A model generated the notes under the pieces. It saw only the letters and a list, made by a program, of their open reading frames with translations. It ran no database searches and was not told the origin of the DNA. 64,000 nt of DNA from Sulfuricurvum sp. Its GTDB lineage: Bacteria; Campylobacterota; Campylobacteria; Campylobacterales; Sulfurimonadaceae. A program made the position numbers and the translations under genes. Shown here one piece after another: positions 1 through 64,000 of the stretch. Position 1 is the first letter of the stretch. The number at the start of each line of letters is the position of its first letter. The stretch spans positions 1 to 64,000 of the forward strand of contig JAUYUB010000020.1 in the NCBI GenBank assembly GCA_030692765.1, given 5' to 3'.

Positions 1-314
1 TATTTTTGGACAATGCCCTTTTTGATAACGGTGAGCTTAGCGGTGTTTTTGATTTTATCGAAGCGTGTGAGGGGGACTTTTTATTTGATCTGGCCGTTAT
101 TGCGATCGCATGGTGTCTGGATGGGGTAAACGATTATGCCAAGGTCAGTCTCTTGCTAACACACTATAGCGCTAACGTGAGTTTGGAAAGTTTTATCCCT
201 TACATGAAATACGCACTTCTCTATTACGCAACTACCCGCTATCTTGATAATCGCAACTATCAAGCGCTGCTGGATCAAATACCTCTCATTGATGCGCTAA
301 AAGTGACCCCATGA
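1..314 (+). CDS. thrB: Homoserine kinase, APH-fold type (3' part only)
   Basis: Only the C-terminal ~103 residues lie in the window; the reading frame is open to the left edge with a codon starting at base 3. The remaining sequence contains FLDNALFDNG, then LSGVFDFIEACEGDFLFDLA, which matches the Mg/ATP-binding end of the choline/aminoglycoside kinase fold as used in ThrB type II (HGDLFxDN...GVIDFxxA...DLA). Members phosphorylate L-homoserine in threonine synthesis in the cytoplasm. The stop overlaps the bluB start by 4 bases (ATGA), so it is probably cotranscribed with the B12 genes; L-threonine is also the precursor of the aminopropanol arm made by the CobD pathway. Other APH-family kinases cannot be excluded from this fragment. 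Confidence 0.75.
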   Translation, partial: FLDNALFDNGELSGVFDFIEACEGDFLFDLAVIAIAWCLDGVNDYAKVSLLLTHYSANVSLESFIPYMKYALLYYATTRYLDNRNYQALLDQIPLIDALKVTP

Positions 315-949
315 CCTTCTCTCTCCAGGATGCCCAATTTCTTCAACAAATCCTCTCTGCGCGGCGGGATGTGCGAGGCAACCGCTACATCGATAAAGTC
401 ATTGAGCCCGAAATACTCGAAGCGATCTTGGAGGCGGCCAATAGTGCCCCTTCCGTCGGGTTTTCCCAGCCGTGGGAATTTGTCATCATCGAAGATCCTT
501 TACTGCGCGGCAAAATATTCGCGCAGTTTGAACATGAAAACAGTAAGGCCAAAAAAATCTTTCACGGTAACCTACTCTACCCCACCCTGAAACTCGAGGG
601 GATCAAAGAGGCCTCCTACAATATCGCTGTTTTGTATAAAAAGCCTACCAAAGCAATATTAGGGCAAACTACCCAAAAAAAAGTGGGTGAGTACAGTGTC
701 GTCTGTGCGATCCAGAATCTATGGCTGATGGCTCGTGCTTATAATATCGGTGTCGGATGGGTGAGCGTCCTAAAACCTAAAAAAATCAAAAAGATATTAG
801 GCATCTCTTCAGACTACAAATTGATCGCCTATCTCACAATGGGCTACGTCAATGAGTTTTTAGATCAGCCCGAACTTCAGACACTCAATTGGGAAACCAA
901 AAAAGAGCTCAAGGAAGTAACTTCAATAAGGACAAACAATGACCATTAA
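311..949 (+). CDS. bluB: 5,6-dimethylbenzimidazole synthase (BluB)
   Basis: 212 residues, nitroreductase-like fold. It should use reduced flavin and O2 to break down FMN into 5,6-dimethylbenzimidazole, the lower ligand of cobalamin. Family marks are RRDVRGNRYID near residue 18 and APSVGFSQPWEFVII near residue 46. The GFSQPW segment separates BluB from general nitroreductases. It starts inside the thrB stop (ATGA overlap) and overlaps the start of cobT by 11 bases, so the lower-ligand maker and its activating enzyme are translationally coupled. BluB needs oxygen, so DMB synthesis here implies at least microaerobic growth. The family call is strong; activity is inferred. Confidence 0.9.
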   Translation: MTFSLQDAQFLQQILSARRDVRGNRYIDKVIEPEILEAILEAANSAPSVGFSQPWEFVIIEDPLLRGKIFAQFEHENSKAKKIFHGNLLYPTLKLEGIKEASYNIAVLYKKPTKAILGQTTQKKVGEYSVVCAIQNLWLMARAYNIGVGWVSVLKPKKIKKILGISSDYKLIAYLTMGYVNEFLDQPELQTLNWETKKELKEVTSIRTNNDH

Positions 950-2003
950 AACAATTTTAGGCAACAGCGATTTTGCCGAATTTTTACGAGGGAAGAAGGC
1001 AACATTTTTTCTCAGTCTCAGCAATACCGATACTGCTAAAATAGAGGGGATTACCCAAGCAGGAATTCCGGGGATGATCCACCTAACTCCGACGCTGGAT
1101 GCAGAGTTTCTCTGTACCGGAGAAGTACGAAGTCTCAAAAATATCGCTACAACGCCAAAAGGGGTTCCAACCCCAGGACTCATCACCCGTGCCGCTCATA
1201 TGCTTCACCCGTTTAGCGCCCTTGCTTTACTTGATCTTGGTTTGGAAATCAAACCCAAAATAGACTATTTTCCTCTTTATGGTTTTGGTCTTGACCCCAG
1301 CGGTTCGATCGATACGGGTGCGAACATTGATGCTGTGGAACTCTTTGAAAAAGGGGTGGAATTCGCAGAAGAGTATATTTGCCGCAGTGACTATATAATC
1401 TTGGGAGAATCGGTTCCCTCTGGTACAACTACTGCCCTTGCAACCGCGTTAGCATTGGGATATAGCGCCCGTGATAAATTCAGCAGCAGTTTCAAAAATG
1501 CCCCAAGCAGCATGAAGGAGAGCGTTGTTGATACGGCTCTTTCATGCTGTGGCGAAGGTGATGATCTGTTTGAAAAGCTCTCCCGCGTCAGTGATAACAT
1601 GCTCATTTTCAATGCAGGGTTTGTTTTGGGTCTGCTAAAACGCAAGATTACCACCGTCCTAGCAGGCGGGACACAGATGGCGGCACTGCTTTTGGTGATT
1701 AATTCAATCCTCAAACACACCAACCAAACCATTAATAGCCATAATCTCGCACTGTGTACGACCAAGTGGGTCTACGAAGATCCCAATTCGGATATCAAAG
1801 GGCTGCTGGAAATGGTCGATTTTCCGATCAATGCCTACTACGCCGACTTTGATTTTTCCCTCTCGTCCCATCCAGCTCTCAAACTCTACGACGAGGGTGA
1901 GGCCAAAGAGGGGGTCGGTGCAGGAGCAGCGCTTATGTACGCCTGCCTCAACGGTATCACCAAAGAGCAAATCACCCGTAAAGTGGAGAGCTTTTTGGGA
2001 TGA
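939..2003 (+). CDS. cobT: Nicotinate-nucleotide:dimethylbenzimidazole phosphoribosyltransferase, CobT-like (TIGR00303 type)
   Basis: 354 residues. It belongs to the divergent CobT branch found in archaea, cyanobacteria and Campylobacterota rather than the Salmonella-type branch. It activates the lower ligand base to alpha-ribazole phosphate. Visible marks are a glycine-rich SGTTTALATALALG segment (near 161), an LAGGTQMAA motif (near 240), and a C-terminal DEGEAKEGVGAGAA segment whose EGVGAGA resembles the catalytic Glu region of CobT. Its position directly after bluB supports the role. The stop overlaps cobU by 4 bases. Some databases call this family a hypothetical UPF protein; I rely on context for the function. 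Confidence 0.82.
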   Translation: MTIKTILGNSDFAEFLRGKKATFFLSLSNTDTAKIEGITQAGIPGMIHLTPTLDAEFLCTGEVRSLKNIATTPKGVPTPGLITRAAHMLHPFSALALLDLGLEIKPKIDYFPLYGFGLDPSGSIDTGANIDAVELFEKGVEFAEEYICRSDYIILGESVPSGTTTALATALALGYSARDKFSSSFKNAPSSMKESVVDTALSCCGEGDDLFEKLSRVSDNMLIFNAGFVLGLLKRKITTVLAGGTQMAALLLVINSILKHTNQTINSHNLALCTTKWVYEDPNSDIKGLLEMVDFPINAYYADFDFSLSSHPALKLYDEGEAKEGVGAGAALMYACLNGITKEQITRKVESFLG

Positions 2004-2491
2004 AAATACTCTATTTCGGAGGGCAAAAATCGGGTAAAAGTTCTCTCTCGGAACGTCATGCCAAAGAGCTCTCAACTCATCAACCCTACTATCTCGCGAC
2101 ATACGATAACCGTTTCGGCGACAGTGAAATGCAAAACCGCATCGAAAAACACCGAGATACCCGAAAAGAAGATTTTATAACCATCGAAGAGAGCCGTGAC
2201 CTTGCCTCTGTCCTTCAATCCGAGCATACGTATCTCATCGACTGCATCTCCATGTGGCTTCTCAATCGGATCGAAGAGGATGAAGCTGTTTTGATCCATG
2301 CTATCGAAGAGCTCGGAAACATCGATGCTAACATCGTGTTTGTCCTCAACGACGTAAGCAGCGGTGTTATCCCCATCGATGCAATAAGCCGCCGCTATGT
2401 CGACCTCAGCGGTCTTATCGGGCAAAAACTCGCTGCTATCTGCGATGAAGTCTACGAAGTTAAACTGGGACTTCGGATTCGCCTCAAATGA
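2000..2491 (+). CDS. cobU: Adenosylcobinamide kinase / adenosylcobinamide-phosphate guanylyltransferase
   Basis: 163 residues, slightly short of the usual ~175-180. P-loop GGQKSGKS at residues 7-14, then RIEKHRDTR with His51 at the position of the guanylylated histidine of CobU, followed by a conserved IEE. The enzyme phosphorylates adenosylcobinamide and transfers GMP to give AdoCbi-GDP for CobS. The C-terminal segment VDLSGLIGQKLA matches the family NQxxA region loosely. ATGA overlaps at both ends place it firmly within the operon. Confidence 0.9.
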   Translation: MKILYFGGQKSGKSSLSERHAKELSTHQPYYLATYDNRFGDSEMQNRIEKHRDTRKEDFITIEESRDLASVLQSEHTYLIDCISMWLLNRIEEDEAVLIHAIEELGNIDANIVFVLNDVSSGVIPIDAISRRYVDLSGLIGQKLAAICDEVYEVKLGLRIRLK

Positions 2492-3486
2492 ACCTCTTTG
2501 AACACGGCGGGGATGTGAATGCGTTTGCTACACACTGCGGTTGCACCCCCCAAGAGGTCATTGATCTCTCCAGCAATATCAACTTCATCACCCCGTCGGT
2601 CGATTTTGGTACCGTAACCCTCAACAGCTATCCTGACTATGAAGTGCTAACACAAACGTTAGCCGATTATTACAACGTGCACTCTGATGAATTGGAACTT
2701 TTTAACGGAGGCAGTTCGGCGATCTTTTCGCTGATGCGATTTTTCGATCAGCCAACCTGTACCATCTACTCTCCCGCCTATCTGGAGTACAAAAAGGCGG
2801 CCCTAGCGTATGGCAAAAAACTGAACCTCATCAACCGTTTGGAGAACATACATACAAAGATTTCCGAAAACTCGCTCGTTGTCTTTGTCAACCCTTCCAC
2901 TCCTGATGGACATTACTATGAGATGGATACGCTGATGCGTGAGTGGATGGCAAAAAATTGCACCATCCTCATCGATGAATCGTTTTTGGAGTTTTGCGAC
3001 GGAGCATCGGTAACCAAATATCTCCAAACCTACGACAAACTCTATGTTTTAAAATCACAAACCAAATTTTACGGATGCGCAGGGGTGAGGGTCGGAATCG
3101 TCCTCTCCACACGCGAAAATATCCGTGCACTCAAAGCCAATGAGCCGCTTTGGAAAATTTCGGCACTTGACAGCCATTTTCTGATCAGCGCATTGGCTGA
3201 CGAACCGTTTCGTGCGCAATCGTATGCACTGAACATGGAAGCGAAAGGGTATCTAAAAGTCCTCCTCGACAATTCTCCTATATTTGAACGGGTATTGGAT
3301 AGTGATGCGAACTTTTTTCTTGTACGGCTCGCTTCGATCTCTACACGGGAGTTTCAGGAGAAGCTTTTGCCACACCGCATTATGGTGAGGGATTGTTCTA
3401 ATTTTGATTTTTTGGATGAGCGGTATGTGCGTATTGCGGTGAAAAGTGTTTCGGACTTAAAATGGTTTGAGAGGGCACTAAATTGA
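2488..3486 (+). CDS. cobD: L-threonine-O-3-phosphate decarboxylase-like aminotransferase
   Basis: 332 residues, class I/II PLP-dependent fold. The opening FEHGGDVNAFATHCGCTPQE and LSSNINF are typical of the CobD/CobC branch related to histidinol-phosphate aminotransferase. The PLP lysine is K193 in SQTKFYG, and the cofactor Asp sits in the LIDESFLEF segment. It should make (R)-1-amino-2-propanol phosphate for attachment to the corrin by CbiB. The partner gene cbiB would normally follow closely; here it is 2 kb downstream, behind an AT-rich cassette. Confusion with HisC is unlikely given the operon. Confidence 0.87.
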   Translation: MNLFEHGGDVNAFATHCGCTPQEVIDLSSNINFITPSVDFGTVTLNSYPDYEVLTQTLADYYNVHSDELELFNGGSSAIFSLMRFFDQPTCTIYSPAYLEYKKAALAYGKKLNLINRLENIHTKISENSLVVFVNPSTPDGHYYEMDTLMREWMAKNCTILIDESFLEFCDGASVTKYLQTYDKLYVLKSQTKFYGCAGVRVGIVLSTRENIRALKANEPLWKISALDSHFLISALADEPFRAQSYALNMEAKGYLKVLLDNSPIFERVLDSDANFFLVRLASISTREFQEKLLPHRIMVRDCSNFDFLDERYVRIAVKSVSDLKWFERALN

Positions 3487-3513
3487 TTTTCATAGTGCTG
3501 TAAAATCGACTAT

Positions 3514-3542
3514 TTGACATAAAGAAAAAGTATATTTATCAT
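3514..3542 (+). promoter_or_regulatory. Probable promoter of the AT-rich cassette
   Basis: TTGACA at 3514-3519 and TATCAT at 3537-3542 are separated by 17 bases, an almost ideal sigma-70 arrangement. It lies in the 102-base gap after cobD, and an AGAGGT ribosome site precedes the ATG at 3589. The cassette can therefore be expressed independently of the B12 operon. Read directly from sequence; not tested. Confidence 0.6.
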
Positions 3543-3588
3543 TTATGTGTTAAAATCATTTAAAAGCAATAAAAAAGAGGTAATTTGA

Positions 3589-4395
3589 ATGAAGAATATT
3601 ATTCTTCAAAATAGTAATAACGCCATTGAAAAAGTCGCGTTTATTTTTGTCTTATCAGCACAAATAAATGATATTGTTATTAAAAATGTCATTACTAATT
3701 ATCAAAATACTCCTGATATGATTGCTAAACTGCCAAGATGTCAACCACAGAACATGATTAGTTTTCAAATTGGACCAATGGCAGAGCAACAGCCACATAT
3801 ACAGTCTCCAATGATGAATGGAGTCATATTTGACACTTTATTACCCGATGGAAGACAAAAATGGTTTGTTAATTTGTCAAATAATTTTTTAACTATTGGA
3901 TGTAGTGCCTATACGAGATGGCCTGAAATCTGGGCTACAGCAAAAGAGTATATAGATTTTTTTATGCCCGTACTAGAGGGCAATAGCATTCAGGAAATTG
4001 GAATAGAATACATTGATGAGTTCGGAATTTCCGATATTTCACAAGATTGGAAAAAAGAATTATTCAGAGAAGGAAATGATTTCATTCCAAACCATATATG
4101 GTCTAAAGATGATTTTTGGCACCTTCATCAAGGATATTTTTTAAATCATGAGCATAAAATTTTAAATAATATTAACATGAATTATTTTTTAGATGAAAAA
4201 ATGAGTCCAAAAGTCGTTATACAAACGCATCACAAAACAACTTGTTCAGATTTAATTCCTATTACTAACAACACATCGGATGTAATAAGTGCAATTGAAC
4301 CAATAATTGAACAAAATCATCTTTTAAATAAAGAAGTAATGTGTAATTTATTATCATCAGAAATTTGTAAAAGAATTAACTTGGAGTGTAAGTAA
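3589..4395 (+). CDS. TIGR04255-like protein, unknown function (cassette gene 1)
   Basis: 268 residues, no signal peptide or membrane segment. The central part (DGRQKWFVNLSNNFLTIGC, then SAYTRWPE and IQEIGIEYIDEFGI) resembles the sporadically distributed TIGR04255 family, usually ~260 residues and of unknown function. That match is from memory of the family pattern and should be checked. The gene is strikingly AT-rich and Asn/Ile/Lys-rich compared with the B12 genes on both sides, which suggests horizontal acquisition. Its stop overlaps the next start (TAATG), so genes 1 and 2 are translationally coupled. Confidence 0.6.
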   Translation: MKNIILQNSNNAIEKVAFIFVLSAQINDIVIKNVITNYQNTPDMIAKLPRCQPQNMISFQIGPMAEQQPHIQSPMMNGVIFDTLLPDGRQKWFVNLSNNFLTIGCSAYTRWPEIWATAKEYIDFFMPVLEGNSIQEIGIEYIDEFGISDISQDWKKELFREGNDFIPNHIWSKDDFWHLHQGYFLNHEHKILNNINMNYFLDEKMSPKVVIQTHHKTTCSDLIPITNNTSDVISAIEPIIEQNHLLNKEVMCNLLSSEICKRINLECK

Positions 4396-4925
4396 TGCTT
4401 AGTGCTACAGTAATTTCAACAGTAATGGCTTTATCCGCACCAACTACACAAATAAGTATACCTACTTTCCCATCAGTAGGCATCGAAGCGCAGACAAAAA
4501 GCACGAGTACATCATTCAAGCCAATATATTCCCTATCAAAATCTGAAGGTCAAATAATATTTAGCCCTGAATATATGAATGCCATAAACACCCTGCATGG
4601 CTATTTATCTTTACAGTATGATTGGGATGGTTACGGTGGAAAAGCACCGACTTTTGACCTCATTAGTGCAGGTGAAAGATTATTATTTACATTTCAAAAT
4701 TATGCATTTAAAGTGCCAAAACTAATGCTATCAGGCTCAGGTGAGATTGGTTTTTATTGGGAAAATGGGAATGAATATGCTGAAATAACTTGTGATAATT
4801 CAGAATCATACACATTTGTGTATATGAAGGACAAAATTCCTTTTATCGAAGAAGATAAAGCTATACACAGTGGTTTTTCAAGTGATTTAACTACAAGAAT
4901 TTCTAATATTAATAGAAGTGCATAG
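4395..4925 (+). CDS. Unknown protein with WDGYGG motif (cassette gene 2)
   Basis: 176 residues. The N-terminus (to ~residue 50) is Ser/Thr-rich and hydrophobic in places but is not a convincing signal peptide. The recognisable core is LQYDWDGYGGKAPTF near residue 75, followed by PKLMLSGSGEIGFYWENG and a beta-rich stretch. Short bacterial proteins with a WDGYG...P motif followed by GEI-x-F/L-x-W recur next to unrelated uncharacterised genes; no function is known to me. GGAG precedes the ATG by 8 bases. Base composition matches genes 1 and 3. Confidence 0.6.
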   Translation: MLSATVISTVMALSAPTTQISIPTFPSVGIEAQTKSTSTSFKPIYSLSKSEGQIIFSPEYMNAINTLHGYLSLQYDWDGYGGKAPTFDLISAGERLLFTFQNYAFKVPKLMLSGSGEIGFYWENGNEYAEITCDNSESYTFVYMKDKIPFIEEDKAIHSGFSSDLTTRISNINRSA

Positions 4926-4936
4926 GGATTTATACC

Positions 4937-5458
4937 TTGGAATCTGCAAAGGATTTTTTTAATAACCCAGATTTATCTTCTACGAAATGTCATTACCTGA
5001 CTGAAAATTATGAACAATCATTAGAATGGGAAAAAGAAAGTGTTAGTTCATACTCTTGCGGTACGGTGAAAGATGATGAAATATTAGCACGGAATATTTA
5101 TTCACCACACGATTATGATAAAACTACTGGAAAATTAAATAGTTTAGCTTTTGACAATATACTCAACAGAGGGCTTTCAGTTTTACGATTTGACGATACA
5201 GGACACGATGAAGTAGTTAATATCGGTCAAGGTAAAAAAAAAGCTACACATGAATATCATGGTTACATTACTGTACAAACAAAATCTATACGTGAATGTT
5301 TTATAGATACTAAAAGAGCTATGGCAGTATATGATACTGCATTAGCTCACCTGCTTATCCATGCTGATATTTGCAGTATTAGTGTGACGACAAAGGGAAA
5401 TAAAAATTTATTACGACTTTTCTTGAGAGAAACATTTTCTGAACTTGTTTCTGTTTGA
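4937..5458 (+). CDS. Unknown protein (cassette gene 3)
   Basis: 173 residues from a TTG start at 4937, chosen because AGGGA lies 8 bases upstream and the frame opens 11 bases after gene 2. No membrane segment. Visible segments are ARNIYSPHDYDKTTGKLNS and FDNILNRGLSVLRFDD, then a C-terminal half rich in His, Cys and charged residues (VYDTALAHLLIHADICSIS). I do not recognise a named family. It completes the AT-rich cassette; cbiB resumes 26 bases later with the composition of the B12 operon. Confidence 0.55.
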   Translation: MESAKDFFNNPDLSSTKCHYLTENYEQSLEWEKESVSSYSCGTVKDDEILARNIYSPHDYDKTTGKLNSLAFDNILNRGLSVLRFDDTGHDEVVNIGQGKKKATHEYHGYITVQTKSIRECFIDTKRAMAVYDTALAHLLIHADICSISVTTKGNKNLLRLFLRETFSELVSV

Positions 5459-5484
5459 TAAAATTAGTATTTTCCATCTGAACC

Positions 5485-6348
5485 ATGTTCTTTAGCATAG
5501 CCCTCATCGCCTACATCACCGACCGCATTTTCGGCGAGTTCAAATTTATCCGTCACCCTGTAGTGCTCATGGGGGATTTAATCACCGCGTTTGAGAAGCG
5601 GTTTTATCATGATAGCATCGTGCGCGGATTCTGGCTCGTGTTTTGGTTGCTAGCGTGTCTGTTAGCACTCGTCTACCCTGTTAGTCTAATCAATAATCCA
5701 TGGGTATTAGGAGTTATCGCCTCGACGGGGATCGCTGGAAAGATGCTCTATGAAAGTGTCCAAAACGTCCTGCATGAGCCACAATCGATCCGATTTCTTG
5801 TGAGCCGCGACACTGAAAATCTAAGCAAAAGTGAAATCAATAAAGCCGCCATCGAGACCTACGCCGAAAATCTCAGCGATGGAGTAATCGCCCCGCTGTT
5901 TTATCTTCTGATAGGAGGGTTAGTCGGGCTGTTTGTCTATAAAGCAATCAATACCCTCGACTCGATGGTGGGGTATAGGAACGAAAAATACGAAAAATTT
6001 GGCAAAGTGAGCGCACGATTGGACGATGTACTCAATTACATCCCCTCCCGTATCACGGCGGTGCTCATAGTGATCCTGTTTGGCAAATTCACCTCTCTCA
6101 AAAAAGTATGGCAATATGGGGCGCAGCATGAGAGTCCCAATGCGGGATATCCGATTTCGGCCATGGCTCTTTCACTCGATATATCGCTGGGGGGACCGAC
6201 ACCGTATTTTGGCAGTGTCAAAAACAAGCCCTATTTCGGAGAGGGAAAGCGGGAGATTACCGCTGGGGATGTTCGCAGCGCATTAACCCTTCAGTGGAAA
6301 CTCGATATCCTGACGATACTAGTACTAACGGCGGGAGTTATGGCATGA
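5485..6348 (+). CDS. cbiB: Adenosylcobinamide-phosphate synthase, integral membrane
   Basis: 287 residues with several transmembrane stretches (near 45-80, 135-155, 190-205 and the C-terminus). CbiB signatures are ETYAENLSDGVIAPLFY, KAINTLDSMVGYRNEKYEKFG and ESPNAGYPISAMA. It joins aminopropanol (phosphate) to the adenosylcobyric acid side chain. No ribosome site of any strength precedes the ATG; before insertion of the cassette it was probably coupled to cobD. A TAAAAT box at 5459-5464, overlapping the end of cassette gene 3, could act as a -10 element. The stop overlaps cobQ by 4 bases. Confidence 0.92.
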   Translation: MFFSIALIAYITDRIFGEFKFIRHPVVLMGDLITAFEKRFYHDSIVRGFWLVFWLLACLLALVYPVSLINNPWVLGVIASTGIAGKMLYESVQNVLHEPQSIRFLVSRDTENLSKSEINKAAIETYAENLSDGVIAPLFYLLIGGLVGLFVYKAINTLDSMVGYRNEKYEKFGKVSARLDDVLNYIPSRITAVLIVILFGKFTSLKKVWQYGAQHESPNAGYPISAMALSLDISLGGPTPYFGSVKNKPYFGEGKREITAGDVRSALTLQWKLDILTILVLTAGVMA

Positions 6349-7685
6349 AATCGATCTCTATTTTCGGCACCTCCTCGGATGCAGGAAAATCGACCCTGAC
6401 GTTTGTTATAGGCCGATTGTTGCAAGAGCGGGGAATCAACGTCGGAGTCTTCAAAGCCCAAAACGTCTCCAATAACTCCCGTGTATGCGATGACGGGAGC
6501 GAAATCGCCATCGCCCAGTATTTTCAGGCGGAGGTTTTAGGGATACCCACAAGCTACCACCTCAATCCAGTACTGCTCAAATCTGGGTCAGGAAACAACG
6601 CCTCGCTGATCCTCAAAGGGCAAGTTGTCACCGATAAAGACGTTCGCGAGTACTATCGTGATCTCGATACCCTCAAACCCTCCGTCGATGAGTGTTTTGA
6701 ATATCTGCAAAAACAGTATGAGTGCGTTGTATGTGAAGGGGCGGGAAGTCCCGTGGAGCTAAACCTGATGGACAAAGACCTCTCCAATATCTACATTGCG
6801 CAAAAATATGGCACGAAGATCATCCTCGTCGCCGATATCGAAAAAGGAGGCGTGTTTGCCTCGATATGGGGGGTGTATAATCTCCTCCCAAAATCCTTAA
6901 GAGACAATGTCATCGGCGTCATCGTCAACAAATTTCGCGGTGATCGAACCCTCTTTGATGAAGGGGTGACTATCATCGAAGAGAAATTCGGTATTCCCGT
7001 ACTGGGCGTCCTCCCCTATCTCCCCCTGAACCTCGGATTTGAAGATTCCCAAAGTCTCAAAAACTTTGTCCAAAACAAACCTGATCCTGCGAAAAAGATC
7101 GGGATCATCAACTACCCCACGATGAGCAACTACAACGATTTCGAACCGCTCATCGCCGATGAGGCAATTTTCGTCGAATTCATCACGTCCAATGTTTCGC
7201 TGGAGAGTTTCGACCTCATCATCCTCCCCGGAAGCAAACTGGTGATCAAAGATTTGCAATGGCTGAAAAAAACGGGGCTGTTCGAAGCACTCAAAGAGCG
7301 GCAAAAAGAGATATTAGGGATTTGCGGCGGTTATCAGATGATGTTTGACGCCATTATCGATGACGAGTGTGTCGAAACCTCTGTACCAAGCCGCGAAGAA
7401 GGACTCGGATTTATCGATGATATTATCATCTTTCAAAAAGAAAAAGTGCTCCAAAAAGGGGAATATACTCTTTTCGGTAAGATCATACAGGGATTTGAAA
7501 TCCATAACGGGGTGAGCAAAAAATATCCGCTTTTCTATGAAAAAGGTCCTATCAAAGGGACATTTGTTCACGGCATTTTTGAGGATGAGGCGTTTGAAGC
7601 TTATAAAAAAACGACCATCGACAGCTTTATCGCTACGATGAGAGATGAAATTAATATGGAGAGGATTTTAAAACATGTCCTATAA
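6345..7685 (+). CDS. cobQ: Adenosylcobyric acid synthase (glutamine-hydrolysing)
   Basis: 446 residues from the ATG at 6345 (ATGA overlap with cbiB); an in-frame upstream ATG at 6294 lies inside cbiB and is not needed. The N-terminal dethiobiotin-synthetase-like domain has GTSSDAGKST at residues 8-17 and FKAQNVSNNS near 36. The C-terminal class I glutamine amidotransferase domain has Cys327 in GICGGYQMMF and His409 in FVHGIF. It amidates four corrin side chains. The protein is a little shorter than many homologues (~480-500). Confidence 0.94.
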   Translation: MKSISIFGTSSDAGKSTLTFVIGRLLQERGINVGVFKAQNVSNNSRVCDDGSEIAIAQYFQAEVLGIPTSYHLNPVLLKSGSGNNASLILKGQVVTDKDVREYYRDLDTLKPSVDECFEYLQKQYECVVCEGAGSPVELNLMDKDLSNIYIAQKYGTKIILVADIEKGGVFASIWGVYNLLPKSLRDNVIGVIVNKFRGDRTLFDEGVTIIEEKFGIPVLGVLPYLPLNLGFEDSQSLKNFVQNKPDPAKKIGIINYPTMSNYNDFEPLIADEAIFVEFITSNVSLESFDLIILPGSKLVIKDLQWLKKTGLFEALKERQKEILGICGGYQMMFDAIIDDECVETSVPSREEGLGFIDDIIIFQKEKVLQKGEYTLFGKIIQGFEIHNGVSKKYPLFYEKGPIKGTFVHGIFEDEAFEAYKKTTIDSFIATMRDEINMERILKHVL

Positions 7686-8097
7686 AAAATGGTTCGATGA
7701 ACATGCCCAAAAACACAAAGAAATTATGGAAAAGCTTACTCATCTGAGTGACCAAGAGGTGATCGAGTATTTTCGATTTGAAAACATGGTGCAAAACGAA
7801 AAAGAGTTTTGCCCTCTCTATGCGGACAATAAAAAATGTCATGACACCGAAGAACTCAATTGCTACCTATGCGCCTGCCCGAACTTCCGCTTTAACGACA
7901 AAGGGTTCAAGCAAGAAGAGGAAAAGACTCTCTTTAGCACCTGTTCAATCGAGAGCCCTGACGGTGACCGCTACATCAGCGAATCTGCCATCCATCAAAA
8001 TTGTGCGGGATGTCTCGTCCCTCACAGAGAGAGCTACATCAAAAAAGTGTTCGACCGCAATTGGCTGGCCATCATGAAAGAAGTGCCGTGTGAATAA
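7675..8097 (+). CDS. Cysteine-rich small protein within the B12 operon, unknown function
   Basis: 140 residues with nine cysteines in clusters: FCPLY, KCHD, LNCYLCACPNF, STCSIE, QNCAGC and VPCE. The spacing C-x2-C-x-C plus N-C-x2-C suggests an iron-sulfur cluster or zinc site. The rest is charged and soluble, with no export signal. GGAGAGG precedes the ATG, which overlaps the cobQ end by 11 bases; the gene also overlaps cobS, so it is embedded in the late cobalamin steps. Its function is unknown to me; a redox or cobalt/corrinoid-handling role is a guess from context. Confidence 0.75.
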   Translation: MSYKKWFDEHAQKHKEIMEKLTHLSDQEVIEYFRFENMVQNEKEFCPLYADNKKCHDTEELNCYLCACPNFRFNDKGFKQEEEKTLFSTCSIESPDGDRYISESAIHQNCAGCLVPHRESYIKKVFDRNWLAIMKEVPCE

Positions 8098-8836
8098 CTT
8101 TTATCTTGGGATTAAATTTGCTCTGAGCTACTTCACGGTTCTCCCGATCCGCTTTAGCGACAGCGATGACCTCTCCCATCCAAAAGTCCTCTCTTCGATG
8201 CTCTATACACTTCCCGTGATCGGATTGTTCCTCTCAGGTTTAAGTGTCGGTTTGTTTACTCTAATCGAACCGCTGCAATGGCTGGGGGCGATTATCGCGG
8301 CCGTGGCATACATGGTGATGTACGGATTTATCCATACCGAAGCGATCATCGATGTTGCCGATGCTCTCTACGCCGCACACAGCGGAAAAGATCCCTATGC
8401 CATCATCAAAGATCCTTCTGTGGGAGCCATGGGTGTTTTGTACGGAGTGAGTTTTCTCCTTCTCAAAATCGCCGCTCTCTCGACGCTGTTGATGCACCAT
8501 CTCTTTTTACCGTTTATTGCGATTGCCGCCATCAGCCGTATTGCCCTCCTTGTATTGATAAAACATCACGAGTTTCGCTCTTCATTTGTCTCAAAACTGC
8601 ACGACAGCCTCTCTTGGCGACCTTTGCTTTTCGTTATTGCTTTTTATTGTACTGCTGGATTTTATCTCCTTTCATGGCCGTTCTTTTTACTCCTTTTCAT
8701 CGGAATCCTCAGTGCGCTCATCCTCAGTGCACTCACCAAAAAGTCACTGGGCTTTATCAACGGAGATGTATTGGGAATGTCTCTGGAGGGGGTTGAACTG
8801 ATTTTGATTCTTGCGGTGTTACTGGCATGGAACTGA
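8090..8836 (+). CDS. cobS: Cobalamin-5'-phosphate synthase (adenosylcobinamide-GDP ribazoletransferase)
   Basis: 248 residues, GTG start overlapping the preceding stop. CobS signs are NNFYLGIKFALSYFTVLPI at the start, GFIHTEAIIDVADALYAAHSGKD near residue 80 with the Asp-rich metal site, and SVGAMGVLYGVSFLLLK. It has five to six membrane segments. It condenses AdoCbi-GDP (from CobU) with alpha-ribazole phosphate (from CobT). Overlaps cobC by 10 bases. Confidence 0.92.
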   Translation: MNNFYLGIKFALSYFTVLPIRFSDSDDLSHPKVLSSMLYTLPVIGLFLSGLSVGLFTLIEPLQWLGAIIAAVAYMVMYGFIHTEAIIDVADALYAAHSGKDPYAIIKDPSVGAMGVLYGVSFLLLKIAALSTLLMHHLFLPFIAIAAISRIALLVLIKHHEFRSSFVSKLHDSLSWRPLLFVIAFYCTAGFYLLSWPFFLLLFIGILSALILSALTKKSLGFINGDVLGMSLEGVELILILAVLLAWN

Positions 8837-9348
8837 CTCTATTACGTCATGCTTCTCCTTATGAAGAATATCACGGCTGTTATAATGGGCATACGGACAT
8901 CCCTATCGACATAGCTCGCTTTGAGCATTCTAAAATACAGCCTCTCCTGCATCGCCCATTTGACCGTATTTATTCTTCGGATTTACAACGATGTACCGCA
9001 ACCTTGGAAACAATGGGAATCACCTCTTTTACTATTGACCCACGTCTTAGAGAAGTACGCTTCAAACCTTCCATCGAGGGGAAGACCTTTGCACAAATCG
9101 AAGCCTCAGAAGATTTTGACCCCCGTGTTTTAGACTCAAGGGAAGCGTGGCACCATTATGTCTGTGACGAATCTCTCCCCAGTTTTCGGACACGCATAGA
9201 GAGCTTTTTAAATGAACTTGAGCATGATAAGAATATTTTAGTTTGCGCGCATGGTGGTACGATTGCCATGATTTTGTCTTTGCTAAACCCTGCCCTTGAA
9301 GATAAGACAGTGGGATACCTTGATTGCATAACCGTAACTTTAGGGTAA
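8827..9348 (+). CDS. cobC: Alpha-ribazole phosphatase-like histidine phosphatase
   Basis: 173 residues, phosphoglycerate mutase fold. The catalytic LLRHA motif at residues 5-9 corresponds to the family RHG/RHA. YNGHTDIP, DRIYSSDLQRC and LVCAHGGTIAM supply the other phosphate-pocket residues. It removes the 5'-phosphate from adenosylcobalamin phosphate or ribazole phosphate. The last gene of the operon: the next gene has its own TAAAAT box at the end of this one and a strong ribosome site. Confidence 0.85.
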   Translation: MELTLLRHASPYEEYHGCYNGHTDIPIDIARFEHSKIQPLLHRPFDRIYSSDLQRCTATLETMGITSFTIDPRLREVRFKPSIEGKTFAQIEASEDFDPRVLDSREAWHHYVCDESLPSFRTRIESFLNELEHDKNILVCAHGGTIAMILSLLNPALEDKTVGYLDCITVTLG

Positions 9349-9375
9349 AATAGCGAAAACAACAAAGGGGGGAAC

Positions 9376-11064
9376 ATGCGTCGATTACTGCTCATCATCC
9401 TCTTTTCCTCTTTGTTATTGTCTGCTTCCCTCCCTCTGTATTTCAAAGGAAATGAAAAAATAACTTCGCGTGATTTATACGATACATTGGGGCTTCGCCT
9501 TCCCTATGCAGCAGCAATATGGGAAGATCACCCTGTTCTCGATCAAGCTGCGATTTCACAAAGTGCTTCGGCGCTTACGAGCTATTATCGCTCACGCGGC
9601 TACTTTGATGCAAAGATAACCACTCAGGACACTAACACCTCCATCCTTTTTCTTATCCAAGAAAATGAACCCGTAACCGTTGCCGATATAAAGATCAACA
9701 GTGTTTTGGATGTCGATTCTGCTGTAATGCTCAAATTGGAAGATCATTTTGATCAAGAAGCCTTCAGCGAGTCAAAACAAAAGATCAAAAAACGGTATGG
9801 AGATCTCGGATACTGCAATGCCGAGTTTAATTCCAAAGCGTGGGTGGATACCCAAGTCCATAAGGCGTATATACTGTTTGAAGCTACCCCTAATGAGCAA
9901 TGTACTTTTGGAACCATCAATGTTGCATCTACCCCCAATATTGACGAAAAACTCACGGCTTCCATGCTGCGGTTTAATGAAGGAGATCCCTACAGCCTTT
10001 CCTTAATCCAACAAAGCTATGAAGCACTGTATGCGCAAGAAGCGATTGCCCGTGTTACAATCAATGATAATGACCGAAACGGGAGTGTCGTCCCCATTAT
10101 CGTAGGGATTGAAGAGACCGAAAAACCTGTTCGTTTTACAGCCGGTTTGGGCTACAGCAGCGACCAAGGGGCCGGTGCATTGGCTGGAATCAAACATCGT
10201 AATTTTTTCGGCGATCTCAAAACACTCTCTTTGGATACTCTTTACTCACAAATCAAACATGAAGCGTCCGGGACACTTTCTATTCCTCTGCACAATCGAG
10301 CTTCGATTCATGGAGAGGTCGGGTACGTGGATCAACAGTTTGACGGGTATCGCAGTAAAAGTGTTTTTGAAAAACTCACCCTCAAATATCAAGATATTCC
10401 CTCATCCGCTTTGATAGGTCTATTATTTAATGAAGAAGCCACGTATGAGAGTGCCAATACTAGGGATTTCCCGAACAATCATCTGTTTATTCTCTCACCA
10501 CTGGGAGAGGTCAATATTGATACCAGAGACAAACCTCTTGATCCTAAAAAAGGGTATTGGATTAACGCAAAGGCGCAAGGGTCACTGCTAAATGCCTATT
10601 CAGATGCTACGTATTTTAAAACGCTGCTTTCCGGAGCTTATCTGGACAGCTTTGGAGATCATGTCATTGGGACACGTGTAAAATGGGGGACATTACGTAC
10701 CTATGATGGGCGAATTCCCCCATCCTACCGTTTTTACGCAGGGGGTATGAACTCCAATCGTGCCTATACCTATCGTGATTTGGGTCCAAAAGATATTTAT
10801 GGAAACCCATTGGGATTCAACAGCCTCTTGGAAGGGAGTGTCGAATATCGATTCCCTATTTATACTGCCTTTCGAGGTGTCCTTTTTAGCGACTTAACCT
10901 TTGGCTCCAACGATTATATCCCTGACTATACACTCCCCTATTTGGCAACAGGTATCGGTCTGCGCTATGTCACACCAATCGGACCTATTGCTCTGGACGT
11001 TGGTGTCGATCCTGGGGATCCTGCACAGTATGCGATCCATTTTCGCGTAGGGGAACTTTTTTAA
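9376..11064 (+). CDS. tamA: TamA-like Omp85 outer-membrane protein (BamA/TamA family)
   Basis: 562 residues. A signal peptide (MRRLLLIILFSSLLLSA) is followed by about 250 residues of POTRA-like repeats (for example YYRSRGYFDAKI near 70) and a C-terminal beta barrel starting near FTAGLGYSSDQGAGA. The barrel includes the bacterial surface antigen marks RFYAGGMNSNRAY and GIGLRYVTPIGPIALDVG and ends in GELF, with a terminal aromatic. The length fits TamA (~577) better than BamA (~800). TamB lies 4.9 kb downstream on the same strand, unusually not adjacent. A GGGGGGAAC ribosome site precedes the ATG. Confidence 0.85.
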   Translation: MRRLLLIILFSSLLLSASLPLYFKGNEKITSRDLYDTLGLRLPYAAAIWEDHPVLDQAAISQSASALTSYYRSRGYFDAKITTQDTNTSILFLIQENEPVTVADIKINSVLDVDSAVMLKLEDHFDQEAFSESKQKIKKRYGDLGYCNAEFNSKAWVDTQVHKAYILFEATPNEQCTFGTINVASTPNIDEKLTASMLRFNEGDPYSLSLIQQSYEALYAQEAIARVTINDNDRNGSVVPIIVGIEETEKPVRFTAGLGYSSDQGAGALAGIKHRNFFGDLKTLSLDTLYSQIKHEASGTLSIPLHNRASIHGEVGYVDQQFDGYRSKSVFEKLTLKYQDIPSSALIGLLFNEEATYESANTRDFPNNHLFILSPLGEVNIDTRDKPLDPKKGYWINAKAQGSLLNAYSDATYFKTLLSGAYLDSFGDHVIGTRVKWGTLRTYDGRIPPSYRFYAGGMNSNRAYTYRDLGPKDIYGNPLGFNSLLEGSVEYRFPIYTAFRGVLFSDLTFGSNDYIPDYTLPYLATGIGLRYVTPIGPIALDVGVDPGDPAQYAIHFRVGELF

Positions 11065-11073
11065 CGGTTAGAA

Positions 11074-12261
11074 TTAAAGCGACAGCGTTGCCGTGTAATA
11101 CTTATCATCCTGAACGTCATTCAACCGCCATCCGTAATAATCACACAACGTTTTCGCAATCTCCAGTCCAACGCCAGCAGAGTGTATAATCGGAACAACG
11201 TGATCGCATATCTGATTTTTGATTTCAAAAATACCTTTGTCGCAGCTCAGATAAATCGTACTCCCCTCACACGTATGATTGAGCGCATTTTCAATCAGAA
11301 TACGTGCCACACGCTCAAATGGAGCTTTTGGTAAACGTGCTGATGACGTTTGCGGAATGGAGAGTTCAAAATGTAATTCCCGATGTTGCCAAAGCGGTTT
11401 GAGCTCCTCTATCCATTCTTCCACCGATTTTTTTAAATATATTGTTTCCACAACTTCAGTGGCTTGCGTCGCATGTAAAATATCGGTTATCTTTGCCGAA
11501 ATGGTGTCAATCTCTTCGCGCGCAGCACTAATCGCGTCGCTGTTCCACTCCTCTTTGAGATCTGCTATGTCAATGCGCAAACGCAACTGTGCCAATGGTG
11601 TTTTTAGCTCATGAGTGAGTGCTTTCATCGAATCACGCTGAGCGCTTTGCAAACCGCTGATACGCCCTTGAAGCGTCGCGATCGCATCACGCAAAGCAAT
11701 AATCTCTGTTCCTCCCCCTACCACATCCGGCTTATTTTCAGGATCACGGCACGTCAAACAGTGATCGACCAGCTCGTTAAACGGAGCAAAAAGATGACGT
11801 ATCACAAGATAAATCATTGCACTCATAAAGAGAAAGCCTAATAAAAAGAAAGGCCAGCGATCGGCCATCATCCGGATCAGCTCATCATCGATTTTAGCCG
11901 TTGACGAGCTGATCACCAAATAACGTCCATCCGCTAAGCGTGCAGAACGAAATAAACGTTCATGACTTGAAACTGGCTGGCGTACAAGCACTTCAATATG
12001 CAGCTCATGCAACAAGCCCCCTTTTAAAATATTTTGCATCTGCTCATTTTTTCGGATCTCCACCACCATTTTCGGATCCCATTTCGACAAATCGTACTCT
12101 TTCGTCACAATATTGGTCAAAAACGAAAGACTGCGCGTCAAACATTTTTCCATATGATGATAATAAATATTGGCCAAACCATATCCAAAAGTCACAACCG
12201 AAAAGATCGTCATCCCAAGCGTTACCGCCAAAATTTTACCTTTAAACGTTTTTAAGAGCAT
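11074..12261 (-). CDS. Sensor histidine kinase
   Basis: 395 residues. Membrane segments near 10-33 and 136-156 enclose a ~100-residue periplasmic sensor. A short linker follows, then a HisKA domain with His217 in THELKTPLAQLRLRI, an N-box IENALNH and a G-box GVGLEIAKTL. The layout and short kinase core recall the ArsS/CpxA-like kinases of Campylobacterota. It overlaps the upstream regulator gene by 20 bases on the same strand, so the pair is cotranscribed. The porin gene is divergent from the pair, and its promoter is the obvious candidate target. The signal is unknown. Confidence 0.9.
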   Translation of the reverse strand: MLLKTFKGKILAVTLGMTIFSVVTFGYGLANIYYHHMEKCLTRSLSFLTNIVTKEYDLSKWDPKMVVEIRKNEQMQNILKGGLLHELHIEVLVRQPVSSHERLFRSARLADGRYLVISSSTAKIDDELIRMMADRWPFFLLGFLFMSAMIYLVIRHLFAPFNELVDHCLTCRDPENKPDVVGGGTEIIALRDAIATLQGRISGLQSAQRDSMKALTHELKTPLAQLRLRIDIADLKEEWNSDAISAAREEIDTISAKITDILHATQATEVVETIYLKKSVEEWIEELKPLWQHRELHFELSIPQTSSARLPKAPFERVARILIENALNHTCEGSTIYLSCDKGIFEIKNQICDHVVPIIHSAGVGLEIAKTLCDYYGWRLNDVQDDKYYTATLSL

Positions 12262-12892
12262 AACCCCTCCCTTTTACCGTTTCGATCGGATCAACAGGAA
12301 GTTTTTTACGAATATTGCTGATAACCACGTCAATGGTGTTGGAGGTCATCGAGCTTGGATCCTCATAAATCGCATTGGCAATGTCATCTCGACTAAAAAT
12401 CTTATCGGGTCTGGATGCGAGAAAAAAGAACAGATCATGCTCTTTTTTAGAAAGCACTATCATCTCACCCAGCACACTCACTGTTTCATTTTTGATGTCT
12501 ATTTGCATCTCCCCGATCATTATAGTATCGGGAGCATAACGCCGTATCAGAGCATCAAGGCGCATTTTTAGCTCTCTGAGATCATACGGTTTTTCTATGT
12601 AATCATCCGCACCTGCACTCAGACCCGTAATACGCTCTTCTACCCCTCCGTACGCACTCGTAATGATCACCGCGCACGAGGGCTGCAGTTTTTTAAGTCT
12701 GGGGATAATCTTCATCCCCTCATCTTCTCCAGAGAGGTTTCGATCCAGCAACAGCGCATCATAGCCATAACTCTCAACCAGCTCAATCCCCTCATTGAGT
12801 GATCCTGCCGTATCAATCGTATGGAAAATTCCCAACGCATCCTTTAACATAACCCGTAATTTTAAATCATCTTCAATAATTAATATTCTCAT
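12242..12892 (-). CDS. OmpR/PhoB-family response regulator
   Basis: 216 residues from the ATG at 12892 (protein begins MRILIIEDD); an in-frame extension to 13060 would run into the divergent porin gene and is rejected. Receiver domain with phospho-acceptor Asp50 (DALLLDRNLSG) and the conserved Lys in IEKPYDL. A C-terminal winged-helix DNA-binding domain follows (VVISNIRKKL, VKGRGYAL). Pairs with the overlapping kinase gene. Likely regulates itself and/or the porin-sulfide dehydrogenase genes from the 120-base divergent region; this is inference. Confidence 0.9.
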   Translation of the reverse strand: MRILIIEDDLKLRVMLKDALGIFHTIDTAGSLNEGIELVESYGYDALLLDRNLSGEDEGMKIIPRLKKLQPSCAVIITSAYGGVEERITGLSAGADDYIEKPYDLRELKMRLDALIRRYAPDTIMIGEMQIDIKNETVSVLGEMIVLSKKEHDLFFFLASRPDKIFSRDDIANAIYEDPSSMTSNTIDVVISNIRKKLPVDPIETVKGRGYALKNV

Positions 12893-13011
12893 ACACATAT
12901 TGTAATGATTTATGGTATTTTTCTCCTTTAAATCACTAAAAAAGTCTATTTTCATGATTTTTTCATCTAGGACAAGTAGGATTGACCTCATAAACGACTT
13001 AAGGGGAACAA

Positions 13012-14505
13012 ATGATGAAAAAAACAGCGATCTTGGCGCTATCAACCGTATTGGCTTCACAGCTAATGGGAGCAGATGATATCAATGAAATGTTTAAAGA
13101 GGGGAAAGCGGGAGGGTATGTGCGTATTCACCACATCTTCCCGGAAGCTTCAGATACCGTTGCTGAAGCAGGAAGTGTTATCGGAGGTAAACTCAAATAC
13201 CAAACAGGTGCTTTGTATGGATTACGATTTGGAGCAGCGTTTTATACGACTCAAAATACGGGGCTAGCTAATGATTCATACATGACCAAAGATGGTTATG
13301 GCCATTTTGCACAAGGTCTTCAGGGTGACGATATGAAAGGATACGTTACTCTCGGCGAAGCGTATGCGAGTTATCATCTCTCTAATACTGACCTCACTTA
13401 TGGACGCCAAGAGTTTAAAACTCCAATGACCGAAAACGCCGTAACGATTATCCCAAATCTTTTCGAGGGAACGGTTGCGACGATTAAAGAGATTTCTGAT
13501 GTCACAATCACTGCAGCCCATATTACCAAAATGCAATACGGCACACGTGCAGCAACAGACAACGCATTGATCGGTGATGGAGTTTACGGAATCACCGCAG
13601 GTGCTGGCTATGGGTTCGGGAATCCCGCAGTTAATGGTACGACCGGTGTCATTACTGCAGGATATGGAAAAGAAGTTTTTCAAAATATGGGTGAAGCCAC
13701 ATTTGGTCGAACAGGAGCAGTAGGAACTGCGGCAAGAATGGATACTGCTGGCGTAACATCACTAGGAATTGACTATAAAAAAGGGGGTTTAGCAGCTCGC
13801 GTATGGGATTACTATGCTCATGAAATGTACAACACCATTTATGCTGATGCTGAATACAAAATGGATGCAGGCCCAGCAAAAGTGACACTCGAAGCCCAAA
13901 TCCTTTCGCAAAGTGATGTGGGAGATTTTGCAACTTCTGGAGGAGGATCAGCACTTAAAACGCTCCGAACTGTAACAATGCCTAGTGCATTTAATAGTGG
14001 AGCAGGAACTCCTTTATACAAAACTAAAATCAGTGCTGATGGAACTATCGATGCAATGGCATGGGGAGCAAAAGCCAAAGCGGATATTGGCAACTTTGCA
14101 CTATCAGCTGCTTACAACCAAAACAATGACGGTCATATTATCAGCGCATGGGGAGGAGACCCTCTTTATACCACTATGATTTTCGCACGTAACGAATACC
14201 GTGCCGATACAACTGCATTTAAAGTAGGCGTAGAATATAACTTCAAAGATTTAGGTATCCCTGGACTCACATTTAGCGCTAGCAGTGCACAATACGATAC
14301 TGACGTTCAAACATGGACGGGCACTGGTGTAGGAACTATTGGACCTGTTGTTAATGAACAAACGGAAGTTCAAGACTACATGCTTTTCTACGTCGTACCA
14401 TCGGTAAAAGGGCTATGGTTTCGCTTATTCCATGAACAACGCGATAACGATACGCGCCAATATGAGCAATCTCACACGCGTCTTATCGCTAACCTAAGTT
14501 TCTAA
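13012..14505 (+). CDS. Outer-membrane porin, Campylobacterota Opr type
   Basis: 497 residues. A signal peptide (KKTAILALSTVLASQLMGA) is followed by a short helix-like DDINEMFKEGKAGGYVRIHHI and then many alternating beta strands, ending in LIANLSF with the terminal Phe needed for barrel insertion. The GKAGGYVR start of the barrel and overall length match the OprD-like porins of Sulfurimonas/Arcobacter relatives. Substrate unknown. AAGGGGAAC lies just upstream of the tandem ATG codons. Directly followed by the sulfide dehydrogenase gene (9-base gap), so probably one transcript, divergent from the two-component pair. Confidence 0.85.
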   Translation: MMKKTAILALSTVLASQLMGADDINEMFKEGKAGGYVRIHHIFPEASDTVAEAGSVIGGKLKYQTGALYGLRFGAAFYTTQNTGLANDSYMTKDGYGHFAQGLQGDDMKGYVTLGEAYASYHLSNTDLTYGRQEFKTPMTENAVTIIPNLFEGTVATIKEISDVTITAAHITKMQYGTRAATDNALIGDGVYGITAGAGYGFGNPAVNGTTGVITAGYGKEVFQNMGEATFGRTGAVGTAARMDTAGVTSLGIDYKKGGLAARVWDYYAHEMYNTIYADAEYKMDAGPAKVTLEAQILSQSDVGDFATSGGGSALKTLRTVTMPSAFNSGAGTPLYKTKISADGTIDAMAWGAKAKADIGNFALSAAYNQNNDGHIISAWGGDPLYTTMIFARNEYRADTTAFKVGVEYNFKDLGIPGLTFSASSAQYDTDVQTWTGTGVGTIGPVVNEQTEVQDYMLFYVVPSVKGLWFRLFHEQRDNDTRQYEQSHTRLIANLSF

Positions 14506-14514
14506 GGAACAACC

Positions 14515-15876
14515 ATGAATTTATCACGACGCGATCTACTCAAAGCTTCAGGGCTCGGTGCTGCGGCACTGGCACTGGGCGGCACTGCTACCGCGGCAAG
14601 CGCATCTGAAAACCCGGCAGCTGGTACGGAGCTCATGCCCAAATCAGCCGGCAAACGGGTTGTTATCATTGGCGGCGGATGGGGCGGTCTGACGGCTGCC
14701 CGCTACGTCAAAAAAGAGGCCCCTGAGAGCGAAGTCGTCGTTTTGGAAAAACGCGACATGTTTGCCTCTTGCCCTTTGAGTAACGAATGGCTTGCCGGAG
14801 AAATCCCGATGGATTTTCTCACCCGCGATTATTTTACGGCTGCCAAAGAGTTTGGCTATAAAATGATCCAAACGACCGTAACCGATATCAATCGCGACAC
14901 CAAAACCGTAAAAACAGCCACAGGCTCAATCGGCTATGACTATCTCGTACTTTCACCCGGGATTGCGTATGACTACAGCAAATGGTTCGGCAACGACACC
15001 CAAGCCGCAGAGCGCTGCCGTCAAGAGTGCCCACCTGCACTCATACATGGCAGTGAGCATGTGGCGCTCAAAAAGATGCTCCAAGATTTTGAGGGAGGCA
15101 ATTTTATCATCTCTGTACCTGATGGAGCCTACCGTTGTCCCCCTGCACCGTATGAGCGTGCCGCTATGATGGCACACTACATGAAGAAAAACGGGATTAA
15201 AGGCAAAATCATCATCCTCGATCCAAAAGCCAAACCGGCGCCAAAAGGTCCTGGATTCATGGCAGCGTACAAAGAGCTGTATCCTGATATCGTCGACTAT
15301 CGTCCAAACTCATTGGTAAAAACCGTCGATTTGGACAAAAAAGAGGTTCTTGTCACAGTAACCCTCGAAGATGGACGTACTGAAGATCAACGTATCCCTT
15401 ATGCTGCAGCGAATCTCATGCCGGTAAATAAAGCCTCTGAAATCGTTGCAATGGCAGGGGTATCTACTGGAAAAGCTGGCTGGGGGATGATGAGTTCTCC
15501 AACCTTCCAATCCAAAGCCGATGAGCGTGTGTTTGTTATCGGTGATGCCGTAGGAGGATATCCGTATCCAAAAAGTGGTGCCATCGCCAATGGCCAAGGA
15601 CACATTGTCGCATCTCAGATTGCTGCAATGATCCAAGGGCGTCCACAAGCTGCAGTAGCAACTCTGCCGCAAAACGTCTGTTATTCTATGGTCAACGGCG
15701 AAGAAGCGATCTCCATCGGAGTTACTTTCTCTCTAATGGATGACAAAGATCTAAACGGCAATGACATCAAAGTCATCAAGCCTAAAATGACAGAGAACAA
15801 TACCCGCTCAACCGCTTTGGGCAAAACGACTCACGAATGGTACAATGGAATGATGCGCGATATCTTCGGCAGCTGA
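14515..15876 (+). CDS. fccB: Flavocytochrome c-type sulfide dehydrogenase, flavoprotein subunit (FccB/SoxF-like)
   Basis: 453 residues. A Tat signal (LSRRDLLKASG) implies periplasmic location after folding with flavin. FAD-binding VVIIGGGWGGLTAARY is near 49-64. Cys86 in ASCPLSNEWLAG sits at the position where FAD is covalently attached in Allochromatium FccB. Cys208 (YRCPPAPYERA) and Cys389 (NVCYSMVNGE) match the redox-active pair. It should oxidise sulfide to sulfur/polysulfide and pass electrons to a c-type cytochrome. No cytochrome subunit gene is adjacent, so it may act as SoxF or use a partner encoded elsewhere. Cotranscribed with the porin. Confidence 0.88.
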   Translation: MNLSRRDLLKASGLGAAALALGGTATAASASENPAAGTELMPKSAGKRVVIIGGGWGGLTAARYVKKEAPESEVVVLEKRDMFASCPLSNEWLAGEIPMDFLTRDYFTAAKEFGYKMIQTTVTDINRDTKTVKTATGSIGYDYLVLSPGIAYDYSKWFGNDTQAAERCRQECPPALIHGSEHVALKKMLQDFEGGNFIISVPDGAYRCPPAPYERAAMMAHYMKKNGIKGKIIILDPKAKPAPKGPGFMAAYKELYPDIVDYRPNSLVKTVDLDKKEVLVTVTLEDGRTEDQRIPYAAANLMPVNKASEIVAMAGVSTGKAGWGMMSSPTFQSKADERVFVIGDAVGGYPYPKSGAIANGQGHIVASQIAAMIQGRPQAAVATLPQNVCYSMVNGEEAISIGVTFSLMDDKDLNGNDIKVIKPKMTENNTRSTALGKTTHEWYNGMMRDIFGS

Positions 15877-15881
15877 TTTCC

Positions 15882-15920
15882 CCCTCTTGGCAGGTGTTTC
15901 TCCTCCATATGCCAAGAGGG
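15882..15920 (+). terminator. Hairpin after fccB, probable terminator
   Basis: Perfect 11-base inverted repeat: CCCTCTTGGCA at 15882-15892 and TGCCAAGAGGG at 15910-15920, with a 17-base loop, 6 bases after the fccB stop. It is followed by TAATTTAAGG, which is only weakly T-rich, so rho-independent termination may be partial. It separates the porin-fccB unit from tamB. Confidence 0.65.
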
Positions 15921-15941
15921 TAATTTAAGGGTGATTTTCGG

Positions 15942-15947
15942 CATAAT
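15942..15947 (+). promoter_or_regulatory. Possible -10 box for tamB (leaderless)
   Basis: CATAAT at 15942-15947 ends 7 bases before the tamB ATG at 15954, so transcription would start at or beside the A of the start codon. No ribosome binding site is seen before the ATG. Suggests a leaderless mRNA; inference from spacing only. Confidence 0.4.
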
Positions 15948-15953
15948 AACACT

Positions 15954-18797
15954 ATGCAAACACCTCCAAAAGATGACTTAATACCAGTACGAAAAGCTAG
16001 CCTGATTATACGTTTCGTCAAAAGCCTTTATCTGGTTATTCACACACTGGTCGTTTTAGCCGTTTTACTGGGTGCGGGAATACTTTATCTCGCTTTTCGC
16101 CCCGACGGGCTCTCTCTTGTCAGAACTTATTTCTTAGAACCTCTGGGTATCCATGTAACAGATACGGATGGATCACTCTCCGAGGGTTTCTCGCTTCACG
16201 GTCTTCATTCTAAAGCCATTGACGCGAAAACACTCACCCTCGATTACAATCTGACCACTATTCTCAAAGGCGAACACGTCATCGACTCCATCAAAATCGA
16301 TGGGTTGCGCATTCATGTGGATGATTTTATCGGTGATGGCAGTACTTCCTTACCTCTGCCTCTTTTTAAACTCAAAGAAGTCAGCCTTACCAACGCGCAA
16401 CTTATCAGCGAATACCCAATCGAACTAAATGTCTATGGAAAAAATGGAAGCTACGATGGGAAAAATCTCAATTTTCTCTCCATCCAAGGAAGTGTCAAAA
16501 GCCTCTATGCCAGCGGTGCCCTCAAAGGATCGCTCAAGAATAATACCCTTCGCGGCACTGCGCTTGTCTACCAAAATAGTGCAGAACTGCAAGATACCGT
16601 TGGCCGTTTTACCACACTACCTCACTCTCAAAAAATCATCATAGAGGAACTCTCCGATACACGTGCCATGCTACACACATCGTTCGATCAACTCACTTCA
16701 ATCAATGATCCGCTTGTAACGCTTCATGACGTTTCACTGAGTATGGACTATCTCTATGAGAATGATCATCTCGATTTCAGAGCCCACTACCTCTTGACGC
16801 GGGGCGATGAATCGATGCAAACGCAACAGGAACTTCGCTATGCTCTTGATGGAGTCACGACCAGCGGATTCAAAGGGATCATCACCTCATCGCATCCGCT
16901 GCCTTCCCATGTTTTAGAAGGAAAATTTCGCGATGATGCCGAAGGGATTGCCGGTAAGCTCATCTTGGGAGATACAACTCTTTTACTGCAAAGCGGTGAT
17001 TACGAAAACTTTGTCTGGAATGTGCAAACATCTCATAAAAATCTTAACTTTCTCCCCTTCTTGCCGCAAGCTTTACGTAGCTCTCCCTCAACACTGAGCG
17101 CAAACGGGACCTATGCCCTGCAGACCCAGCTGCTACACGGAAAACTGAGCGCAAGTAACAATCATGGCAGCTTCAACGGATCATTGCACTACGAGAATGA
17201 AAAGTTTTCTTTAAAAGGGGATCTGGCCCTTGCTCCCGATGCCCCTACATGGCGTAACTCAAGTGTTAAACCTCCTGAAAAGACGGAACTCTCACTGAGT
17301 CACTCCAAAGGGGTAACTCAACTCAATCTCAATGCCCCATCGCTGGCCCTTTATCTTGAAAACATCAATGATAAGCTCAAAGGCTCAGGCAGTTATTTGG
17401 GTACCTATTTTGATTTTGGCGGGACGCTCAATGATATTAGCATCACCTCGGTCACTCCATCCCTGTGGAAAACACTTACACAAATCGGTTCGATAGAGCT
17501 TTTTAGCGGTGAATACTACGACGCAGAGGTACGCACCAGTACCCATATCACCCATGATACCGCTTTGCACGTCACTACAGACATCACCATCCCTTGGTAT
17601 GCGGCTGTTTTGGATTCATACCGCCAATACGGAGGAACGAATAATACCTTCTCCCTGCGCTACGATGACAATGCCATCCTCATCGACCACTATCGACTTG
17701 ATATTGCCGGACATACTATTAACTCTCAACGCCTCTCTACCCTGCACTTCAATGATGTAGGGAATCTTATCATCGATGAAATATGGATATTTGATGCATT
17801 GCGACTGAGCGGAAACATAGACACCGATACCTTTGCCGCCGAGATCGCACTGCATTCCGACCGTTTTACCTACAAAGGTCCCGAAGGGGAAGCCAATGCA
17901 GCAGCGGACTTGCTCTTTACACGGGATGCAAATGCCATTCAAACCCTCAGTGGAAATGTAAATATACTCAATGCCAAAATCACCTATCTTCCGCTGCAAC
18001 AGTTCAAAGTGATGGATGATGATGTCATTATTATCCAAGATGTTCGACCTCCTAGCGATACCTCTTTATTTATGAACATTCAAGTAACCGCTAAAAATGC
18101 GTTGCATTACCTTACTAAAGAGCTTGATGTTTTAATCCAGCCTGAGATCACGTTATGGAAAGAGCCCAAAGGACCTATTCAAATCCTAGGAATGATCACG
18201 ATCCCAAAAGGGAGCGCCACGACAGCCGGCAAAGAGTTTAGTATCAAAACGAGCCATCTCTATTTTGGAGGGGGGGATTCGATCAATCCGTATCTCGATT
18301 TTACCATCGGTCATGAAGTAGATTACAAAAAAATCCAGATCTACATTACCCATTCTCTGGACTCTCCTATCTTTTTGTTCAGCTCCGATCCGTTTATGAG
18401 CCAAAACGACATCATGAGCTACCTCCTCTTTGGTTCTCCTGCCAATACAACCCACAACACTGATGGCAGTAGTACTACGATGAAAACCGATGCCACGAAT
18501 TTCATGCTGGGGGCCGGAGTCAAAGGACTCATAAACGGTGCCACCAAAATACAAATCGACACCATGAACATTCTCACAACGCAAGAAGGCGGAATGGGGA
18601 TCGAAGTAGGTACACATCTCAACAAAGACCTGCGTGTACTGTACAAAAACGATACCGTATCCAGCATACTGGTCCAATACCAGCTTAACCGCTGGCTTCG
18701 TCTGGATGCCGATATCCACGAATTGGGGCAGGGAATCAATGCCATCTACATCAAAGATTTCACCGATTTTTTACCGCACAATAAAGTAAAAAAATAA
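15954..18797 (+). CDS. tamB: TamB-like translocation and assembly module protein (DUF490)
   Basis: 947 residues. One membrane anchor near 30-50 (HTLVVLAVLLGAGILYLAF) is followed by a very long beta-rich periplasmic region with AsmA-like repeats (LRIHVDDF, GSLHYENEKFSLKG). The C-terminus carries the DUF490 signature DPFMSQNDIMSYLLFGSP and GMGIEVGTHLNKDLRV. Shorter than E. coli TamB (~1260), as usual in this phylum. It would work with TamA and/or in lipid transport between membranes. Only a weak start context is present (see the -10 box at 15942). Its usual partner tamA is 4.9 kb upstream. Confidence 0.88.
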   Translation: MQTPPKDDLIPVRKASLIIRFVKSLYLVIHTLVVLAVLLGAGILYLAFRPDGLSLVRTYFLEPLGIHVTDTDGSLSEGFSLHGLHSKAIDAKTLTLDYNLTTILKGEHVIDSIKIDGLRIHVDDFIGDGSTSLPLPLFKLKEVSLTNAQLISEYPIELNVYGKNGSYDGKNLNFLSIQGSVKSLYASGALKGSLKNNTLRGTALVYQNSAELQDTVGRFTTLPHSQKIIIEELSDTRAMLHTSFDQLTSINDPLVTLHDVSLSMDYLYENDHLDFRAHYLLTRGDESMQTQQELRYALDGVTTSGFKGIITSSHPLPSHVLEGKFRDDAEGIAGKLILGDTTLLLQSGDYENFVWNVQTSHKNLNFLPFLPQALRSSPSTLSANGTYALQTQLLHGKLSASNNHGSFNGSLHYENEKFSLKGDLALAPDAPTWRNSSVKPPEKTELSLSHSKGVTQLNLNAPSLALYLENINDKLKGSGSYLGTYFDFGGTLNDISITSVTPSLWKTLTQIGSIELFSGEYYDAEVRTSTHITHDTALHVTTDITIPWYAAVLDSYRQYGGTNNTFSLRYDDNAILIDHYRLDIAGHTINSQRLSTLHFNDVGNLIIDEIWIFDALRLSGNIDTDTFAAEIALHSDRFTYKGPEGEANAAADLLFTRDANAIQTLSGNVNILNAKITYLPLQQFKVMDDDVIIIQDVRPPSDTSLFMNIQVTAKNALHYLTKELDVLIQPEITLWKEPKGPIQILGMITIPKGSATTAGKEFSIKTSHLYFGGGDSINPYLDFTIGHEVDYKKIQIYITHSLDSPIFLFSSDPFMSQNDIMSYLLFGSPANTTHNTDGSSTTMKTDATNFMLGAGVKGLINGATKIQIDTMNILTTQEGGMGIEVGTHLNKDLRVLYKNDTVSSILVQYQLNRWLRLDADIHELGQGINAIYIKDFTDFLPHNKVKK

Positions 18798-18817
18798 AAC
18801 ATGAATGAGAGACAACT

Positions 18818-19408
18818 ATGAATAACTTCGAAAAATTCCCATCACTTCCTGGCTCCCAAGGTGAGCATGAAATGCAAGAAAAATTCCAAACCCAAGACAA
18901 AGCAACAGATTTTTACAACAGACAAATGCTGGATTATCTTGCCCCTATGATGCAAAATTTTATAGCTGCACAAGAAATGGTTTTTATTTCCACTTCGGAT
19001 AAAAACGGCGAATGCGACTGTTCGCTTCGAAGCGGAGAATCTGGATTTATTACCGTCATTGACGAAAAGAGAATTATTTACCCCGACTATAAAGGCAACG
19101 GAGTGCTGGCATCCGCTGGAAACATTTCTGAAAATCCTCATATCGGTATGCTGTTTGTGGATTTTTTTGAGGACAAAGTAGGTCTGCATGTTAATGGGAA
19201 AGCCCATATCCTAGAAGAGACTCAGCTTGAGCATTTTGGCCTAAAACAATTGCCATCCAAACAAAAAACAGTCTTTTGGGTACTCGTTGAGGTTGAAGAA
19301 GCCTATATCCACTGTTCAAAAAATATCCCTCTTTTTACAAAAAATGATGATCTATCACAGATAAACAAGGGACGCCCAATCAATTACTTTGAGCTTGCAG
19401 ACTCTTGA
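18818..19408 (+). CDS. Pyridoxamine 5'-phosphate oxidase-like FMN-binding protein
   Basis: 196 residues, split-barrel flavin-binding fold. It begins with SLPGSQGEHEMQEKF and has FIAAQEMVFISTSDKNGECDCSLRSG, then YKGNGVLASAGNISENPHIGMLFVDFF and GLHVNGKAHI. These are the marks of the PNPOx-like family often found in sulfur-oxidising and denitrifying bacteria; the true substrate is unknown and pyridoxine synthesis is not implied. Twenty bases separate it from tamB, with a GAGAGACA ribosome-like site; it may be cotranscribed with tamB. Confidence 0.8.
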   Translation: MNNFEKFPSLPGSQGEHEMQEKFQTQDKATDFYNRQMLDYLAPMMQNFIAAQEMVFISTSDKNGECDCSLRSGESGFITVIDEKRIIYPDYKGNGVLASAGNISENPHIGMLFVDFFEDKVGLHVNGKAHILEETQLEHFGLKQLPSKQKTVFWVLVEVEEAYIHCSKNIPLFTKNDDLSQINKGRPINYFELADS

Positions 19409-19512
19409 TGATCATTGATTCAATAAAGCTCTTTCAAAAATAAATTATTTTTTAACGCGATTACAACCATCGGGCGCTATAATAGTTTTAATACCCTGCT
19501 ACAGGAGCGTTT

Positions 19513-20769
19513 ATGGATCCCTTGTTTATTCAAAATAGTGTACTTTCTTTGGTTCTGGGTTTTCTTTTGGGCTTACAACGCGAAATGCATACGATCTATT
19601 CCCATAAAACGCAGGATTTTGGAGGAGCCCGAACCTTCTCGATGATTGCCCTCTTCGGATTTTTATCCTCATGGCTTACTGCTTTTCTCCCTTATTTTTT
19701 TCTCATTGCCGCAGCCGTTATCGGGCTATTGCTTGTAGCGGCATATACTGTCAATAGCGTATCCAGTCCCGAAAAAGGGTTAACCACTGAATTCGCGGCG
19801 CTCGTTACGTTCATTATCGGATCAATACTCAACTTTATCCCCCCGATTTTCCCAGTTTTTATCGCCATTATCGTTTTGTTTGTTCTTAATTTAAAAGACA
19901 AAATCCAAGAGTACCAACAAACCATTACAAAACAAGACTTGGGAGCAGCGATCTTATTTCTCGTTATGACCTTTGTTATCTTACCCATTTTACCCGACAA
20001 AGCCATCGATCCCATGGGACTTATCAATCTTCATCGGATATGGATTATGGTTGTCCTTGTTGCTGGAATCTCTTTTTTTGGATACATTGCCATACGTTTA
20101 TTCGGTTCAACGTTCGGAATCGGCATTGCGGGACTCTTTGGCGGGCTTGTCTCCTCGACTGCCGTTGCTATAAGTATGGCACGGCGCGTTCATGAAAATG
20201 GATTCTTGGTCAAAAACCTAGCTTTAGCTATAGCCCTTGCCTCCTCTATCATGCTCATACGTGCGGGATTTGAAATATGGGTTATCAATCCTGCCCTTAT
20301 CACTGCCCTCATTCTCCCGATTCTCATCGGATCACTCTGCGGATACGGATACATCGGCATGCTCTATCTCACCTCCAAACGTGAAGATATTCCTCAAAAT
20401 ATCGAATTCAAGAACCCCTTTAATCTCAAAGAGGCACTGGTCATGGGTCTGTTATTTGGGGCAACTCTCGCCCTAATTGCACTGGCAAACCGCTACGTCG
20501 GAGATTCAGGGGTTTATATCGTTGCCGCGGTATCAGGTATTGCCGACGTTGACGCGATTGTCCTCTCTCTTTCTTCATTGGCCAACAATGGTTTACCTCA
20601 TGCCACAGCCCACTATGCCATCCTTATTGCCATTCTTTCTAACACTGTTGCAAAAGCAGCCTTGGTCTTCTTTTTAGGCAGCGCTCAACTGTTTCGTTTT
20701 GTCTTCATCTACTATGTACTCTGCATTGGCACCTTCATTCTAACCGCGCTCATCTCATTTCAGTATTAA
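19513..20769 (+). CDS. MgtC/SapB-domain and DUF4010 membrane protein
   Basis: 418 residues with about 11-12 membrane segments. The N-terminal MgtC-like part shows LVLGFLLGLQREMH and GGARTFSMIALFG. The C-terminal DUF4010 part shows GLFGGLVSSTAVAISMARR and VSGIADVDAIVLSLS. The family is common, and magnesium or pH homeostasis is often suggested, but function is unproven. Own promoter: GCTATAATAG about 35 bases upstream with AGGAGCG before the ATG. Confidence 0.8.
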   Translation: MDPLFIQNSVLSLVLGFLLGLQREMHTIYSHKTQDFGGARTFSMIALFGFLSSWLTAFLPYFFLIAAAVIGLLLVAAYTVNSVSSPEKGLTTEFAALVTFIIGSILNFIPPIFPVFIAIIVLFVLNLKDKIQEYQQTITKQDLGAAILFLVMTFVILPILPDKAIDPMGLINLHRIWIMVVLVAGISFFGYIAIRLFGSTFGIGIAGLFGGLVSSTAVAISMARRVHENGFLVKNLALAIALASSIMLIRAGFEIWVINPALITALILPILIGSLCGYGYIGMLYLTSKREDIPQNIEFKNPFNLKEALVMGLLFGATLALIALANRYVGDSGVYIVAAVSGIADVDAIVLSLSSLANNGLPHATAHYAILIAILSNTVAKAALVFFLGSAQLFRFVFIYYVLCIGTFILTALISFQY

Positions 20770-20845
20770 TTTGTTTTATTAAAATATTTTTAGTTTAAAA
20801 TGACTACAATATAACAAATGATTATTTTTGTGTTAGGAGAAGGGC

Positions 20846-22819
20846 GTGAAAAAAAACCGTGAGACGCTGATCTCTTTTAGCATTTTTTTCTTATTTATGA
20901 TAGGAGTAAGCCTATTTAGCGTTCTCTCTTATCATTCCGAAAAAACGATGTTATATAAACAGCTCGATGCACGTCTCTATGCTACGGCCAAAGGACAAAC
21001 ACTTCTGTTAGCCTCAGACTTTCATGATCGCGCACTCACCCCAACTGCTATTACACCTACAGAAGACCTCTCCAATATTGACCGATTAAGCCGCTTTTCC
21101 AAAGCTTCGGCAATGACCTATGCTTACACAATGATCGAAAGAAAGGGGAAAATTTATTTTACTGCTTCGAGCGCTACTGATAAAGAGCGCAAATCTGGTG
21201 AAAATATGACCCGCTATTTTGACGAATACGATGATGTCAGTCCCTCAATCCGTACTGCACTGCAAAAACACAAACTAATTTTTGATGAATCACCCGATAA
21301 ATGGGGAACCTATCGCAGTATCATTCTCCCTATGAAATCCCCCGGAGGACACCACTATGCTGTAGGTGCAGATCTCCCTATTGGCGATATCAATAGAATG
21401 CTTAATGCCCAGGCACTGCACCATTTCATATTTGCTTTTTTACTTATCAGCGTGAGCTTTACAACACTGCTATGGCGGCTCAACCGTATCAAAAAGCTTG
21501 CCTTGTACGATTCACTGACAGGTTTACCAAATCGCATTGAGCTTGCCAATCGCTTCAATTACATCCTCCAAATTGCTCAACGTAACCATAGTATGTTCGC
21601 CCTTTTCTTTCTCGATCTCGACCATTTCAAAGAAATAAACGATACGCTGGGGCATAAATTAGGAGATGAACTTCTCATACGTGCTGCAAAACGTATACGA
21701 GCCACTTTACGAAAGGTAGACACCGCTTCACGTATGGGAGGCGATGAATTTGTTTTGCTGCTCCCTTCCACCGATGCCATAGGTGCGGCTAACATTGCCC
21801 AAAAACTGCTCGATGAAATCTCCATACCTTTTCATATCCAGGGCAATGAACTCACCATAACCGCTTCCATCGGGATTGCGCTGTACCCAATCGATGGACG
21901 CGATCATGAGACTCTCTCTAAAAATGCCGATACTGCCATGTACTCTGCAAAAAAAGATGGACGCCATGGTTACCAATTTTTTACCACAAACCTCCAAGAG
22001 TGTGCCCAGCGTCACATGCTCGTGCAGCGTGAACTGCATCATGCCCTTGAACGTAATGAGTTCGAAGTGCATTATCAACCCCAGATCTCACTGCATAATG
22101 GTCACGTTATCGGTGCTGAGGCCCTGCTACGCTGGAATCATCCCCAACTTGGAAGCGTTTCTCCCGTCGAATTTATTGCCATTGCAGAGGAGAGCGGTTT
22201 GATTTTACCCATTGGCGAATGGGTTTTACGCACTGCCATACATGAAGCAAAACGATGGCAGGAGATCGGTATGGTAAACATGCTCATAGCTATCAACGTC
22301 TCTGCGGTACAATTTAGACATGCCAGTTTTCCCTATTTAGTAGGTAAGGCTTTAGAGGAAACTGACTTTCCTTCTCACTATCTTGAAATAGAACTCACAG
22401 AGGGCGTAGCGATGCACGATCCGCACAATGTAGCCAACATCATCCGAAATTTCTACGAACGCGGTATTAAAATAGCCATCGATGATTTTGGAACGGGCTA
22501 TTCCTCTTTGAGCTATCTGAAAAAATTCAACGTCTCAAAACTCAAAATCGACAAATCATTCGTCGATGATATTATCACCGATTCTGATGACAAAGCCATT
22601 GTCGGTGCCATCATCACTATGGCACACAGTTTGGGACTAAAAGTCATCGCAGAAGGGGTAGAAACCCATGAACAACTGCAACAATTAAGTGCATTAGGGT
22701 GCGATGAAGTACAGGGGTATTACTATAGTAAACCGCTAAGTGCACACGATTTTGAATTATTTATCCAAGCCCATACAAAAGGGGTCCAGTTTCATGCTGA
22801 TGCCAGACACGCGTGTTAG
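20846..22819 (+). CDS. Membrane sensor GGDEF-EAL cyclic-di-GMP protein
   Basis: 657 residues, GTG start preceded by AGGAGAAGGG. Membrane helices near 10-28 and 190-210 frame a ~160-residue periplasmic sensor with FHDRAL, GKIYFTASSATD and DKWGTYRS. A GGDEF domain with intact MGGDEF and LFFLDLDHFKEINDTLGH follows. Then comes an EAL domain with GAEALLRW, IELTEG, IDDFGTGYSSL and KIDKSF, so the phosphodiesterase site looks complete. Both synthesis and breakdown of c-di-GMP are possible. The sensor is closely shared with the protein at 49386-52130, which carries extra PAS domains. Confidence 0.9.
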   Translation: MKKNRETLISFSIFFLFMIGVSLFSVLSYHSEKTMLYKQLDARLYATAKGQTLLLASDFHDRALTPTAITPTEDLSNIDRLSRFSKASAMTYAYTMIERKGKIYFTASSATDKERKSGENMTRYFDEYDDVSPSIRTALQKHKLIFDESPDKWGTYRSIILPMKSPGGHHYAVGADLPIGDINRMLNAQALHHFIFAFLLISVSFTTLLWRLNRIKKLALYDSLTGLPNRIELANRFNYILQIAQRNHSMFALFFLDLDHFKEINDTLGHKLGDELLIRAAKRIRATLRKVDTASRMGGDEFVLLLPSTDAIGAANIAQKLLDEISIPFHIQGNELTITASIGIALYPIDGRDHETLSKNADTAMYSAKKDGRHGYQFFTTNLQECAQRHMLVQRELHHALERNEFEVHYQPQISLHNGHVIGAEALLRWNHPQLGSVSPVEFIAIAEESGLILPIGEWVLRTAIHEAKRWQEIGMVNMLIAINVSAVQFRHASFPYLVGKALEETDFPSHYLEIELTEGVAMHDPHNVANIIRNFYERGIKIAIDDFGTGYSSLSYLKKFNVSKLKIDKSFVDDIITDSDDKAIVGAIITMAHSLGLKVIAEGVETHEQLQQLSALGCDEVQGYYYSKPLSAHDFELFIQAHTKGVQFHADARHAC

Positions 22820-22859
22820 CTAATCCCCTACTTAGTACAACCATGATAAAATTCTCTCA

Positions 22860-23870
22860 ATGATAAAAACAATACCTATCGAAACTTTTCTGTCAAACAT
22901 GAGCGAATACGATCTCATCATCGATGCCAGAAGCCCTGTGGAATACGGTGAATCCCATGTCGCCAATGCTATCAACCTCTATGCCCTTAGCGATGAAGAA
23001 CACGCCCAGATAGGGACCGTTTATAAACAAATTTCCCCCTTTGAAGCACGTCTCAAAGGAGCCTCGCTTGTCTGCCTTAATGCGGCTCGCCATATCGAAA
23101 CCCTCTATCCTGCGTTTAATCCAGGGTCTAAAATTGCTATTTATTGCGCCCGTGGGGGAATGCGCTCCTCTTCACTGGGAACGATTTTTTCCAGCATCGG
23201 TTACCCTATAGAACGCGTGATCGGCGGCTATAAATCGTATCGGGCCTTTGTCACAGAGTATCTCGAAAATCTCCCGCAAATCAACTTTTTGACCCTTACG
23301 GGCAATACAGGCTGCGGGAAAAGTGACCTTTTGCAAGATTTAACCAACGTTATCGATCTGGAAAAAATGGCTAACCATTACGGATCGGTATTTGGAGATG
23401 TCAACGGAGCCCAGCCAAGCCAAAAAGAGTTTCAAAACCGACTCGCTCACGCCGTGTTAGCATTGGATCTCACCAAAAGTGCCTTTGTGGAGGCCGAGAG
23501 TAAACGTATCGGCAAGATCACCCTCAGCGGTTCACTCTACGCCCACATGGAAAAAGGGGTCCGCATCGAGATTACCGCTCCTCTGGAACAGAGAGTTGAG
23601 CGTATCATGCGGATGTATGACAGCATGGACGGTGATTTTTTCATGCACCGCATGGAGCGTATTTCTCCCTATATCAGCCGTGATGAAAAAGCCGCCGCCA
23701 TCAGCGCATTTAAAAATGGTGATCTCTCACGTGTCTCTGAAATCCTCCTCACCCAGTATTACGACAAAGTCTATAAAGTGACCAAAGCGCCTGACATCAC
23801 GATCTGCAACGACAATCACGCTAAAACGATTGAAACGCTCAAGGGAATCCAAGATGAACAACAGCGCTAA
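22860..23870 (+). CDS. mnmH: tRNA 2-selenouridine synthase
   Basis: 336 residues. An N-terminal rhodanese domain with catalytic Cys96 in IYCARGGMRS is followed by a P-loop domain, GNTGCGKS at 148-155. This order is specific to MnmH/SelU (YbbB), which replaces sulfur by selenium at wobble uridines using selenophosphate. The Ser/Lys-rich EAESKRIGKITL segment matches the family. selD overlaps its end by 17 bases, which fits the need for selenophosphate. A TAAAAT box at 22847-22852 lies 8 bases before the ATG. Confidence 0.92.
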   Translation: MIKTIPIETFLSNMSEYDLIIDARSPVEYGESHVANAINLYALSDEEHAQIGTVYKQISPFEARLKGASLVCLNAARHIETLYPAFNPGSKIAIYCARGGMRSSSLGTIFSSIGYPIERVIGGYKSYRAFVTEYLENLPQINFLTLTGNTGCGKSDLLQDLTNVIDLEKMANHYGSVFGDVNGAQPSQKEFQNRLAHAVLALDLTKSAFVEAESKRIGKITLSGSLYAHMEKGVRIEITAPLEQRVERIMRMYDSMDGDFFMHRMERISPYISRDEKAAAISAFKNGDLSRVSEILLTQYYDKVYKVTKAPDITICNDNHAKTIETLKGIQDEQQR

Positions 23871-24888
23871 ATTAACAAAGTTTGTCCGAGCCTCAGGATG
23901 CGCTGCGAAACTCTCTCCCGGTTCATTGGAAAATGTCACCTGCCATCTCAAGTCGTTTCACAAAGATCTTCTCGTAGGGTTTGAGGGCAACGAAGATGCA
24001 GGTGTCTATCGCATCAATGAAACGACTGCAATGGTGCAGACGGTCGATTTTATCACTCCCGTGGTCGATGACCCATTTGTCTATGGTCAAATCGCCGCTG
24101 CAAATTCTCTCAGCGATGTGTTTGCCATGGGTGGAGATGCCAAAACGGCACTCAATCTCGTAGGGTTCGATGGTAAAAATCACTCTACGCAAATACTTAC
24201 TGAAATCTTGCATGGCGGCATGGACAAAGCAACAGAGTGCGGTGCCGTTATCGTAGGCGGTCACACCATCGAGACACCTGAGATGATCTACGGCCTCTCA
24301 TGTACAGGATTTGTCCATCCTGACAAAATACTGCGCAACAACACGGTACAAGAGGGTGATGTAATCGTTTTGACCAAACCTCTTGGGCTTGGGATCTTGA
24401 TTACCGCGATTAAAGCCGATCTTTTGGATAACGCCACCGTACTCAAAGTCGCCGAAACGATGAAAACCCTCAACTACAAAGCCTCGCTGATTGCCAGAGA
24501 ATTTGACGCCCATGCGTGTACCGACGTGACGGGCTTTGGCTTCTTGGGACATTTACGTGAGATGAGCGGAAGTATTAAAACGATAGAGGTAGACAGCTCT
24601 GCCATCCCCTTTTTTAGCGAAGCACTGCCGATGGCTGCTATGGGAATCATCCCCGCAGGAAGCTATGCGAACAAAGAATATTTACAACCGCATGTCCATT
24701 TTAAAAACAATATCCATGCCGATTTGGAAATGATTCTCTTTGATGCCCAAACCTCAGGAGGACTTCTGATCGCTGTAATTGCTGAAAAAGCCTCCAAAAT
24801 GGTCGAGCGTTGTCAAAACGAGGGAATACCTGCGGTTATCGTCGCGCACGTGACTGCCAAATCTGATGCGGATATTGTTGTACATTAA
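23854..24888 (+). CDS. selD: Selenide, water dikinase
   Basis: 344 residues from the ATG at 23854 (MNNSAKL); an in-frame ATG at 23830 lies deeper in mnmH. The active-site motif is SGCAAKLSPG with Cys16 and Lys19, the cysteine form rather than the selenocysteine form. TVDFITPVVDDPFVYGQIAAANSLSDVFAMGG is split over the usual Mg/ATP-binding segments, and DVTGFGFLGHL and DAQTSGGLLIA are present. It makes selenophosphate. Coupling with mnmH points to tRNA modification as one use; no selA or selB is in the window. Confidence 0.95.
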   Translation: MNNSAKLTKFVRASGCAAKLSPGSLENVTCHLKSFHKDLLVGFEGNEDAGVYRINETTAMVQTVDFITPVVDDPFVYGQIAAANSLSDVFAMGGDAKTALNLVGFDGKNHSTQILTEILHGGMDKATECGAVIVGGHTIETPEMIYGLSCTGFVHPDKILRNNTVQEGDVIVLTKPLGLGILITAIKADLLDNATVLKVAETMKTLNYKASLIAREFDAHACTDVTGFGFLGHLREMSGSIKTIEVDSSAIPFFSEALPMAAMGIIPAGSYANKEYLQPHVHFKNNIHADLEMILFDAQTSGGLLIAVIAEKASKMVERCQNEGIPAVIVAHVTAKSDADIVVH

Positions 24889-24892
24889 ACCA

Positions 24893-26086
24893 TTAGCGCC
24901 CCAGAGTTAGTATTCTCCCGTACCGCAGCGTCCATACAACAAACAGTATGATCCATCCAGCCCCTGCCGCATCAAACAGCCATGCATGCGTACCGCCAAG
25001 GGCACTATCTACGGATAACGCAAAACGCAGCAAAACCACCACTTGTGTCCAAACAAATAACGTGATAGTGAGACGATCCGCATGAGGCGGCCGCCCAGAG
25101 TGTCCCAAAGTAACCCGCGTCCCAAAACCGATTAAAACAGTCGTTATAAACCCTAACATTAACAAATGCGCTCCCGTAAACAGCAATGAGGTCTGCGTGT
25201 ATACTTCAACCACCTGCGCTAATGCTCCGATAAATAATCCCAATGGCAACCAAAAAAGTGCCAGATATAAAATCCATAAAATTGCACTCGAACGAAATAC
25301 AGGGAGCTTCCATCGGATAAACTCTTTTAACAAACAGCCTGCAAGCACGATACTTGCCACAGCTTCTGCAAGAGGGAACTGAGCGATATTAAGTAGTGTT
25401 TTGAGCACCATCAATGCAAATACACGCGTCACGAAACGGTTCGAGGAAGATTCCAAAGAGTGACTGAAAAATGGGATCATTCTCTGCGCCACGACAAACG
25501 TCATAAAGACCAAGAAGAGATTAACCACAACAGGGCTGATAATAGAGGTAAGCAAAAGATCCAGCCCCATAAGCTGCATTCCAAAAGCAAGCACCAAAAG
25601 AGCATGTGCCACCATACCAAATGTATGAGCGACCAATATCCAAAATGGATCACTTTTAATCGGAGCTCTCCCGCTACGATAGATCAATATCAATATACTA
25701 AACGCCAACGAATGAGTTAATAAAATCCCGATCATCGCGACAAGGACAATCCAATGCGAAGTCACCGCTCCCACAAAAAAGAGCACTGAAAATATTTGAT
25801 AACTCCAAATAATAGGGGCATATTTCTCGTATTCAATCGCCGCACTCGTGCAAAAGCGAGGAAAGGTTGTAAACAAAAACCCGTGAAAAAATTGGATCAA
25901 GACAATAAAGGTCAGAGCATAGAAATGAAACAGATTCTCGGCTTGTGTCAAAACAATAACACCTTTATGAGAAAGGATAAACATCACCATCGACACGATA
26001 GCCCAGACGATTCCAAAAAGAAAAAAAGGTTGATGGGGTTGAGACATCAAATAACTCTTTGGAGTGCTCGTGATTGAAAATTCCAT
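24893..26086 (-). CDS. nnrS: NnrS family membrane protein
   Basis: 397 residues with about 12 membrane helices. The opening QPHQPFFLFGIVWAI and conserved His residues (FFHGFLFTTFPRF, AHTFGMVAHALL, GAHLLMLGF, RVTLGHSGR) are typical of NnrS, a heme- and copper-containing protein linked to nitric oxide stress and denitrification. It is divergent from norC, and its upstream region carries an FNR-type box with ideal spacing (26106-26154). AAGGAAG precedes the ATG. The exact biochemical role of NnrS is not settled. Confidence 0.88.
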   Translation of the reverse strand: MEFSITSTPKSYLMSQPHQPFFLFGIVWAIVSMVMFILSHKGVIVLTQAENLFHFYALTFIVLIQFFHGFLFTTFPRFCTSAAIEYEKYAPIIWSYQIFSVLFFVGAVTSHWIVLVAMIGILLTHSLAFSILILIYRSGRAPIKSDPFWILVAHTFGMVAHALLVLAFGMQLMGLDLLLTSIISPVVVNLFLVFMTFVVAQRMIPFFSHSLESSSNRFVTRVFALMVLKTLLNIAQFPLAEAVASIVLAGCLLKEFIRWKLPVFRSSAILWILYLALFWLPLGLFIGALAQVVEVYTQTSLLFTGAHLLMLGFITTVLIGFGTRVTLGHSGRPPHADRLTITLFVWTQVVVLLRFALSVDSALGGTHAWLFDAAGAGWIILFVVWTLRYGRILTLGR

Positions 26087-26105
26087 GGTGCTTCCTTTAA
26101 TAAAA

Positions 26106-26154
26106 GTAGATGAGTATAACGAGAAAAAGGGATAAAAGTATTGATATATGTCAA
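26106..26154 (-). promoter_or_regulatory. Class II FNR-type promoter of nnrS
   Basis: TTGATATATGTCAA at 26141-26154 sits within a longer perfect inverted repeat, AAGTATTGA (26136-26144) and TCAATACTT (26151-26159). On the minus strand a TATACT -10 box covers 26118-26113, predicting a start near 26106. The palindrome centre (26147.5) is then at -41.5, the activating position for Crp/Fnr regulators. In the norC direction no -10 fits this spacing. Confidence 0.6.
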
Positions 26155-26169
26155 TACTTCATTTAATTG

Positions 26170-26228
26170 CTACTTAAAGGTAGAATTAAAGATAGCCTGC
26201 TACTATTTCAATTACTACCTATAAGTAG
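26170..26228 (+). promoter_or_regulatory. Two CTAC-N6-GTAG inverted repeats before norC (putative Rrf2 operators)
   Basis: CTAC-TTAAAG-GTAG at 26170-26183 and CTAC-CTATAA-GTAG at 26215-26228, 45 bases apart, each followed by AATTAAA. The right arm of each runs into TAGAAT (26181-26186 and 26226-26231), a possible -10 box, so a bound protein would block transcription. The same arrangement occurs between the globin and the Rrf2 regulator gene (31169-31182). AGGAG at 26239-26243 is the norC ribosome site. Confidence 0.55.
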
Positions 26229-26248
26229 AATTAAAAATAGGAGCTAAA

Positions 26249-26695
26249 ATGACTGAACGTATTACTAAAAATATGGCCAGAAATATTTACTTTGGCGGGG
26301 GTCTTTTTGCTATTTTGCTCTTTGCTGGGCTCACTGTGGATACGGTGCAAAAAATTCCTAAATTAAGCCATGATGATCAGATAACCAAGTCGGTCGCTCT
26401 TGGAAAAAAGGTATGGGAAAATAACAATTGTGTCGGTTGCCATACCATCATGGGAGAGGGGGCCTATTATGCCCCTGAACTTGGAAATGCCTTCCCTCGT
26501 TTGGGCGCAAACGATGAACAAGCCTTTAAAACCTATTTGGCGGGATGGATGGCAGCACAGCCATTGCAAACTCCTAATAGACGAAAAATGCCACAGTTTA
26601 ATCTAACCCCTGCGCAAGTTTATAATCTTGCAGACTTTTTGATTTGGACATCACGTGTTAACAATCAAGAGTGGCCACCAAACATTAAAGGATAA
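26249..26695 (+). CDS. norC: Nitric oxide reductase cytochrome c subunit
   Basis: 148 residues, one N-terminal membrane anchor (NIYFGGGLFAILLFAGLTV) and a periplasmic cytochrome c domain. Heme site CVGCH (Cys61, Cys64, His65) is followed by TIMGEGAYYAPELGN, which is characteristic of NorC, and Met114 in KMPQF is the likely axial ligand. Passes electrons to NorB for reduction of NO to N2O. First gene of norC-norB-norD-norQ; the promoter carries two putative Rrf2 operators. Confidence 0.95.
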   Translation: MTERITKNMARNIYFGGGLFAILLFAGLTVDTVQKIPKLSHDDQITKSVALGKKVWENNNCVGCHTIMGEGAYYAPELGNAFPRLGANDEQAFKTYLAGWMAAQPLQTPNRRKMPQFNLTPAQVYNLADFLIWTSRVNNQEWPPNIKG

Positions 26696-28087
<1,392 letters not shown>

Positions 28088-29851
28088 ATGGATGAATTAG
28101 TCGGTAAGTTTTGGGATCGCTATGTCACCAAAAAAGCGTCTCGTCTTTTTATAGACGAAGCCGTCGTTTTTGGCAGTAACGCCAAAGCCTTTAAAATCTT
28201 TTATCACCTCTTAGGGGGTGAAAAAGGAAAAGAACTCCATGTTACCGACAAAAGATCCATCAAAACCTCACAAACACTTCTGGAAAAGTTTTCAGGAACA
28301 GGTAACACTTTTTTTCTTGCTTGGCAGGATGAAAAAGGGATTTACCTCCCTGCCTCTTTGTCCTATTTTCCGCTTAAACAGCATAATGAGATGCACTATT
28401 ATTGGCTGATCGCTATGTTAACAAAAGTCAATCTTAACCGTAAAAATATCCAGACCGAAAATAAAAAAACGGCACAGCTTTTGATAAAAAAATACGCCGG
28501 TTTTAACGAATTCTATACCTATGCAGACTCTTTTTTAAGAAGCAATTACCCTGAATTATCCACTGATGAATCTTTAAGTGAAGACTCACTAGCCGATACT
28601 TATCCCAATCCTCTATGGATTTATCCCTCACTCTCTGGCAAAAATAAACTCCTTGATTTCGATGACGAAGAGGCACTTCGACAGCCTGATGAACCACACA
28701 AAACCGAAACTCTGAGCATGAAGAAAAAATCCGAACAGATCGATGACACCAAAGAAACCGATGGACTATTACTCTTTCTACCCGAATCCATTATGAGTTT
28801 TATGGAACAAGTACGGGTAGATCGACAGGAGAACGACAGCTACGAAGAAGATGCCCTCTATAATGCCGAAGATTTAGATGAGATAACGCTGGGTAAAAAA
28901 GATGCCAACCTCTCCGCACGAATCAAAATGGATTTGGACATATCTGCCAACAGTATTGAGCAATATCCGCTGGGAAAAGGGCATTTTATCGATGAATGGG
29001 ATTATAAAAAAGAGATTTATCTCAAAAACTATGTGTGCATAAAACCCTTTATATCTCTCAACATCGGACCCATTGCGCTGCCTAAACGACTCCAAAAGAT
29101 GATGAAAAAAATCCAAAGCGAACTTGATCTCATGGAGCTGGACCGTATCAAACGAGACAATCTCCCTTATGGCGATGAGATAAATATCGACACATGGATC
29201 GATTACAAAGGACATCAAAATCACTCTAACCATCCACAACGATTTTTTCAGACCTATGAGAGGAAAATGAGAGATATGGCGACGTTGATCCTAGCCGATG
29301 TTTCCCTCTCCACGGAAGCTGGCATAACCCAAGAAATCCGTGTGATCGATATGATACAAGATGCTTTGATGGTATTTTCCGAGTCTCTGCACCGATTGGA
29401 GGACAGATTTGCGATCTACACCTTCTCCTCCATTAAAAACACCAAGGTCAATTTTCATATTATAAAAAATTTCAAAGAAAAATACAGTGATTTAGTACGT
29501 GGTCGTATTCATGCCATCAAACCCGGACACTACACCCGTATGGGTGCTGCGATACGGGAGAGTGCGAAGATTTTGGAGAAACAGCAAAGTGCTAACAAGC
29601 TCCTTCTAATACTCAGCGATGGAAAACCCAACGATGTCGATCGGTACGATGGACGATACGGTATCGAAGATACCAAAAAAGCGATCGAAGAAGCGAAACA
29701 AAAAGGGATCACCCCTTTTTGCATTACCATAGATATCGATGCCAAAGAGTACCTCCCCTATCTGTTTGGGAGAAACTCCTATGCCGTTATCCGTGATGCG
29801 CAGAAACTGCCCAAACTTTTACCCGAAATTTACATGAATCTGACCCAATAA
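28088..29851 (+). CDS. norD: Nitric oxide reductase activation protein NorD (von Willebrand A domain)
   Basis: 587 residues; the ATG follows the norB stop directly. The N-terminal ~380 residues are family-specific and charged. The C-terminal von Willebrand A domain has the metal-ion site DVSLSTEAG (DxSxS) near residue 402, the downstream Thr in KPGHYTRMGAAIRESA and Asp in LILSDGKPNDVDRY. NorD works with the AAA+ protein NorQ to insert the FeB iron into NorB. Usual order elsewhere is norQ before norD; here it is reversed. Confidence 0.9.
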   Translation: MDELVGKFWDRYVTKKASRLFIDEAVVFGSNAKAFKIFYHLLGGEKGKELHVTDKRSIKTSQTLLEKFSGTGNTFFLAWQDEKGIYLPASLSYFPLKQHNEMHYYWLIAMLTKVNLNRKNIQTENKKTAQLLIKKYAGFNEFYTYADSFLRSNYPELSTDESLSEDSLADTYPNPLWIYPSLSGKNKLLDFDDEEALRQPDEPHKTETLSMKKKSEQIDDTKETDGLLLFLPESIMSFMEQVRVDRQENDSYEEDALYNAEDLDEITLGKKDANLSARIKMDLDISANSIEQYPLGKGHFIDEWDYKKEIYLKNYVCIKPFISLNIGPIALPKRLQKMMKKIQSELDLMELDRIKRDNLPYGDEINIDTWIDYKGHQNHSNHPQRFFQTYERKMRDMATLILADVSLSTEAGITQEIRVIDMIQDALMVFSESLHRLEDRFAIYTFSSIKNTKVNFHIIKNFKEKYSDLVRGRIHAIKPGHYTRMGAAIRESAKILEKQQSANKLLLILSDGKPNDVDRYDGRYGIEDTKKAIEEAKQKGITPFCITIDIDAKEYLPYLFGRNSYAVIRDAQKLPKLLPEIYMNLTQ

Positions 29852-29860
29852 AGGAATACC

Positions 29861-30652
29861 ATGCCAAAAATATACTATTTACCCCAATCAAACGAAGTAG
29901 AGCTTTTCAAGGCTGCCGCAGGGATGAACCTCCCTATTTTGATCAAAGGGCCGACAGGTTGCGGTAAAACACGATTTATCGAAGCGATGGGCGAAGAACT
30001 GGGACGTGATGTTTATACGGTAGTGTGCCATGATGATTTAAGTGCTGCAGACTTAATAGGACGTCACCTCATCGATGAAAACGGCACCTACTGGCAAGAT
30101 GGACCGCTGACAAAAGCGGTACGAAACGGAGGTATCTGCTATCTCGATGAAATCATAGAAGCACGTAAAGACACCACCGTTATCTTGCATTCATTGGCCG
30201 ATTACCGCAGAGTATTGCCGATAGATCGAACGGGTGAAGTGATTACTGCCCATCCCAATTTCATGCTTGTTGTCTCGTACAACCCTGGCTACCAGAATGT
30301 TCTCAAAGGGATGAAGCCCAGTACTAAACAACGCTTTATCGCACTGAGCTTTGACTACCCAAAAGCCGATATAGAAAAGGAAATTATCCTCAAAGAGAGT
30401 GGTGTCGATGAAAAAATAGCGCAAAAGCTAGTCGACATTGCAGGTGAAATACGTCAACTAAGCGACAGTGATATTCAAGAATCAGTATCCACACGTCTGC
30501 TTATCTATGCAGGTAAATTGATCACACAAGGATTTGACCCCTATCAGGCATGCATGCACTCGATAGTAGAGTCTCTCAGTGACGAACAGGATGTTTTAGA
30601 AGTGCTTGAGAAACTCATCTCGTTGCATTTTACAAAAAGTCTGCGCCTCTAG
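29861..30652 (+). CDS. norQ: MoxR-type AAA+ ATPase NorQ
   Basis: 263 residues. Walker A GPTGCGKT at 30-37, Walker B GGICYLDEI near 91, a sensor Asn in VVSYNPGYQ and the GMKPSTKQRF arginine-finger region. It is the partner of NorD in maturing the NO reductase. A 9-base gap from norD. It converges on the Rrf2 regulator gene, with only two bases between the stops and no visible terminator. Confidence 0.93.
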   Translation: MPKIYYLPQSNEVELFKAAAGMNLPILIKGPTGCGKTRFIEAMGEELGRDVYTVVCHDDLSAADLIGRHLIDENGTYWQDGPLTKAVRNGGICYLDEIIEARKDTTVILHSLADYRRVLPIDRTGEVITAHPNFMLVVSYNPGYQNVLKGMKPSTKQRFIALSFDYPKADIEKEIILKESGVDEKIAQKLVDIAGEIRQLSDSDIQESVSTRLLIYAGKLITQGFDPYQACMHSIVESLSDEQDVLEVLEKLISLHFTKSLRL

Positions 30653-30654
30653 TA

Positions 30655-31068
30655 TTATAATTTTGTCTCTCTATTTTCAATGAGCGAGGCCAAACTGGTT
30701 GTCGTCAACATGGTTTCAATCAGATCTTTGGGCTTGACCCACTGATCGTGCAGAGCGCAAGGGTTAGAAGCATCGCATTTTTCAAATCCCAAGATACAGC
30801 GCTCATGTTCCAATGACTCTCCAATCGCTTCCAGGATGTCGCATAAATAGATCTCATGAGCATCTCTGGCCAGACTCAATCCTCCCTCGCGTCCTCTGGA
30901 CGAATGTACGAGCCCTTTCTTAACCAATTCGGTCATCAGTTTGGTGAGATACTTATAAGGAAGATTAAGTTCTTGATGCAATACATTAACCGAATGAGAG
31001 GTCTCATCATGACGATGCAAATAGGCCAACACACGAATAGCATATTCCGTGGTTTTAGAAAAATGCAT
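30655..31068 (-). CDS. Rrf2-family Fe-S transcriptional regulator, NsrR/IscR-like
   Basis: 137 residues from the ATG at 31068, preceded by AGAGGAG at 6 bases; an in-frame ATG at 31095 is disfavoured. A winged helix-turn-helix (MHFSKTTEYAIRVLAYL, LPYKYLTKLMTELVKKGLV) is followed by three cysteines Cys91, Cys98 and Cys104, the cluster-binding positions of IscR/NsrR. Lying between norCBDQ and a globin gene, it is most simply an NO sensor (NsrR-like). A palindrome at 31163-31188 lies between it and the divergent globin gene. The cysteine spacing (x6, x5) is close to IscR, so the assignment to NsrR rests on context. Confidence 0.85.
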   Translation of the reverse strand: MHFSKTTEYAIRVLAYLHRHDETSHSVNVLHQELNLPYKYLTKLMTELVKKGLVHSSRGREGGLSLARDAHEIYLCDILEAIGESLEHERCILGFEKCDASNPCALHDQWVKPKDLIETMLTTTSLASLIENRETKL

Positions 31069-31162
31069 AAGATCTCCTCTTAGATAAAAAAGCATTGTAT
31101 TGCAATTGTCCTTATGAGGTACCCCTTAACTAATTATTAAAATAAAAATATAATTAATAAAT

Positions 31163-31188
31163 AATATACCACTAAAGAGTAGTATATT
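31163..31188. promoter_or_regulatory. 26-base imperfect palindrome between Rrf2 gene and globin
   Basis: Arms AATATACCACT (31163-31173) and AGTAGTATATT (31178-31188) pair except for one position, with a 4-base centre. The inner core CCAC-TAAAGA-GTAG (31169-31182) has the same form and spacing as the two sites before norC. It overlaps likely -10 sequences in both directions (TATATT/TATTAT), so one bound dimer could repress both the globin and the regulator. Confidence 0.6.
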
Positions 31189-31223
31189 ATACAATGCGTT
31201 TAATTTAACACCAGGAGTCTCCT

Positions 31224-31652
31224 ATGAGTTTATCACAAGAAACCATAACAGCCATCAAAGAAACCATTCCTTTGGTCAATAAAGAAGCTGAAAATGTCAC
31301 CACACGTATGTATGAGATTTTGTTTTCAAAATATCCTGAGACAAAGTCTATGTTCGACAATGCAGCTAGCGATCAACACAAAAAACTAGCAGGAGCGATA
31401 GCAGCATTTGCAGGAAACATCGACAACCTCGGTGTATTAAGTGCTGCTGTAGAAAAAATGGCACAAACCCATGTAAAGACACAAGTAAAACCAATCCATT
31501 ACCCAATGGTTGCCGATGCATTGATCACCGCAATGGGTGACGTATTGGGCGAAGCCTTTACCGATGCGCGTAAAAACGCATGGGTAGAAGCGTATACGTT
31601 TTTGGCAAACATCCTAATGCAGCGTGAGCACGAGCTCTATGCTCAACAATAA
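31224..31652 (+). CDS. Single-domain globin
   Basis: 142 residues. Globin marks: Tyr30 (B10) in RMYEIL, Gln51 near E7 in SDQHKKLAGAI, and the proximal heme ligand His83 in QTHVKTQVKPIHYPMV. This resembles Vitreoscilla-type and Campylobacter Cgb-type globins without a reductase domain, which remove nitric oxide by dioxygenation. The strong AGGAG ribosome site and the shared operator with the Rrf2 gene suggest NO induction. The following HPP gene starts 14 bases before this stop, so the two are coupled. Confidence 0.9.
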   Translation: MSLSQETITAIKETIPLVNKEAENVTTRMYEILFSKYPETKSMFDNAASDQHKKLAGAIAAFAGNIDNLGVLSAAVEKMAQTHVKTQVKPIHYPMVADALITAMGDVLGEAFTDARKNAWVEAYTFLANILMQREHELYAQQ

Positions 31653-32112
31653 TCACACCAAAAAAAGACTTCTGCACGTACTTGAGAGCATCATTGCAGG
31701 TGTTGGTGCACTTATAGGGCTCTCTTTTATCGGAGTGATTGCCCAAAGTGCCAATACCATGATGCTCATTGCCCCTTTTGGGGCAACTGCCGTGCTTCTT
31801 TTCAGCGCACCCAACAGCCCTTTTTCAAATCCATGGAATATTGTCGGGGGATACTTCATCTCAACCGTAATCGGTGCCGTGGTACTCACCTATACCAGCG
31901 CTCAATGGCTTCCCATTGCGATCGGCCTTGGTTTGGTCATTATGCTCATGCACGGTTTCAAAGTTATTCATCCCCCCGCCGGCGCTAATTTTTTAATCGT
32001 GACACAGGGGCATCTCACTCTTGCCATTCTTGAGCCTCTGATTATCGGGCTCATTACCTTGGTCATCGTCGCCATGAGTGTTCAACGACTCAAGCAAAAA
32101 TTCTTGATCTAA
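31639..32112 (+). CDS. HPP family membrane protein
   Basis: 157 residues from the ATG at 31639 (MLNNNHTKKRLL), overlapping the globin end; a GTG at 31624 is possible. About five membrane helices with APFGATAVLLFSAPNSPFSNPWN and the name-giving HPPAGANF segment near residue 112. HPP proteins of cyanobacteria and chloroplasts have been linked to nitrite transport. In this NO/nitrite setting a nitrite or related small-molecule role is plausible but unproven. Its stop codon lies within an FNR-type box that serves the next operon. Confidence 0.85.
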   Translation: MLNNNHTKKRLLHVLESIIAGVGALIGLSFIGVIAQSANTMMLIAPFGATAVLLFSAPNSPFSNPWNIVGGYFISTVIGAVVLTYTSAQWLPIAIGLGLVIMLMHGFKVIHPPAGANFLIVTQGHLTLAILEPLIIGLITLVIVAMSVQRLKQKFLI

Positions 32113-32152
32113 ATCAAGAGTCAAGCACTCTTTTTGTGCTACCATATGTGCA
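32104..32152 (+). promoter_or_regulatory. Class II FNR-type promoter of the TolC/ABC exporter operon
   Basis: TTGATCTAAATCAA at 32104-32117 matches the FNR consensus TTGAT-N4-ATCAA exactly. TACCAT at 32140-32145 with a TG one base upstream (extended -10) predicts a start near 32152, placing the palindrome centre (32110.5) at -41.5. The box overlaps the end of the HPP gene. The start codon of the TolC-like gene is at 32172. Confidence 0.65.
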
Positions 32153-32171
32153 ACTATTGGATGGATTATTT

Positions 32172-33449
32172 ATGAAAACAACGATCATATTTTTATTGCT
32201 TATCTATACACTACATGCGCAACCGCTAAAGCTTGAGCGTGCCGTTGAAATGGCACTGCAATCCAACCCACAGACACAAGCAGCACAGCTCAGAGTCCAA
32301 AGTTCCCAAGCCGATACCAAAGCTGCAAAAAGCGCTCTGCACCCACGCATCGATCTCAATGGCGAATATTATCCTACTAAAACCATCGTGATGCCTACAA
32401 ACGGTACTTTTTCAACACGTCAGACCGATGCCTTTCATACAGATATCAGCGCTAGCTACTCACTGTGGGATTTTGGACGCAATGACAACATCATAGAAGC
32501 CACTCGCTATGCCCAAGAGGGCAGTGTTACAGACAAAGTCTCTGTCCAAAATAGCCTCATCGAACAAGTTTGGCTGCAGTACACAAACATTGCCTACTTG
32601 GAACAACTCATCGATACTGCCCGTAAGTCATCCGAATTTTACAAAGCGCAATACGTTCAAGCCGTGCAAATGCGCGAAGTAGGATTGAAAACCCAAGCCG
32701 ATGAATCGAGATTTAAAGCCTCATGGCTCGAAGCTGATGATCATCACAGCGCAGCACAAGCCCAAAAAGCCAAAGTACTGATGGCACTTGAACTTCTCAT
32801 CAGCAGCGATGTCCCCGTAACGATCGACCAAGCCGATTTTGACCGCCGATCAAATGCCCTCACGATGGTAGTTGAAAATGCCCCTGCATTACGTCAGGAG
32901 CTTTCCCAAAACAATCCGCAACTCCAAAAGCTCCGCATGTCCATCAATCGTGACAAAGCACTCTCTCATGCAATCTCCAAACAATCCTACGGATCCGTTA
33001 ATCTCGTAGCAGCTTACGGCTATGACAACTCTCTCTCCTCGTACGATACCTCCCAAATCGGTATACGAGGATCGATTCCACTGTACGATGGCGAAAAGCT
33101 GGATACAGAGACACAAAAAAGCCGTATTGCCCTCTCCCTCGCGCAAAAAGAGTATGAAAACACTGAGCGAGCGCTGTGGCAAGAACTTTACGATGCCATG
33201 ATCGATCTCAACCGATTTGATGAAACGATTACCGCCAAAGAGGGAGTGATGAGTGCGACCCAAAAAGCACTTTCCCTCATGAGGGGACGCTATGCCCAAG
33301 GGCTGGCAACCTACATCGATGTGCTAGAATCTCAAAACGTATTGGAAAATGCACGTATCGCTCATGCTGATGCAAAACTCCAAAAAATACGATCATGGGT
33401 CAAAATACAACGTTTACTAAACAAAGGAATGAATAATGGCATGTTGTGA
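32172..33449 (+). CDS. TolC-like outer-membrane efflux protein
   Basis: 425 residues from the ATG at 32172; the frame is open upstream but the signal peptide (MKTTIIFLLLIYTLHAQ) fixes the start. Long coiled-coil helices with LERAVEMALQSNPQTQAAQLRVQSS and a second homologous half (RGRYAQGLATYIDVLESQNVL) are typical outer-membrane efflux repeats. It forms the exit channel for the following adaptor and ABC genes. Overlaps the adaptor gene by 14 bases. The operon has an FNR-type promoter, so export is probably switched on at low oxygen. Confidence 0.88.
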   Translation: MKTTIIFLLLIYTLHAQPLKLERAVEMALQSNPQTQAAQLRVQSSQADTKAAKSALHPRIDLNGEYYPTKTIVMPTNGTFSTRQTDAFHTDISASYSLWDFGRNDNIIEATRYAQEGSVTDKVSVQNSLIEQVWLQYTNIAYLEQLIDTARKSSEFYKAQYVQAVQMREVGLKTQADESRFKASWLEADDHHSAAQAQKAKVLMALELLISSDVPVTIDQADFDRRSNALTMVVENAPALRQELSQNNPQLQKLRMSINRDKALSHAISKQSYGSVNLVAAYGYDNSLSSYDTSQIGIRGSIPLYDGEKLDTETQKSRIALSLAQKEYENTERALWQELYDAMIDLNRFDETITAKEGVMSATQKALSLMRGRYAQGLATYIDVLESQNVLENARIAHADAKLQKIRSWVKIQRLLNKGMNNGML

Positions 33450-34368
33450 TAAAAGAAGACCGGTTCTCGTCGGAGCGATTATCCTAATAGTGATCGCAGT
33501 AATCGCCTCATTGATGAAAACACCCGAATCTAAAACAGCGGTGACTACCGATACCTCAAAAAAACCGCTCAACCAAGTAAACGGAATAGGGACCCTCGAG
33601 GCCAAAGAGATCATCACCATTTCACCCAAACATACTTCTACCATCGGTGCCGTGTATGCAGACGAGGGAGACCGCGTTGCCAAAGGCTCACGCCTAGCAC
33701 AAATGGAACTCTCAGAACTTGCAGGTGCACAACTGCAAAACAGTGCCATCGTTGAAAAAAGTCGTTCCCAAATGGCCGCCCAAAAAGCCGCTATAGAAGA
33801 CATGAAAGCCAAAAAAACACTGGCAGATGCCACCCTAAAACGTTACAAAAACCTCAGTAAAGGGGGATTTGTGACCCAAGCAGAGCTTGATACGGCCCAA
33901 ACCTCATCCCAAAGTGCCAATGCCGCTTTGTTGAGCGCACAAGAAGCGCTCAAACAATCACAGCACGAGATACAACGCGCAGTAGGGTCATTGGATTCCG
34001 TAAATGCTACCATCCACGATTATTCACTGCGCTCTCCCATCGACGGGATCATTCTCTCCCGCGATGCGGAAGCGGGCAGTACCATAGGGGCGGGAACCCC
34101 TGTCTTTAAAATCGCCAATCCAAAAAGCGTCTGGGTCAGAGCTTACATCGACGAGCGCCAAAGCGGACCGTTGAAAGTGGGACAAAAAGCGATCGCTACA
34201 CTGCGTTCTACGGGGGATAAGACCTACTCAGGTATCGTACGCCGTATCGGTGTCGTCAGTGACCGTATTACCGAAGAACGTGTCGTTTACATCACCTTGG
34301 ATACTCTGCCTGAACCTTTGTATTTAGGTGAACAAGCCGAAGTTCAAATCAACTTGACCCATGATTAA
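33436..34368 (+). CDS. Periplasmic adaptor (membrane fusion) protein, HlyD/DevB-like
   Basis: 310 residues. An N-terminal anchor (VLVGAIILIVIAVIASL) is followed by a lipoyl-like half (NGIGTLEAKEIITISPK, VYADEGDRVAKGSRLAQME), a coiled-coil hairpin around 95-190, a second lipoyl half (LRSPIDGIILSRDAEAGS) and a beta barrel (VWVRAYIDERQSGPLKVGQ). Links the ABC permease to the TolC-like channel. Overlaps the permease start by 8 bases. Confidence 0.88.
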   Translation: MACCDKRRPVLVGAIILIVIAVIASLMKTPESKTAVTTDTSKKPLNQVNGIGTLEAKEIITISPKHTSTIGAVYADEGDRVAKGSRLAQMELSELAGAQLQNSAIVEKSRSQMAAQKAAIEDMKAKKTLADATLKRYKNLSKGGFVTQAELDTAQTSSQSANAALLSAQEALKQSQHEIQRAVGSLDSVNATIHDYSLRSPIDGIILSRDAEAGSTIGAGTPVFKIANPKSVWVRAYIDERQSGPLKVGQKAIATLRSTGDKTYSGIVRRIGVVSDRITEERVVYITLDTLPEPLYLGEQAEVQINLTHD

Positions 34369-35497
34369 TCTCGCACAGCGTGATATAGCCCACTCTCTGG
34401 GAAAATTTATCACCACAGCATTGGGTGTCGGAATGCTCATCGGTGTCGTCCTCGTCATGATCGGTATTTACCGAGGGATGGTCCATGATGCGATGATCGT
34501 CCCCAACAACATTTCCCCAGATTTATGGGTTGTGCAAAAAGACACCCTGGGACCCTTTGCCGAAAACTCACGATTACACGAAGATCTCAAATATTCTTTA
34601 AAAGGGTTCTCTGGGGTCCAAGAGGTTCATCCCCTCACCTTTCAGAGTTTACAAATCCATCTAGGGGACAAACCTGTCCGTGCTTTTACTCTTGGATATG
34701 AGGCTCTTAGCTCCTTTACCCCTTATGCTCTCACGCAAGGTCGTGCGATCACCATCCGCAGCAAAGAGATTATCGTTGATACCAAAACGGGATTTAAACT
34801 GGGGGATGCAATCACCCTGGGACGCAATACCTACACCGTAGTAGGCCTAACCCACAAAGCGGTCTCTTCAGGAGGCGATCCGATGATCTACCTCGATTTG
34901 CGCGAGGCACAGGAACTGCAATTTTTGTTCAGTAACGAGCAAATACGCAATGACAGAGAACGTGGGGCACAATCGGCCGCAACCGCTACCGTCAATGCTT
35001 TTGCCCTCACCTTAAAACCGGGATTTGATCCAAAAAGCGTAGGAGATGAGATACATCGCTGGAAACATCAAGAAGTCTACACCGCACAAGAACAAGCTGA
35101 TATCCTGACTAAAAATCTCATCGAACGCTCCGCCAAACAAATCGGGATGTTCACCGTCATCTTGTTGATCGTCTCCTCTGTCATCATCTCACTGATTATC
35201 TATACTATGACGATGGGGAAGGCCAAAGAGATCGCCATATTAAAACTCATTGGCGCATCCAATGGGATCATCACCAAAATGATCGCCCAGCAATCACTGC
35301 TTTTGGGTGGCCTTGCGTTTATCGGAGGAAACATTTTTGCCAATGCCAGCGCAAATTTCTTCCCAAAAACGGTTATTCTCATCCCCACCGATGCACTGAA
35401 ACTTTTTATCGTAATCGTCATCGTCAGTATTCTCGCCTCACTCAGTGGCATACGCTCTGCTCTCAAAATCGATCCTGCCAGTGCGATCGGGGGATAA
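34361..35497 (+). CDS. ABC exporter permease, DevC/MacB (FtsX) type
   Basis: 378 residues. A TM helix near 13-35 is followed by a ~215-residue periplasmic MacB-like domain (NISPDLWVVQKDTLGPFAE, LTLKPGFDPKSVGDEI). A C-terminal FtsX domain follows, with three helices (GMFTVILLIVSSVIISLIIY, GGLAFIGGNIFANA, LFIVIVIVSILASLSG). Length and layout are those of DevC. The stop is directly followed by the ATPase start. Confidence 0.85.
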   Translation: MINLAQRDIAHSLGKFITTALGVGMLIGVVLVMIGIYRGMVHDAMIVPNNISPDLWVVQKDTLGPFAENSRLHEDLKYSLKGFSGVQEVHPLTFQSLQIHLGDKPVRAFTLGYEALSSFTPYALTQGRAITIRSKEIIVDTKTGFKLGDAITLGRNTYTVVGLTHKAVSSGGDPMIYLDLREAQELQFLFSNEQIRNDRERGAQSAATATVNAFALTLKPGFDPKSVGDEIHRWKHQEVYTAQEQADILTKNLIERSAKQIGMFTVILLIVSSVIISLIIYTMTMGKAKEIAILKLIGASNGIITKMIAQQSLLLGGLAFIGGNIFANASANFFPKTVILIPTDALKLFIVIVIVSILASLSGIRSALKIDPASAIGG

Positions 35498-36187
35498 ATG
35501 AAAAAAATGATTATTTCCGTAGAGAACCTTTCTAAAACGTACGGTGAAGGGGAAAGTTCCGTAACGGCCATCAAAGAAGCAACATTTCAAATCTATGCTG
35601 GGGAAACCGTCGCGTTACTGGGTCCCAGCGGTTCGGGGAAGACAACGCTTATTACGATGATCGGCTGTATCACCGAGCCTACGAGCGGTAAGCTGAGCCT
35701 TGATGGCGAGTTGATGTACGATCAGAAATGGCACATCAGCGATACAAGACGCTTGCGCCGTGAAAAAATCGGATTCATTTTTCAAGCGCACAACCTCATC
35801 CCGTTTCTCAATGTTTTGGAAAATGTGACCCTCGTTCCACAAATGAATGGGGTAAAAAGTGATGAGGCCAATCAAACCGCCAAAGAGCTTTTGGACTACC
35901 TTGGGGTGGAAGACAAATTAACTAAAATGCCCTCTCAGCTCTCAGGAGGTCAAAGCCAGAGGGTAGCGATTGCCCGATCTCTGGCAAACAGCCCCAAGAT
36001 TATCTTAGCCGATGAGCCCACAGCCGCCTTGGACGGTGAACGGGCACTCTCCGTTATGCAGCTTTTACGCAAGCTTGCTCACGAACAAGAAGTAGCGATC
36101 GTGGTCGTAACCCACGATGAACGTATGCTTCCGCTATTTGATCGTATTTTACGGGTTGAGGATGGTGTAGTAAAAGAGGCTGTCTAA
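35498..36187 (+). CDS. ABC exporter ATP-binding protein, DevA/LolD-like
   Basis: 229 residues. Walker A LLGPSGSGKTTL near 40, Q-loop FIFQAHNLIPF, signature LSGGQSQRVAIARSLA, Walker B IILADEPTAALD and the H-loop VVVTHDE are all intact. With the permease, adaptor and TolC-like genes it forms a complete tripartite exporter of unknown substrate. Last gene of the FNR-controlled operon; the SCO gene follows after 65 bases with a probable own -10 (TATACT in GCTATACTAAT). Confidence 0.92.
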   Translation: MKKMIISVENLSKTYGEGESSVTAIKEATFQIYAGETVALLGPSGSGKTTLITMIGCITEPTSGKLSLDGELMYDQKWHISDTRRLRREKIGFIFQAHNLIPFLNVLENVTLVPQMNGVKSDEANQTAKELLDYLGVEDKLTKMPSQLSGGQSQRVAIARSLANSPKIILADEPTAALDGERALSVMQLLRKLAHEQEVAIVVVTHDERMLPLFDRILRVEDGVVKEAV

Positions 36188-36252
36188 AGAGTTTTATTTT
36201 ATATGCATGTTACGCTATACTAATATTAATCTATAAACTTAAAAGAACTATT

Positions 36253-36810
36253 ATGAAGAAAACAATATCGGGCGTCATACTCTTGTCTATGATGCTTGGG
36301 CTGCTGATGCTGTTCCCTTTGATAGCAGGGCTTATGGGACAAAATACCCGTTCTATAGAAGTCAATATCCCCTCTGTTTCACAGCCATTTTTAAAAAAAG
36401 AACACTCACCCGCAGTGCTCCTTTATTTTGGATATGTTGGCTGTACGACCGTTTGTATCCCTGCACTCAATACAATGGCCCCAATGTACACACGCCTTCA
36501 ACAACAGTATCCCTCTCTTGGATTTTATTTTGTCAATCTTAACCCGACACAGCCATCCGATTGGCCACAAAGCTTTGCCAAAAGTTTTCATCCCGATTTT
36601 CATGGTGTTTATGCAACCAAAACAGAAGTAGAACAACTTGAACGGGATTTTAATCTTGCCGTAACTGCCAATGATCAAGACATAGGGCACTCTTCCAACC
36701 TCTATCTTATGATAAAAGAAAACGATCACTATACCCTCAAACACATCTATAATACACACCCCTATGATGAGTATCAAATAAAACAAGATCTACAAAGGCT
36801 GGTTGCATGA
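36253..36810 (+). CDS. SCO1/SenC family copper/thiol protein
   Basis: 185 residues, one N-terminal anchor, thioredoxin-like fold facing the periplasm. Copper/thiol motif GCTTVC with Cys64 and Cys68 (CxxxC) and His146 in DIGHSSNLYLM, the third ligand. Such proteins deliver copper to cytochrome oxidases or act as thiol reductants. No oxidase gene is adjacent, so the client is unknown; nos or cytochrome oxidase genes elsewhere are possible. The stop overlaps the GGDEF-EAL gene by 4 bases. Confidence 0.85.
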   Translation: MKKTISGVILLSMMLGLLMLFPLIAGLMGQNTRSIEVNIPSVSQPFLKKEHSPAVLLYFGYVGCTTVCIPALNTMAPMYTRLQQQYPSLGFYFVNLNPTQPSDWPQSFAKSFHPDFHGVYATKTEVEQLERDFNLAVTANDQDIGHSSNLYLMIKENDHYTLKHIYNTHPYDEYQIKQDLQRLVA

Positions 36811-39089
36811 TCCCCTTTACCTTTCTGAAAAAATCTGAACAAGTATCATTGGAGTCCAGCTACCTCAAAGCCGATAAGCATATGATGTGGATACTGCTGG
36901 CGCATGCTTTTGTTGCCATCTTTGTAACCTCATCCTATTATGATACCTACTGGCTTGGTATTGCAGGCAGTCTGGTGATTCTAAGTCTGTGCACCATTTC
37001 GTATTTCATACTGAGAGGAACGGTGTGGTTTCGTTTCATCGCTGCAGTTACCCTTATGATGTTTACCGCGATCTACATACAACAGCATCTAGGACGCATC
37101 GAAATGCATTTTCACGTCTTCATCGGTCTTGCGATTTTGACGATCTACAAAGACACTCGGCCAATGTTCATGGCCAGTGCCGCAATTATTGTGCACCATT
37201 TTTTCTTTAATTGGCTTCAGTCTCATCAGCTCTATATTGGTCAAAATCCAATTATGATTTTCAGCTATGGATGCGGGCTTGAATACGTATATTTGCATGG
37301 GGTTATGGTTGCCGCAGAAGCGATTGTATTGGGGTATATCATCCAAGACTCCACGAAGCAATATCTCAAAAGTATACAAGCCGAAGAAAAGCTGAAACTC
37401 TCTGCCAGCGTTTTCACCCATGCTCATGAGGGAATTTTGATTACCGATACCGATGGGAATATTATGGATGTAAATAATGCTTTTACTGCCATTACCGGCT
37501 ACACACGAGAGGAAGCCATCGGTCAAAATTCACGTCTGCTTAATTCCGGTCGTCAGCCAAAAGAGTACTATGTCACCATGTGGAGCGACTTGATCGATAA
37601 AGGTCACTGGTACGGCGAAATTTGGAATCGACGCAAAAGCGGTGAAGTGTACGCCGAGATGCTGACTATCAGCGCCGTATACGATTCCCAAGGAGATGCT
37701 TTGCATTATGTTGCGCTGTTCTCGGATATCAGTGCAGCGAAAGAACACGAAAAACAGCTCCAGCGGATTGCTTATTACGACTCTCTGACAGCTTTGCCTA
37801 ATCGGGTTTTGTTGGCCGATCGTTTGCATCAAGCTATGACGCAGTCGCATCGACGCGAACAGCCCTTAGCGGTGATCTATCTCGATCTGGATGGATTCAA
37901 AACCATCAACGACACGCATGGCCATGATATCGGAGATCAGCTTTTGATCGCATTGTCCAATCGTATGAAGCAAACTCTTCGAGAAGGGGACACGCTGGCT
38001 CGTATCGGGGGAGATGAATTTGTCGCGATCTTGGTCGATCTGGCAAATAAAGCGGCCAGCGAATCGATGATCACCAGGCTACTTTTAGCCGCTGCACAAC
38101 CGGTACATCTGGACGATTTAAAACTTCAAGTATCTGCCAGCATAGGAGTCACTTTTTACCCCCAAACGCAAGAAACTGATGCGGACTTACTGATGCGTCA
38201 AGCCGATAACGCCATGTATCAAGCAAAACTCGCCGGAAAAAACCGTTTTCATCTCTTTGATACCGAACATGACAGCAATATCCGAAGCCACAATGAAAAT
38301 GTTGAACGTATCCGCACGGCGCTGCATGCCAATGAGTTTGTACTGTACTATCAGCCAAAAGTAAACATGCGTACAGGAAAAGTGATCGGTGTCGAGGCGC
38401 TCATCCGTTGGCAGCATCCGCAAAAAGGACTCTTGGCTCCAGCATTGTTCCTCCCGACTATCGAAAATCATCCTGTAGCCATCGATCTGGGCGAATGGGT
38501 CATGAATACGGCATTGACCCAAATAGAACTTTGGCACAGCGAAGGTCTCGACATACCCGTAAGCGTCAACATCGGAGCCCGTCAATTAAGCCAAGGGAAT
38601 TTTGTTGAGCGTCTACAAGAGATACTCTCTCTTCATCCCAATACGAAACCATCGTGTTTAGAGCTGGAAGTGCTCGAAACCAGTGCACTCGATAATATAG
38701 AGCAAGCATTTACAGTTATTGAAGAATGCCGCCAGATCGGTGTTGAATTTGCATTGGACGACTTTGGTACAGGCTATTCTTCTTTAACCTATTTAAAGCA
38801 TCTGCCAGTTGCTATGCTGAAAATCGATCAAACCTTTGTCCGTGATATGCTCGAAGATCCAGACGATTTAGCTATATTAAAAGGAGTTATCGGTCTTGCA
38901 ACAGCCTTTCATCGTATAGTTATCGCTGAAGGAGTGGAAACCGTAGAACATGGAGAAATGCTCTTACAATTAGGTTGTGACCTCGCTCAAGGGTATGGAA
39001 TAGCACGACCAATGCCGGCAGACCAATTGCCACAGTGGGTGAAGACTTGGAAACCTGACCCAAAATGGGTCAATACCCTCTCTTTGTGA
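36807..39089 (+). CDS. Polytopic membrane PAS-GGDEF-EAL protein
   Basis: 760 residues. The N-terminal ~190 residues hold about six membrane helices with a His-rich core (GRIEMHFHVFIGLAILTIYK, IIVHHFFFNWLQ, LEYVYLHGVMV). A PAS domain follows (HAHEGILITDTDGNIMDVNN, near 210-320), then GGDEF with intact IGGDEF and EAL with VEALIRW, LEVLETSAL, LDDFGTGYSSL and KIDQTF. The second-metal/catalytic region looks complete. It is translationally coupled to the SCO gene (ATGA). The His-rich membrane part might bind heme or metal; this is a guess from the paired histidines. Confidence 0.88.
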   Translation: MIPFTFLKKSEQVSLESSYLKADKHMMWILLAHAFVAIFVTSSYYDTYWLGIAGSLVILSLCTISYFILRGTVWFRFIAAVTLMMFTAIYIQQHLGRIEMHFHVFIGLAILTIYKDTRPMFMASAAIIVHHFFFNWLQSHQLYIGQNPIMIFSYGCGLEYVYLHGVMVAAEAIVLGYIIQDSTKQYLKSIQAEEKLKLSASVFTHAHEGILITDTDGNIMDVNNAFTAITGYTREEAIGQNSRLLNSGRQPKEYYVTMWSDLIDKGHWYGEIWNRRKSGEVYAEMLTISAVYDSQGDALHYVALFSDISAAKEHEKQLQRIAYYDSLTALPNRVLLADRLHQAMTQSHRREQPLAVIYLDLDGFKTINDTHGHDIGDQLLIALSNRMKQTLREGDTLARIGGDEFVAILVDLANKAASESMITRLLLAAAQPVHLDDLKLQVSASIGVTFYPQTQETDADLLMRQADNAMYQAKLAGKNRFHLFDTEHDSNIRSHNENVERIRTALHANEFVLYYQPKVNMRTGKVIGVEALIRWQHPQKGLLAPALFLPTIENHPVAIDLGEWVMNTALTQIELWHSEGLDIPVSVNIGARQLSQGNFVERLQEILSLHPNTKPSCLELEVLETSALDNIEQAFTVIEECRQIGVEFALDDFGTGYSSLTYLKHLPVAMLKIDQTFVRDMLEDPDDLAILKGVIGLATAFHRIVIAEGVETVEHGEMLLQLGCDLAQGYGIARPMPADQLPQWVKTWKPDPKWVNTLSL

Positions 39090-39138
39090 CCGCTAAATCT
39101 TTCTATAAACGAACAAAAAAGGAAGTAACTCTCTAGAA

Positions 39139-39489
39139 TTAAAACCGATCTTTAAGATCTCCATTGTAGTGAATGTCATTCTTGGTAGCATTTTCATCGT
39201 TTAGCCATGCTGGCGTCTCACTGCCTTCTCGCTCCAACTTATCGCGCTCTGCATTGAGCTCATCCTCACTGTAAGCAAACGACATATCCGCAGCGATAAC
39301 ATGTGCCATCTCTTGAATTTTAACAAGCTTGGCGATTTCCTCTTCCACTCCGGAACCTTCGATAGTGACGATTATGCGTCCCTTCTCATCATGAAAATGG
39401 TAGTCGCAGTAATCCGCGTTTTTAAGTGCTTCTACAACTTCTTCGGTATAATTTGGGCTCGTTTGAACCACGATGCTGGATATATTCAT
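39139..39489 (-). CDS. napD: Nap chaperone NapD
   Basis: 116 residues, ferredoxin-like fold. NISSIVVQTSPNYTEEVVEALKN at the start, then GRIIVTIEGSG, match NapD, which binds the Tat signal of NapA and holds it until the cofactor is in place. The C-terminal ~35 residues are an acidic/charged extension often seen in Campylobacterota. Last gene of napA-napB-napF-napD; it converges on the GGDEF-EAL gene. Confidence 0.85.
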   Translation of the reverse strand: MNISSIVVQTSPNYTEEVVEALKNADYCDYHFHDEKGRIIVTIEGSGVEEEIAKLVKIQEMAHVIAADMSFAYSEDELNAERDKLEREGSETPAWLNDENATKNDIHYNGDLKDRF

Positions 39490-39516
39490 ACATTTCTCCC
39501 GTGATAATATTTATTT

Positions 39517-39993
39517 TTATGCCGATAGCATGATAGCTTCGCTTGGGCATACCGCGACACAGTAGCCGCATCCCGTACACCGATCAGGAATGATAATCGG
39601 ACAAAACATCCCCTCAAACACAATGGCATTCTCCATACACGGCTCTTTGCACGAAAAGCAGATCGTATCATGATGAGACATACAACTCATCGTAGAAATA
39701 CGCGCTTTTGCCTGGATAAACCGTTGCGGATCATTGAGTACATTTGGGGCACACGCTTCTAGGCACTTGTGACAATCACTGCACCCGTTTACCGAAAAAT
39801 CCAAAAAAGGGACCCCGTGAGCATCCCGTTTAATTATCTTTTCTTCACACACACCGACACACATCGCATCGCAGGTTTTACACTCTGCATACGTTGCCTC
39901 TGCAACCGCATAAGGAGGACGGATAACCGTATTCTCCTCTTTAAAAAGTTGTGAAATGGCGCCGAAAAAACCACCACGTGCCGTACTTGCCAT
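39517..39993 (-). CDS. napF: NapF-like 4Fe-4S ferredoxin
   Basis: 158 residues, cytoplasmic. Cysteine clusters CKTCDAMCVGVC, CSDCHKCLEAC, CFSCKEPC and CTGCGYCVAVCP can carry up to four iron-sulfur clusters. Located one base after napB. NapF is thought to help mature NapA or its iron-sulfur cluster in the cytoplasm rather than take part in respiration. Confidence 0.88.
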   Translation of the reverse strand: MASTARGGFFGAISQLFKEENTVIRPPYAVAEATYAECKTCDAMCVGVCEEKIIKRDAHGVPFLDFSVNGCSDCHKCLEACAPNVLNDPQRFIQAKARISTMSCMSHHDTICFSCKEPCMENAIVFEGMFCPIIIPDRCTGCGYCVAVCPSEAIMLSA

Positions 39994-39994
39994 A

Positions 39995-40609
39995 TTAGAG
40001 TCCGTTACCAGCTTTTACACCAATCTCAAGATGTTCCATAAGATACGATTTCTTTTCGTATTTTCGTCCTACAGGATCGAGACAATCTTTTTTAAACTTA
40101 TTCTCAATACGCAACTTACCTTGATGTTGTGGGGCATGACATTGCGTACAGTTGAATCGCCCCTGCCACAATGCTCCCTTAAGATCTTGTTTAACGATCT
40201 TGTCGTGATCTACTTCCGTAAAATGGCCATTTTTATCCAATGCAACATTGGGTCTAAAGCTCGTAAAATGCGTTGGAGGAATCGGAGTTGCCTGCATTGT
40301 TGTTGCGACATCGGGCATATGACATCCCAGACATGCATTGTTCTCTTTGGTAATCTCTCCAAAATCACTGATATCATGAGGAATCATCGGCGGTGCATCC
40401 GGAAACGCACGTGGAATTTTTTTGGACGTTCCAGCAGTATCTGCACCGTATTTTGTTCCATCTGGCTTAGCATTCACTTCACTGTATAAATCTGTCGAAC
40501 GCATCCCCAATTGATTTTCATCAACGGCCTTCTTTGCTGCAGCAGCATAGACACCGCTTATTAAGATACTTGCAGTCACTAAACTGCTAATAAATCTATT
40601 TGCTTTCAT
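39995..40609 (-). CDS. napB: Periplasmic nitrate reductase diheme cytochrome c subunit
   Basis: 204 residues from the ATG at 40609; the open frame upstream lies inside napA and lacks a signal peptide, whereas MKANRFISSLVTASILISG is a clear one. Two heme sites: CLGCH (Cys93, Cys96, His97) and CTQCH (Cys154, Cys157, His158), with distal histidines in PPTHFTS and FTEVDHDKIV. Donates electrons to NapA. Separated from napA by 10 bases; in most relatives napG and napH lie between them. Confidence 0.93.
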   Translation of the reverse strand: MKANRFISSLVTASILISGVYAAAAKKAVDENQLGMRSTDLYSEVNAKPDGTKYGADTAGTSKKIPRAFPDAPPMIPHDISDFGEITKENNACLGCHMPDVATTMQATPIPPTHFTSFRPNVALDKNGHFTEVDHDKIVKQDLKGALWQGRFNCTQCHAPQHQGKLRIENKFKKDCLDPVGRKYEKKSYLMEHLEIGVKAGNGL

Positions 40610-40619
40610 GGTTGTCTCC

Positions 40620-43409
40620 TTACGCTTTGTAAATCTTGACCGCACATTTCTTGTGGTCAATTTCTTTTGATATCGGACACGTATGATCCAGACATACTTT
40701 ATTAATAAAGACTTTTTCATCAAACCATGGAACAAACACCAAACCTTTTGGAGGACGGTTACGACCTCGTGTCTCAACGTGTGCCTTTACTTTACCGCGA
40801 CGTGACTCTACCCATACCATCTCCCCGCGTTTAACACCGCGTTTTTCGGCATCGGAAGGGTGCATATAACACAATGCCTCAGGCACTGCGCGGTACAGTT
40901 CGGGAACACGCATCGTCATCGTTCCGCTGTGCCAGTGCTCAAGAACACGACCCGTACACAACCAGATGTCATAGTTCTTATCCGGTACTTCGGTCGGCTC
41001 CATGTAAGGACGGAAAAAGATCTTGGCTTTGTTTTCTAAATGAACTTTATCTTTATTGGTAACGCCTTGTAGATTTCCTGTTGGGATCTCTTTGAATGCA
41101 TGCCCGTAAAACGCAAACTCGCCGTTGTTTGCTTTTTTAGCATACGGGTCATATTCAGCGTTATAACGCCAGAAAGTCTCCTTGCCATCCACAACCGGCC
41201 ATTTCAGTCCACGTACTTTGTGATAGGTATCAAAATCAGCATAATCATGCCCATGACCATCTCCAAATTCACGATACTCTTCCCATAGGTATTTTTGCAA
41301 GAAGAAACCATATCCTTTAAACGGTTTTCCGTCACTCCCGATCACATTACGCTTATCCCCTTCGACTTCAGAGTTTTGATACCCTTTTCCGACCGGATCA
41401 GGCCATTTATGCGTTTTAGCTTTTTTGTTGGCAAATAAAACATCGTACAAAGTATCGGTCTCTTTATATCCCATAGCAATTGCACTGCTTAATACATCCG
41501 GTAATCCAACATCAAGCCCAGGTATTGCTTGCGCGCCCCATACCTCTTTGATTGTAAAACGCTTGGAAAGTTCAACAAACTGCCACGTATCAGACATCGC
41601 GTCACCTACTGGCGTGACCTGCTGACGCCAATGCTGTGTACGACGCTCTGCATTACCATAAGCACCCCATTTCTCATAGATCATCGCACTTGGTAAGATC
41701 AAGTCGGATACTTTTGCAGAAATCCCAGGATAGCCATCTGAACAAACGATGAAGTTATCCATTTCACGTGCCGCATGAATCCAATGCTCGGCATTACCAG
41801 AGTTTTGATACGGATTGTTGACACTGATCCATGCAAATTTCACTTTTCCATCTTCAATGTCACGGTGAATCTGCGTATAGTGCGATCCTACTTTTGGGTT
41901 CAGCGTCCCCTGCGGAATGGCCCAAATCTCTTCAGAGCGTTTTCGATGAGCAGGATTGGTCACCACCATATCCGCAGGTAAACGATGGGCAAAGGTTCCT
42001 ACCTCACGTGCCGTTCCGCATGCTGATGGCTGACCTGTGAGTGAAAATGCACCGCTTCCAGGTTTTGCCTGTTTTCCCAGTAAAAAGTGGATCATATACG
42101 CTTGTTCATTGACCCATGTTCCGCGTGTATGCTGGTTGAATCCCATCGTCCAGAAAGTCAAACATTTACGTTGTTTCTCAATGTAAAGATCTGCCATTTT
42201 TTGAAGTTTCTCTTTATAGCTCTCGATGCTCTCGTCCGGATCACCCTTGGATACGTGCGCTACATAGTCCAGCGTGTACGGTTCAAGCCCTTTTTTGAAC
42301 TCTTCAAACGTAATTTGCCAATGCTTGTTAGGGTCCATCGTGTTCTTCATTTCCAGCGTATCGCCTTCTTTGTAGCCCAAGTAGCCCAAGCTCACCCCCT
42401 CATCGGCGGTAAGGACTTTTGATTTTTGTTTTGCTGCCGTATCGAGTTCTTTTGAACCATATTTCTCATGCTTGATATCTTCACGCAATCCATATCCGAT
42501 ATCCACTGGACCCGTAGCAAACACGATGTTTTTATTGACAAAATCCCAATCAATAGCTTCCGGATGATTGTAAACTATCTCACGGGCAATGTAGTTTTGA
42601 ATCGCCAAATCAGTATTAGGCTTGAAAACGATCTCAACATCCGCCAAGTCCATCGTCCGATGTTTATAGGTAGACAGTACGACGATTTGCACGTTATCAG
42701 GATCACTGAGCTTACGATCAGCGACACGTGACCAAAGGATCGGATGCATCTCCGCCATATTTGAACCAAACGCGACGATCGTATTGGCAAGTTCGATGTC
42801 CTCATAACAACCCGATGGCTCATCTGCTCCAAATACGTTCATAAAGCCCGTAACCGCAGATGCCATACACAGTCTTGCGTTAGGATCAAGATTATTCGTA
42901 CGAAATCCCGCTTTCATCAGTTTAAGTGCCGCAACCCCTTCCATAACGGTTTGCTGTCCTGAACCAAACATAGCGATACCCGTAGGCCCTTTTTCTTTGA
43001 GAGCTATTTTGATATGCTTTTCCATCTCATCAAAAGCACGTTTCCAAGTAATGGTTTGAAATTGCCCTTGTTTATCAAATTCGCCATTCTCATTCATACG
43101 TAAAAGTGGTTGAGAGAGACGATCCGCGCCGTACATGATTTTAGCGTTAAAGTACCCTTTGATACAGTTAAGACCACGATTGACAGGAGCCAATGGATCA
43201 CCTTTTACCGCAACGATACGATCATCCTTGGTCGCCATCATGATTCCGCAACCTGTACCGCAAAAACGACACGCCGCTTTATCCCAACGCCATCCTGCTT
43301 GCCCTTTAGCCGCTGCTGCTTCTACTTCAGTAGGAACTGCCATACCGATTGCCGATGCTGCCGCTGCTGCCGCTGCGCTTTTTAAAAATTCTCTTCTTTC
43401 CAATGACAT
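40620..43409 (-). CDS. napA: Periplasmic nitrate reductase catalytic subunit
   Basis: 929 residues. A Tat signal ([19 protein letters not shown]) precedes a 4Fe-4S site with Cys47, Cys50, Cys54 and Cys82 (CRFCGTGC ... NCIKG) and Cys181 in ARLCMASAV, the expected molybdenum ligand. Large molybdopterin-binding domains follow ([32 protein letters not shown]). Longer than the E. coli enzyme (~830) through insertions, as usual for Campylobacterota. Reduces nitrate to nitrite in the periplasm. Promoter with a perfect TTGA-type palindrome at 43533-43546. Confidence 0.96.
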
Positions 43410-43497
43410 TACGAACTCCTTTAGTTAAATCATGTTTAATTATGATTCTAAATCACCATTATTATGATCTTCTTATGCTAAGAAATAACTTATGCAC

Positions 43498-43546
43498 TTC
43501 AGATATTATAAAGCTACTGGAGAAAAAAGGTTTTGACTTAAGTCAA
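43498..43546 (-). promoter_or_regulatory. Class II FNR-type promoter of napA
   Basis: TTGACTTAAGTCAA at 43533-43546 is a perfect palindrome. On the minus strand TATAAT covers 43510-43505 and predicts a start near 43498, putting the palindrome centre (43539.5) at -41.5. An 88-base leader to the napA ATG follows. The Crp/Fnr gene two genes upstream is one candidate activator. Confidence 0.65.
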
Positions 43547-43573
43547 GAAAATATGAAACATGAAGGAAAAATC

Positions 43574-44479
43574 CTAAAAAGGATTCTTCATAGCGTTGGT
43601 TTTTTCGAGGTTACTTTTGAGTTTCTTGAGACGAGCTGCTGTTTGGTGGAGTTCTTCACCCACTTGAATGATAACATCCTCACTTTGTTCCAATAAGTTT
43701 TTAGCTTCCGGAGTAGCGCCATACAGTCCAGCCGTTGCCGCCTCGCTTTTTTCAATCGCTTCGGTCGCACTTTCGAGTGCTTCTTCGACATTTTTGAGAA
43801 AATAATCGATGTGAGAACAGGCGATATCCAGCTCATTGTTGCTTTTGACGGCAATTTCTTCTTTTCCAGTGAGGCTTTTTGAACGATCCATGAATGTTTG
43901 TAAGTTACGCTGAATTTGTAAGGTTATGCGTCCCATATAGAGAATAATTCCAAATGAGATAACCGCCAATGCAATTTGTATACGATACGCCATCAACCGT
44001 TTTTCCATCATGTAGGTTTCGTATTGCGTTACCGCCTTATCCATGAGTAAAAGCGTACGGTCTCCATTATCATGGATAGCCTTGAGATCATCAAGATTAT
44101 GATCACCTACCAAATAACGATCAATCAATCCTGCCATCCGATTCCAGTGAGCGTAAACCTCCATCATCGTCGTTTCAATTTTAGCATTTGAAAACCCGTG
44201 ATAATCAGAGGTGGCAGCACTGAGCTTTTTGAAGTTTTGGTCAAACTCTCCTCGTGCCAGCTGAAGCTTTTCATACGCACCTTCTTCATCTACTAACAAA
44301 CGATGTAACTCTAACACGGTTCGCTGGGAGAGCATTCGCTGTTTACCGGCGATGTTGATCACTTTGGCGTCGTATTTTTGATCCATGTTTAGCCATATAT
44401 CTACCATGATGATCGTAATAAGATTGAGTGACAAAATAGCGACGATCCATCGTACTTTCGTGGTTATGGATTGCATCAA
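43574..44479 (-). CDS. PilJ/NIT-type membrane sensor protein without output domain
   Basis: 301 residues. Membrane helices near 11-31 and 168-190 enclose a helical periplasmic domain that begins with INIAGKQRMLSQR near residue 42, the pattern of the nitrate-binding P-box in NarX-like and PilJ-type sensors. The cytoplasmic C-terminus (~110 residues) is coiled coil with no kinase, cyclase or chemotaxis signaling motif. It overlaps the end of the Crp/Fnr gene by 4 bases, and napA follows downstream on the same strand, so it most likely senses nitrate or nitrite and signals by protein contact. The mechanism is inference. Confidence 0.75.
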   Translation of the reverse strand: MMQSITTKVRWIVAILSLNLITIIMVDIWLNMDQKYDAKVINIAGKQRMLSQRTVLELHRLLVDEEGAYEKLQLARGEFDQNFKKLSAATSDYHGFSNAKIETTMMEVYAHWNRMAGLIDRYLVGDHNLDDLKAIHDNGDRTLLLMDKAVTQYETYMMEKRLMAYRIQIALAVISFGIILYMGRITLQIQRNLQTFMDRSKSLTGKEEIAVKSNNELDIACSHIDYFLKNVEEALESATEAIEKSEAATAGLYGATPEAKNLLEQSEDVIIQVGEELHQTAARLKKLKSNLEKTNAMKNPF

Positions 44480-45132
44480 ACCCCCTCTTTAAAATATCGT
44501 GTTAGTTCATCGCGTTGTAAGACTACAGTTTTGTGGTCTGCTTCACTGATCAATCCCAGTCGTGTAAACTTGGACAAGACTCGCGAAAGCGTTGCAGGCT
44601 GTATATTGAGGCGATACGAGATTTCCTGCTTTTTGAGACTGTTATACAAATCCAGATAAGAATAGAGCATTTTGGCCACTTTAGCCGTGACATCAAATAC
44701 CATTCCCATATTAATTGTGCACTCAACGAGCTGTTTTTGATCCGCCAAAATATTGACCAAATGAATCAGCAAACACATATCGGTTTTAACCACTTCTTTA
44801 AACAGTGCCAGATCACACGATAATACTCGGCTTGGGAGTAAAAACTCAATATTACTAAAGCAGCTGATTTTATCGCAATCCAGCGATCCTATATTGGTGA
44901 GCAACGATTGTCCGCTAAGCGTATACAAAAATACTTCCGCATCAAAACGATCCACTTTGTAAAACTTCACTTCCCCCTCAATGAGGAAAAAGACGCGGCT
45001 CATGTCATCCTCTTCATAGACTATGACATCGGATACCGCATATTCTTTGACTTTGACACTGGGAGAAAGATGTGCCAATTTTTGTGGATCACACCCTTTG
45101 AAAAAATCCAGTTCATCCAACATAAATGGCAC
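44476..45132 (-). CDS. Crp/Fnr family transcriptional regulator
   Basis: 218 residues. The cyclic-nucleotide-type beta barrel (DVIVYEEDDMSRVFFLIEGEV) and C-terminal helix-turn-helix (QEISYRLNIQPATLSRVLSKF) are clear. It lacks the N-terminal cysteine cluster of FNR, so it is not an Fe-S oxygen sensor. In the recognition helix the Ser-Arg pair is kept, but the usual Glu (E-T-x-S-R) is replaced by Ala (A-T-L-S-R). A GTG start is given; AAGGAG lies 4 bases before it, and an ATG three codons later is 13 bases away. Coupled to the NIT-type sensor and placed just upstream of nap. Confidence 0.85.
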   Translation of the reverse strand: MPFMLDELDFFKGCDPQKLAHLSPSVKVKEYAVSDVIVYEEDDMSRVFFLIEGEVKFYKVDRFDAEVFLYTLSGQSLLTNIGSLDCDKISCFSNIEFLLPSRVLSCDLALFKEVVKTDMCLLIHLVNILADQKQLVECTINMGMVFDVTAKVAKMLYSYLDLYNSLKKQEISYRLNIQPATLSRVLSKFTRLGLISEADHKTVVLQRDELTRYFKEGV

Positions 45133-45165
45133 ACTGCTCCTTTTCTATTGTATCTTTTTGACTAT

Positions 45166-46980
45166 TCAATGCAACAAGAGAGCCTTTTCATCCCCTCTTT
45201 TTTGCAAATGAATATTCAACACTTGTCCTTTGGGAAAGACACTGTATTCCTGACGCGTGTTTGGATCAATGACCTGTACGCGGTTATTTCCGTAATAAGT
45301 ACCATGATGGGTAATGACTCCATGCAAATCAGCCTCATGCAATGTCTTCAGTATCTCACGTAAAACATGCAAGGCATTTTCTTCTTCTACTACTTTTGCA
45401 CTTAGTAACTGAAGTCTTCCTGCTTCGGCTCTGTATTGCTTCATGCTTAGGACATCTATCTCCAGCGGTTCTCTTCCATTGTTTTTTGCATCCGCAATAC
45501 GCTGTTGAAATCGTTTCATCTGCACACTTTTTTCTTTAAAGGCAAACTGTTTCATCCCTAATTGTTTTTTATCGTCTTGCAGGATATTTTCTTTGTCTAT
45601 AATTTTAGCCGTCACTTCTGCTATTTGTTCATGATAGACCCTGAAATGCGCAGGGTCAATAGTCATCGTATTGCCTTCACCCTCGATATTATCAACCTCA
45701 ATGCTTTCAAGAGCAATAATTTTGCCATGTGCAAAGAGAGTTTCCACATAGACTTTACGTGCAATTATTTCGCCTCCGAGCATTTTTTTGATTCGAACGA
45801 TATCTCCCTCAATCGTCCCCCCCTCAAGAACCTCGATATTGGCCTCATTTGCCTTGAGGTCACCGCGATGAAGTTTGATATTTGCAATTCCACTCACATC
45901 AATGGTTGATTTTTTATGGGTCTGTGCGTCGATACTCAGATCGCATGCCTGGATCTTCGTATTTTCCCCTACTGTTCCGCTGATATCAACCGTTTTGACG
46001 TTAATACGTAAACCGGATCCTACGGCATCTTCGCCTACATTCTTTTGTTCCACCGTCAGTGTTATGTCCTTGTCCGAGCCAGGAATAACAGACCCTGTCT
46101 TCACGCTGACCGCTTCAAGGTGTATATCCTGTGCAATGGTAAAAACTCCCTTGTCCCTCTTGACAAATCCTGATGCCAAGGAAAAATAACTAATCCCCTG
46201 TTCACCCTGAGTACTGCGGATAGTCGCATCATCGATCTTCATAACTCCGGCATACTTGATCGTCGGTTCGGGAACGATAATAGGAGCTCCATCAAGTCCA
46301 CGCCCATTGCGACCTTTTTTAGGAAAAATGTACTCCATGATAAAATCACCCGGCAGTGCCCCATGAATATGAGTGGGATCTTCTGGATCTTCATCCTGCT
46401 TTTTGTAATGCAAAATAACTCTGTCGTCTATGGTATTGATCGGGGGGAAGTAACTCCCTATCGGTAGTGAGTAGGGTTCTGTAAGGGGGCCTTGCTTTTG
46501 TATCTTTGCCAAAAGACGCAATATCTCTTTATCCAACTGCTCATCATCTGTCCCAATCAAATAGCCAAGTCGAAGCTTTTTTTTATTGATGACGGTTTTA
46601 ATCCACTCTTGTACCCCTTTTTTCAAGGGAATAGTTGATAAAGGGTCAATAATTGCCGTCAAAATCCCTTTAGCCTTACTAATCCCGACAGAAAAACGCA
46701 GATCCAGATATAAGATTGGAACCGCAGAGCGTATTGTAATTTGGTATTGCTGGCTGAGTAAATACTCATCGCAGTAAAGGTCTTCTTGTGTGATTTGTGC
46801 ATACACATCACCGCTTGGCATAACATGCCACTCTTCGTCTGAGGCTCTTTTGTAATAGGTCTCATATGAGAGCAGATCAAAATCAACCTCATCCATGCCA
46901 AGCTTGCGATCAGTCGCAGCTAAGCGAAGATCTTCTTTGACATTAGCAGAGCCTTTAGTAACGGGAGTGAATTCTGCCAT
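45166..46980 (-). CDS. DUF342 (FapA) family protein
   Basis: 604 residues, cytoplasmic, no membrane segment. A charged N-terminal part with FAP-like PIGSYFPPINTID and GALPGDFIMEYIFPKKGRNGRGLDG is followed by a parallel beta-helix (repeated hydrophobic turns near 290-430, e.g. VDISGTVGENTKIQACDLSI). A long coiled coil (450-540) and a small C-terminal domain (VQVIDPNTRQEYSVFPKGQ) complete it. This architecture is DUF342/FapA, linked in Vibrio to flagellar pole or carbon-source signaling; its role here is unknown. Two 14-base direct repeats lie upstream. Confidence 0.82.
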   Translation of the reverse strand: MAEFTPVTKGSANVKEDLRLAATDRKLGMDEVDFDLLSYETYYKRASDEEWHVMPSGDVYAQITQEDLYCDEYLLSQQYQITIRSAVPILYLDLRFSVGISKAKGILTAIIDPLSTIPLKKGVQEWIKTVINKKKLRLGYLIGTDDEQLDKEILRLLAKIQKQGPLTEPYSLPIGSYFPPINTIDDRVILHYKKQDEDPEDPTHIHGALPGDFIMEYIFPKKGRNGRGLDGAPIIVPEPTIKYAGVMKIDDATIRSTQGEQGISYFSLASGFVKRDKGVFTIAQDIHLEAVSVKTGSVIPGSDKDITLTVEQKNVGEDAVGSGLRINVKTVDISGTVGENTKIQACDLSIDAQTHKKSTIDVSGIANIKLHRGDLKANEANIEVLEGGTIEGDIVRIKKMLGGEIIARKVYVETLFAHGKIIALESIEVDNIEGEGNTMTIDPAHFRVYHEQIAEVTAKIIDKENILQDDKKQLGMKQFAFKEKSVQMKRFQQRIADAKNNGREPLEIDVLSMKQYRAEAGRLQLLSAKVVEEENALHVLREILKTLHEADLHGVITHHGTYYGNNRVQVIDPNTRQEYSVFPKGQVLNIHLQKRGDEKALLLH

Positions 46981-46990
46981 GTTCAGATTA

Positions 46991-47048
46991 TGTTGACCGC
47001 TATAAGCATAAAAAATTCTCCCATTGACTAAATTTGTTGACCGCTTTA
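46991..47048. repeat. Two direct repeats upstream of the DUF342 gene
   Basis: TGTTGACCGCTATA at 46991-47004 and TGTTGACCGCTTTA at 47035-47048 differ at one base and are 44 bases apart, about four helical turns. They sit in the 128-base gap between the DUF342 start and the ArsR-type gene end, so they may be regulator sites for DUF342. No other copies were noticed in the window. Confidence 0.5.
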
Positions 47049-47108
47049 CAGATATTAGTTTTTTGAATACCTTAGAATAATATCTTTTACACGCTTAAAA
47101 TAAGTTTA

Positions 47109-47477
47109 TCATTTAGCTAATTGACTAAACGTATTTTCCTGATGCTTCTCCTCATACGAGGCAATCAAATCACCGAGGCTTTCACATATCTTTTTACTTC
47201 TTCTAATATCGGCAGAAACAAATATTTTTTTTCCCTCTTTGTGCGTCTTGATAAGTCCCGCTTGTTTTAAGATGTCAAGATGCTTCGAAATCGTTGGGAG
47301 TGTAAAATCGAACATTGAGGCGACATCCGTAATGCACAACCCCTCATTGCCTCCATGAGGCTGACCGCTTTCCATCAAGATTTTCTCATAGATCTGAAGG
47401 CGTGTTACATGACCCAAAGCTTTATAAACTTCTGCCCGTTCTTCCAAAGAGATAGCTCTTCTTTCTATAAATTCCAT
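47109..47477 (-). CDS. ArsR-family transcriptional repressor
   Basis: 122 residues. Winged helix-turn-helix with YKALGHVTRLQIYEKIL and FTLPTISKHLDILKQAGLIK. The metal-binding ELCVC motif of ArsR is not present; instead there is Cys48 (EGLCITDV) and Cys98 (KKICES), roughly the positions of the two cysteines used by the persulfide sensors SqrR/BigR. Divergent from a DsrE-like gene. A sulfide/persulfide-sensing role is possible; this is inference. Confidence 0.85.
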   Translation of the reverse strand: MEFIERRAISLEERAEVYKALGHVTRLQIYEKILMESGQPHGGNEGLCITDVASMFDFTLPTISKHLDILKQAGLIKTHKEGKKIFVSADIRRSKKICESLGDLIASYEEKHQENTFSQLAK

Positions 47478-47498
47478 GCGAGGCTGCCTTTTTTATTG

Positions 47499-47508
47499 TA
47501 CGTACATA
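47499..47508. promoter_or_regulatory. Palindrome at the ArsR gene start
   Basis: TGTACGTACA is a perfect 10-base palindrome 22 bases upstream of the ArsR-type gene. The position fits an autoregulatory operator. The 191-base divergent region also holds TATAAT-like sequences before the DsrE-like gene. Weak evidence. Confidence 0.3.
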
Positions 47509-47668
47509 AGCATAGACATTAGTCGATTAAAAAAGCATTAATAGGTTTACGTGTTGGGAATAGGGTAAAGCGTGATCTTATGGAGTATTTTTTCAATCAA
47601 ATAGTCTGATACAAAGTTGGTTTTTATATAATACGCCACTATAAAGTAATAATAACACAGGAAACTCC

Positions 47669-48016
47669 TTGGCAAAAGAAAATCTATTAATCGTCATCTC
47701 AACAGACAATGTCGACTCCATACTCAAGTTTCCTCTTTTATACGGCGGTGTTTCCATCCCAAGAGGATATTGGAAAAGAGTACATGTCATGTTTTGGGGT
47801 GCCTCAATCTTATGCGCGATGAACGATGAACGAATACGGGAAAAAGTTCAAACGATGATCACTGATGGTGCAGAGTTTAGTTCCTGCATTGTATGTGCCC
47901 AAGATTATAATGCCGTAGACTCGTTGCAAGCCATCGGTATTGAATGCAACCATACCGGAGAGCTGCTGACAACTGCATTGCAAAATGATGCTATTTGGTC
48001 TGTTATGACCATATAA
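47669..48016 (+). CDS. DsrE/DsrF-like small sulfur-relay protein
   Basis: 115 residues from a TTG start with CAGGAAA about 6 bases upstream. An alpha/beta fold with LLIVISTDNVDSILKFPLLYGG and VHVMFWGAS is followed by cysteines Cys49, Cys73 and Cys76 (SSCIVCAQDY) and Cys93 (IECNHTGELL). The pattern resembles DsrE-like proteins that carry sulfur as persulfide. Divergent from the ArsR-type regulator, suggesting control by reactive sulfur. Weak similarity; the family call is tentative. Confidence 0.65.
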   Translation: MAKENLLIVISTDNVDSILKFPLLYGGVSIPRGYWKRVHVMFWGASILCAMNDERIREKVQTMITDGAEFSSCIVCAQDYNAVDSLQAIGIECNHTGELLTTALQNDAIWSVMTI

Positions 48017-48145
48017 AATCTATGTCCCATGCTTAGTGATTTAATAAAGACTATAACGGATGAATCAGCAACTTACAAAACCCTTTGAGCTATATCAACT
48101 AAAAGAGGTTGTAAGCAAATATTTAACTAAAAAAACAGGAGTCAA

Positions 48146-49108
48146 ATGAGTAAATTCCCGAACTTAGCGTTATATCATGAACATTTTGATGTTGTAAAAG
48201 ATCATATTACCACGATGTGGATGTCTCAGATAGCAGCTAAACAACTATTGAAAAAATACAAAATTCCGGAAGAATTCTTTAGAAAATACTTTGCTAAGCG
48301 GATCATTGATTTCAATTTTGACGTATTGACCGGAGACCATCCCCTTGGAAACTGCCCCATTATTGGAGCGATGCTCGTTTATTTTGAGAAAAAGAATCTT
48401 GCACTTGAAGATATTTTTATTTTATGCAGCAATCTAAAGACATCCATGGTCGAATATGCACACAACAACGCAATACTCACGGTGGAAACCATTCACGAGA
48501 TTTCATCGCTTATGGACAACAATTTACATGGCGTAATACGTGATTATGTAGACAACCACTTAAACTTGCCAGCACTACAGTTAAGCTGCCCTATAGCTGA
48601 TAACAATTTAATCAATCATGGGGATTTCTCACGTATAGGACAAATCAACACCACATCTGCATTCTATTATCTTCAAGAAATCGAAGTAGATTATGAATTA
48701 TTAGACGAATTAAATGAGATTGAAGAAGAAACACTATCTTCTATTGAATTGACTGAAAATATGAATCAGGCAACGTATAATAATATTCTTGCGCTATTTA
48801 ACGACTATTCAAAAGTATTAAGCAAATTAGTTGAGTTCAACCAAATAACCTTTTCTCTCCGAACGCTTATTGATCTATTGACCAATACAAGTCCGGAACA
48901 AATCGGTGACGATAATATCAGTTCAATATCTATTTATATCAAAGCGATTTTAAGTGATCTTTCGATGTGGCGAAAAAGTGTTTTTTATGATCAAACTGCA
49001 GAAGATATTCATTATCTTGATAAAACCCTTCTTAGCTCGATAACACAATTGCAAATTATGCTTTCAGAAGATGATGATACGGAAACATATGAGATTGAAT
49101 TCTTTTAA
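48146..49108 (+). CDS. Unrecognised 320-residue protein
   Basis: Soluble, mostly helical. The N-terminal ~140 residues (LALYHEHFDVVKDHITTMWM, FRKYFAKRIIDFNFDVLTGD, NCPIIGAMLVYFEKKNL) form one apparent domain with several His and aromatic residues. An acidic linker near 185-205 (YELLDELNEIEEETL) and a second helical domain follow, ending in an acidic tail (EDDDTETYEIEF). No enzyme or DNA-binding motif seen. ACAGGAG precedes the ATG. More AT-rich than neighbouring housekeeping genes. A sensory or scaffold role is a guess. Confidence 0.6.
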   Translation: MSKFPNLALYHEHFDVVKDHITTMWMSQIAAKQLLKKYKIPEEFFRKYFAKRIIDFNFDVLTGDHPLGNCPIIGAMLVYFEKKNLALEDIFILCSNLKTSMVEYAHNNAILTVETIHEISSLMDNNLHGVIRDYVDNHLNLPALQLSCPIADNNLINHGDFSRIGQINTTSAFYYLQEIEVDYELLDELNEIEEETLSSIELTENMNQATYNNILALFNDYSKVLSKLVEFNQITFSLRTLIDLLTNTSPEQIGDDNISSISIYIKAILSDLSMWRKSVFYDQTAEDIHYLDKTLLSSITQLQIMLSEDDDTETYEIEFF

Positions 49109-49183
49109 TATAGCTGACATGCTTTGGGCACAGTAGGATAATTATCTTTAGGGAGTCCACGTACAGAGGGTTCTATAGGGATA

Positions 49184-49271
49184 TGGCGGACAGCTAGGGG
49201 TTCGAACCCTAGAAAGGTTGCCCTTTACACGCGTTCCAGGCGTGCGCCTTCGACCACTCGGCCAGCTGTCC
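49184..49271 (-). tRNA. tRNA-Ser (anticodon GGA)
   Basis: Minus-strand cloverleaf with 7-base acceptor GGACAGC/GCTGTCC, discriminator G and an encoded CCA at 49186-49184. D-arm starts GCCGAGTGGTCGAAGGC. Anticodon stem CACGC/GCGTG has loop CTGGAAC (anticodon GGA). A long variable arm typical of class II serine tRNAs and a T-arm AGGGTTCGAACCCT complete it. Length 88 including CCA. Possible -10 TATAGT on the minus strand near 49287-49292. Confidence 0.95.
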
Positions 49272-49278
49272 ATTTATT

Positions 49279-49318
49279 GTGAGGACGAAACTATACACTT
49301 TCTTAGTAAAATCCTCAC
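49279..49318. repeat. Inverted repeat upstream of tRNA-Ser
   Basis: GTGAGGA at 49279-49285 and TCCTCAC at 49312-49318, 26 bases apart, flank the probable tRNA promoter. On the plus strand it is followed by a T-rich run, but no plus-strand gene ends nearby except one 170 bases upstream. Role unclear. Confidence 0.3.
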
Positions 49319-49385
49319 TTAATTTTTTCTATTTTAGACAATCAAATCGTAATACCATGGACTTGATTCATCAAAAGTTAATTAG

Positions 49386-52130
49386 TCAGTGATTGGTTTT
49401 ATCCCTTATGAAAGCTTGAAACTCACTTGCTGGCAATGGTTTACTGTAATAATACCCCTGTACTTCATCACACCCTTGCCCCCGAAGATATTCGAGCTGC
49501 TCGATGGTTTCTACCCCTTCGGCTATCGTTTTCAAACCCAGAGAGTGCGCCATATTAATCACGGCGCTGACGATGGCTTTATCATCAGCATCGGTACTGA
49601 TATCACGGACAAAAGATTGATCAATTTTGAGCTTATAAATTTTAAACTTCTTGAGATAGTTCAAAGACGAGTATCCTGTGCCAAAATCATCAATCGACAT
49701 ACGGATTCCCCGCTCATGAAAATTTCTCATAATATTGATTGCGGTGCCTGGATCATGCATCGCCATACTTTCGGTCAGTTCCAGTTCGAGATATCTGGGA
49801 GGGACATCGTATTCATGTAAAATGCGCGATACAAGATTCGGCAAATCGTGATGGCGAAATTGAACCGTAGAGAGATTGACCGACATGACGATCGGGGGCA
49901 GGCTGCTATCCATCCACTCTCTGACCTGTGCTACGGCGGTGCGCAATACCCACTCCCCTATCGGTAAAATAAGCCCATTTTCTTCCGCTGCGGGGATAAA
50001 TTCTACAGGTGAAATACTGCCTAGCTCGGGATTATTCCAGCGGATCAGGGCTTCGGCTCCAGTAATCTTTTCGTTTTCGATAGAGAGTTGGGGCTGGTAA
50101 ACTAAATGAAATTCTTTGTTTTTCAAAGCATCACGCAATGCGGTGTTGAGTTGAAGATTCCAGAACGATTTGATTTGCATCTCCGTTGTAAAGAAGCGAT
50201 ATCCATTGCGACCCTCTTCCTTGGCACTGTACATCGCCGTATCTGCGTTTTTGGAGAGGGTCTCGACATCTTTTCCATCGTATGGGTAGATAGCAATACC
50301 GATAGAGGCTGATATGTTTAATTTGTATTGCTCAATCATGTACGGTTCTCGGATTGATTCAAGAAGCTTTTGAACCACACTTTCAACGCCGTGCGCATCC
50401 GTGTTCGAGAGGATAAAAATAAATTCATCTCCACCCATCCGCGCTACGATATCAACATCACGTATAAGAGATTTGAACCGTTTGGCAGATTCCACCAACA
50501 TCCCATCACCAATAGTGTGCCCCAGTGTATCATTGATCTCTTTGAACTTGTCGAGATCAAGAAACATGACGGCAAACGAAGTCTTGTTCCGCTTCGAATG
50601 ACTCAGGATGTACTTAAAAAAATTGTCGAGTTGCCCGCGGTTGGGTAATCCTGTCAATGTGTCAAAATTAGCCAGATGATAGATACGCTCTTCAATACGT
50701 TTTTTCTCAGTAATGTCTTCTTCGACCGCCACGTAATGGGTTATTTTTCCGTTGGCCTGAAAAATAGGGGAGATGTGTACCGACTGGACGTATTCCGTTT
50801 TGTCCTTTCCTAAATTGATAAACTCACCGTGCCAGTTCAACCCGCGACGTAAAGTGGCCCACATATCTTCATACGTACCTCTCGGTGTTTTACCCGATTT
50901 GAAAATTTTCGGATTTTTGCCGATCACTTCACTCTTGAAATACCCGCTCGTTGTAAAAAAATGGGAATTGGCATACTCGATGGTGCCATCAAGATCCGTA
51001 ATAATAATGGAGGTTGGACTTTGCTCTACCGCTTGAGAGAGCTTGCGCAGTTGATTCTCGCTCTCAACTCTCTGTGTAATCGACAATAGAACGCCGGCCA
51101 TCCATAGAGGTTTTTTATGTACATCATATGAAATGACCCGTCCGCGAGTAAGCACCCAAATCCACTCCCCGCTCTTGTGACGCATCCGCATATCACACTC
51201 ATAATAATCGCATTCACCCCTAAAATGGAGCTCCATTATCGTATTCGCCTGTGCAAAATCTTCAGGATGAGTCAGTTTTTCCCACGTAGTGTAATGGACC
51301 GGCGAAAGCTCCTCGAGTGTGTATCCCAATATTTGAGCCCACTCTTCATTCACCACATTTTCTCCGCTTTGTACATTCCACTCCCAGGTACCCGCTCCCG
51401 TTCCCCACAGAATATTATAGAGGTGCTGTTGTTCGTTTTTTAAATTTTCTAAAAGGCTTTCTTTCTCTGTTTCCAGTTTTTTATTTATTTTTCGCAAACG
51501 CCATGTCAAAAGCAAAACACCGACTGCGACAACCCCCAACAGGCGTAAAAAAAGGCTAAACGCATCCTTTTGTAAAACCTTGTTGATCTCATCGATCCGA
51601 ATATCGGCAGAAACCATATAGGAGTGCCCGCCTGGACTTTTAAGAGGGATAAAAACACTACGAAACGTTCCCCATTTATCGCTGTATTCATCAAAACTGA
51701 TACGACCGGTTTGAAAAGCATTTTTTAACGCTTCGCTGGCATCGTCATAATTGTCAAAATAGTGGGTTAAGTTTACCCCTGTTTTACGCTCCTCGTCGGT
51801 TGCACTGGAAGCCGTAAAGTAAATTTTACCCTCTTTCATAGTCATCGTATAGAGATACGCAACATTCAGACTTTCCGAAAGTTTGCTCAGGCGATCAATG
51901 TTTCGGGTGTGTTCGGCCTGACTTATCGAGCTAGCCGCAAGTGCTCGATCATGAAAATTGGGAGGGAGGATATGCAGTGTTGTTTTGGCAGAAGAAAGAA
52001 GCTTCTCGTCAATATGTTCGTAAAAAGTTTCTTTATGCTCTTGGTAGTCTAAATAGCTAAAGAGAGTCACTCCCAGTATTAATAGTACAAAGCTGCTAAT
52101 CACAAAATACTTATCAAACTGTTTGTTCAT
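49386..52130 (-). CDS. Membrane sensor PAS-PAS-GGDEF-EAL cyclic-di-GMP protein
   Basis: 914 residues. Two membrane helices (near 9-25 and 190-208) bracket the same periplasmic sensor type as in the protein at 20846 (FHDRAL, GKIYFTASSATD, DKWGTFRS, KSPGGHSY). A PAS-PAC pair (YNILWGTGAGTWEWNVQSG; SPTSIIITDLDGTIEYANS) follows, then GGDEF with intact MGGDEF and EAL with GAEALIRW, LELTESMAM, IDDFGTGYSSL and KIDQSF. The EAL site appears complete. Relative to the paralogue it has ~250 extra residues holding the PAS domains. Own promoter with GCTATAAT on the minus strand. Confidence 0.9.
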   Translation of the reverse strand: MNKQFDKYFVISSFVLLILGVTLFSYLDYQEHKETFYEHIDEKLLSSAKTTLHILPPNFHDRALAASSISQAEHTRNIDRLSKLSESLNVAYLYTMTMKEGKIYFTASSATDEERKTGVNLTHYFDNYDDASEALKNAFQTGRISFDEYSDKWGTFRSVFIPLKSPGGHSYMVSADIRIDEINKVLQKDAFSLFLRLLGVVAVGVLLLTWRLRKINKKLETEKESLLENLKNEQQHLYNILWGTGAGTWEWNVQSGENVVNEEWAQILGYTLEELSPVHYTTWEKLTHPEDFAQANTIMELHFRGECDYYECDMRMRHKSGEWIWVLTRGRVISYDVHKKPLWMAGVLLSITQRVESENQLRKLSQAVEQSPTSIIITDLDGTIEYANSHFFTTSGYFKSEVIGKNPKIFKSGKTPRGTYEDMWATLRRGLNWHGEFINLGKDKTEYVQSVHISPIFQANGKITHYVAVEEDITEKKRIEERIYHLANFDTLTGLPNRGQLDNFFKYILSHSKRNKTSFAVMFLDLDKFKEINDTLGHTIGDGMLVESAKRFKSLIRDVDIVARMGGDEFIFILSNTDAHGVESVVQKLLESIREPYMIEQYKLNISASIGIAIYPYDGKDVETLSKNADTAMYSAKEEGRNGYRFFTTEMQIKSFWNLQLNTALRDALKNKEFHLVYQPQLSIENEKITGAEALIRWNNPELGSISPVEFIPAAEENGLILPIGEWVLRTAVAQVREWMDSSLPPIVMSVNLSTVQFRHHDLPNLVSRILHEYDVPPRYLELELTESMAMHDPGTAINIMRNFHERGIRMSIDDFGTGYSSLNYLKKFKIYKLKIDQSFVRDISTDADDKAIVSAVINMAHSLGLKTIAEGVETIEQLEYLRGQGCDEVQGYYYSKPLPASEFQAFIRDKTNH

Positions 52131-52172
52131 TCACCGGCCCGCAATATCTGAAATAATTTTATCTATTATAGC

Positions 52173-52616
52173 TTAATCTCTAAATCTCGGTGTGATTTTG
52201 TTGTTTTTCGAACCGCGAGTAGGGGTTTCGTCGGAACTATCATCGCTAAACCATGCGTAAAAGAAGATGATAATCGCAAGAACTGCGCATATTTCATATC
52301 CAATAGCCCAAATAATCAGAAAAGACGTTAATTCAAAAGATAAAAAAAGCTCATAACTTGATTTTGCAATGAAGAGAAATAAAAAGACCAATGCAACGAG
52401 ATAAGGGATGATCATAATGTAGAGGAAGAGCATGATCCCCTCATAGCCCTCAGGTGCAAATATATAATCTCGGTAATCAAACTCCCGATGTAAGAATGCT
52501 TCTTTTTCTCGGCGAATTTTTTTACTTTCTTTCTGATAATTTTTCACGCTTTCATGGGGCGTATTGACGCTATTTAACGAACGGTTATATTTGTCTGCAT
52601 AATGACTCATACTCAC
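52173..52616 (-). CDS. Small membrane protein, unknown
   Basis: 147 residues. A charged N-terminal part (KNYQKESKKIRREKEAFLHR) is followed by two hydrophobic segments near 59-85 and 95-125, and a hydrophilic, basic tail (RGSKNNKITPRFRD). No recognised family. It lies between the GGDEF-EAL gene and the divergent dgt gene; a promoter for dgt (TATAAT near 52718) faces the other way. Confidence 0.65.
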   Translation of the reverse strand: MSMSHYADKYNRSLNSVNTPHESVKNYQKESKKIRREKEAFLHREFDYRDYIFAPEGYEGIMLFLYIMIIPYLVALVFLFLFIAKSSYELFLSFELTSFLIIWAIGYEICAVLAIIIFFYAWFSDDSSDETPTRGSKNNKITPRFRD

Positions 52617-52760
52617 TCCATCGCTTAAGAATAATTCATAATTGCTAATAATACTCTAAAACTGCTTGTTTTTATTAATTTTATTTTAATTTTATCCTAT
52701 TAACCTTCTTGGCATTGTATAATCAAGCAGTACTATTCTTTATTATAAAAGTAGGTTTTT

Positions 52761-53861
52761 ATGCGTGCTGAAGAACGTTTTTTTGCCATCAGCGATGATT
52801 TTCGCTCACCCTATGCGCGTGATCGTGATCGTATCATTCACTCCGGAAGTTTTCGGCGTCTTGAATACAAAACGCAGGTTTTTCTCAATTCTCAAGGCGA
52901 TTTTTTTCGTACTCGTCTTACCCACAGTATCGAAGTCAGCCAAATTGCCCGCTCAATCAGTTCTCATTTGGGGCTACAGGAATCCCTTGCGGAATCCATA
53001 GCTTTGGCGCATGATTTAGGACACACACCGTTTGGGCATATCGGAGGGGATACGCTGGATGAGTGTTTGCGAAAAGAGGGATACAAGCATGGCTTTGAAC
53101 ACAATCTCCAAAGCTTTCGTGTCGTCACACTGTTAGAACAGCGTTACAAACAGTTTCTAGGGCTAAACCTCACTTATGCAACGCTGGAAGGGATTCTCAA
53201 ACACTCACCTCCCTATAACAAACCGTTTTTAAACACCACTATCCGTGATGCCTTTTCTCTGGACACCCATCCCAGCATCGAAGCGATGATCGTTGATCGT
53301 GCCGACGAGATTGCCTATATCAGCCATGATATTGATGATGGTATTGCCTCTGGACTTATCAGTTTTGAAACCCTTAAAAAAAGTGAACTTATCCAGATTA
53401 TTTTAGAAAAAGTATATGAGGAAGGGATTCGTGAAGATGAAGATGAGATGTTTCGCTACCGCTTCAGCTCTCATCTTATCAACCATCTTGTCTACTCACT
53501 CCTTGAATATTCGCGTGAGAACATCGATAACAGCCGTGTGTTAGCCTCTGTTATTCCCTCTTCCCAAGAACTCCCGATCGGATTTACCAAAGAACTCGAA
53601 ACGCAGATTAAAAAACTCAAGAAGATCCTCTTCCAAGAACTCTATCAACACAAACACATTGTCCGTAAAATGTTCTCAGGCAAACAGGCAATCATCGGCC
53701 TATTCAATGCCCTCATGGAACAGCCCAAAATGTTACCGCGTTATTATCTCGAACAACTTGACCGACGCAACAAACATCGCGTTATTGCCGACTACATTGC
53801 CAGCATGTCCGACCGCTATGCGATGAAGCTTTACAATGAACTGTACGGGAGAGAGGGTTGA
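52761..53861 (+). CDS. dgt: Deoxyguanosinetriphosphate triphosphohydrolase-like protein
   Basis: 366 residues, HD-domain phosphohydrolase. RDRIIHSGSFRRLEYKTQVF and RTRLTHSIEVSQIARSI precede the metal site HDLGHTPFGHIGGDTLDE near residue 87, then DEIAYISHDIDDGI. This is the Dgt/SAMHD1-like pattern (H...HD...D). Hydrolyses dNTPs to deoxynucleoside and triphosphate. A TATAATC box ~40 bases upstream and a weak AAAGTAGG site support the start. Overlaps the next gene by 4 bases. Confidence 0.92.
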   Translation: MRAEERFFAISDDFRSPYARDRDRIIHSGSFRRLEYKTQVFLNSQGDFFRTRLTHSIEVSQIARSISSHLGLQESLAESIALAHDLGHTPFGHIGGDTLDECLRKEGYKHGFEHNLQSFRVVTLLEQRYKQFLGLNLTYATLEGILKHSPPYNKPFLNTTIRDAFSLDTHPSIEAMIVDRADEIAYISHDIDDGIASGLISFETLKKSELIQIILEKVYEEGIREDEDEMFRYRFSSHLINHLVYSLLEYSRENIDNSRVLASVIPSSQELPIGFTKELETQIKKLKKILFQELYQHKHIVRKMFSGKQAIIGLFNALMEQPKMLPRYYLEQLDRRNKHRVIADYIASMSDRYAMKLYNELYGREG

Positions 53862-55084
53862 GCCCTAAAATCGCCATTGTAGGCGGTGGAGCAGCAGGAC
53901 TTATGGCCGCGATATGCGCCGCACGCTCAGGCAGTGACGTGACAATTTATGAGCACAATTCAAGTGTCGGTAAAAAAATATTGGCGTCGGGTAATGGCCG
54001 TTGTAATATTATTAATACCACAGCCACAGCAGACGATTATTTCGGAACCGACCCCCATTTTGCTACCTACGCATTGGAACAACTTCCCTTTGCTGATTTC
54101 ATCGACTTCTGTCACTCAATCGGGTTATTACTGGATATTAAAGATGACGGACGCTGCTATCCATTCTCGAATGAAGCGAAAGCCGTTCTTAACGCTTTAA
54201 GCAGTGCGGTAAAAAATGCTGGAGTGAAAATCCTTATCGACACGAAAGTGACCAAGATTGAAAAAACGGGTGATCTATTCCTCATTCACGAAGATCATAA
54301 TAAAACGAAATTTGATAAAGTCCTTATTGCTACAGGCTCTCAAGCGGCACCACAGCTTGGGGCAACTGATGACGGTTACCGTTTTGCCGCTTCATTAGGC
54401 CACACTTTTACCCCCACTTATCCCAGCCTAGTTCAACTGCATCTGAACTCAAAAATTCACCCTAAAATGGCGGGAGTTAAAACGTTTGCCGAAGTTACTT
54501 TGTATGTGAATAATAAAGAGATAGAAAAAGTACAAGGGGATATTCTTTTCGCGAGCTATGGGATCTCTGGATTGGCAATCTTGGATATCAGCCAAAAAGC
54601 CTCACTTGCCCTGCTTAATCAGCAAAAAGTAACGCTAAGCATCAACTTGCTTCCACGATTTAACACTCAACAGCTCAGAGATCTTCTTCATCAGCTTATT
54701 GCCGCTGTTCCTAATCACACAGTCGAAACAGTACTAGGAGGATTAGTTCCTGCTAAAACGGTCGCCCATCTCTGTGAAGCAGTGCTCATCAACCCCTCAA
54801 AGATCGTATCATCACTGACACCAAAAGAGATCAGCAAGCTATTGGAGCTTATTACGAATTGGAAATTTGAAGTTATAGGGACCCATGGATTTAAACATGC
54901 AGAAGTAAGCGGTGGCGGAGTAGCAACGGCAGATGTAGATAACACAACAATGGAATCAAAATTGGTCAATGGTCTTTATTTTGCAGGGGAAGTATTGGAT
55001 ATTGTGGGACGACGTGGAGGGTATAATTTTAATTTCGCATGGGCGAGCGGCATGATCGCCGGTCGCCAAATGGCTAAGAAGTAA
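53858..55084 (+). CDS. FAD-dependent oxidoreductase, HI0933/YhiN family
   Basis: 408 residues from a TTG start overlapping the dgt stop (TTGA). FAD-binding IAIVGGGAAGLMAAICAARSG at the N-terminus is given here in part; KKILASGNGRCNIINT follows at 42-57 and is diagnostic for the family. C-terminal FAGEVLDIVGRRGGYNFNFAW completes the flavin site. Substrate unknown in this widespread family. Convergent with typA, with 3 bases between. Confidence 0.88.
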   Translation: MSPKIAIVGGGAAGLMAAICAARSGSDVTIYEHNSSVGKKILASGNGRCNIINTTATADDYFGTDPHFATYALEQLPFADFIDFCHSIGLLLDIKDDGRCYPFSNEAKAVLNALSSAVKNAGVKILIDTKVTKIEKTGDLFLIHEDHNKTKFDKVLIATGSQAAPQLGATDDGYRFAASLGHTFTPTYPSLVQLHLNSKIHPKMAGVKTFAEVTLYVNNKEIEKVQGDILFASYGISGLAILDISQKASLALLNQQKVTLSINLLPRFNTQQLRDLLHQLIAAVPNHTVETVLGGLVPAKTVAHLCEAVLINPSKIVSSLTPKEISKLLELITNWKFEVIGTHGFKHAEVSGGGVATADVDNTTMESKLVNGLYFAGEVLDIVGRRGGYNFNFAWASGMIAGRQMAKK

Positions 55085-55087
55085 GAA

Positions 55088-56893
55088 TTACTTTTTAGCG
55101 TAACGCTTACGGTCAGTTGGATCCAACCATTTTTTACGGATACGGATACTAAGAGGAGTTACTTCAAGAAGCTCATCATCTTCGATCCACTCTAAAGCAC
55201 GCTCAAGGTTCATATCACGTGGTGGTACGAGTTTGATCGCTTCATCAGCGCCTGATGAACGGACGTTTGATTGTGCTTTTCCTTTAACTGGGTTAACATC
55301 AAGGTCATTGGTACGGCTATGCTCACCAACGATCATCCCTTTGTAAACTTTTGTTTGAGGATTAACAAACAATACTCCACGCTCTTGCAAGTTTGCAAGG
55401 GAGAACGCCAAGGTAACCCCGTCTTCCATAGAAGTCAATGCTCCGTATTGACGGCTCTCAACACCACTTGCAGTGTATGGGCGGAACTCCAAGAAAGAGT
55501 GATTCATAACACCCTCTCCTTTTGTTTCTGTCAAGAATTGTCCACGGAAACCGATAAGTCCACGCGCAGGGATAACGAATTCAACACGTGTAAAGCCCTC
55601 ACCCATTGGTACCATCGCTGTCATCTCTGCTTTACGACGGCCAAGACGCTCGATGATGCTTCCTGCAAAGTCTTGAGGAAGGTCAACAACGAGATGCTCG
55701 AATGGCTCACATTTGACCCCTTCGATTTCGCGGATGATAACTTCCGGACGTCCGATACCGAACTCGAAGCCTTCACGACGCATATTCTCTGCCAAAATAG
55801 TGATCTGCAGCTCTCCACGTCCTGAGACCTGGAATTTACCCTCACCAATGACTTCACAACGCATTGCAACATTGGTGTTCATTTCTGCTTCAAGACGCTC
55901 TTTGATCTTGTTAGAAGTAATGTGTTTCCCCTCTTGACCAGCAAGTGGAGAATCATTAACCGAGAAGAAAACGTTCAACGTAGGCTCTTCAACGTGCATT
56001 GGGTCAAGTGGCATAGGGTTGTTGGGATCACAGATAGTATCCCCAACGTCTACGGTTTCAATACCAGCAAGGGCCACGATATCACCCGCTTCTGCGGTTT
56101 GGATTTCTGTACGGTTAAGACCCATAAATCCGATAAGTTTAGAGATTTTACCCTTAACCAATTCGCCGTCTGCTTTTGCAAGGAGGATATTATCCCCTTT
56201 TGAAATGCGTCCGTTGAAGATACGCGCAATACCGATTTTACCAACGTAGTTATCGTAGTCCAATGTGAAAACTTGCAACTGAGTAGCATTTTCAGCATCA
56301 CCCGTAGGTTCAGGGATTTTTTCAAGGATTGTATTGAACAAACATGTGAAATCGCCATCAGGGTCAGACATATTTAGTTTTGCTATACCATCACGAGCTG
56401 CTGCATAGATAATTGGGAAATCGAGTTGATCTTCGGTTGCATCCATTGCTACGAAAAGGTCAAATACTTCATCAACTACACGCTCAGGATCTGCTGATGG
56501 TTTGTCAATTTTGTTGATAACAACGATTGGCTTAAGACCAAGAGCAAGCATCTTCTTAACAACGAACTTAGTCTGAGGCATAACTCCTTCGTAAGCGTCA
56601 ACAAGGATCAAAGCCCCGTCAACCATTTTCAATACACGCTCAACTTCTCCACCGAAATCGGCGTGGCCCGGAGTATCGATAACGTTGATTTTGTGATCAC
56701 CGTAGCGAATTGCTGTATTTTTAGAAAGAATCGTGATCCCGCGCTCTTTCTCAAGTGCGTTAGAGTCCATTGCTCTTTCATTGACCTGCTCGTGGCTGCC
56801 ATACGTTCCAGATTGCTTGAGCAATCCGTCAACTAGGGTCGTTTTACCATGGTCAACGTGTGCGATGACGGCGATGTTACGAATTTTTTGCAT
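55088..56893 (-). CDS. typA: Ribosome-associated GTPase TypA/BipA
   Basis: 601 residues, full length. G1 [15 protein letters not shown], switch-[15 protein letters not shown]4 NKIDKP, then EF-G-like domains II, III and V and the TypA-specific C-terminal domain ([20 protein letters not shown]). It binds the ribosome and helps growth under stress and low temperature. Single gene, with its own 5' region before the divergent flagellar operon. Confidence 0.96.
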
Positions 56894-56980
56894 TGAATGT
56901 CCTTATAGATAGACCGTGATTTTCGCGAATTATATCTTTTTAAAAGTTAAGGATGGTTTAAGTGAGTTTAATACCTTATG

Positions 56981-56996
56981 TGGAATAACTATTGCT
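56981..56996 (+). promoter_or_regulatory. Sigma-54 promoter of fliK-flgD-flgE
   Basis: TGGAATAACTATTGCT has the -24 GG and -12 GC at the exact sigma-54 spacing (second G to second G of the GC pair 11 bases). Predicted start near 57007, then AAGGA at 57028-57032 and the fliK ATG at 57040. It is nearly identical to the site before the second flgE gene (60719-60734). Confidence 0.75.
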
Positions 56997-57039
56997 TGTT
57001 AATGCAATCTACTATATCTTTTGGTACAAGGATCGCATT

Positions 57040-58425
57040 ATGGTCGTACAAAGCAAAGAAAACAAAAACAATTCCTCTCTAATAGAATTATTGGGCGGAT
57101 CAAACAACTCAACCAATGCGAAAAAGGGTGCTAAATCCAATGATGCGTTTGCACAGCTGCTGACAACACTCAAAGATTCTGTAAAGAGTGGGAAATCTGT
57201 AGCTAAAAAATCAGATTTTACTGCCGTTATTGATCCTAAAAAGGATTCTTCCCTTGTAGTTAATGTGAAGTCGGCTGACATCAAGCCTATTGATACAAAA
57301 AAATTAAGTGCTCAAGGGCTGGCTGAGCTGTTAAGCGGAAAAGACGAAGAAACAAAAGTCTTTCCGAAAGAACTCGTTAACGTATTAAGCAATGATCAGG
57401 TTCATTCGCTCATTGGCAAAGCCAAAGAGTACCTAAAAAACGCAATTATGGAAAAAGCGCCTGAACTCAAAGCTGATGAAAAAGCCATTCCTAAGACATT
57501 GATCGGGCTCGTTGAACTCGCACACAAGATAGGTATTGATTTAAGTGAAATAACCCTCTCTACCGTGGACAAAGATTTGGCAAGTCCACTCAAAGAACTG
57601 CCAACTCCTCTGCTGACCAAGCCCTTATTAGACTTCAAAGGGCCAGTTAAAGAAGCAACTTTGGAAAATCCTAAAGGATTTGAGGCGATTATACAGCTGC
57701 TCAAAGAAGCTAAACCCGCCCAAGAAGAAGTGAAGCCCTCAAAAGAATCTAGCAAAACTCAGCCGCTTCAATCACTCCTTAAAGGTTTAGAGAAAGCGTC
57801 AGAAAGCGTAGCCGAACTCCCAAAAGAAGCTCTTAAAGAACTTCCTAAAGCGCTGATCCCTGCGGTTCACGCCGATGCGCTGAGCAACCTATTGCGTGGA
57901 AATATTGAATCAGAAACTCCTCAGACCAAAGAAGAGATCAAACCGCTCAATGAGTCGACAAAAACACATCAGCCGCTTAAAGCGGATTCACTCGAAGTAA
58001 AAGGCAAGGAAGCGGTACAAAGCATGCGTCATTTTGCCATCGACCTCAAAGAAGCGGCAGAAAGTTATAAACCGCCTTTCACCCGCCTCACGATGAAACT
58101 CAACCCTGAGCGTTTGGGAGAAGTCGATGTAACCCTCATCCAACGCGGAAACAATGTCCATGTCACCATCCAATCCAACAATACAGCAAGCGTTGCATTT
58201 CTAGCACACAACGCAACAGAGCTCAAAGCACAGCTTGCACAGCAGGGTGTCACAAATGCGACAATGAATTTCATGGCGGGTTCAGATAATCAACCGCAAA
58301 ACCCGCAGCAGCAACAACAGCAGCAAAATCAGAATCGTTTTCGCACGTATGCTTCGCTCGAAGAACTACAACACAGCAGTGAAGAGCTAAGTGCTCTTGA
58401 AATCATCATTCCGCATTACGCGTAA
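57040..58425 (+). CDS. fliK: Flagellar hook-length control protein FliK
   Basis: 461 residues from the ATG at 57040; a longer frame would start inside the sigma-54 promoter. The N-terminal two thirds are Lys/Glu/Pro/Ser-rich and poorly ordered (many KELP/KEA units), acting as the secreted ruler. The C-terminal Flg_hook domain shows LTMKLNPERLGEVDVTLIQ and VTIQSNNTASVAFLAHN. A glutamine-rich stretch follows (PQQQQQQQNQNRF). Directly upstream of flgD, the usual order in Campylobacterota. Confidence 0.88.
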   Translation: MVVQSKENKNNSSLIELLGGSNNSTNAKKGAKSNDAFAQLLTTLKDSVKSGKSVAKKSDFTAVIDPKKDSSLVVNVKSADIKPIDTKKLSAQGLAELLSGKDEETKVFPKELVNVLSNDQVHSLIGKAKEYLKNAIMEKAPELKADEKAIPKTLIGLVELAHKIGIDLSEITLSTVDKDLASPLKELPTPLLTKPLLDFKGPVKEATLENPKGFEAIIQLLKEAKPAQEEVKPSKESSKTQPLQSLLKGLEKASESVAELPKEALKELPKALIPAVHADALSNLLRGNIESETPQTKEEIKPLNESTKTHQPLKADSLEVKGKEAVQSMRHFAIDLKEAAESYKPPFTRLTMKLNPERLGEVDVTLIQRGNNVHVTIQSNNTASVAFLAHNATELKAQLAQQGVTNATMNFMAGSDNQPQNPQQQQQQQNQNRFRTYASLEELQHSSEELSALEIIIPHYA

Positions 58426-58440
58426 CACAAGGAGAATATT

Positions 58441-59106
58441 ATGGCAATCAATTCAGTAGGAGCTAACACAGCTACCAGCACTGCCTCATCCCCGGCTGTC
58501 AATCCTAAAGGGATATTGGGCAAAGACGATTTTCTCAAACTGTTGCTCTTGGAGCTAAAATACCAAGACCCAACGTCGCCTATGGACAGTGAAAAGATTC
58601 TGTCACAAACCTCACAGCTTGCAGGATTGGAAGCTAGTGAAAACACCAATAAAGCACTTGCAGCACTCGCTTCTTCACTGGGTGCTTCAATGCAGTTTAA
58701 TGGTATTGCCGCTATTGGTAAAATAGCGGATACAGGGAGTAATGCCGTTGCCCTGACCAAAGGTCAAAATGTTGATTTTCAACTTTATTTTCCGGATAAT
58801 GTTACCACGGGGAAAATCAATATTATGGATGTGGATGGGAAAGTCCTTCGTACCATTAAGGTGGGAGCTACTGATGCAGGTGTTGCCAAATATACCTGGG
58901 ATGGAAAAGCGGATAATGGTTCTTTATTAAGTGAGGGAACTTACTACGTCGATTCAAGCTATTCTAAAGTCGATGGCTCTACAGGCACCACGCGTATTGG
59001 GCGCTATCCGATTGAATCTATCAAATTTGACGCCGGTAAAACCCTTGCCAAACTGGGATCAAGCTACGTAGACTTTAGCTCGATCAAAGAGATTACAGGA
59101 AACTAA
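58441..59106 (+). CDS. flgD: Flagellar hook assembly scaffold FlgD
   Basis: 221 residues. N-terminal FlgD domain with KGILGKDDFLKLLLLELKYQDPTSPMDSEK and SQTSQLAGLEASENTNK is abbreviated here by segments; a tudor/Fn3-like C-terminal part (VAKYTWDGKADNGSLLSEGTYY) follows. It caps the growing hook while FlgE is added. ACAAGGAG lies before the ATG; the stop is one base from the flgE start. Confidence 0.93.
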   Translation: MAINSVGANTATSTASSPAVNPKGILGKDDFLKLLLLELKYQDPTSPMDSEKILSQTSQLAGLEASENTNKALAALASSLGASMQFNGIAAIGKIADTGSNAVALTKGQNVDFQLYFPDNVTTGKINIMDVDGKVLRTIKVGATDAGVAKYTWDGKADNGSLLSEGTYYVDSSYSKVDGSTGTTRIGRYPIESIKFDAGKTLAKLGSSYVDFSSIKEITGN

Positions 59107-59107
59107 C

Positions 59108-60715
59108 ATGACACAAGGATTTTATTCGGGGTTATCTGGTGTACAAACTCATCAATATGGTATTGATGTTGCCTCAGACAATCTGGCAAACGTCAATACA
59201 GTAGGTTATCGTGGGTCAAACACTGAATTTTCTTCTCTCCTTTCTTCTAAAATAGTCAGTGCTGGGGCACAAACACCTACTTCTAATGATCTTGAAGCAG
59301 GTGTAAGACTTCAAGCAACCACTATGAACACCTCAATCGGAACGTTCATCAATACGGATCGATTTGCTGACCTTTCTATCGGTGGAAACGGATGGTTTGG
59401 TGTTACATCAGCATTGGGAAACAATAACTATTTTACCCGTGCCGGAAATTTTGTCTTTGACGAATATCAAAAAATTCCAGGGGATGGGAACTCTTCTATA
59501 GCCAGACTTACTACCGGCGATGGGATGTACGTTTCAGGTACAATGCTGGGTAACTATACCTATAATCCTGCTGCAGGGTCCTTTGTGGTTACCCCCGCAA
59601 ACAATGTACCCCTAGCTGCTGTCAATGCACAAGGGCCACTTGAGCTCCCTACACTTTTAACCTATCCTGCAGAACCGACTACCACAACTCAATTTGCCGG
59701 AAACCTCGGCTTTACTCCAGGAGTTCGTACGGTCAATGAAACCGTAATCAATGCCCTTAATGAACAAAATAACCTTAACCTTATTTTTACAAAAAGTACT
59801 TCCCAGCCCACCGTTGGTACAGCATGGGATGTTGCGGCTACCCTAAAATCTGCTGATAATCAAACAACGCACGATATTCAATCGGGACGCGTTGTATTTG
59901 CCGACAGCGGTATATTGCTGAGCTCTACTTTGTCCACGATGGATAACAACGGGACTCCACTCGTTGTCGATTCCAGTAATTATTTTACCAATGCCCATAA
60001 TCTTGGACTTGCTGATGATACTCGAACGATGAGTTCCAATGTCATCAGCGCCAACAATGATCGCAACCACCTCAAACTCGTGTTTACTCAAAGTGCTGTT
60101 CAGCCCGCCACTGGTGTTTCTTGGGATATTGCCGCAACCGTAACCACTGCCGATGGACAAACTACCTATGATACACAAACAGGACAAGCTACCTTTGGAG
60201 CATCGGGACGACTGCTAACTTCTACTCTACCTACGATGAATAACGACGGCTCCCCTCTTGCTGTTGATTTGAGTAGTTATCTAGGGGGGATCACTTCTGC
60301 TTCAGGGGTTCCTATCAGCGTATCTTCGCAATCCGATGGAAGCATGGGAGGAACGCTGACTAAGTACGGAATCAGTAATGACGGAACCATCATCGCCGAT
60401 TTCTCCAATGGCCGTCAAAGTGCTATCGGGCGTGTAGCCGTGTACCATTTTCAAAATGAGCAAGGGCTGGAACGCAACGGTGGGACCATGTACACTCAAA
60501 GCTCCAACAGCGGAGAGCCTATTTTTTGGACTGATCAAAACGGCAATACGATTACAGGAGCAAAAATCACCAGTGGTCAGCTGGAAAACTCCAATGTTCG
60601 TCTCGATGTAGGGCTCACTGACATGATCATCTTGCAACGCGCCTATCAAGCCAATGCCAAAACGATAACAACTGTCGATGAGATGATCCAAAAAGCATTG
60701 CAAATGCGACGCTAA
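59108..60715 (+). CDS. flgE: Flagellar hook-type protein FlgE (first copy, with internal duplication)
   Basis: 535 residues. N-terminal rod motif LSGVQTHQYGIDVASDNLAN and VNTVGYRG, and C-terminal VRLDVGLTDMIILQRAYQAN mark a rod/hook family protein. The middle region carries two ~95-residue repeats beginning at Arg207 and Arg306 (both with N-L-x-L-I/V-F-T-x-S, W-D-x-A-A-T and T-M-x-N-x-G-x-P-L). These are a tandem domain duplication of the variable D2-like region. Cotranscribed with fliK and flgD under sigma-54. Whether it is the hook itself or a related segment is open, since a second flgE follows. Confidence 0.85.
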   Translation: MTQGFYSGLSGVQTHQYGIDVASDNLANVNTVGYRGSNTEFSSLLSSKIVSAGAQTPTSNDLEAGVRLQATTMNTSIGTFINTDRFADLSIGGNGWFGVTSALGNNNYFTRAGNFVFDEYQKIPGDGNSSIARLTTGDGMYVSGTMLGNYTYNPAAGSFVVTPANNVPLAAVNAQGPLELPTLLTYPAEPTTTTQFAGNLGFTPGVRTVNETVINALNEQNNLNLIFTKSTSQPTVGTAWDVAATLKSADNQTTHDIQSGRVVFADSGILLSSTLSTMDNNGTPLVVDSSNYFTNAHNLGLADDTRTMSSNVISANNDRNHLKLVFTQSAVQPATGVSWDIAATVTTADGQTTYDTQTGQATFGASGRLLTSTLPTMNNDGSPLAVDLSSYLGGITSASGVPISVSSQSDGSMGGTLTKYGISNDGTIIADFSNGRQSAIGRVAVYHFQNEQGLERNGGTMYTQSSNSGEPIFWTDQNGNTITGAKITSGQLENSNVRLDVGLTDMIILQRAYQANAKTITTVDEMIQKALQMRR

Positions 60716-60718
60716 TTT

Positions 60719-60734
60719 TGGAATATTTATTGCT
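60719..60734 (+). promoter_or_regulatory. Sigma-54 promoter of the second flgE
   Basis: TGGAATATTTATTGCT has GG and GC at sigma-54 spacing and shares TGGAATA and TTGCT with the fliK promoter. It begins 4 bases after the first flgE stop; predicted start near 60745. AAAAGGAAC precedes the ATG at 60769. Confidence 0.75.
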
Positions 60735-60768
60735 TATAAATTATACTTTGTAACGAAAAGGAACTATC

Positions 60769-62940
60769 ATGTTACGATCACTCTTTGCGGGCGTCACCGG
60801 ATTGCAAGCACACCAAATCGCGATGGACGTTGAGTCCAACAATATTGCCAACGTCAACACGATTGGATATAAGTACTCACGTGCCAATTTTTCTGATTTG
60901 CTAGCGCAAACGGCACAAATCGCTACGGCACCGCAAGGGGATCTGGGTGGTAAAAATTCCGTTCAGATCGGATTGGGTACAACCATCAACTCCGTCACCC
61001 GTATCATGACGCAAGGCTCCATCCAAAATACCGATAAAAATACGGACGTTGCGATTCAAGGTGATGGCTTTTTTATCGTTAGTTCAGACAGAGGAAGTAC
61101 GTACAAATACAGCCGTTCCGGGGATTTCAAATTTGATGCCGGAGGAAACTTTGTTGACAACGGCGGATTCGTCGTCCAGGGGTGGGTACGCGATCCAGCA
61201 ACTGGGAAAGTGGACTCCACTGCACCAATCACCAACATCAATATCCCGCCAGGATTGACAACACCGGCTAATCCATCAGGTGTCGTAACCCTTAAAGCCA
61301 ACCTCGATTCAGGTGAAACTGTAGAAACATTTAATCCCACCAATGAGATGGCTACCTATAACCTTGCTGATTATTTAGATTCTTTGCTTGCCGTCCCCGT
61401 AAATCCTGCTGCAGCTGCAGCAGCAGCAGCAATACGAAACGCCAACACCAATGTTTCGGAAGACATGAAGGTTATGTTTAACGAACAGGGTCGTTCGATG
61501 GTCATGCAAACTGGTCAAGGAGTTTGGGTCAGCTACAAACCTGCGACCAATATCCAAACAGTTGACGCTGATCCAGCAACAGCATTCACGTTTACTCTCA
61601 ATGGAACTATCGTCAGCGGTACCACTCCTGGTACATCTGCAGCAGACAATGCGGGCTATGTTGCGCAACAAATCAATGCACAAACTGCTCTGACAGGTAT
61701 TGTTGCCACTGTTGGCGCAGGTGGAGCCATAACTCTCACCAACGACAATTCACGCGCAAGCGATCTGGATGCTACCAAAAACATTCGAATTACTGCTCTT
61801 AATGCGGGGGCTACTGCTATTGGATTGGTTGCCACTGTTGCCGATACCACCAATACTACCGCTTACAACTACACCTACGCTTCCAATGCCGTTGACTTGG
61901 CAAACGTTTTGGCACCGATTAATACCACTTTTAGAACTACAGAACAATTGCGAGTCATCATGCAAGAGCATGCACAGCTTGTAACACTTGGTGATGGCAT
62001 TGCAGTCACCATAAACGATGAAGGACAGTATAAGTTTACGAATACTAACGATGGTGATCTATTTCAAGAAGACCTCAAACTGCAAGTCACCGCCTACAGC
62101 AGTGCCGTTGGTAATATCACTGCCAATACACGCTTTACTGAAGTGATGCAGGCAGTTGACGGTACACTTATTGAGGGAAGCACGGGAATTCGACTTTCCC
62201 AGTCTCTCAATGCCGCAACCCACTCTGCAAGTATCGATATCTACGATTCATTGGGAAGTAAACACACCCTCAAGATGGATTTTAGAAAAACCGGTGTTGA
62301 TGCAGCAACAGGTGCCACATGGAGCATGAAACTCTCTGTTCCAATACCTGGAGAGATCAATACCATCGCACCGATCAATGAAATCAACGGTCAAGTAAGT
62401 TTTGGTCCTGACGGTTCACTCTCTTCTTATACACCGACCAATATCAACTATACAGGAAACAATGGTTCTTCACCCAACCAAAACGTCAGTATAGACCTTG
62501 GTACTTCCAACGCCTTTGATGGAATCACCAGTTTTGACGCCAGCTCTGGAACCAGCGGTATTTCACAAGACGGTTTTCCGGGTGGAGATATCGTGGGTAT
62601 CCGTATCGATCAAAGCGGTACGCTGATCGGATCATTTTCCAACGGTCGATCCTTTGGTCTCGCACAAATCGGGATGGCAAAGTTTACCAATAACGAAGGT
62701 TTGGTTGCGGATGGCGGAAATGTTTTCTTGCAATCAGCCAACTCCGGTGATCCGATCATCGGTACGGCGGCGACTGCTGGACGCGGGTTTATGCAATCCT
62801 CGGCGCTGGAAGCCTCCAATGTTGACTTGTCCAAATCATTGACCAACCTCATCATCATTCAACGGGGTTATCAGGCCAATGGTAAAACGATTACCACATC
62901 GGATACGCTTCTAGAAACATTGCTGGGAATTAAACGATAA
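60769..62940 (+). CDS. flgE: Flagellar hook protein FlgE (second, large copy)
   Basis: 723 residues, close to the large FlgE hooks of Campylobacterota. N-terminal FAGVTGLQAHQIAMDVESNN and VNTIGYKYSRANFSDLL, FlgE-type NTDVAIQGDGFFIVSS, and C-terminal ASNVDLSKSLTNLIIIQRGY and QANGKTITT. The long middle region is surface-exposed and variable, with an alanine run near 215-222 encoded by GCN repeats (61409-61432). Own sigma-54 promoter. The first copy is only 535 residues with a quite different middle region. Confidence 0.93.
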   Translation: MLRSLFAGVTGLQAHQIAMDVESNNIANVNTIGYKYSRANFSDLLAQTAQIATAPQGDLGGKNSVQIGLGTTINSVTRIMTQGSIQNTDKNTDVAIQGDGFFIVSSDRGSTYKYSRSGDFKFDAGGNFVDNGGFVVQGWVRDPATGKVDSTAPITNINIPPGLTTPANPSGVVTLKANLDSGETVETFNPTNEMATYNLADYLDSLLAVPVNPAAAAAAAAIRNANTNVSEDMKVMFNEQGRSMVMQTGQGVWVSYKPATNIQTVDADPATAFTFTLNGTIVSGTTPGTSAADNAGYVAQQINAQTALTGIVATVGAGGAITLTNDNSRASDLDATKNIRITALNAGATAIGLVATVADTTNTTAYNYTYASNAVDLANVLAPINTTFRTTEQLRVIMQEHAQLVTLGDGIAVTINDEGQYKFTNTNDGDLFQEDLKLQVTAYSSAVGNITANTRFTEVMQAVDGTLIEGSTGIRLSQSLNAATHSASIDIYDSLGSKHTLKMDFRKTGVDAATGATWSMKLSVPIPGEINTIAPINEINGQVSFGPDGSLSSYTPTNINYTGNNGSSPNQNVSIDLGTSNAFDGITSFDASSGTSGISQDGFPGGDIVGIRIDQSGTLIGSFSNGRSFGLAQIGMAKFTNNEGLVADGGNVFLQSANSGDPIIGTAATAGRGFMQSSALEASNVDLSKSLTNLIIIQRGYQANGKTITTSDTLLETLLGIKR

Positions 62941-62957
62941 TTTTTAGGAGGATAGCG

Positions 62958-62976
62958 GTCGAGGGAGAAGCTCGAC
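62958..62976 (+). terminator. Short hairpin after flgE, possible terminator
   Basis: GTCGAG at 62958-62963 and CTCGAC at 62971-62976 form a 6-base stem with a 7-base loop, 18 bases after the flgE stop. No T-run follows, so intrinsic termination is uncertain. Confidence 0.35.
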
Positions 62977-63090
62977 GTGCTTGAAACTTAAGGAGTATAC
63001 AAAGAAAATGAAAAAGCCCCTTTAACGCTGCTGATGTCAAGTGGGATGACGAAATTATGCGCCACTAAAGTAAACGAATGGTAATACAGC

Positions 63091-63096
63091 TATAAT
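63091..63096 (+). promoter_or_regulatory. -10 box of the RDD gene (leaderless candidate)
   Basis: TATAAT at 63091-63096 is a perfect -10 hexamer ending 6 bases before the ATG at 63102. The start site would fall on the start codon, and no ribosome site is present. Confidence 0.45.
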
Positions 63097-63101
63097 TGCA
63101 C

Positions 63102-63608
63102 ATGCGATGGCGAACCCTTAAAAAAACAAAACAATCATTTCCCAATAAAAGCTCTTCTGTTGACTATGCCCCGTTTGCTTCCCGCGCACTCGCATTCTTG
63201 ACCGATATTTTTATGTTAGGACTGCCTATTTCTCTGATTTTAATGACTATTTTCGGATACGATCAGATGCATACCGCAGGTGCAGTGGATGTCATCACTA
63301 ACAATCAAGAAGCCCTCAAAAATTCACCAAACCCCCTAAGTTCGATTCTCCAAATCATTTTATTTATGGCCATCACGGTAGAACTGTGGCACCGATACAC
63401 GCAAACACCCGGGAAAAAGCTGGCACACATTTGTGTTGTGGATGCCACAACGCTTAAATCTGCCCCCTACTGGAAGCTCTTTTTACGATTTATAGGCTAT
63501 TTTCTCTCTTTTATCTCTATCGTTGGCTTTTTTATCGGTTTTTTCCGTAAGGACAAGCGTTGTCTACACGATCTTCTAAGCGGTACCGCCGTGATACGTG
63601 AAGTGTAA
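63102..63608 (+). CDS. RDD family membrane protein
   Basis: 168 residues from the ATG at 63102 (MRWRTLKK); a TTG two codons earlier is possible. RDD-type SRALAFLTDIFMLGLPISLIL near residue 34, TPGKKLAHICVVD and FRKDKRCLHDLLSGTAVI. Three to four membrane helices. Function unknown; some RDD proteins are Na+/H+ antiporters. The MFS gene starts one base after its stop, so they form one transcript. Confidence 0.82.
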   Translation: MRWRTLKKTKQSFPNKSSSVDYAPFASRALAFLTDIFMLGLPISLILMTIFGYDQMHTAGAVDVITNNQEALKNSPNPLSSILQIILFMAITVELWHRYTQTPGKKLAHICVVDATTLKSAPYWKLFLRFIGYFLSFISIVGFFIGFFRKDKRCLHDLLSGTAVIREV

Positions 63609-63609
63609 T

Positions 63610-64000
63610 ATGTCTCTCATTATCGGAATTTTTTATTTTTTCTATTTTGCCCTTATCGGTGTGCATATTATCTTTGTCCCTAAAATTCTCTCCATGGTCG
63701 GATACACAGCTATGGATATCGGTATTATTTTTGCCTCTGCTCCGTTGGTGCGTTTTATTGTCCCCTTTTTATTTCTAAAAGGGTTTAAACTTGATCACAA
63801 AGCGTTTGTGGCCGCACTTATTCTCATGGTATTGGGCGCAATCGCGTTTTACCCTGCCCTTACCTCTTTTTGGCCATTACTTATCAGCAATATCATTTTT
63901 GGCATCGGTATCTCATTGCTGCTTCCTTACATCGAAGTCATCGCCCTAGAGCATATCGGAAAAGAATCGTACGGAAAGATTCGTTTGTTTGGATCACTGG
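63610..64000 (+). CDS. MFS-1-like transporter (5' part only)
   Basis: The first ~130 residues, cut by the window end. It begins MSLIIGIFYFFYFALIGVHI and has four clear membrane helices, with a PLVRFIVPFLFLKGFKLDHK loop and GIGISLLLPYIEVIALEHIG. The order resembles the MFS_1_like group that includes 3-phenylpropionate and nucleoside permease-like proteins. The ATG follows the RDD stop (TAATATG). Substrate unknown. Confidence 0.75.
   Translation, partial: MSLIIGIFYFFYFALIGVHIIFVPKILSMVGYTAMDIGIIFASAPLVRFIVPFLFLKGFKLDHKAFVAALILMVLGAIAFYPALTSFWPLLISNIIFGIGISLLLPYIEVIALEHIGKESYGKIRLFGSL

What the first reader, a model, noticed from the sequence alone, without database searches (positions are those of the whole stretch)
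3487..5484. AT-rich three-gene cassette of unknown function inserted inside the B12 operon
Three co-oriented genes (268, 176 and 173 residues) sit exactly between cobD and cbiB, whose products act in successive steps and whose neighbours are otherwise joined by 4-base overlaps. The cassette has a far lower G+C by eye than its flanks, its own near-ideal promoter (TTGACA-N17-TATCAT), a TAATG coupling between genes 1 and 2, and strong ribosome sites. Gene 1 resembles the sporadic TIGR04255 family and gene 2 carries a WDGYGG motif; gene 3 is unrecognised. Sporadic distribution, fixed order and foreign composition are what one expects of a mobile accessory system, possibly in defence or stress. That role is speculation.
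Basis: partly seen in the sequence, partly recalled or inferred. Interest (0 to 1): 0.68.

Follow-up and report, generated by a model that had tools for sequence, protein, structure and literature searches.

The report
Mobile three-gene toxin-like defence cassette
A small foreign block of three genes has landed inside a vitamin B12 gene cluster; the same trio, led by one constant gene and ended by one of several unrelated toxin-like proteins, recurs in phages and bacteria of three phyla and looks like an undescribed switchable anti-virus module.

Summary
Three co-oriented genes (3589-4395, 4395-4925, 4937-5458) sit between cobD and cbiB at 31% G+C against 44% for the window. They are a recent insertion: in ten of twelve same-genus genomes that have cbiB, cobD and cbiB still overlap, and none of the twelve has the cassette there. 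The trio is mobile: near-identical copies (84% DNA identity, no recombinase) lie at unrelated sites in other genera, and diverged copies lie in prophages. The gene 1 family (TIGR04255) leads a three-gene operon at all 24 loci I could inspect with complete flanks, in Campylobacterota, Bacteroidota and Pseudomonadota, including temperate phages and prophages. Genes 2 and 3 come as matched pairs of at least four mutually unrelated types. Gene 3 is ADP-ribosyltransferase-like here (fold evidence, weak to moderate) and HEPN-like or of unknown families elsewhere. Gene 2 often has an uncharged hydrophobic N-terminal tail. My reading is a modular three-component toxin-type anti-phage system: constant control protein, dedicated neutraliser, swappable effector, analogous to toxin-antitoxin-chaperone systems but without a recognisable SecB. 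Activity is untested. I found no published description.

The parts
3480..5484 (+). inserted cassette; left junction cobD ..GGCACT|AAATTGA, right junction ..GAACC|ATGTTC cbiB
   Evidence: comparison with empty sites in same-genus genomes; G+C 0.31
3514..3542 (+). sigma-70-like promoter TTGACA-N17-TATCAT (candidate only)
   Evidence: the -35 part lies outside the block shared with the G426 copy, which starts near 3533
3533..3588 (+). upstream block conserved with the copy in G426
   Evidence: blastn
3589..4395 (+). gene 1, TIGR04255 family, 268 aa; proposed constant sensor/chaperone-like control protein; predicted duplicated helix-grip/TBP-like fold
   Evidence: NCBIfam 45 bits over cut-off 30; AF2 pLDDT 83.5, pTM 0.82; fold comparisons
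4395..4925 (+). gene 2, 176 aa; proposed type-specific neutraliser (antitoxin-like)
   Evidence: 8 of 9 family members match a PADLOC PDC-M32A model, best E=1.3e-8; co-occurs with gene 3 in 7 of 7 genomes of the sample
4395..4454 (+). gene 2 N-terminal uncharged hydrophobic tail (MLSATVISTVMALSAPTTQI)
   Evidence: such a tail without a transmembrane segment in 16 of 21 gene 2 proteins against 9% of background ORFs
4623..4640 (+). WDGYGG motif of gene 2
   Evidence: conserved in alignment A5 except the viral copy L011
4937..5458 (+). gene 3, 173 aa, TTG start; proposed effector/toxin with ADP-ribosyltransferase-like fold
   Evidence: AF2 pLDDT 89.2, pTM 0.87; most of the leading structural matches are ART-fold proteins
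5078..5080 (+). gene 3 E48, invariant
   Evidence: invariant in 8 sequences from two phyla and a viral contig
5090..5092 (+). gene 3 R52 on the first predicted strand, candidate NAD-site residue
   Evidence: conserved except in L011; strand 49-56 in the model
5177..5188 (+). gene 3 S81-x-x-R84 on the second predicted strand, candidate active site
   Evidence: invariant
5360..5362 (+). gene 3 H142 (H-A/S-D/E motif), candidate active site
   Evidence: invariant
2488..3486 (+). cobD, upstream host gene (last codons altered by the insertion)
5485..6348 (+). cbiB, downstream host gene

Best explanation
The cassette is one copy of a mobile, modular three-component toxin-type module whose likely job is anti-phage defence (abortive infection or exclusion of competing phages). 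Gene 3 is the effector: here an enzyme with an ADP-ribosyltransferase-like fold, expected to modify a cellular or viral target with NAD. Gene 2 is its dedicated neutraliser: each gene 3 type has its own gene 2 type, and most gene 2 proteins carry an uncharged hydrophobic N-terminal tail. Gene 1 (TIGR04255) is the constant control protein; I propose that it binds and stabilises gene 2, perhaps through that tail, and releases it when infection is sensed, freeing gene 3. Shown here: insertion, mobility, fixed trio, constant gene 1, matched gene 2-gene 3 pairs, phage-borne copies. Supported but weaker: ART-like fold of gene 3, helix-grip/TBP-like fold of gene 1, tail of gene 2. Inferred only: toxicity, neutralisation, phage trigger. 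Separate estimates: mobile toxin-type module about 0.75, defence role about 0.65, the TAC-like release step about 0.35.
For: Fixed trio: in the same 397 genomes of the phylum, gene 3 occurs in 8, gene 2 in 7 of those 8 (the eighth, G262, is cut by a contig end), with gene 1 adjacent in all 7. Recent transfer: G402, G426 and G354 (two families of the order) share 84% DNA identity over the genes only, at different sites. Empty site in relatives. Prophage and phage copies: ART type between terminase and portal genes in G304 and between lysis and terminase genes in a Pantoea prophage; HEPN-like type between terminase and portal in G244 and in Sulfurimonas phage SNW-1; third type in Pseudomonas phage Dobby beside the portal gene and in VW-6S beside the CI repressor; also two Campylobacter phages, a Phocaeicola element behind a tyrosine recombinase and G513 beside an integrase. 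The region next to the portal gene is a known P2 defence hotspot (PMC9122126; PMC9519451). Another operon lies directly behind a type II restriction-modification/Vsr set. Constant gene 1 with unrelated gene 2/gene 3 types. ART-like fold: most of the twelve best aligned entries for gene 3, including the best five, are ART-fold proteins (fold assignment of those entries from my own knowledge), with conserved R52, S81, R84, H142 on matching strands. Gene 2 family matches a candidate defence model, PDC-M32A, in 8 of 9 members.
Against: No activity was tested. ART-like matches have low scores (Z 5.1 at best; Foldseek finds nothing significant; no Pfam match). The gene 2 tail is missing or charged in 5 of 21 proteins. 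SecB-like folds did not appear among gene 1's matches, so the chaperone analogy is functional only. The cassette is rare (about 2% of genomes in the phylum). Most chromosomal copies are not visibly in defence islands: among about 17 chromosomal Campylobacterota loci, two are in prophages, one is beside an integrase and one beside a restriction system. Phage and plasmid collections oversample mobile elements.
Confidence: 0.5

Rival explanations
1. A plain addiction (toxin-antitoxin) module that stabilises prophages and islands and has no direct anti-phage function; gene 1 is an accessory folding factor.
For: Toxin-like gene 3 with a matched partner, overlapping genes, mobile distribution.
Against: Positions favoured by superinfection-exclusion genes (beside portal, terminase, CI repressor) and the many interchangeable effectors are more typical of defence; the two readings overlap.
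Confidence: 0.2
2. An envelope system: gene 2 carries a signal peptide or membrane anchor and genes 1 and 3 act with it at the membrane, for example to exclude phages or handle a ligand.
For: Hydrophobic N-terminal segment in most gene 2 proteins, some with an AxA-like end.
Against: The segments are weak (no 19-residue window reaches 1.6 on the Kyte-Doolittle scale), often lack the positive start of a signal peptide, and are absent in some types; genes 1 and 3 have no export features that I could see.
Confidence: 0.12
3. Defence in which gene 1 itself recognises a phage or DNA ligand through its helix-grip/TBP-like groove and directly activates gene 3, with gene 2 as adaptor rather than antitoxin.
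For: Predicted fold resembles ligand-binding (PYL/START) and DNA-binding (TBP) proteins.
Against: All matches are weak and mixed; matched gene 2-gene 3 pairs fit neutralisation as well or better.
Confidence: 0.15
4. Accessory genes for B12 metabolism or regulation that belong to the cob operon.
For: Position and co-orientation inside the operon.
Against: Absent at this site in all 12 same-genus genomes with cbiB; every other copy lies elsewhere, including phages; foreign base composition.
Confidence: 0.01

Closest known systems
CmdTAC and other toxin-antitoxin-chaperone (TAC) systems (PMC11618068, PMC9519451)
   Same: Three genes; an ADP-ribosyltransferase-type toxin (CmdT) in one case; a constant third protein serving different toxin-antitoxin pairs; anti-phage role
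   Different: TAC third protein is SecB-like, gene 1 here is TIGR04255 with a predicted helix-grip/TBP-like fold; the proposed addiction tail is N-terminal on gene 2, not C-terminal; gene order differs; no sequence match in PADLOC of genes 1-3 to TAC components
PADLOC candidate PDC-M32 (PDC-M32A/B)
   Same: Gene 2 family matches part of PDC-M32A (8 of 9 members, best E=1.3e-8); PDC-M32 is also reported in prophages (PMC12429752)
   Different: For the window's own gene 2 the match covers only about 75 of 375 positions and is weak (E=0.0048); gene 1 and gene 3 match neither PDC-M32A nor PDC-M32B
NCBIfam TIGR04255 (sporadic family of unknown function)
   Same: Gene 1 and all 15 homologues aligned with it match the family
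   Different: The family definition covers gene 1 only; the three-gene architecture with interchangeable partners was not found described
ADP-ribosyltransferase-fold proteins (Tpt1/KptA, AvrPphF ORF2, Arr, DUF952)
   Same: Predicted fold and a conserved R / S..R / H set on what appear to be the corresponding strands
   Different: No detectable sequence similarity; structural scores low; activity unknown

Membership tests
TIGR04255 | Score above the curated NCBIfam cut-off (30 bits) | tested here: met
   gene 1: 45 bits; 16 of 16 aligned homologues match the family
Toxin-antitoxin-chaperone (TAC) systems | Third component homologous to SecB | tested here: inconclusive
   No PADLOC or Pfam match of gene 1 to SecB; no SecB in the structural list, which cannot exclude it. 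Not filed as TAC.
Toxin-antitoxin-chaperone (TAC) systems | Antitoxin with a C-terminal chaperone-addiction extension | tested here: not met
   The hydrophobic segment is N-terminal on gene 2
Toxin-antitoxin-chaperone (TAC) systems | Toxin neutralised only when chaperone and antitoxin are both present | not testable with these tools
   needs expression experiments
PDC-M32 (PADLOC) | PDC-M32A and PDC-M32B both present | tested here: not met
   gene 2 matches a part of PDC-M32A; no gene matches PDC-M32B
ADP-ribosyltransferase fold | Structural match to ART-fold proteins | tested here: inconclusive
   Best VIA Z 5.1 to Tpt1, 5.0 to AvrPphF ORF2, 4.9 to CC0527; most leading entries are ART-fold, but scores are below the level that is conclusive alone and Foldseek gives no significant hit
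ADP-ribosyltransferase fold | NAD-dependent transfer activity | not testable with these tools
   needs biochemistry
Known anti-phage systems in PADLOC 2.0.0 (2023) | Strong match of a component protein over its length | tested here: not met
   only the partial PDC-M32A candidate match

The most novel reading that the evidence does not exclude
TIGR04255 is the hallmark of an undescribed, widespread class of three-component bacterial immune modules in which a non-SecB control protein licenses many different neutraliser-toxin pairs, so that one sensing device is coupled to interchangeable effectors, several of them from enzyme families not yet recognised.
Probability: 0.4. Interest if true: 0.85.

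Novelty: new variant of a known kind. Interest (0 to 1): 0.7.

Why it matters
It gives a family labelled only as sporadic and of unknown function a concrete context: the first gene of a mobile three-gene module with swappable effectors, carried by temperate phages and bacteria of three phyla. If the mechanism holds, it would be a second, independent solution to the control problem solved by SecB-like chaperones in TAC systems, and a handle for finding new toxin families by looking at what follows TIGR04255.

Tried and rejected
Cassette as part of B12 metabolism: rejected (empty sites, copies elsewhere). Cassette as a transposon or integron unit: no recombinase, no terminal repeat noticed and no target-site duplication recognised at the window junctions; only the G426 copy has an 87-bp, 82% direct repeat of the neighbouring gene's end on both sides. 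Gene 1 as SecB-like: the fold search did not list SecB; absence from that list is not proof. PDC-M32 membership: only a partial match for gene 2. Searches without result: plasmid tblastn with genes 1, 2, 3 of the window, phage tblastn with gene 1, viral-contig scan with gene 1, Pfam and PHROGs for genes 2 and 3, PDB sequence searches, BFVD fold search for gene 3 (best E 0.009, unnamed protein), papers for TIGR04255 or its synonyms (none). PDC-M32A proper could not be retrieved to compare its architecture. The genome-contig scan returned only the three close copies because the patterns have to be strict. A Marinobacter plasmid hit is a fragment only. The HEPN assignment of one gene 3 type rests on the motif (RLYYALYH-like) seen by eye; Pfam did not confirm it.

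Full report
1. Observation. The 2-kb stretch they occupy has the lowest G+C in the 64-kb window (0.31; window mean 0.437, sd 0.029), and third-position G+C is 0.18-0.23 against 0.51-0.56 in the cob genes. The TTGACA-N17-TATCAT promoter exists, but the number of such sites in this AT-rich stretch is not above shuffles and only its -10 side lies in the block shared with the G426 copy, so I treat it as a candidate.

2. It is an insertion. Twelve other genomes of the genus gave a CbiB match. In ten of them cobD runs into cbiB with overlapping ends; in the other two cobD was not found beside cbiB. The closest, G031 (CbiB 91% identical), aligns with the window on both sides with nothing between. The insert is 3480-5484; it changed the last codons of cobD. 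No recombinase, terminal repeat or clear target duplication was recognised.

3. It is mobile as a trio. Copies with 84% DNA identity over the three genes, plus about 55 bp upstream in one comparison, sit at unrelated sites in G402 (a Campylobacterales MAG), G426 (Sulfurimonas MAG) and G354 (Sulfurovum MAG), with unrelated flanks. Diverged copies in the same order occur in G029 (same genus, another site), G220, G405, and inside a prophage of G304 between terminase and portal genes. In the 397 sampled genomes of the phylum gene 3 occurs in 8 and gene 2 in 7 of the same 8; the missing one is cut by a contig end; gene 1 is adjacent in all 7. A viral contig carries the gene 2-gene 3 pair, cut by its end. 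A Pantoea prophage has the complete ART-type trio, with gene 1 annotated as TIGR04255 and gene 3 matching my profile at E=1.6e-7.

4. Gene 1 is the constant part of a larger family. The TIGR04255 genes that at first looked solitary also lead three-gene operons. Beyond the phylum, or on phages, the same holds for Phocaeicola, Pseudomonas phages Dobby and VW-6S, two Campylobacter phages and Sulfurimonas phage SNW-1. By my count this is 24 of 24 loci with complete flanks: 9 ART type, 6 HEPN-like, 6 of a family with an SNSCDID motif, 2 of a further family, 1 unassigned (near-identical phage records counted once). Gene 2 and gene 3 families are matched: within a type they align (a few gene 2 pairs only weakly), between types neither BLASTP nor profile comparison finds similarity. 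All 16 gene 1 proteins of alignment A9 match TIGR04255, and in a tree the ART-type gene 1 proteins form one clade (100/100), so control gene and pair largely co-evolve.

5. What the proteins may be. Gene 3: a confident AlphaFold2 model (pLDDT 89, pTM 0.87). Foldseek gives nothing significant, but the re-alignment list is headed by ADP-ribosyltransferase-fold proteins: Tpt1 (Z 5.1), AvrPphF ORF2 (5.0), CC0527 (4.9), SdeA (3.9), BECa (3.5), an ART-like domain of lethal factor (3.0), Arr (2.8), IcmQ (2.6) (fold assignments of these entries are from my own knowledge). E48, S81, R84 and H142 are invariant in the eight diverse members compared and R52 nearly so, on strands where this fold keeps its NAD-binding residues. 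I rate an ART-like fold as likely (about 0.65), activity as unproven. Gene 1: model pLDDT 83.5, two halves each with a sheet and a long helix; weak matches to helix-grip proteins (PYL, START) and to TBP. Gene 2: an uncharged hydrophobic N-terminal stretch, without a transmembrane segment, in 16 of 21 proteins and in three unrelated gene 2 types, against 9% of background ORFs; the part with the WDGYGG region matches the candidate defence model PDC-M32A in 8 of 9 ART-type members.

6. Mechanism. A constant first protein, a type-specific second protein with a common kind of tail, and a variable third protein that looks like a toxin is the logic of toxin-antitoxin-chaperone systems, where a chaperone guards the antitoxin and a phage protein pulls it away (CmdTAC, PMC11618068; PMC9519451). 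I therefore propose that gene 1 holds gene 2 through its tail, gene 2 holds gene 3, and infection breaks the first contact. I do not file it as TAC: a SecB-like protein was not found, and the tail is at the other end. Steps shown: trio, mobility, constancy of gene 1, matched pairs, phage carriage. Steps inferred: toxicity, neutralisation, trigger, defence.

7. Defence context. Copies sit beside the portal gene of a P2-type phage (integrase on the other side), in the kind of region known to hold defence genes in P2-like phages (between gpA and gpQ; PMC9122126, PMC9519451), between terminase and portal in two prophages, and beside a CI repressor. One chromosomal operon follows a type II methyltransferase, restriction enzyme and Vsr nuclease; G402's copy is followed by a PDC-S09 candidate protein. 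The phage and plasmid collections favour mobile elements by design, so I do not claim a measured enrichment.

8. Novelty. No paper in the held library mentions TIGR04255, and PADLOC 2.0.0 (2023) has no model matching gene 1 or the gene 3 types tested. DefenseFinder and newer candidate lists could not be checked, so a description under another name is possible.

Noticed in passing
L020 (G426:C4), flanks of the cassette: An 87-bp stretch of the 3' end of the upstream cation-ATPase gene is repeated (82% identical) downstream of the cassette, as if the cassette arrived with or caused a partial duplication.
   Followed up: partly
L064 (G209) 1655-7693: Type II methyltransferase, restriction enzyme and Vsr, then a TIGR04255 operon of another type, then a 389-aa unknown gene: a small defence island.
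   Followed up: partly
L010 6725-8644 and L069 4743-6228: Two unrelated prophages (G304, G244) carry TIGR04255 operons of different types at the same kind of place, between the terminase large subunit and portal genes on the opposite strand.
   Followed up: partly
L065, L067, L073, L078, L085, L086 (third gene of each operon): A gene 3 family of about 200 aa with a conserved SNSCDID/NTCDI motif, without a Pfam match over cut-off where tested, is shared by Campylobacterota, Bacteroidota and Pseudomonas phages; function unknown.
   Followed up: no
L064 5798-6484 and L070 3819-4523: A gene 3 family with a GLTCSTF/GLTCATF motif that resembles NlpC/P60-type cysteine hydrolases by eye; not confirmed by Pfam.
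   Followed up: no
window 46800-49600: Second AT-rich stretch of the window (G+C about 0.36): an ArsR-like regulator, a 115-aa protein and a 320-aa protein, none of them analysed; only the ORFs were listed.
   Followed up: no
L071 3662-4447 (Campylobacter phage PP935708): A gene a few positions from the TIGR04255 operon matches candidate defence model PDC-M66A (E=2.9e-14), next to the phage repressor.
   Followed up: no
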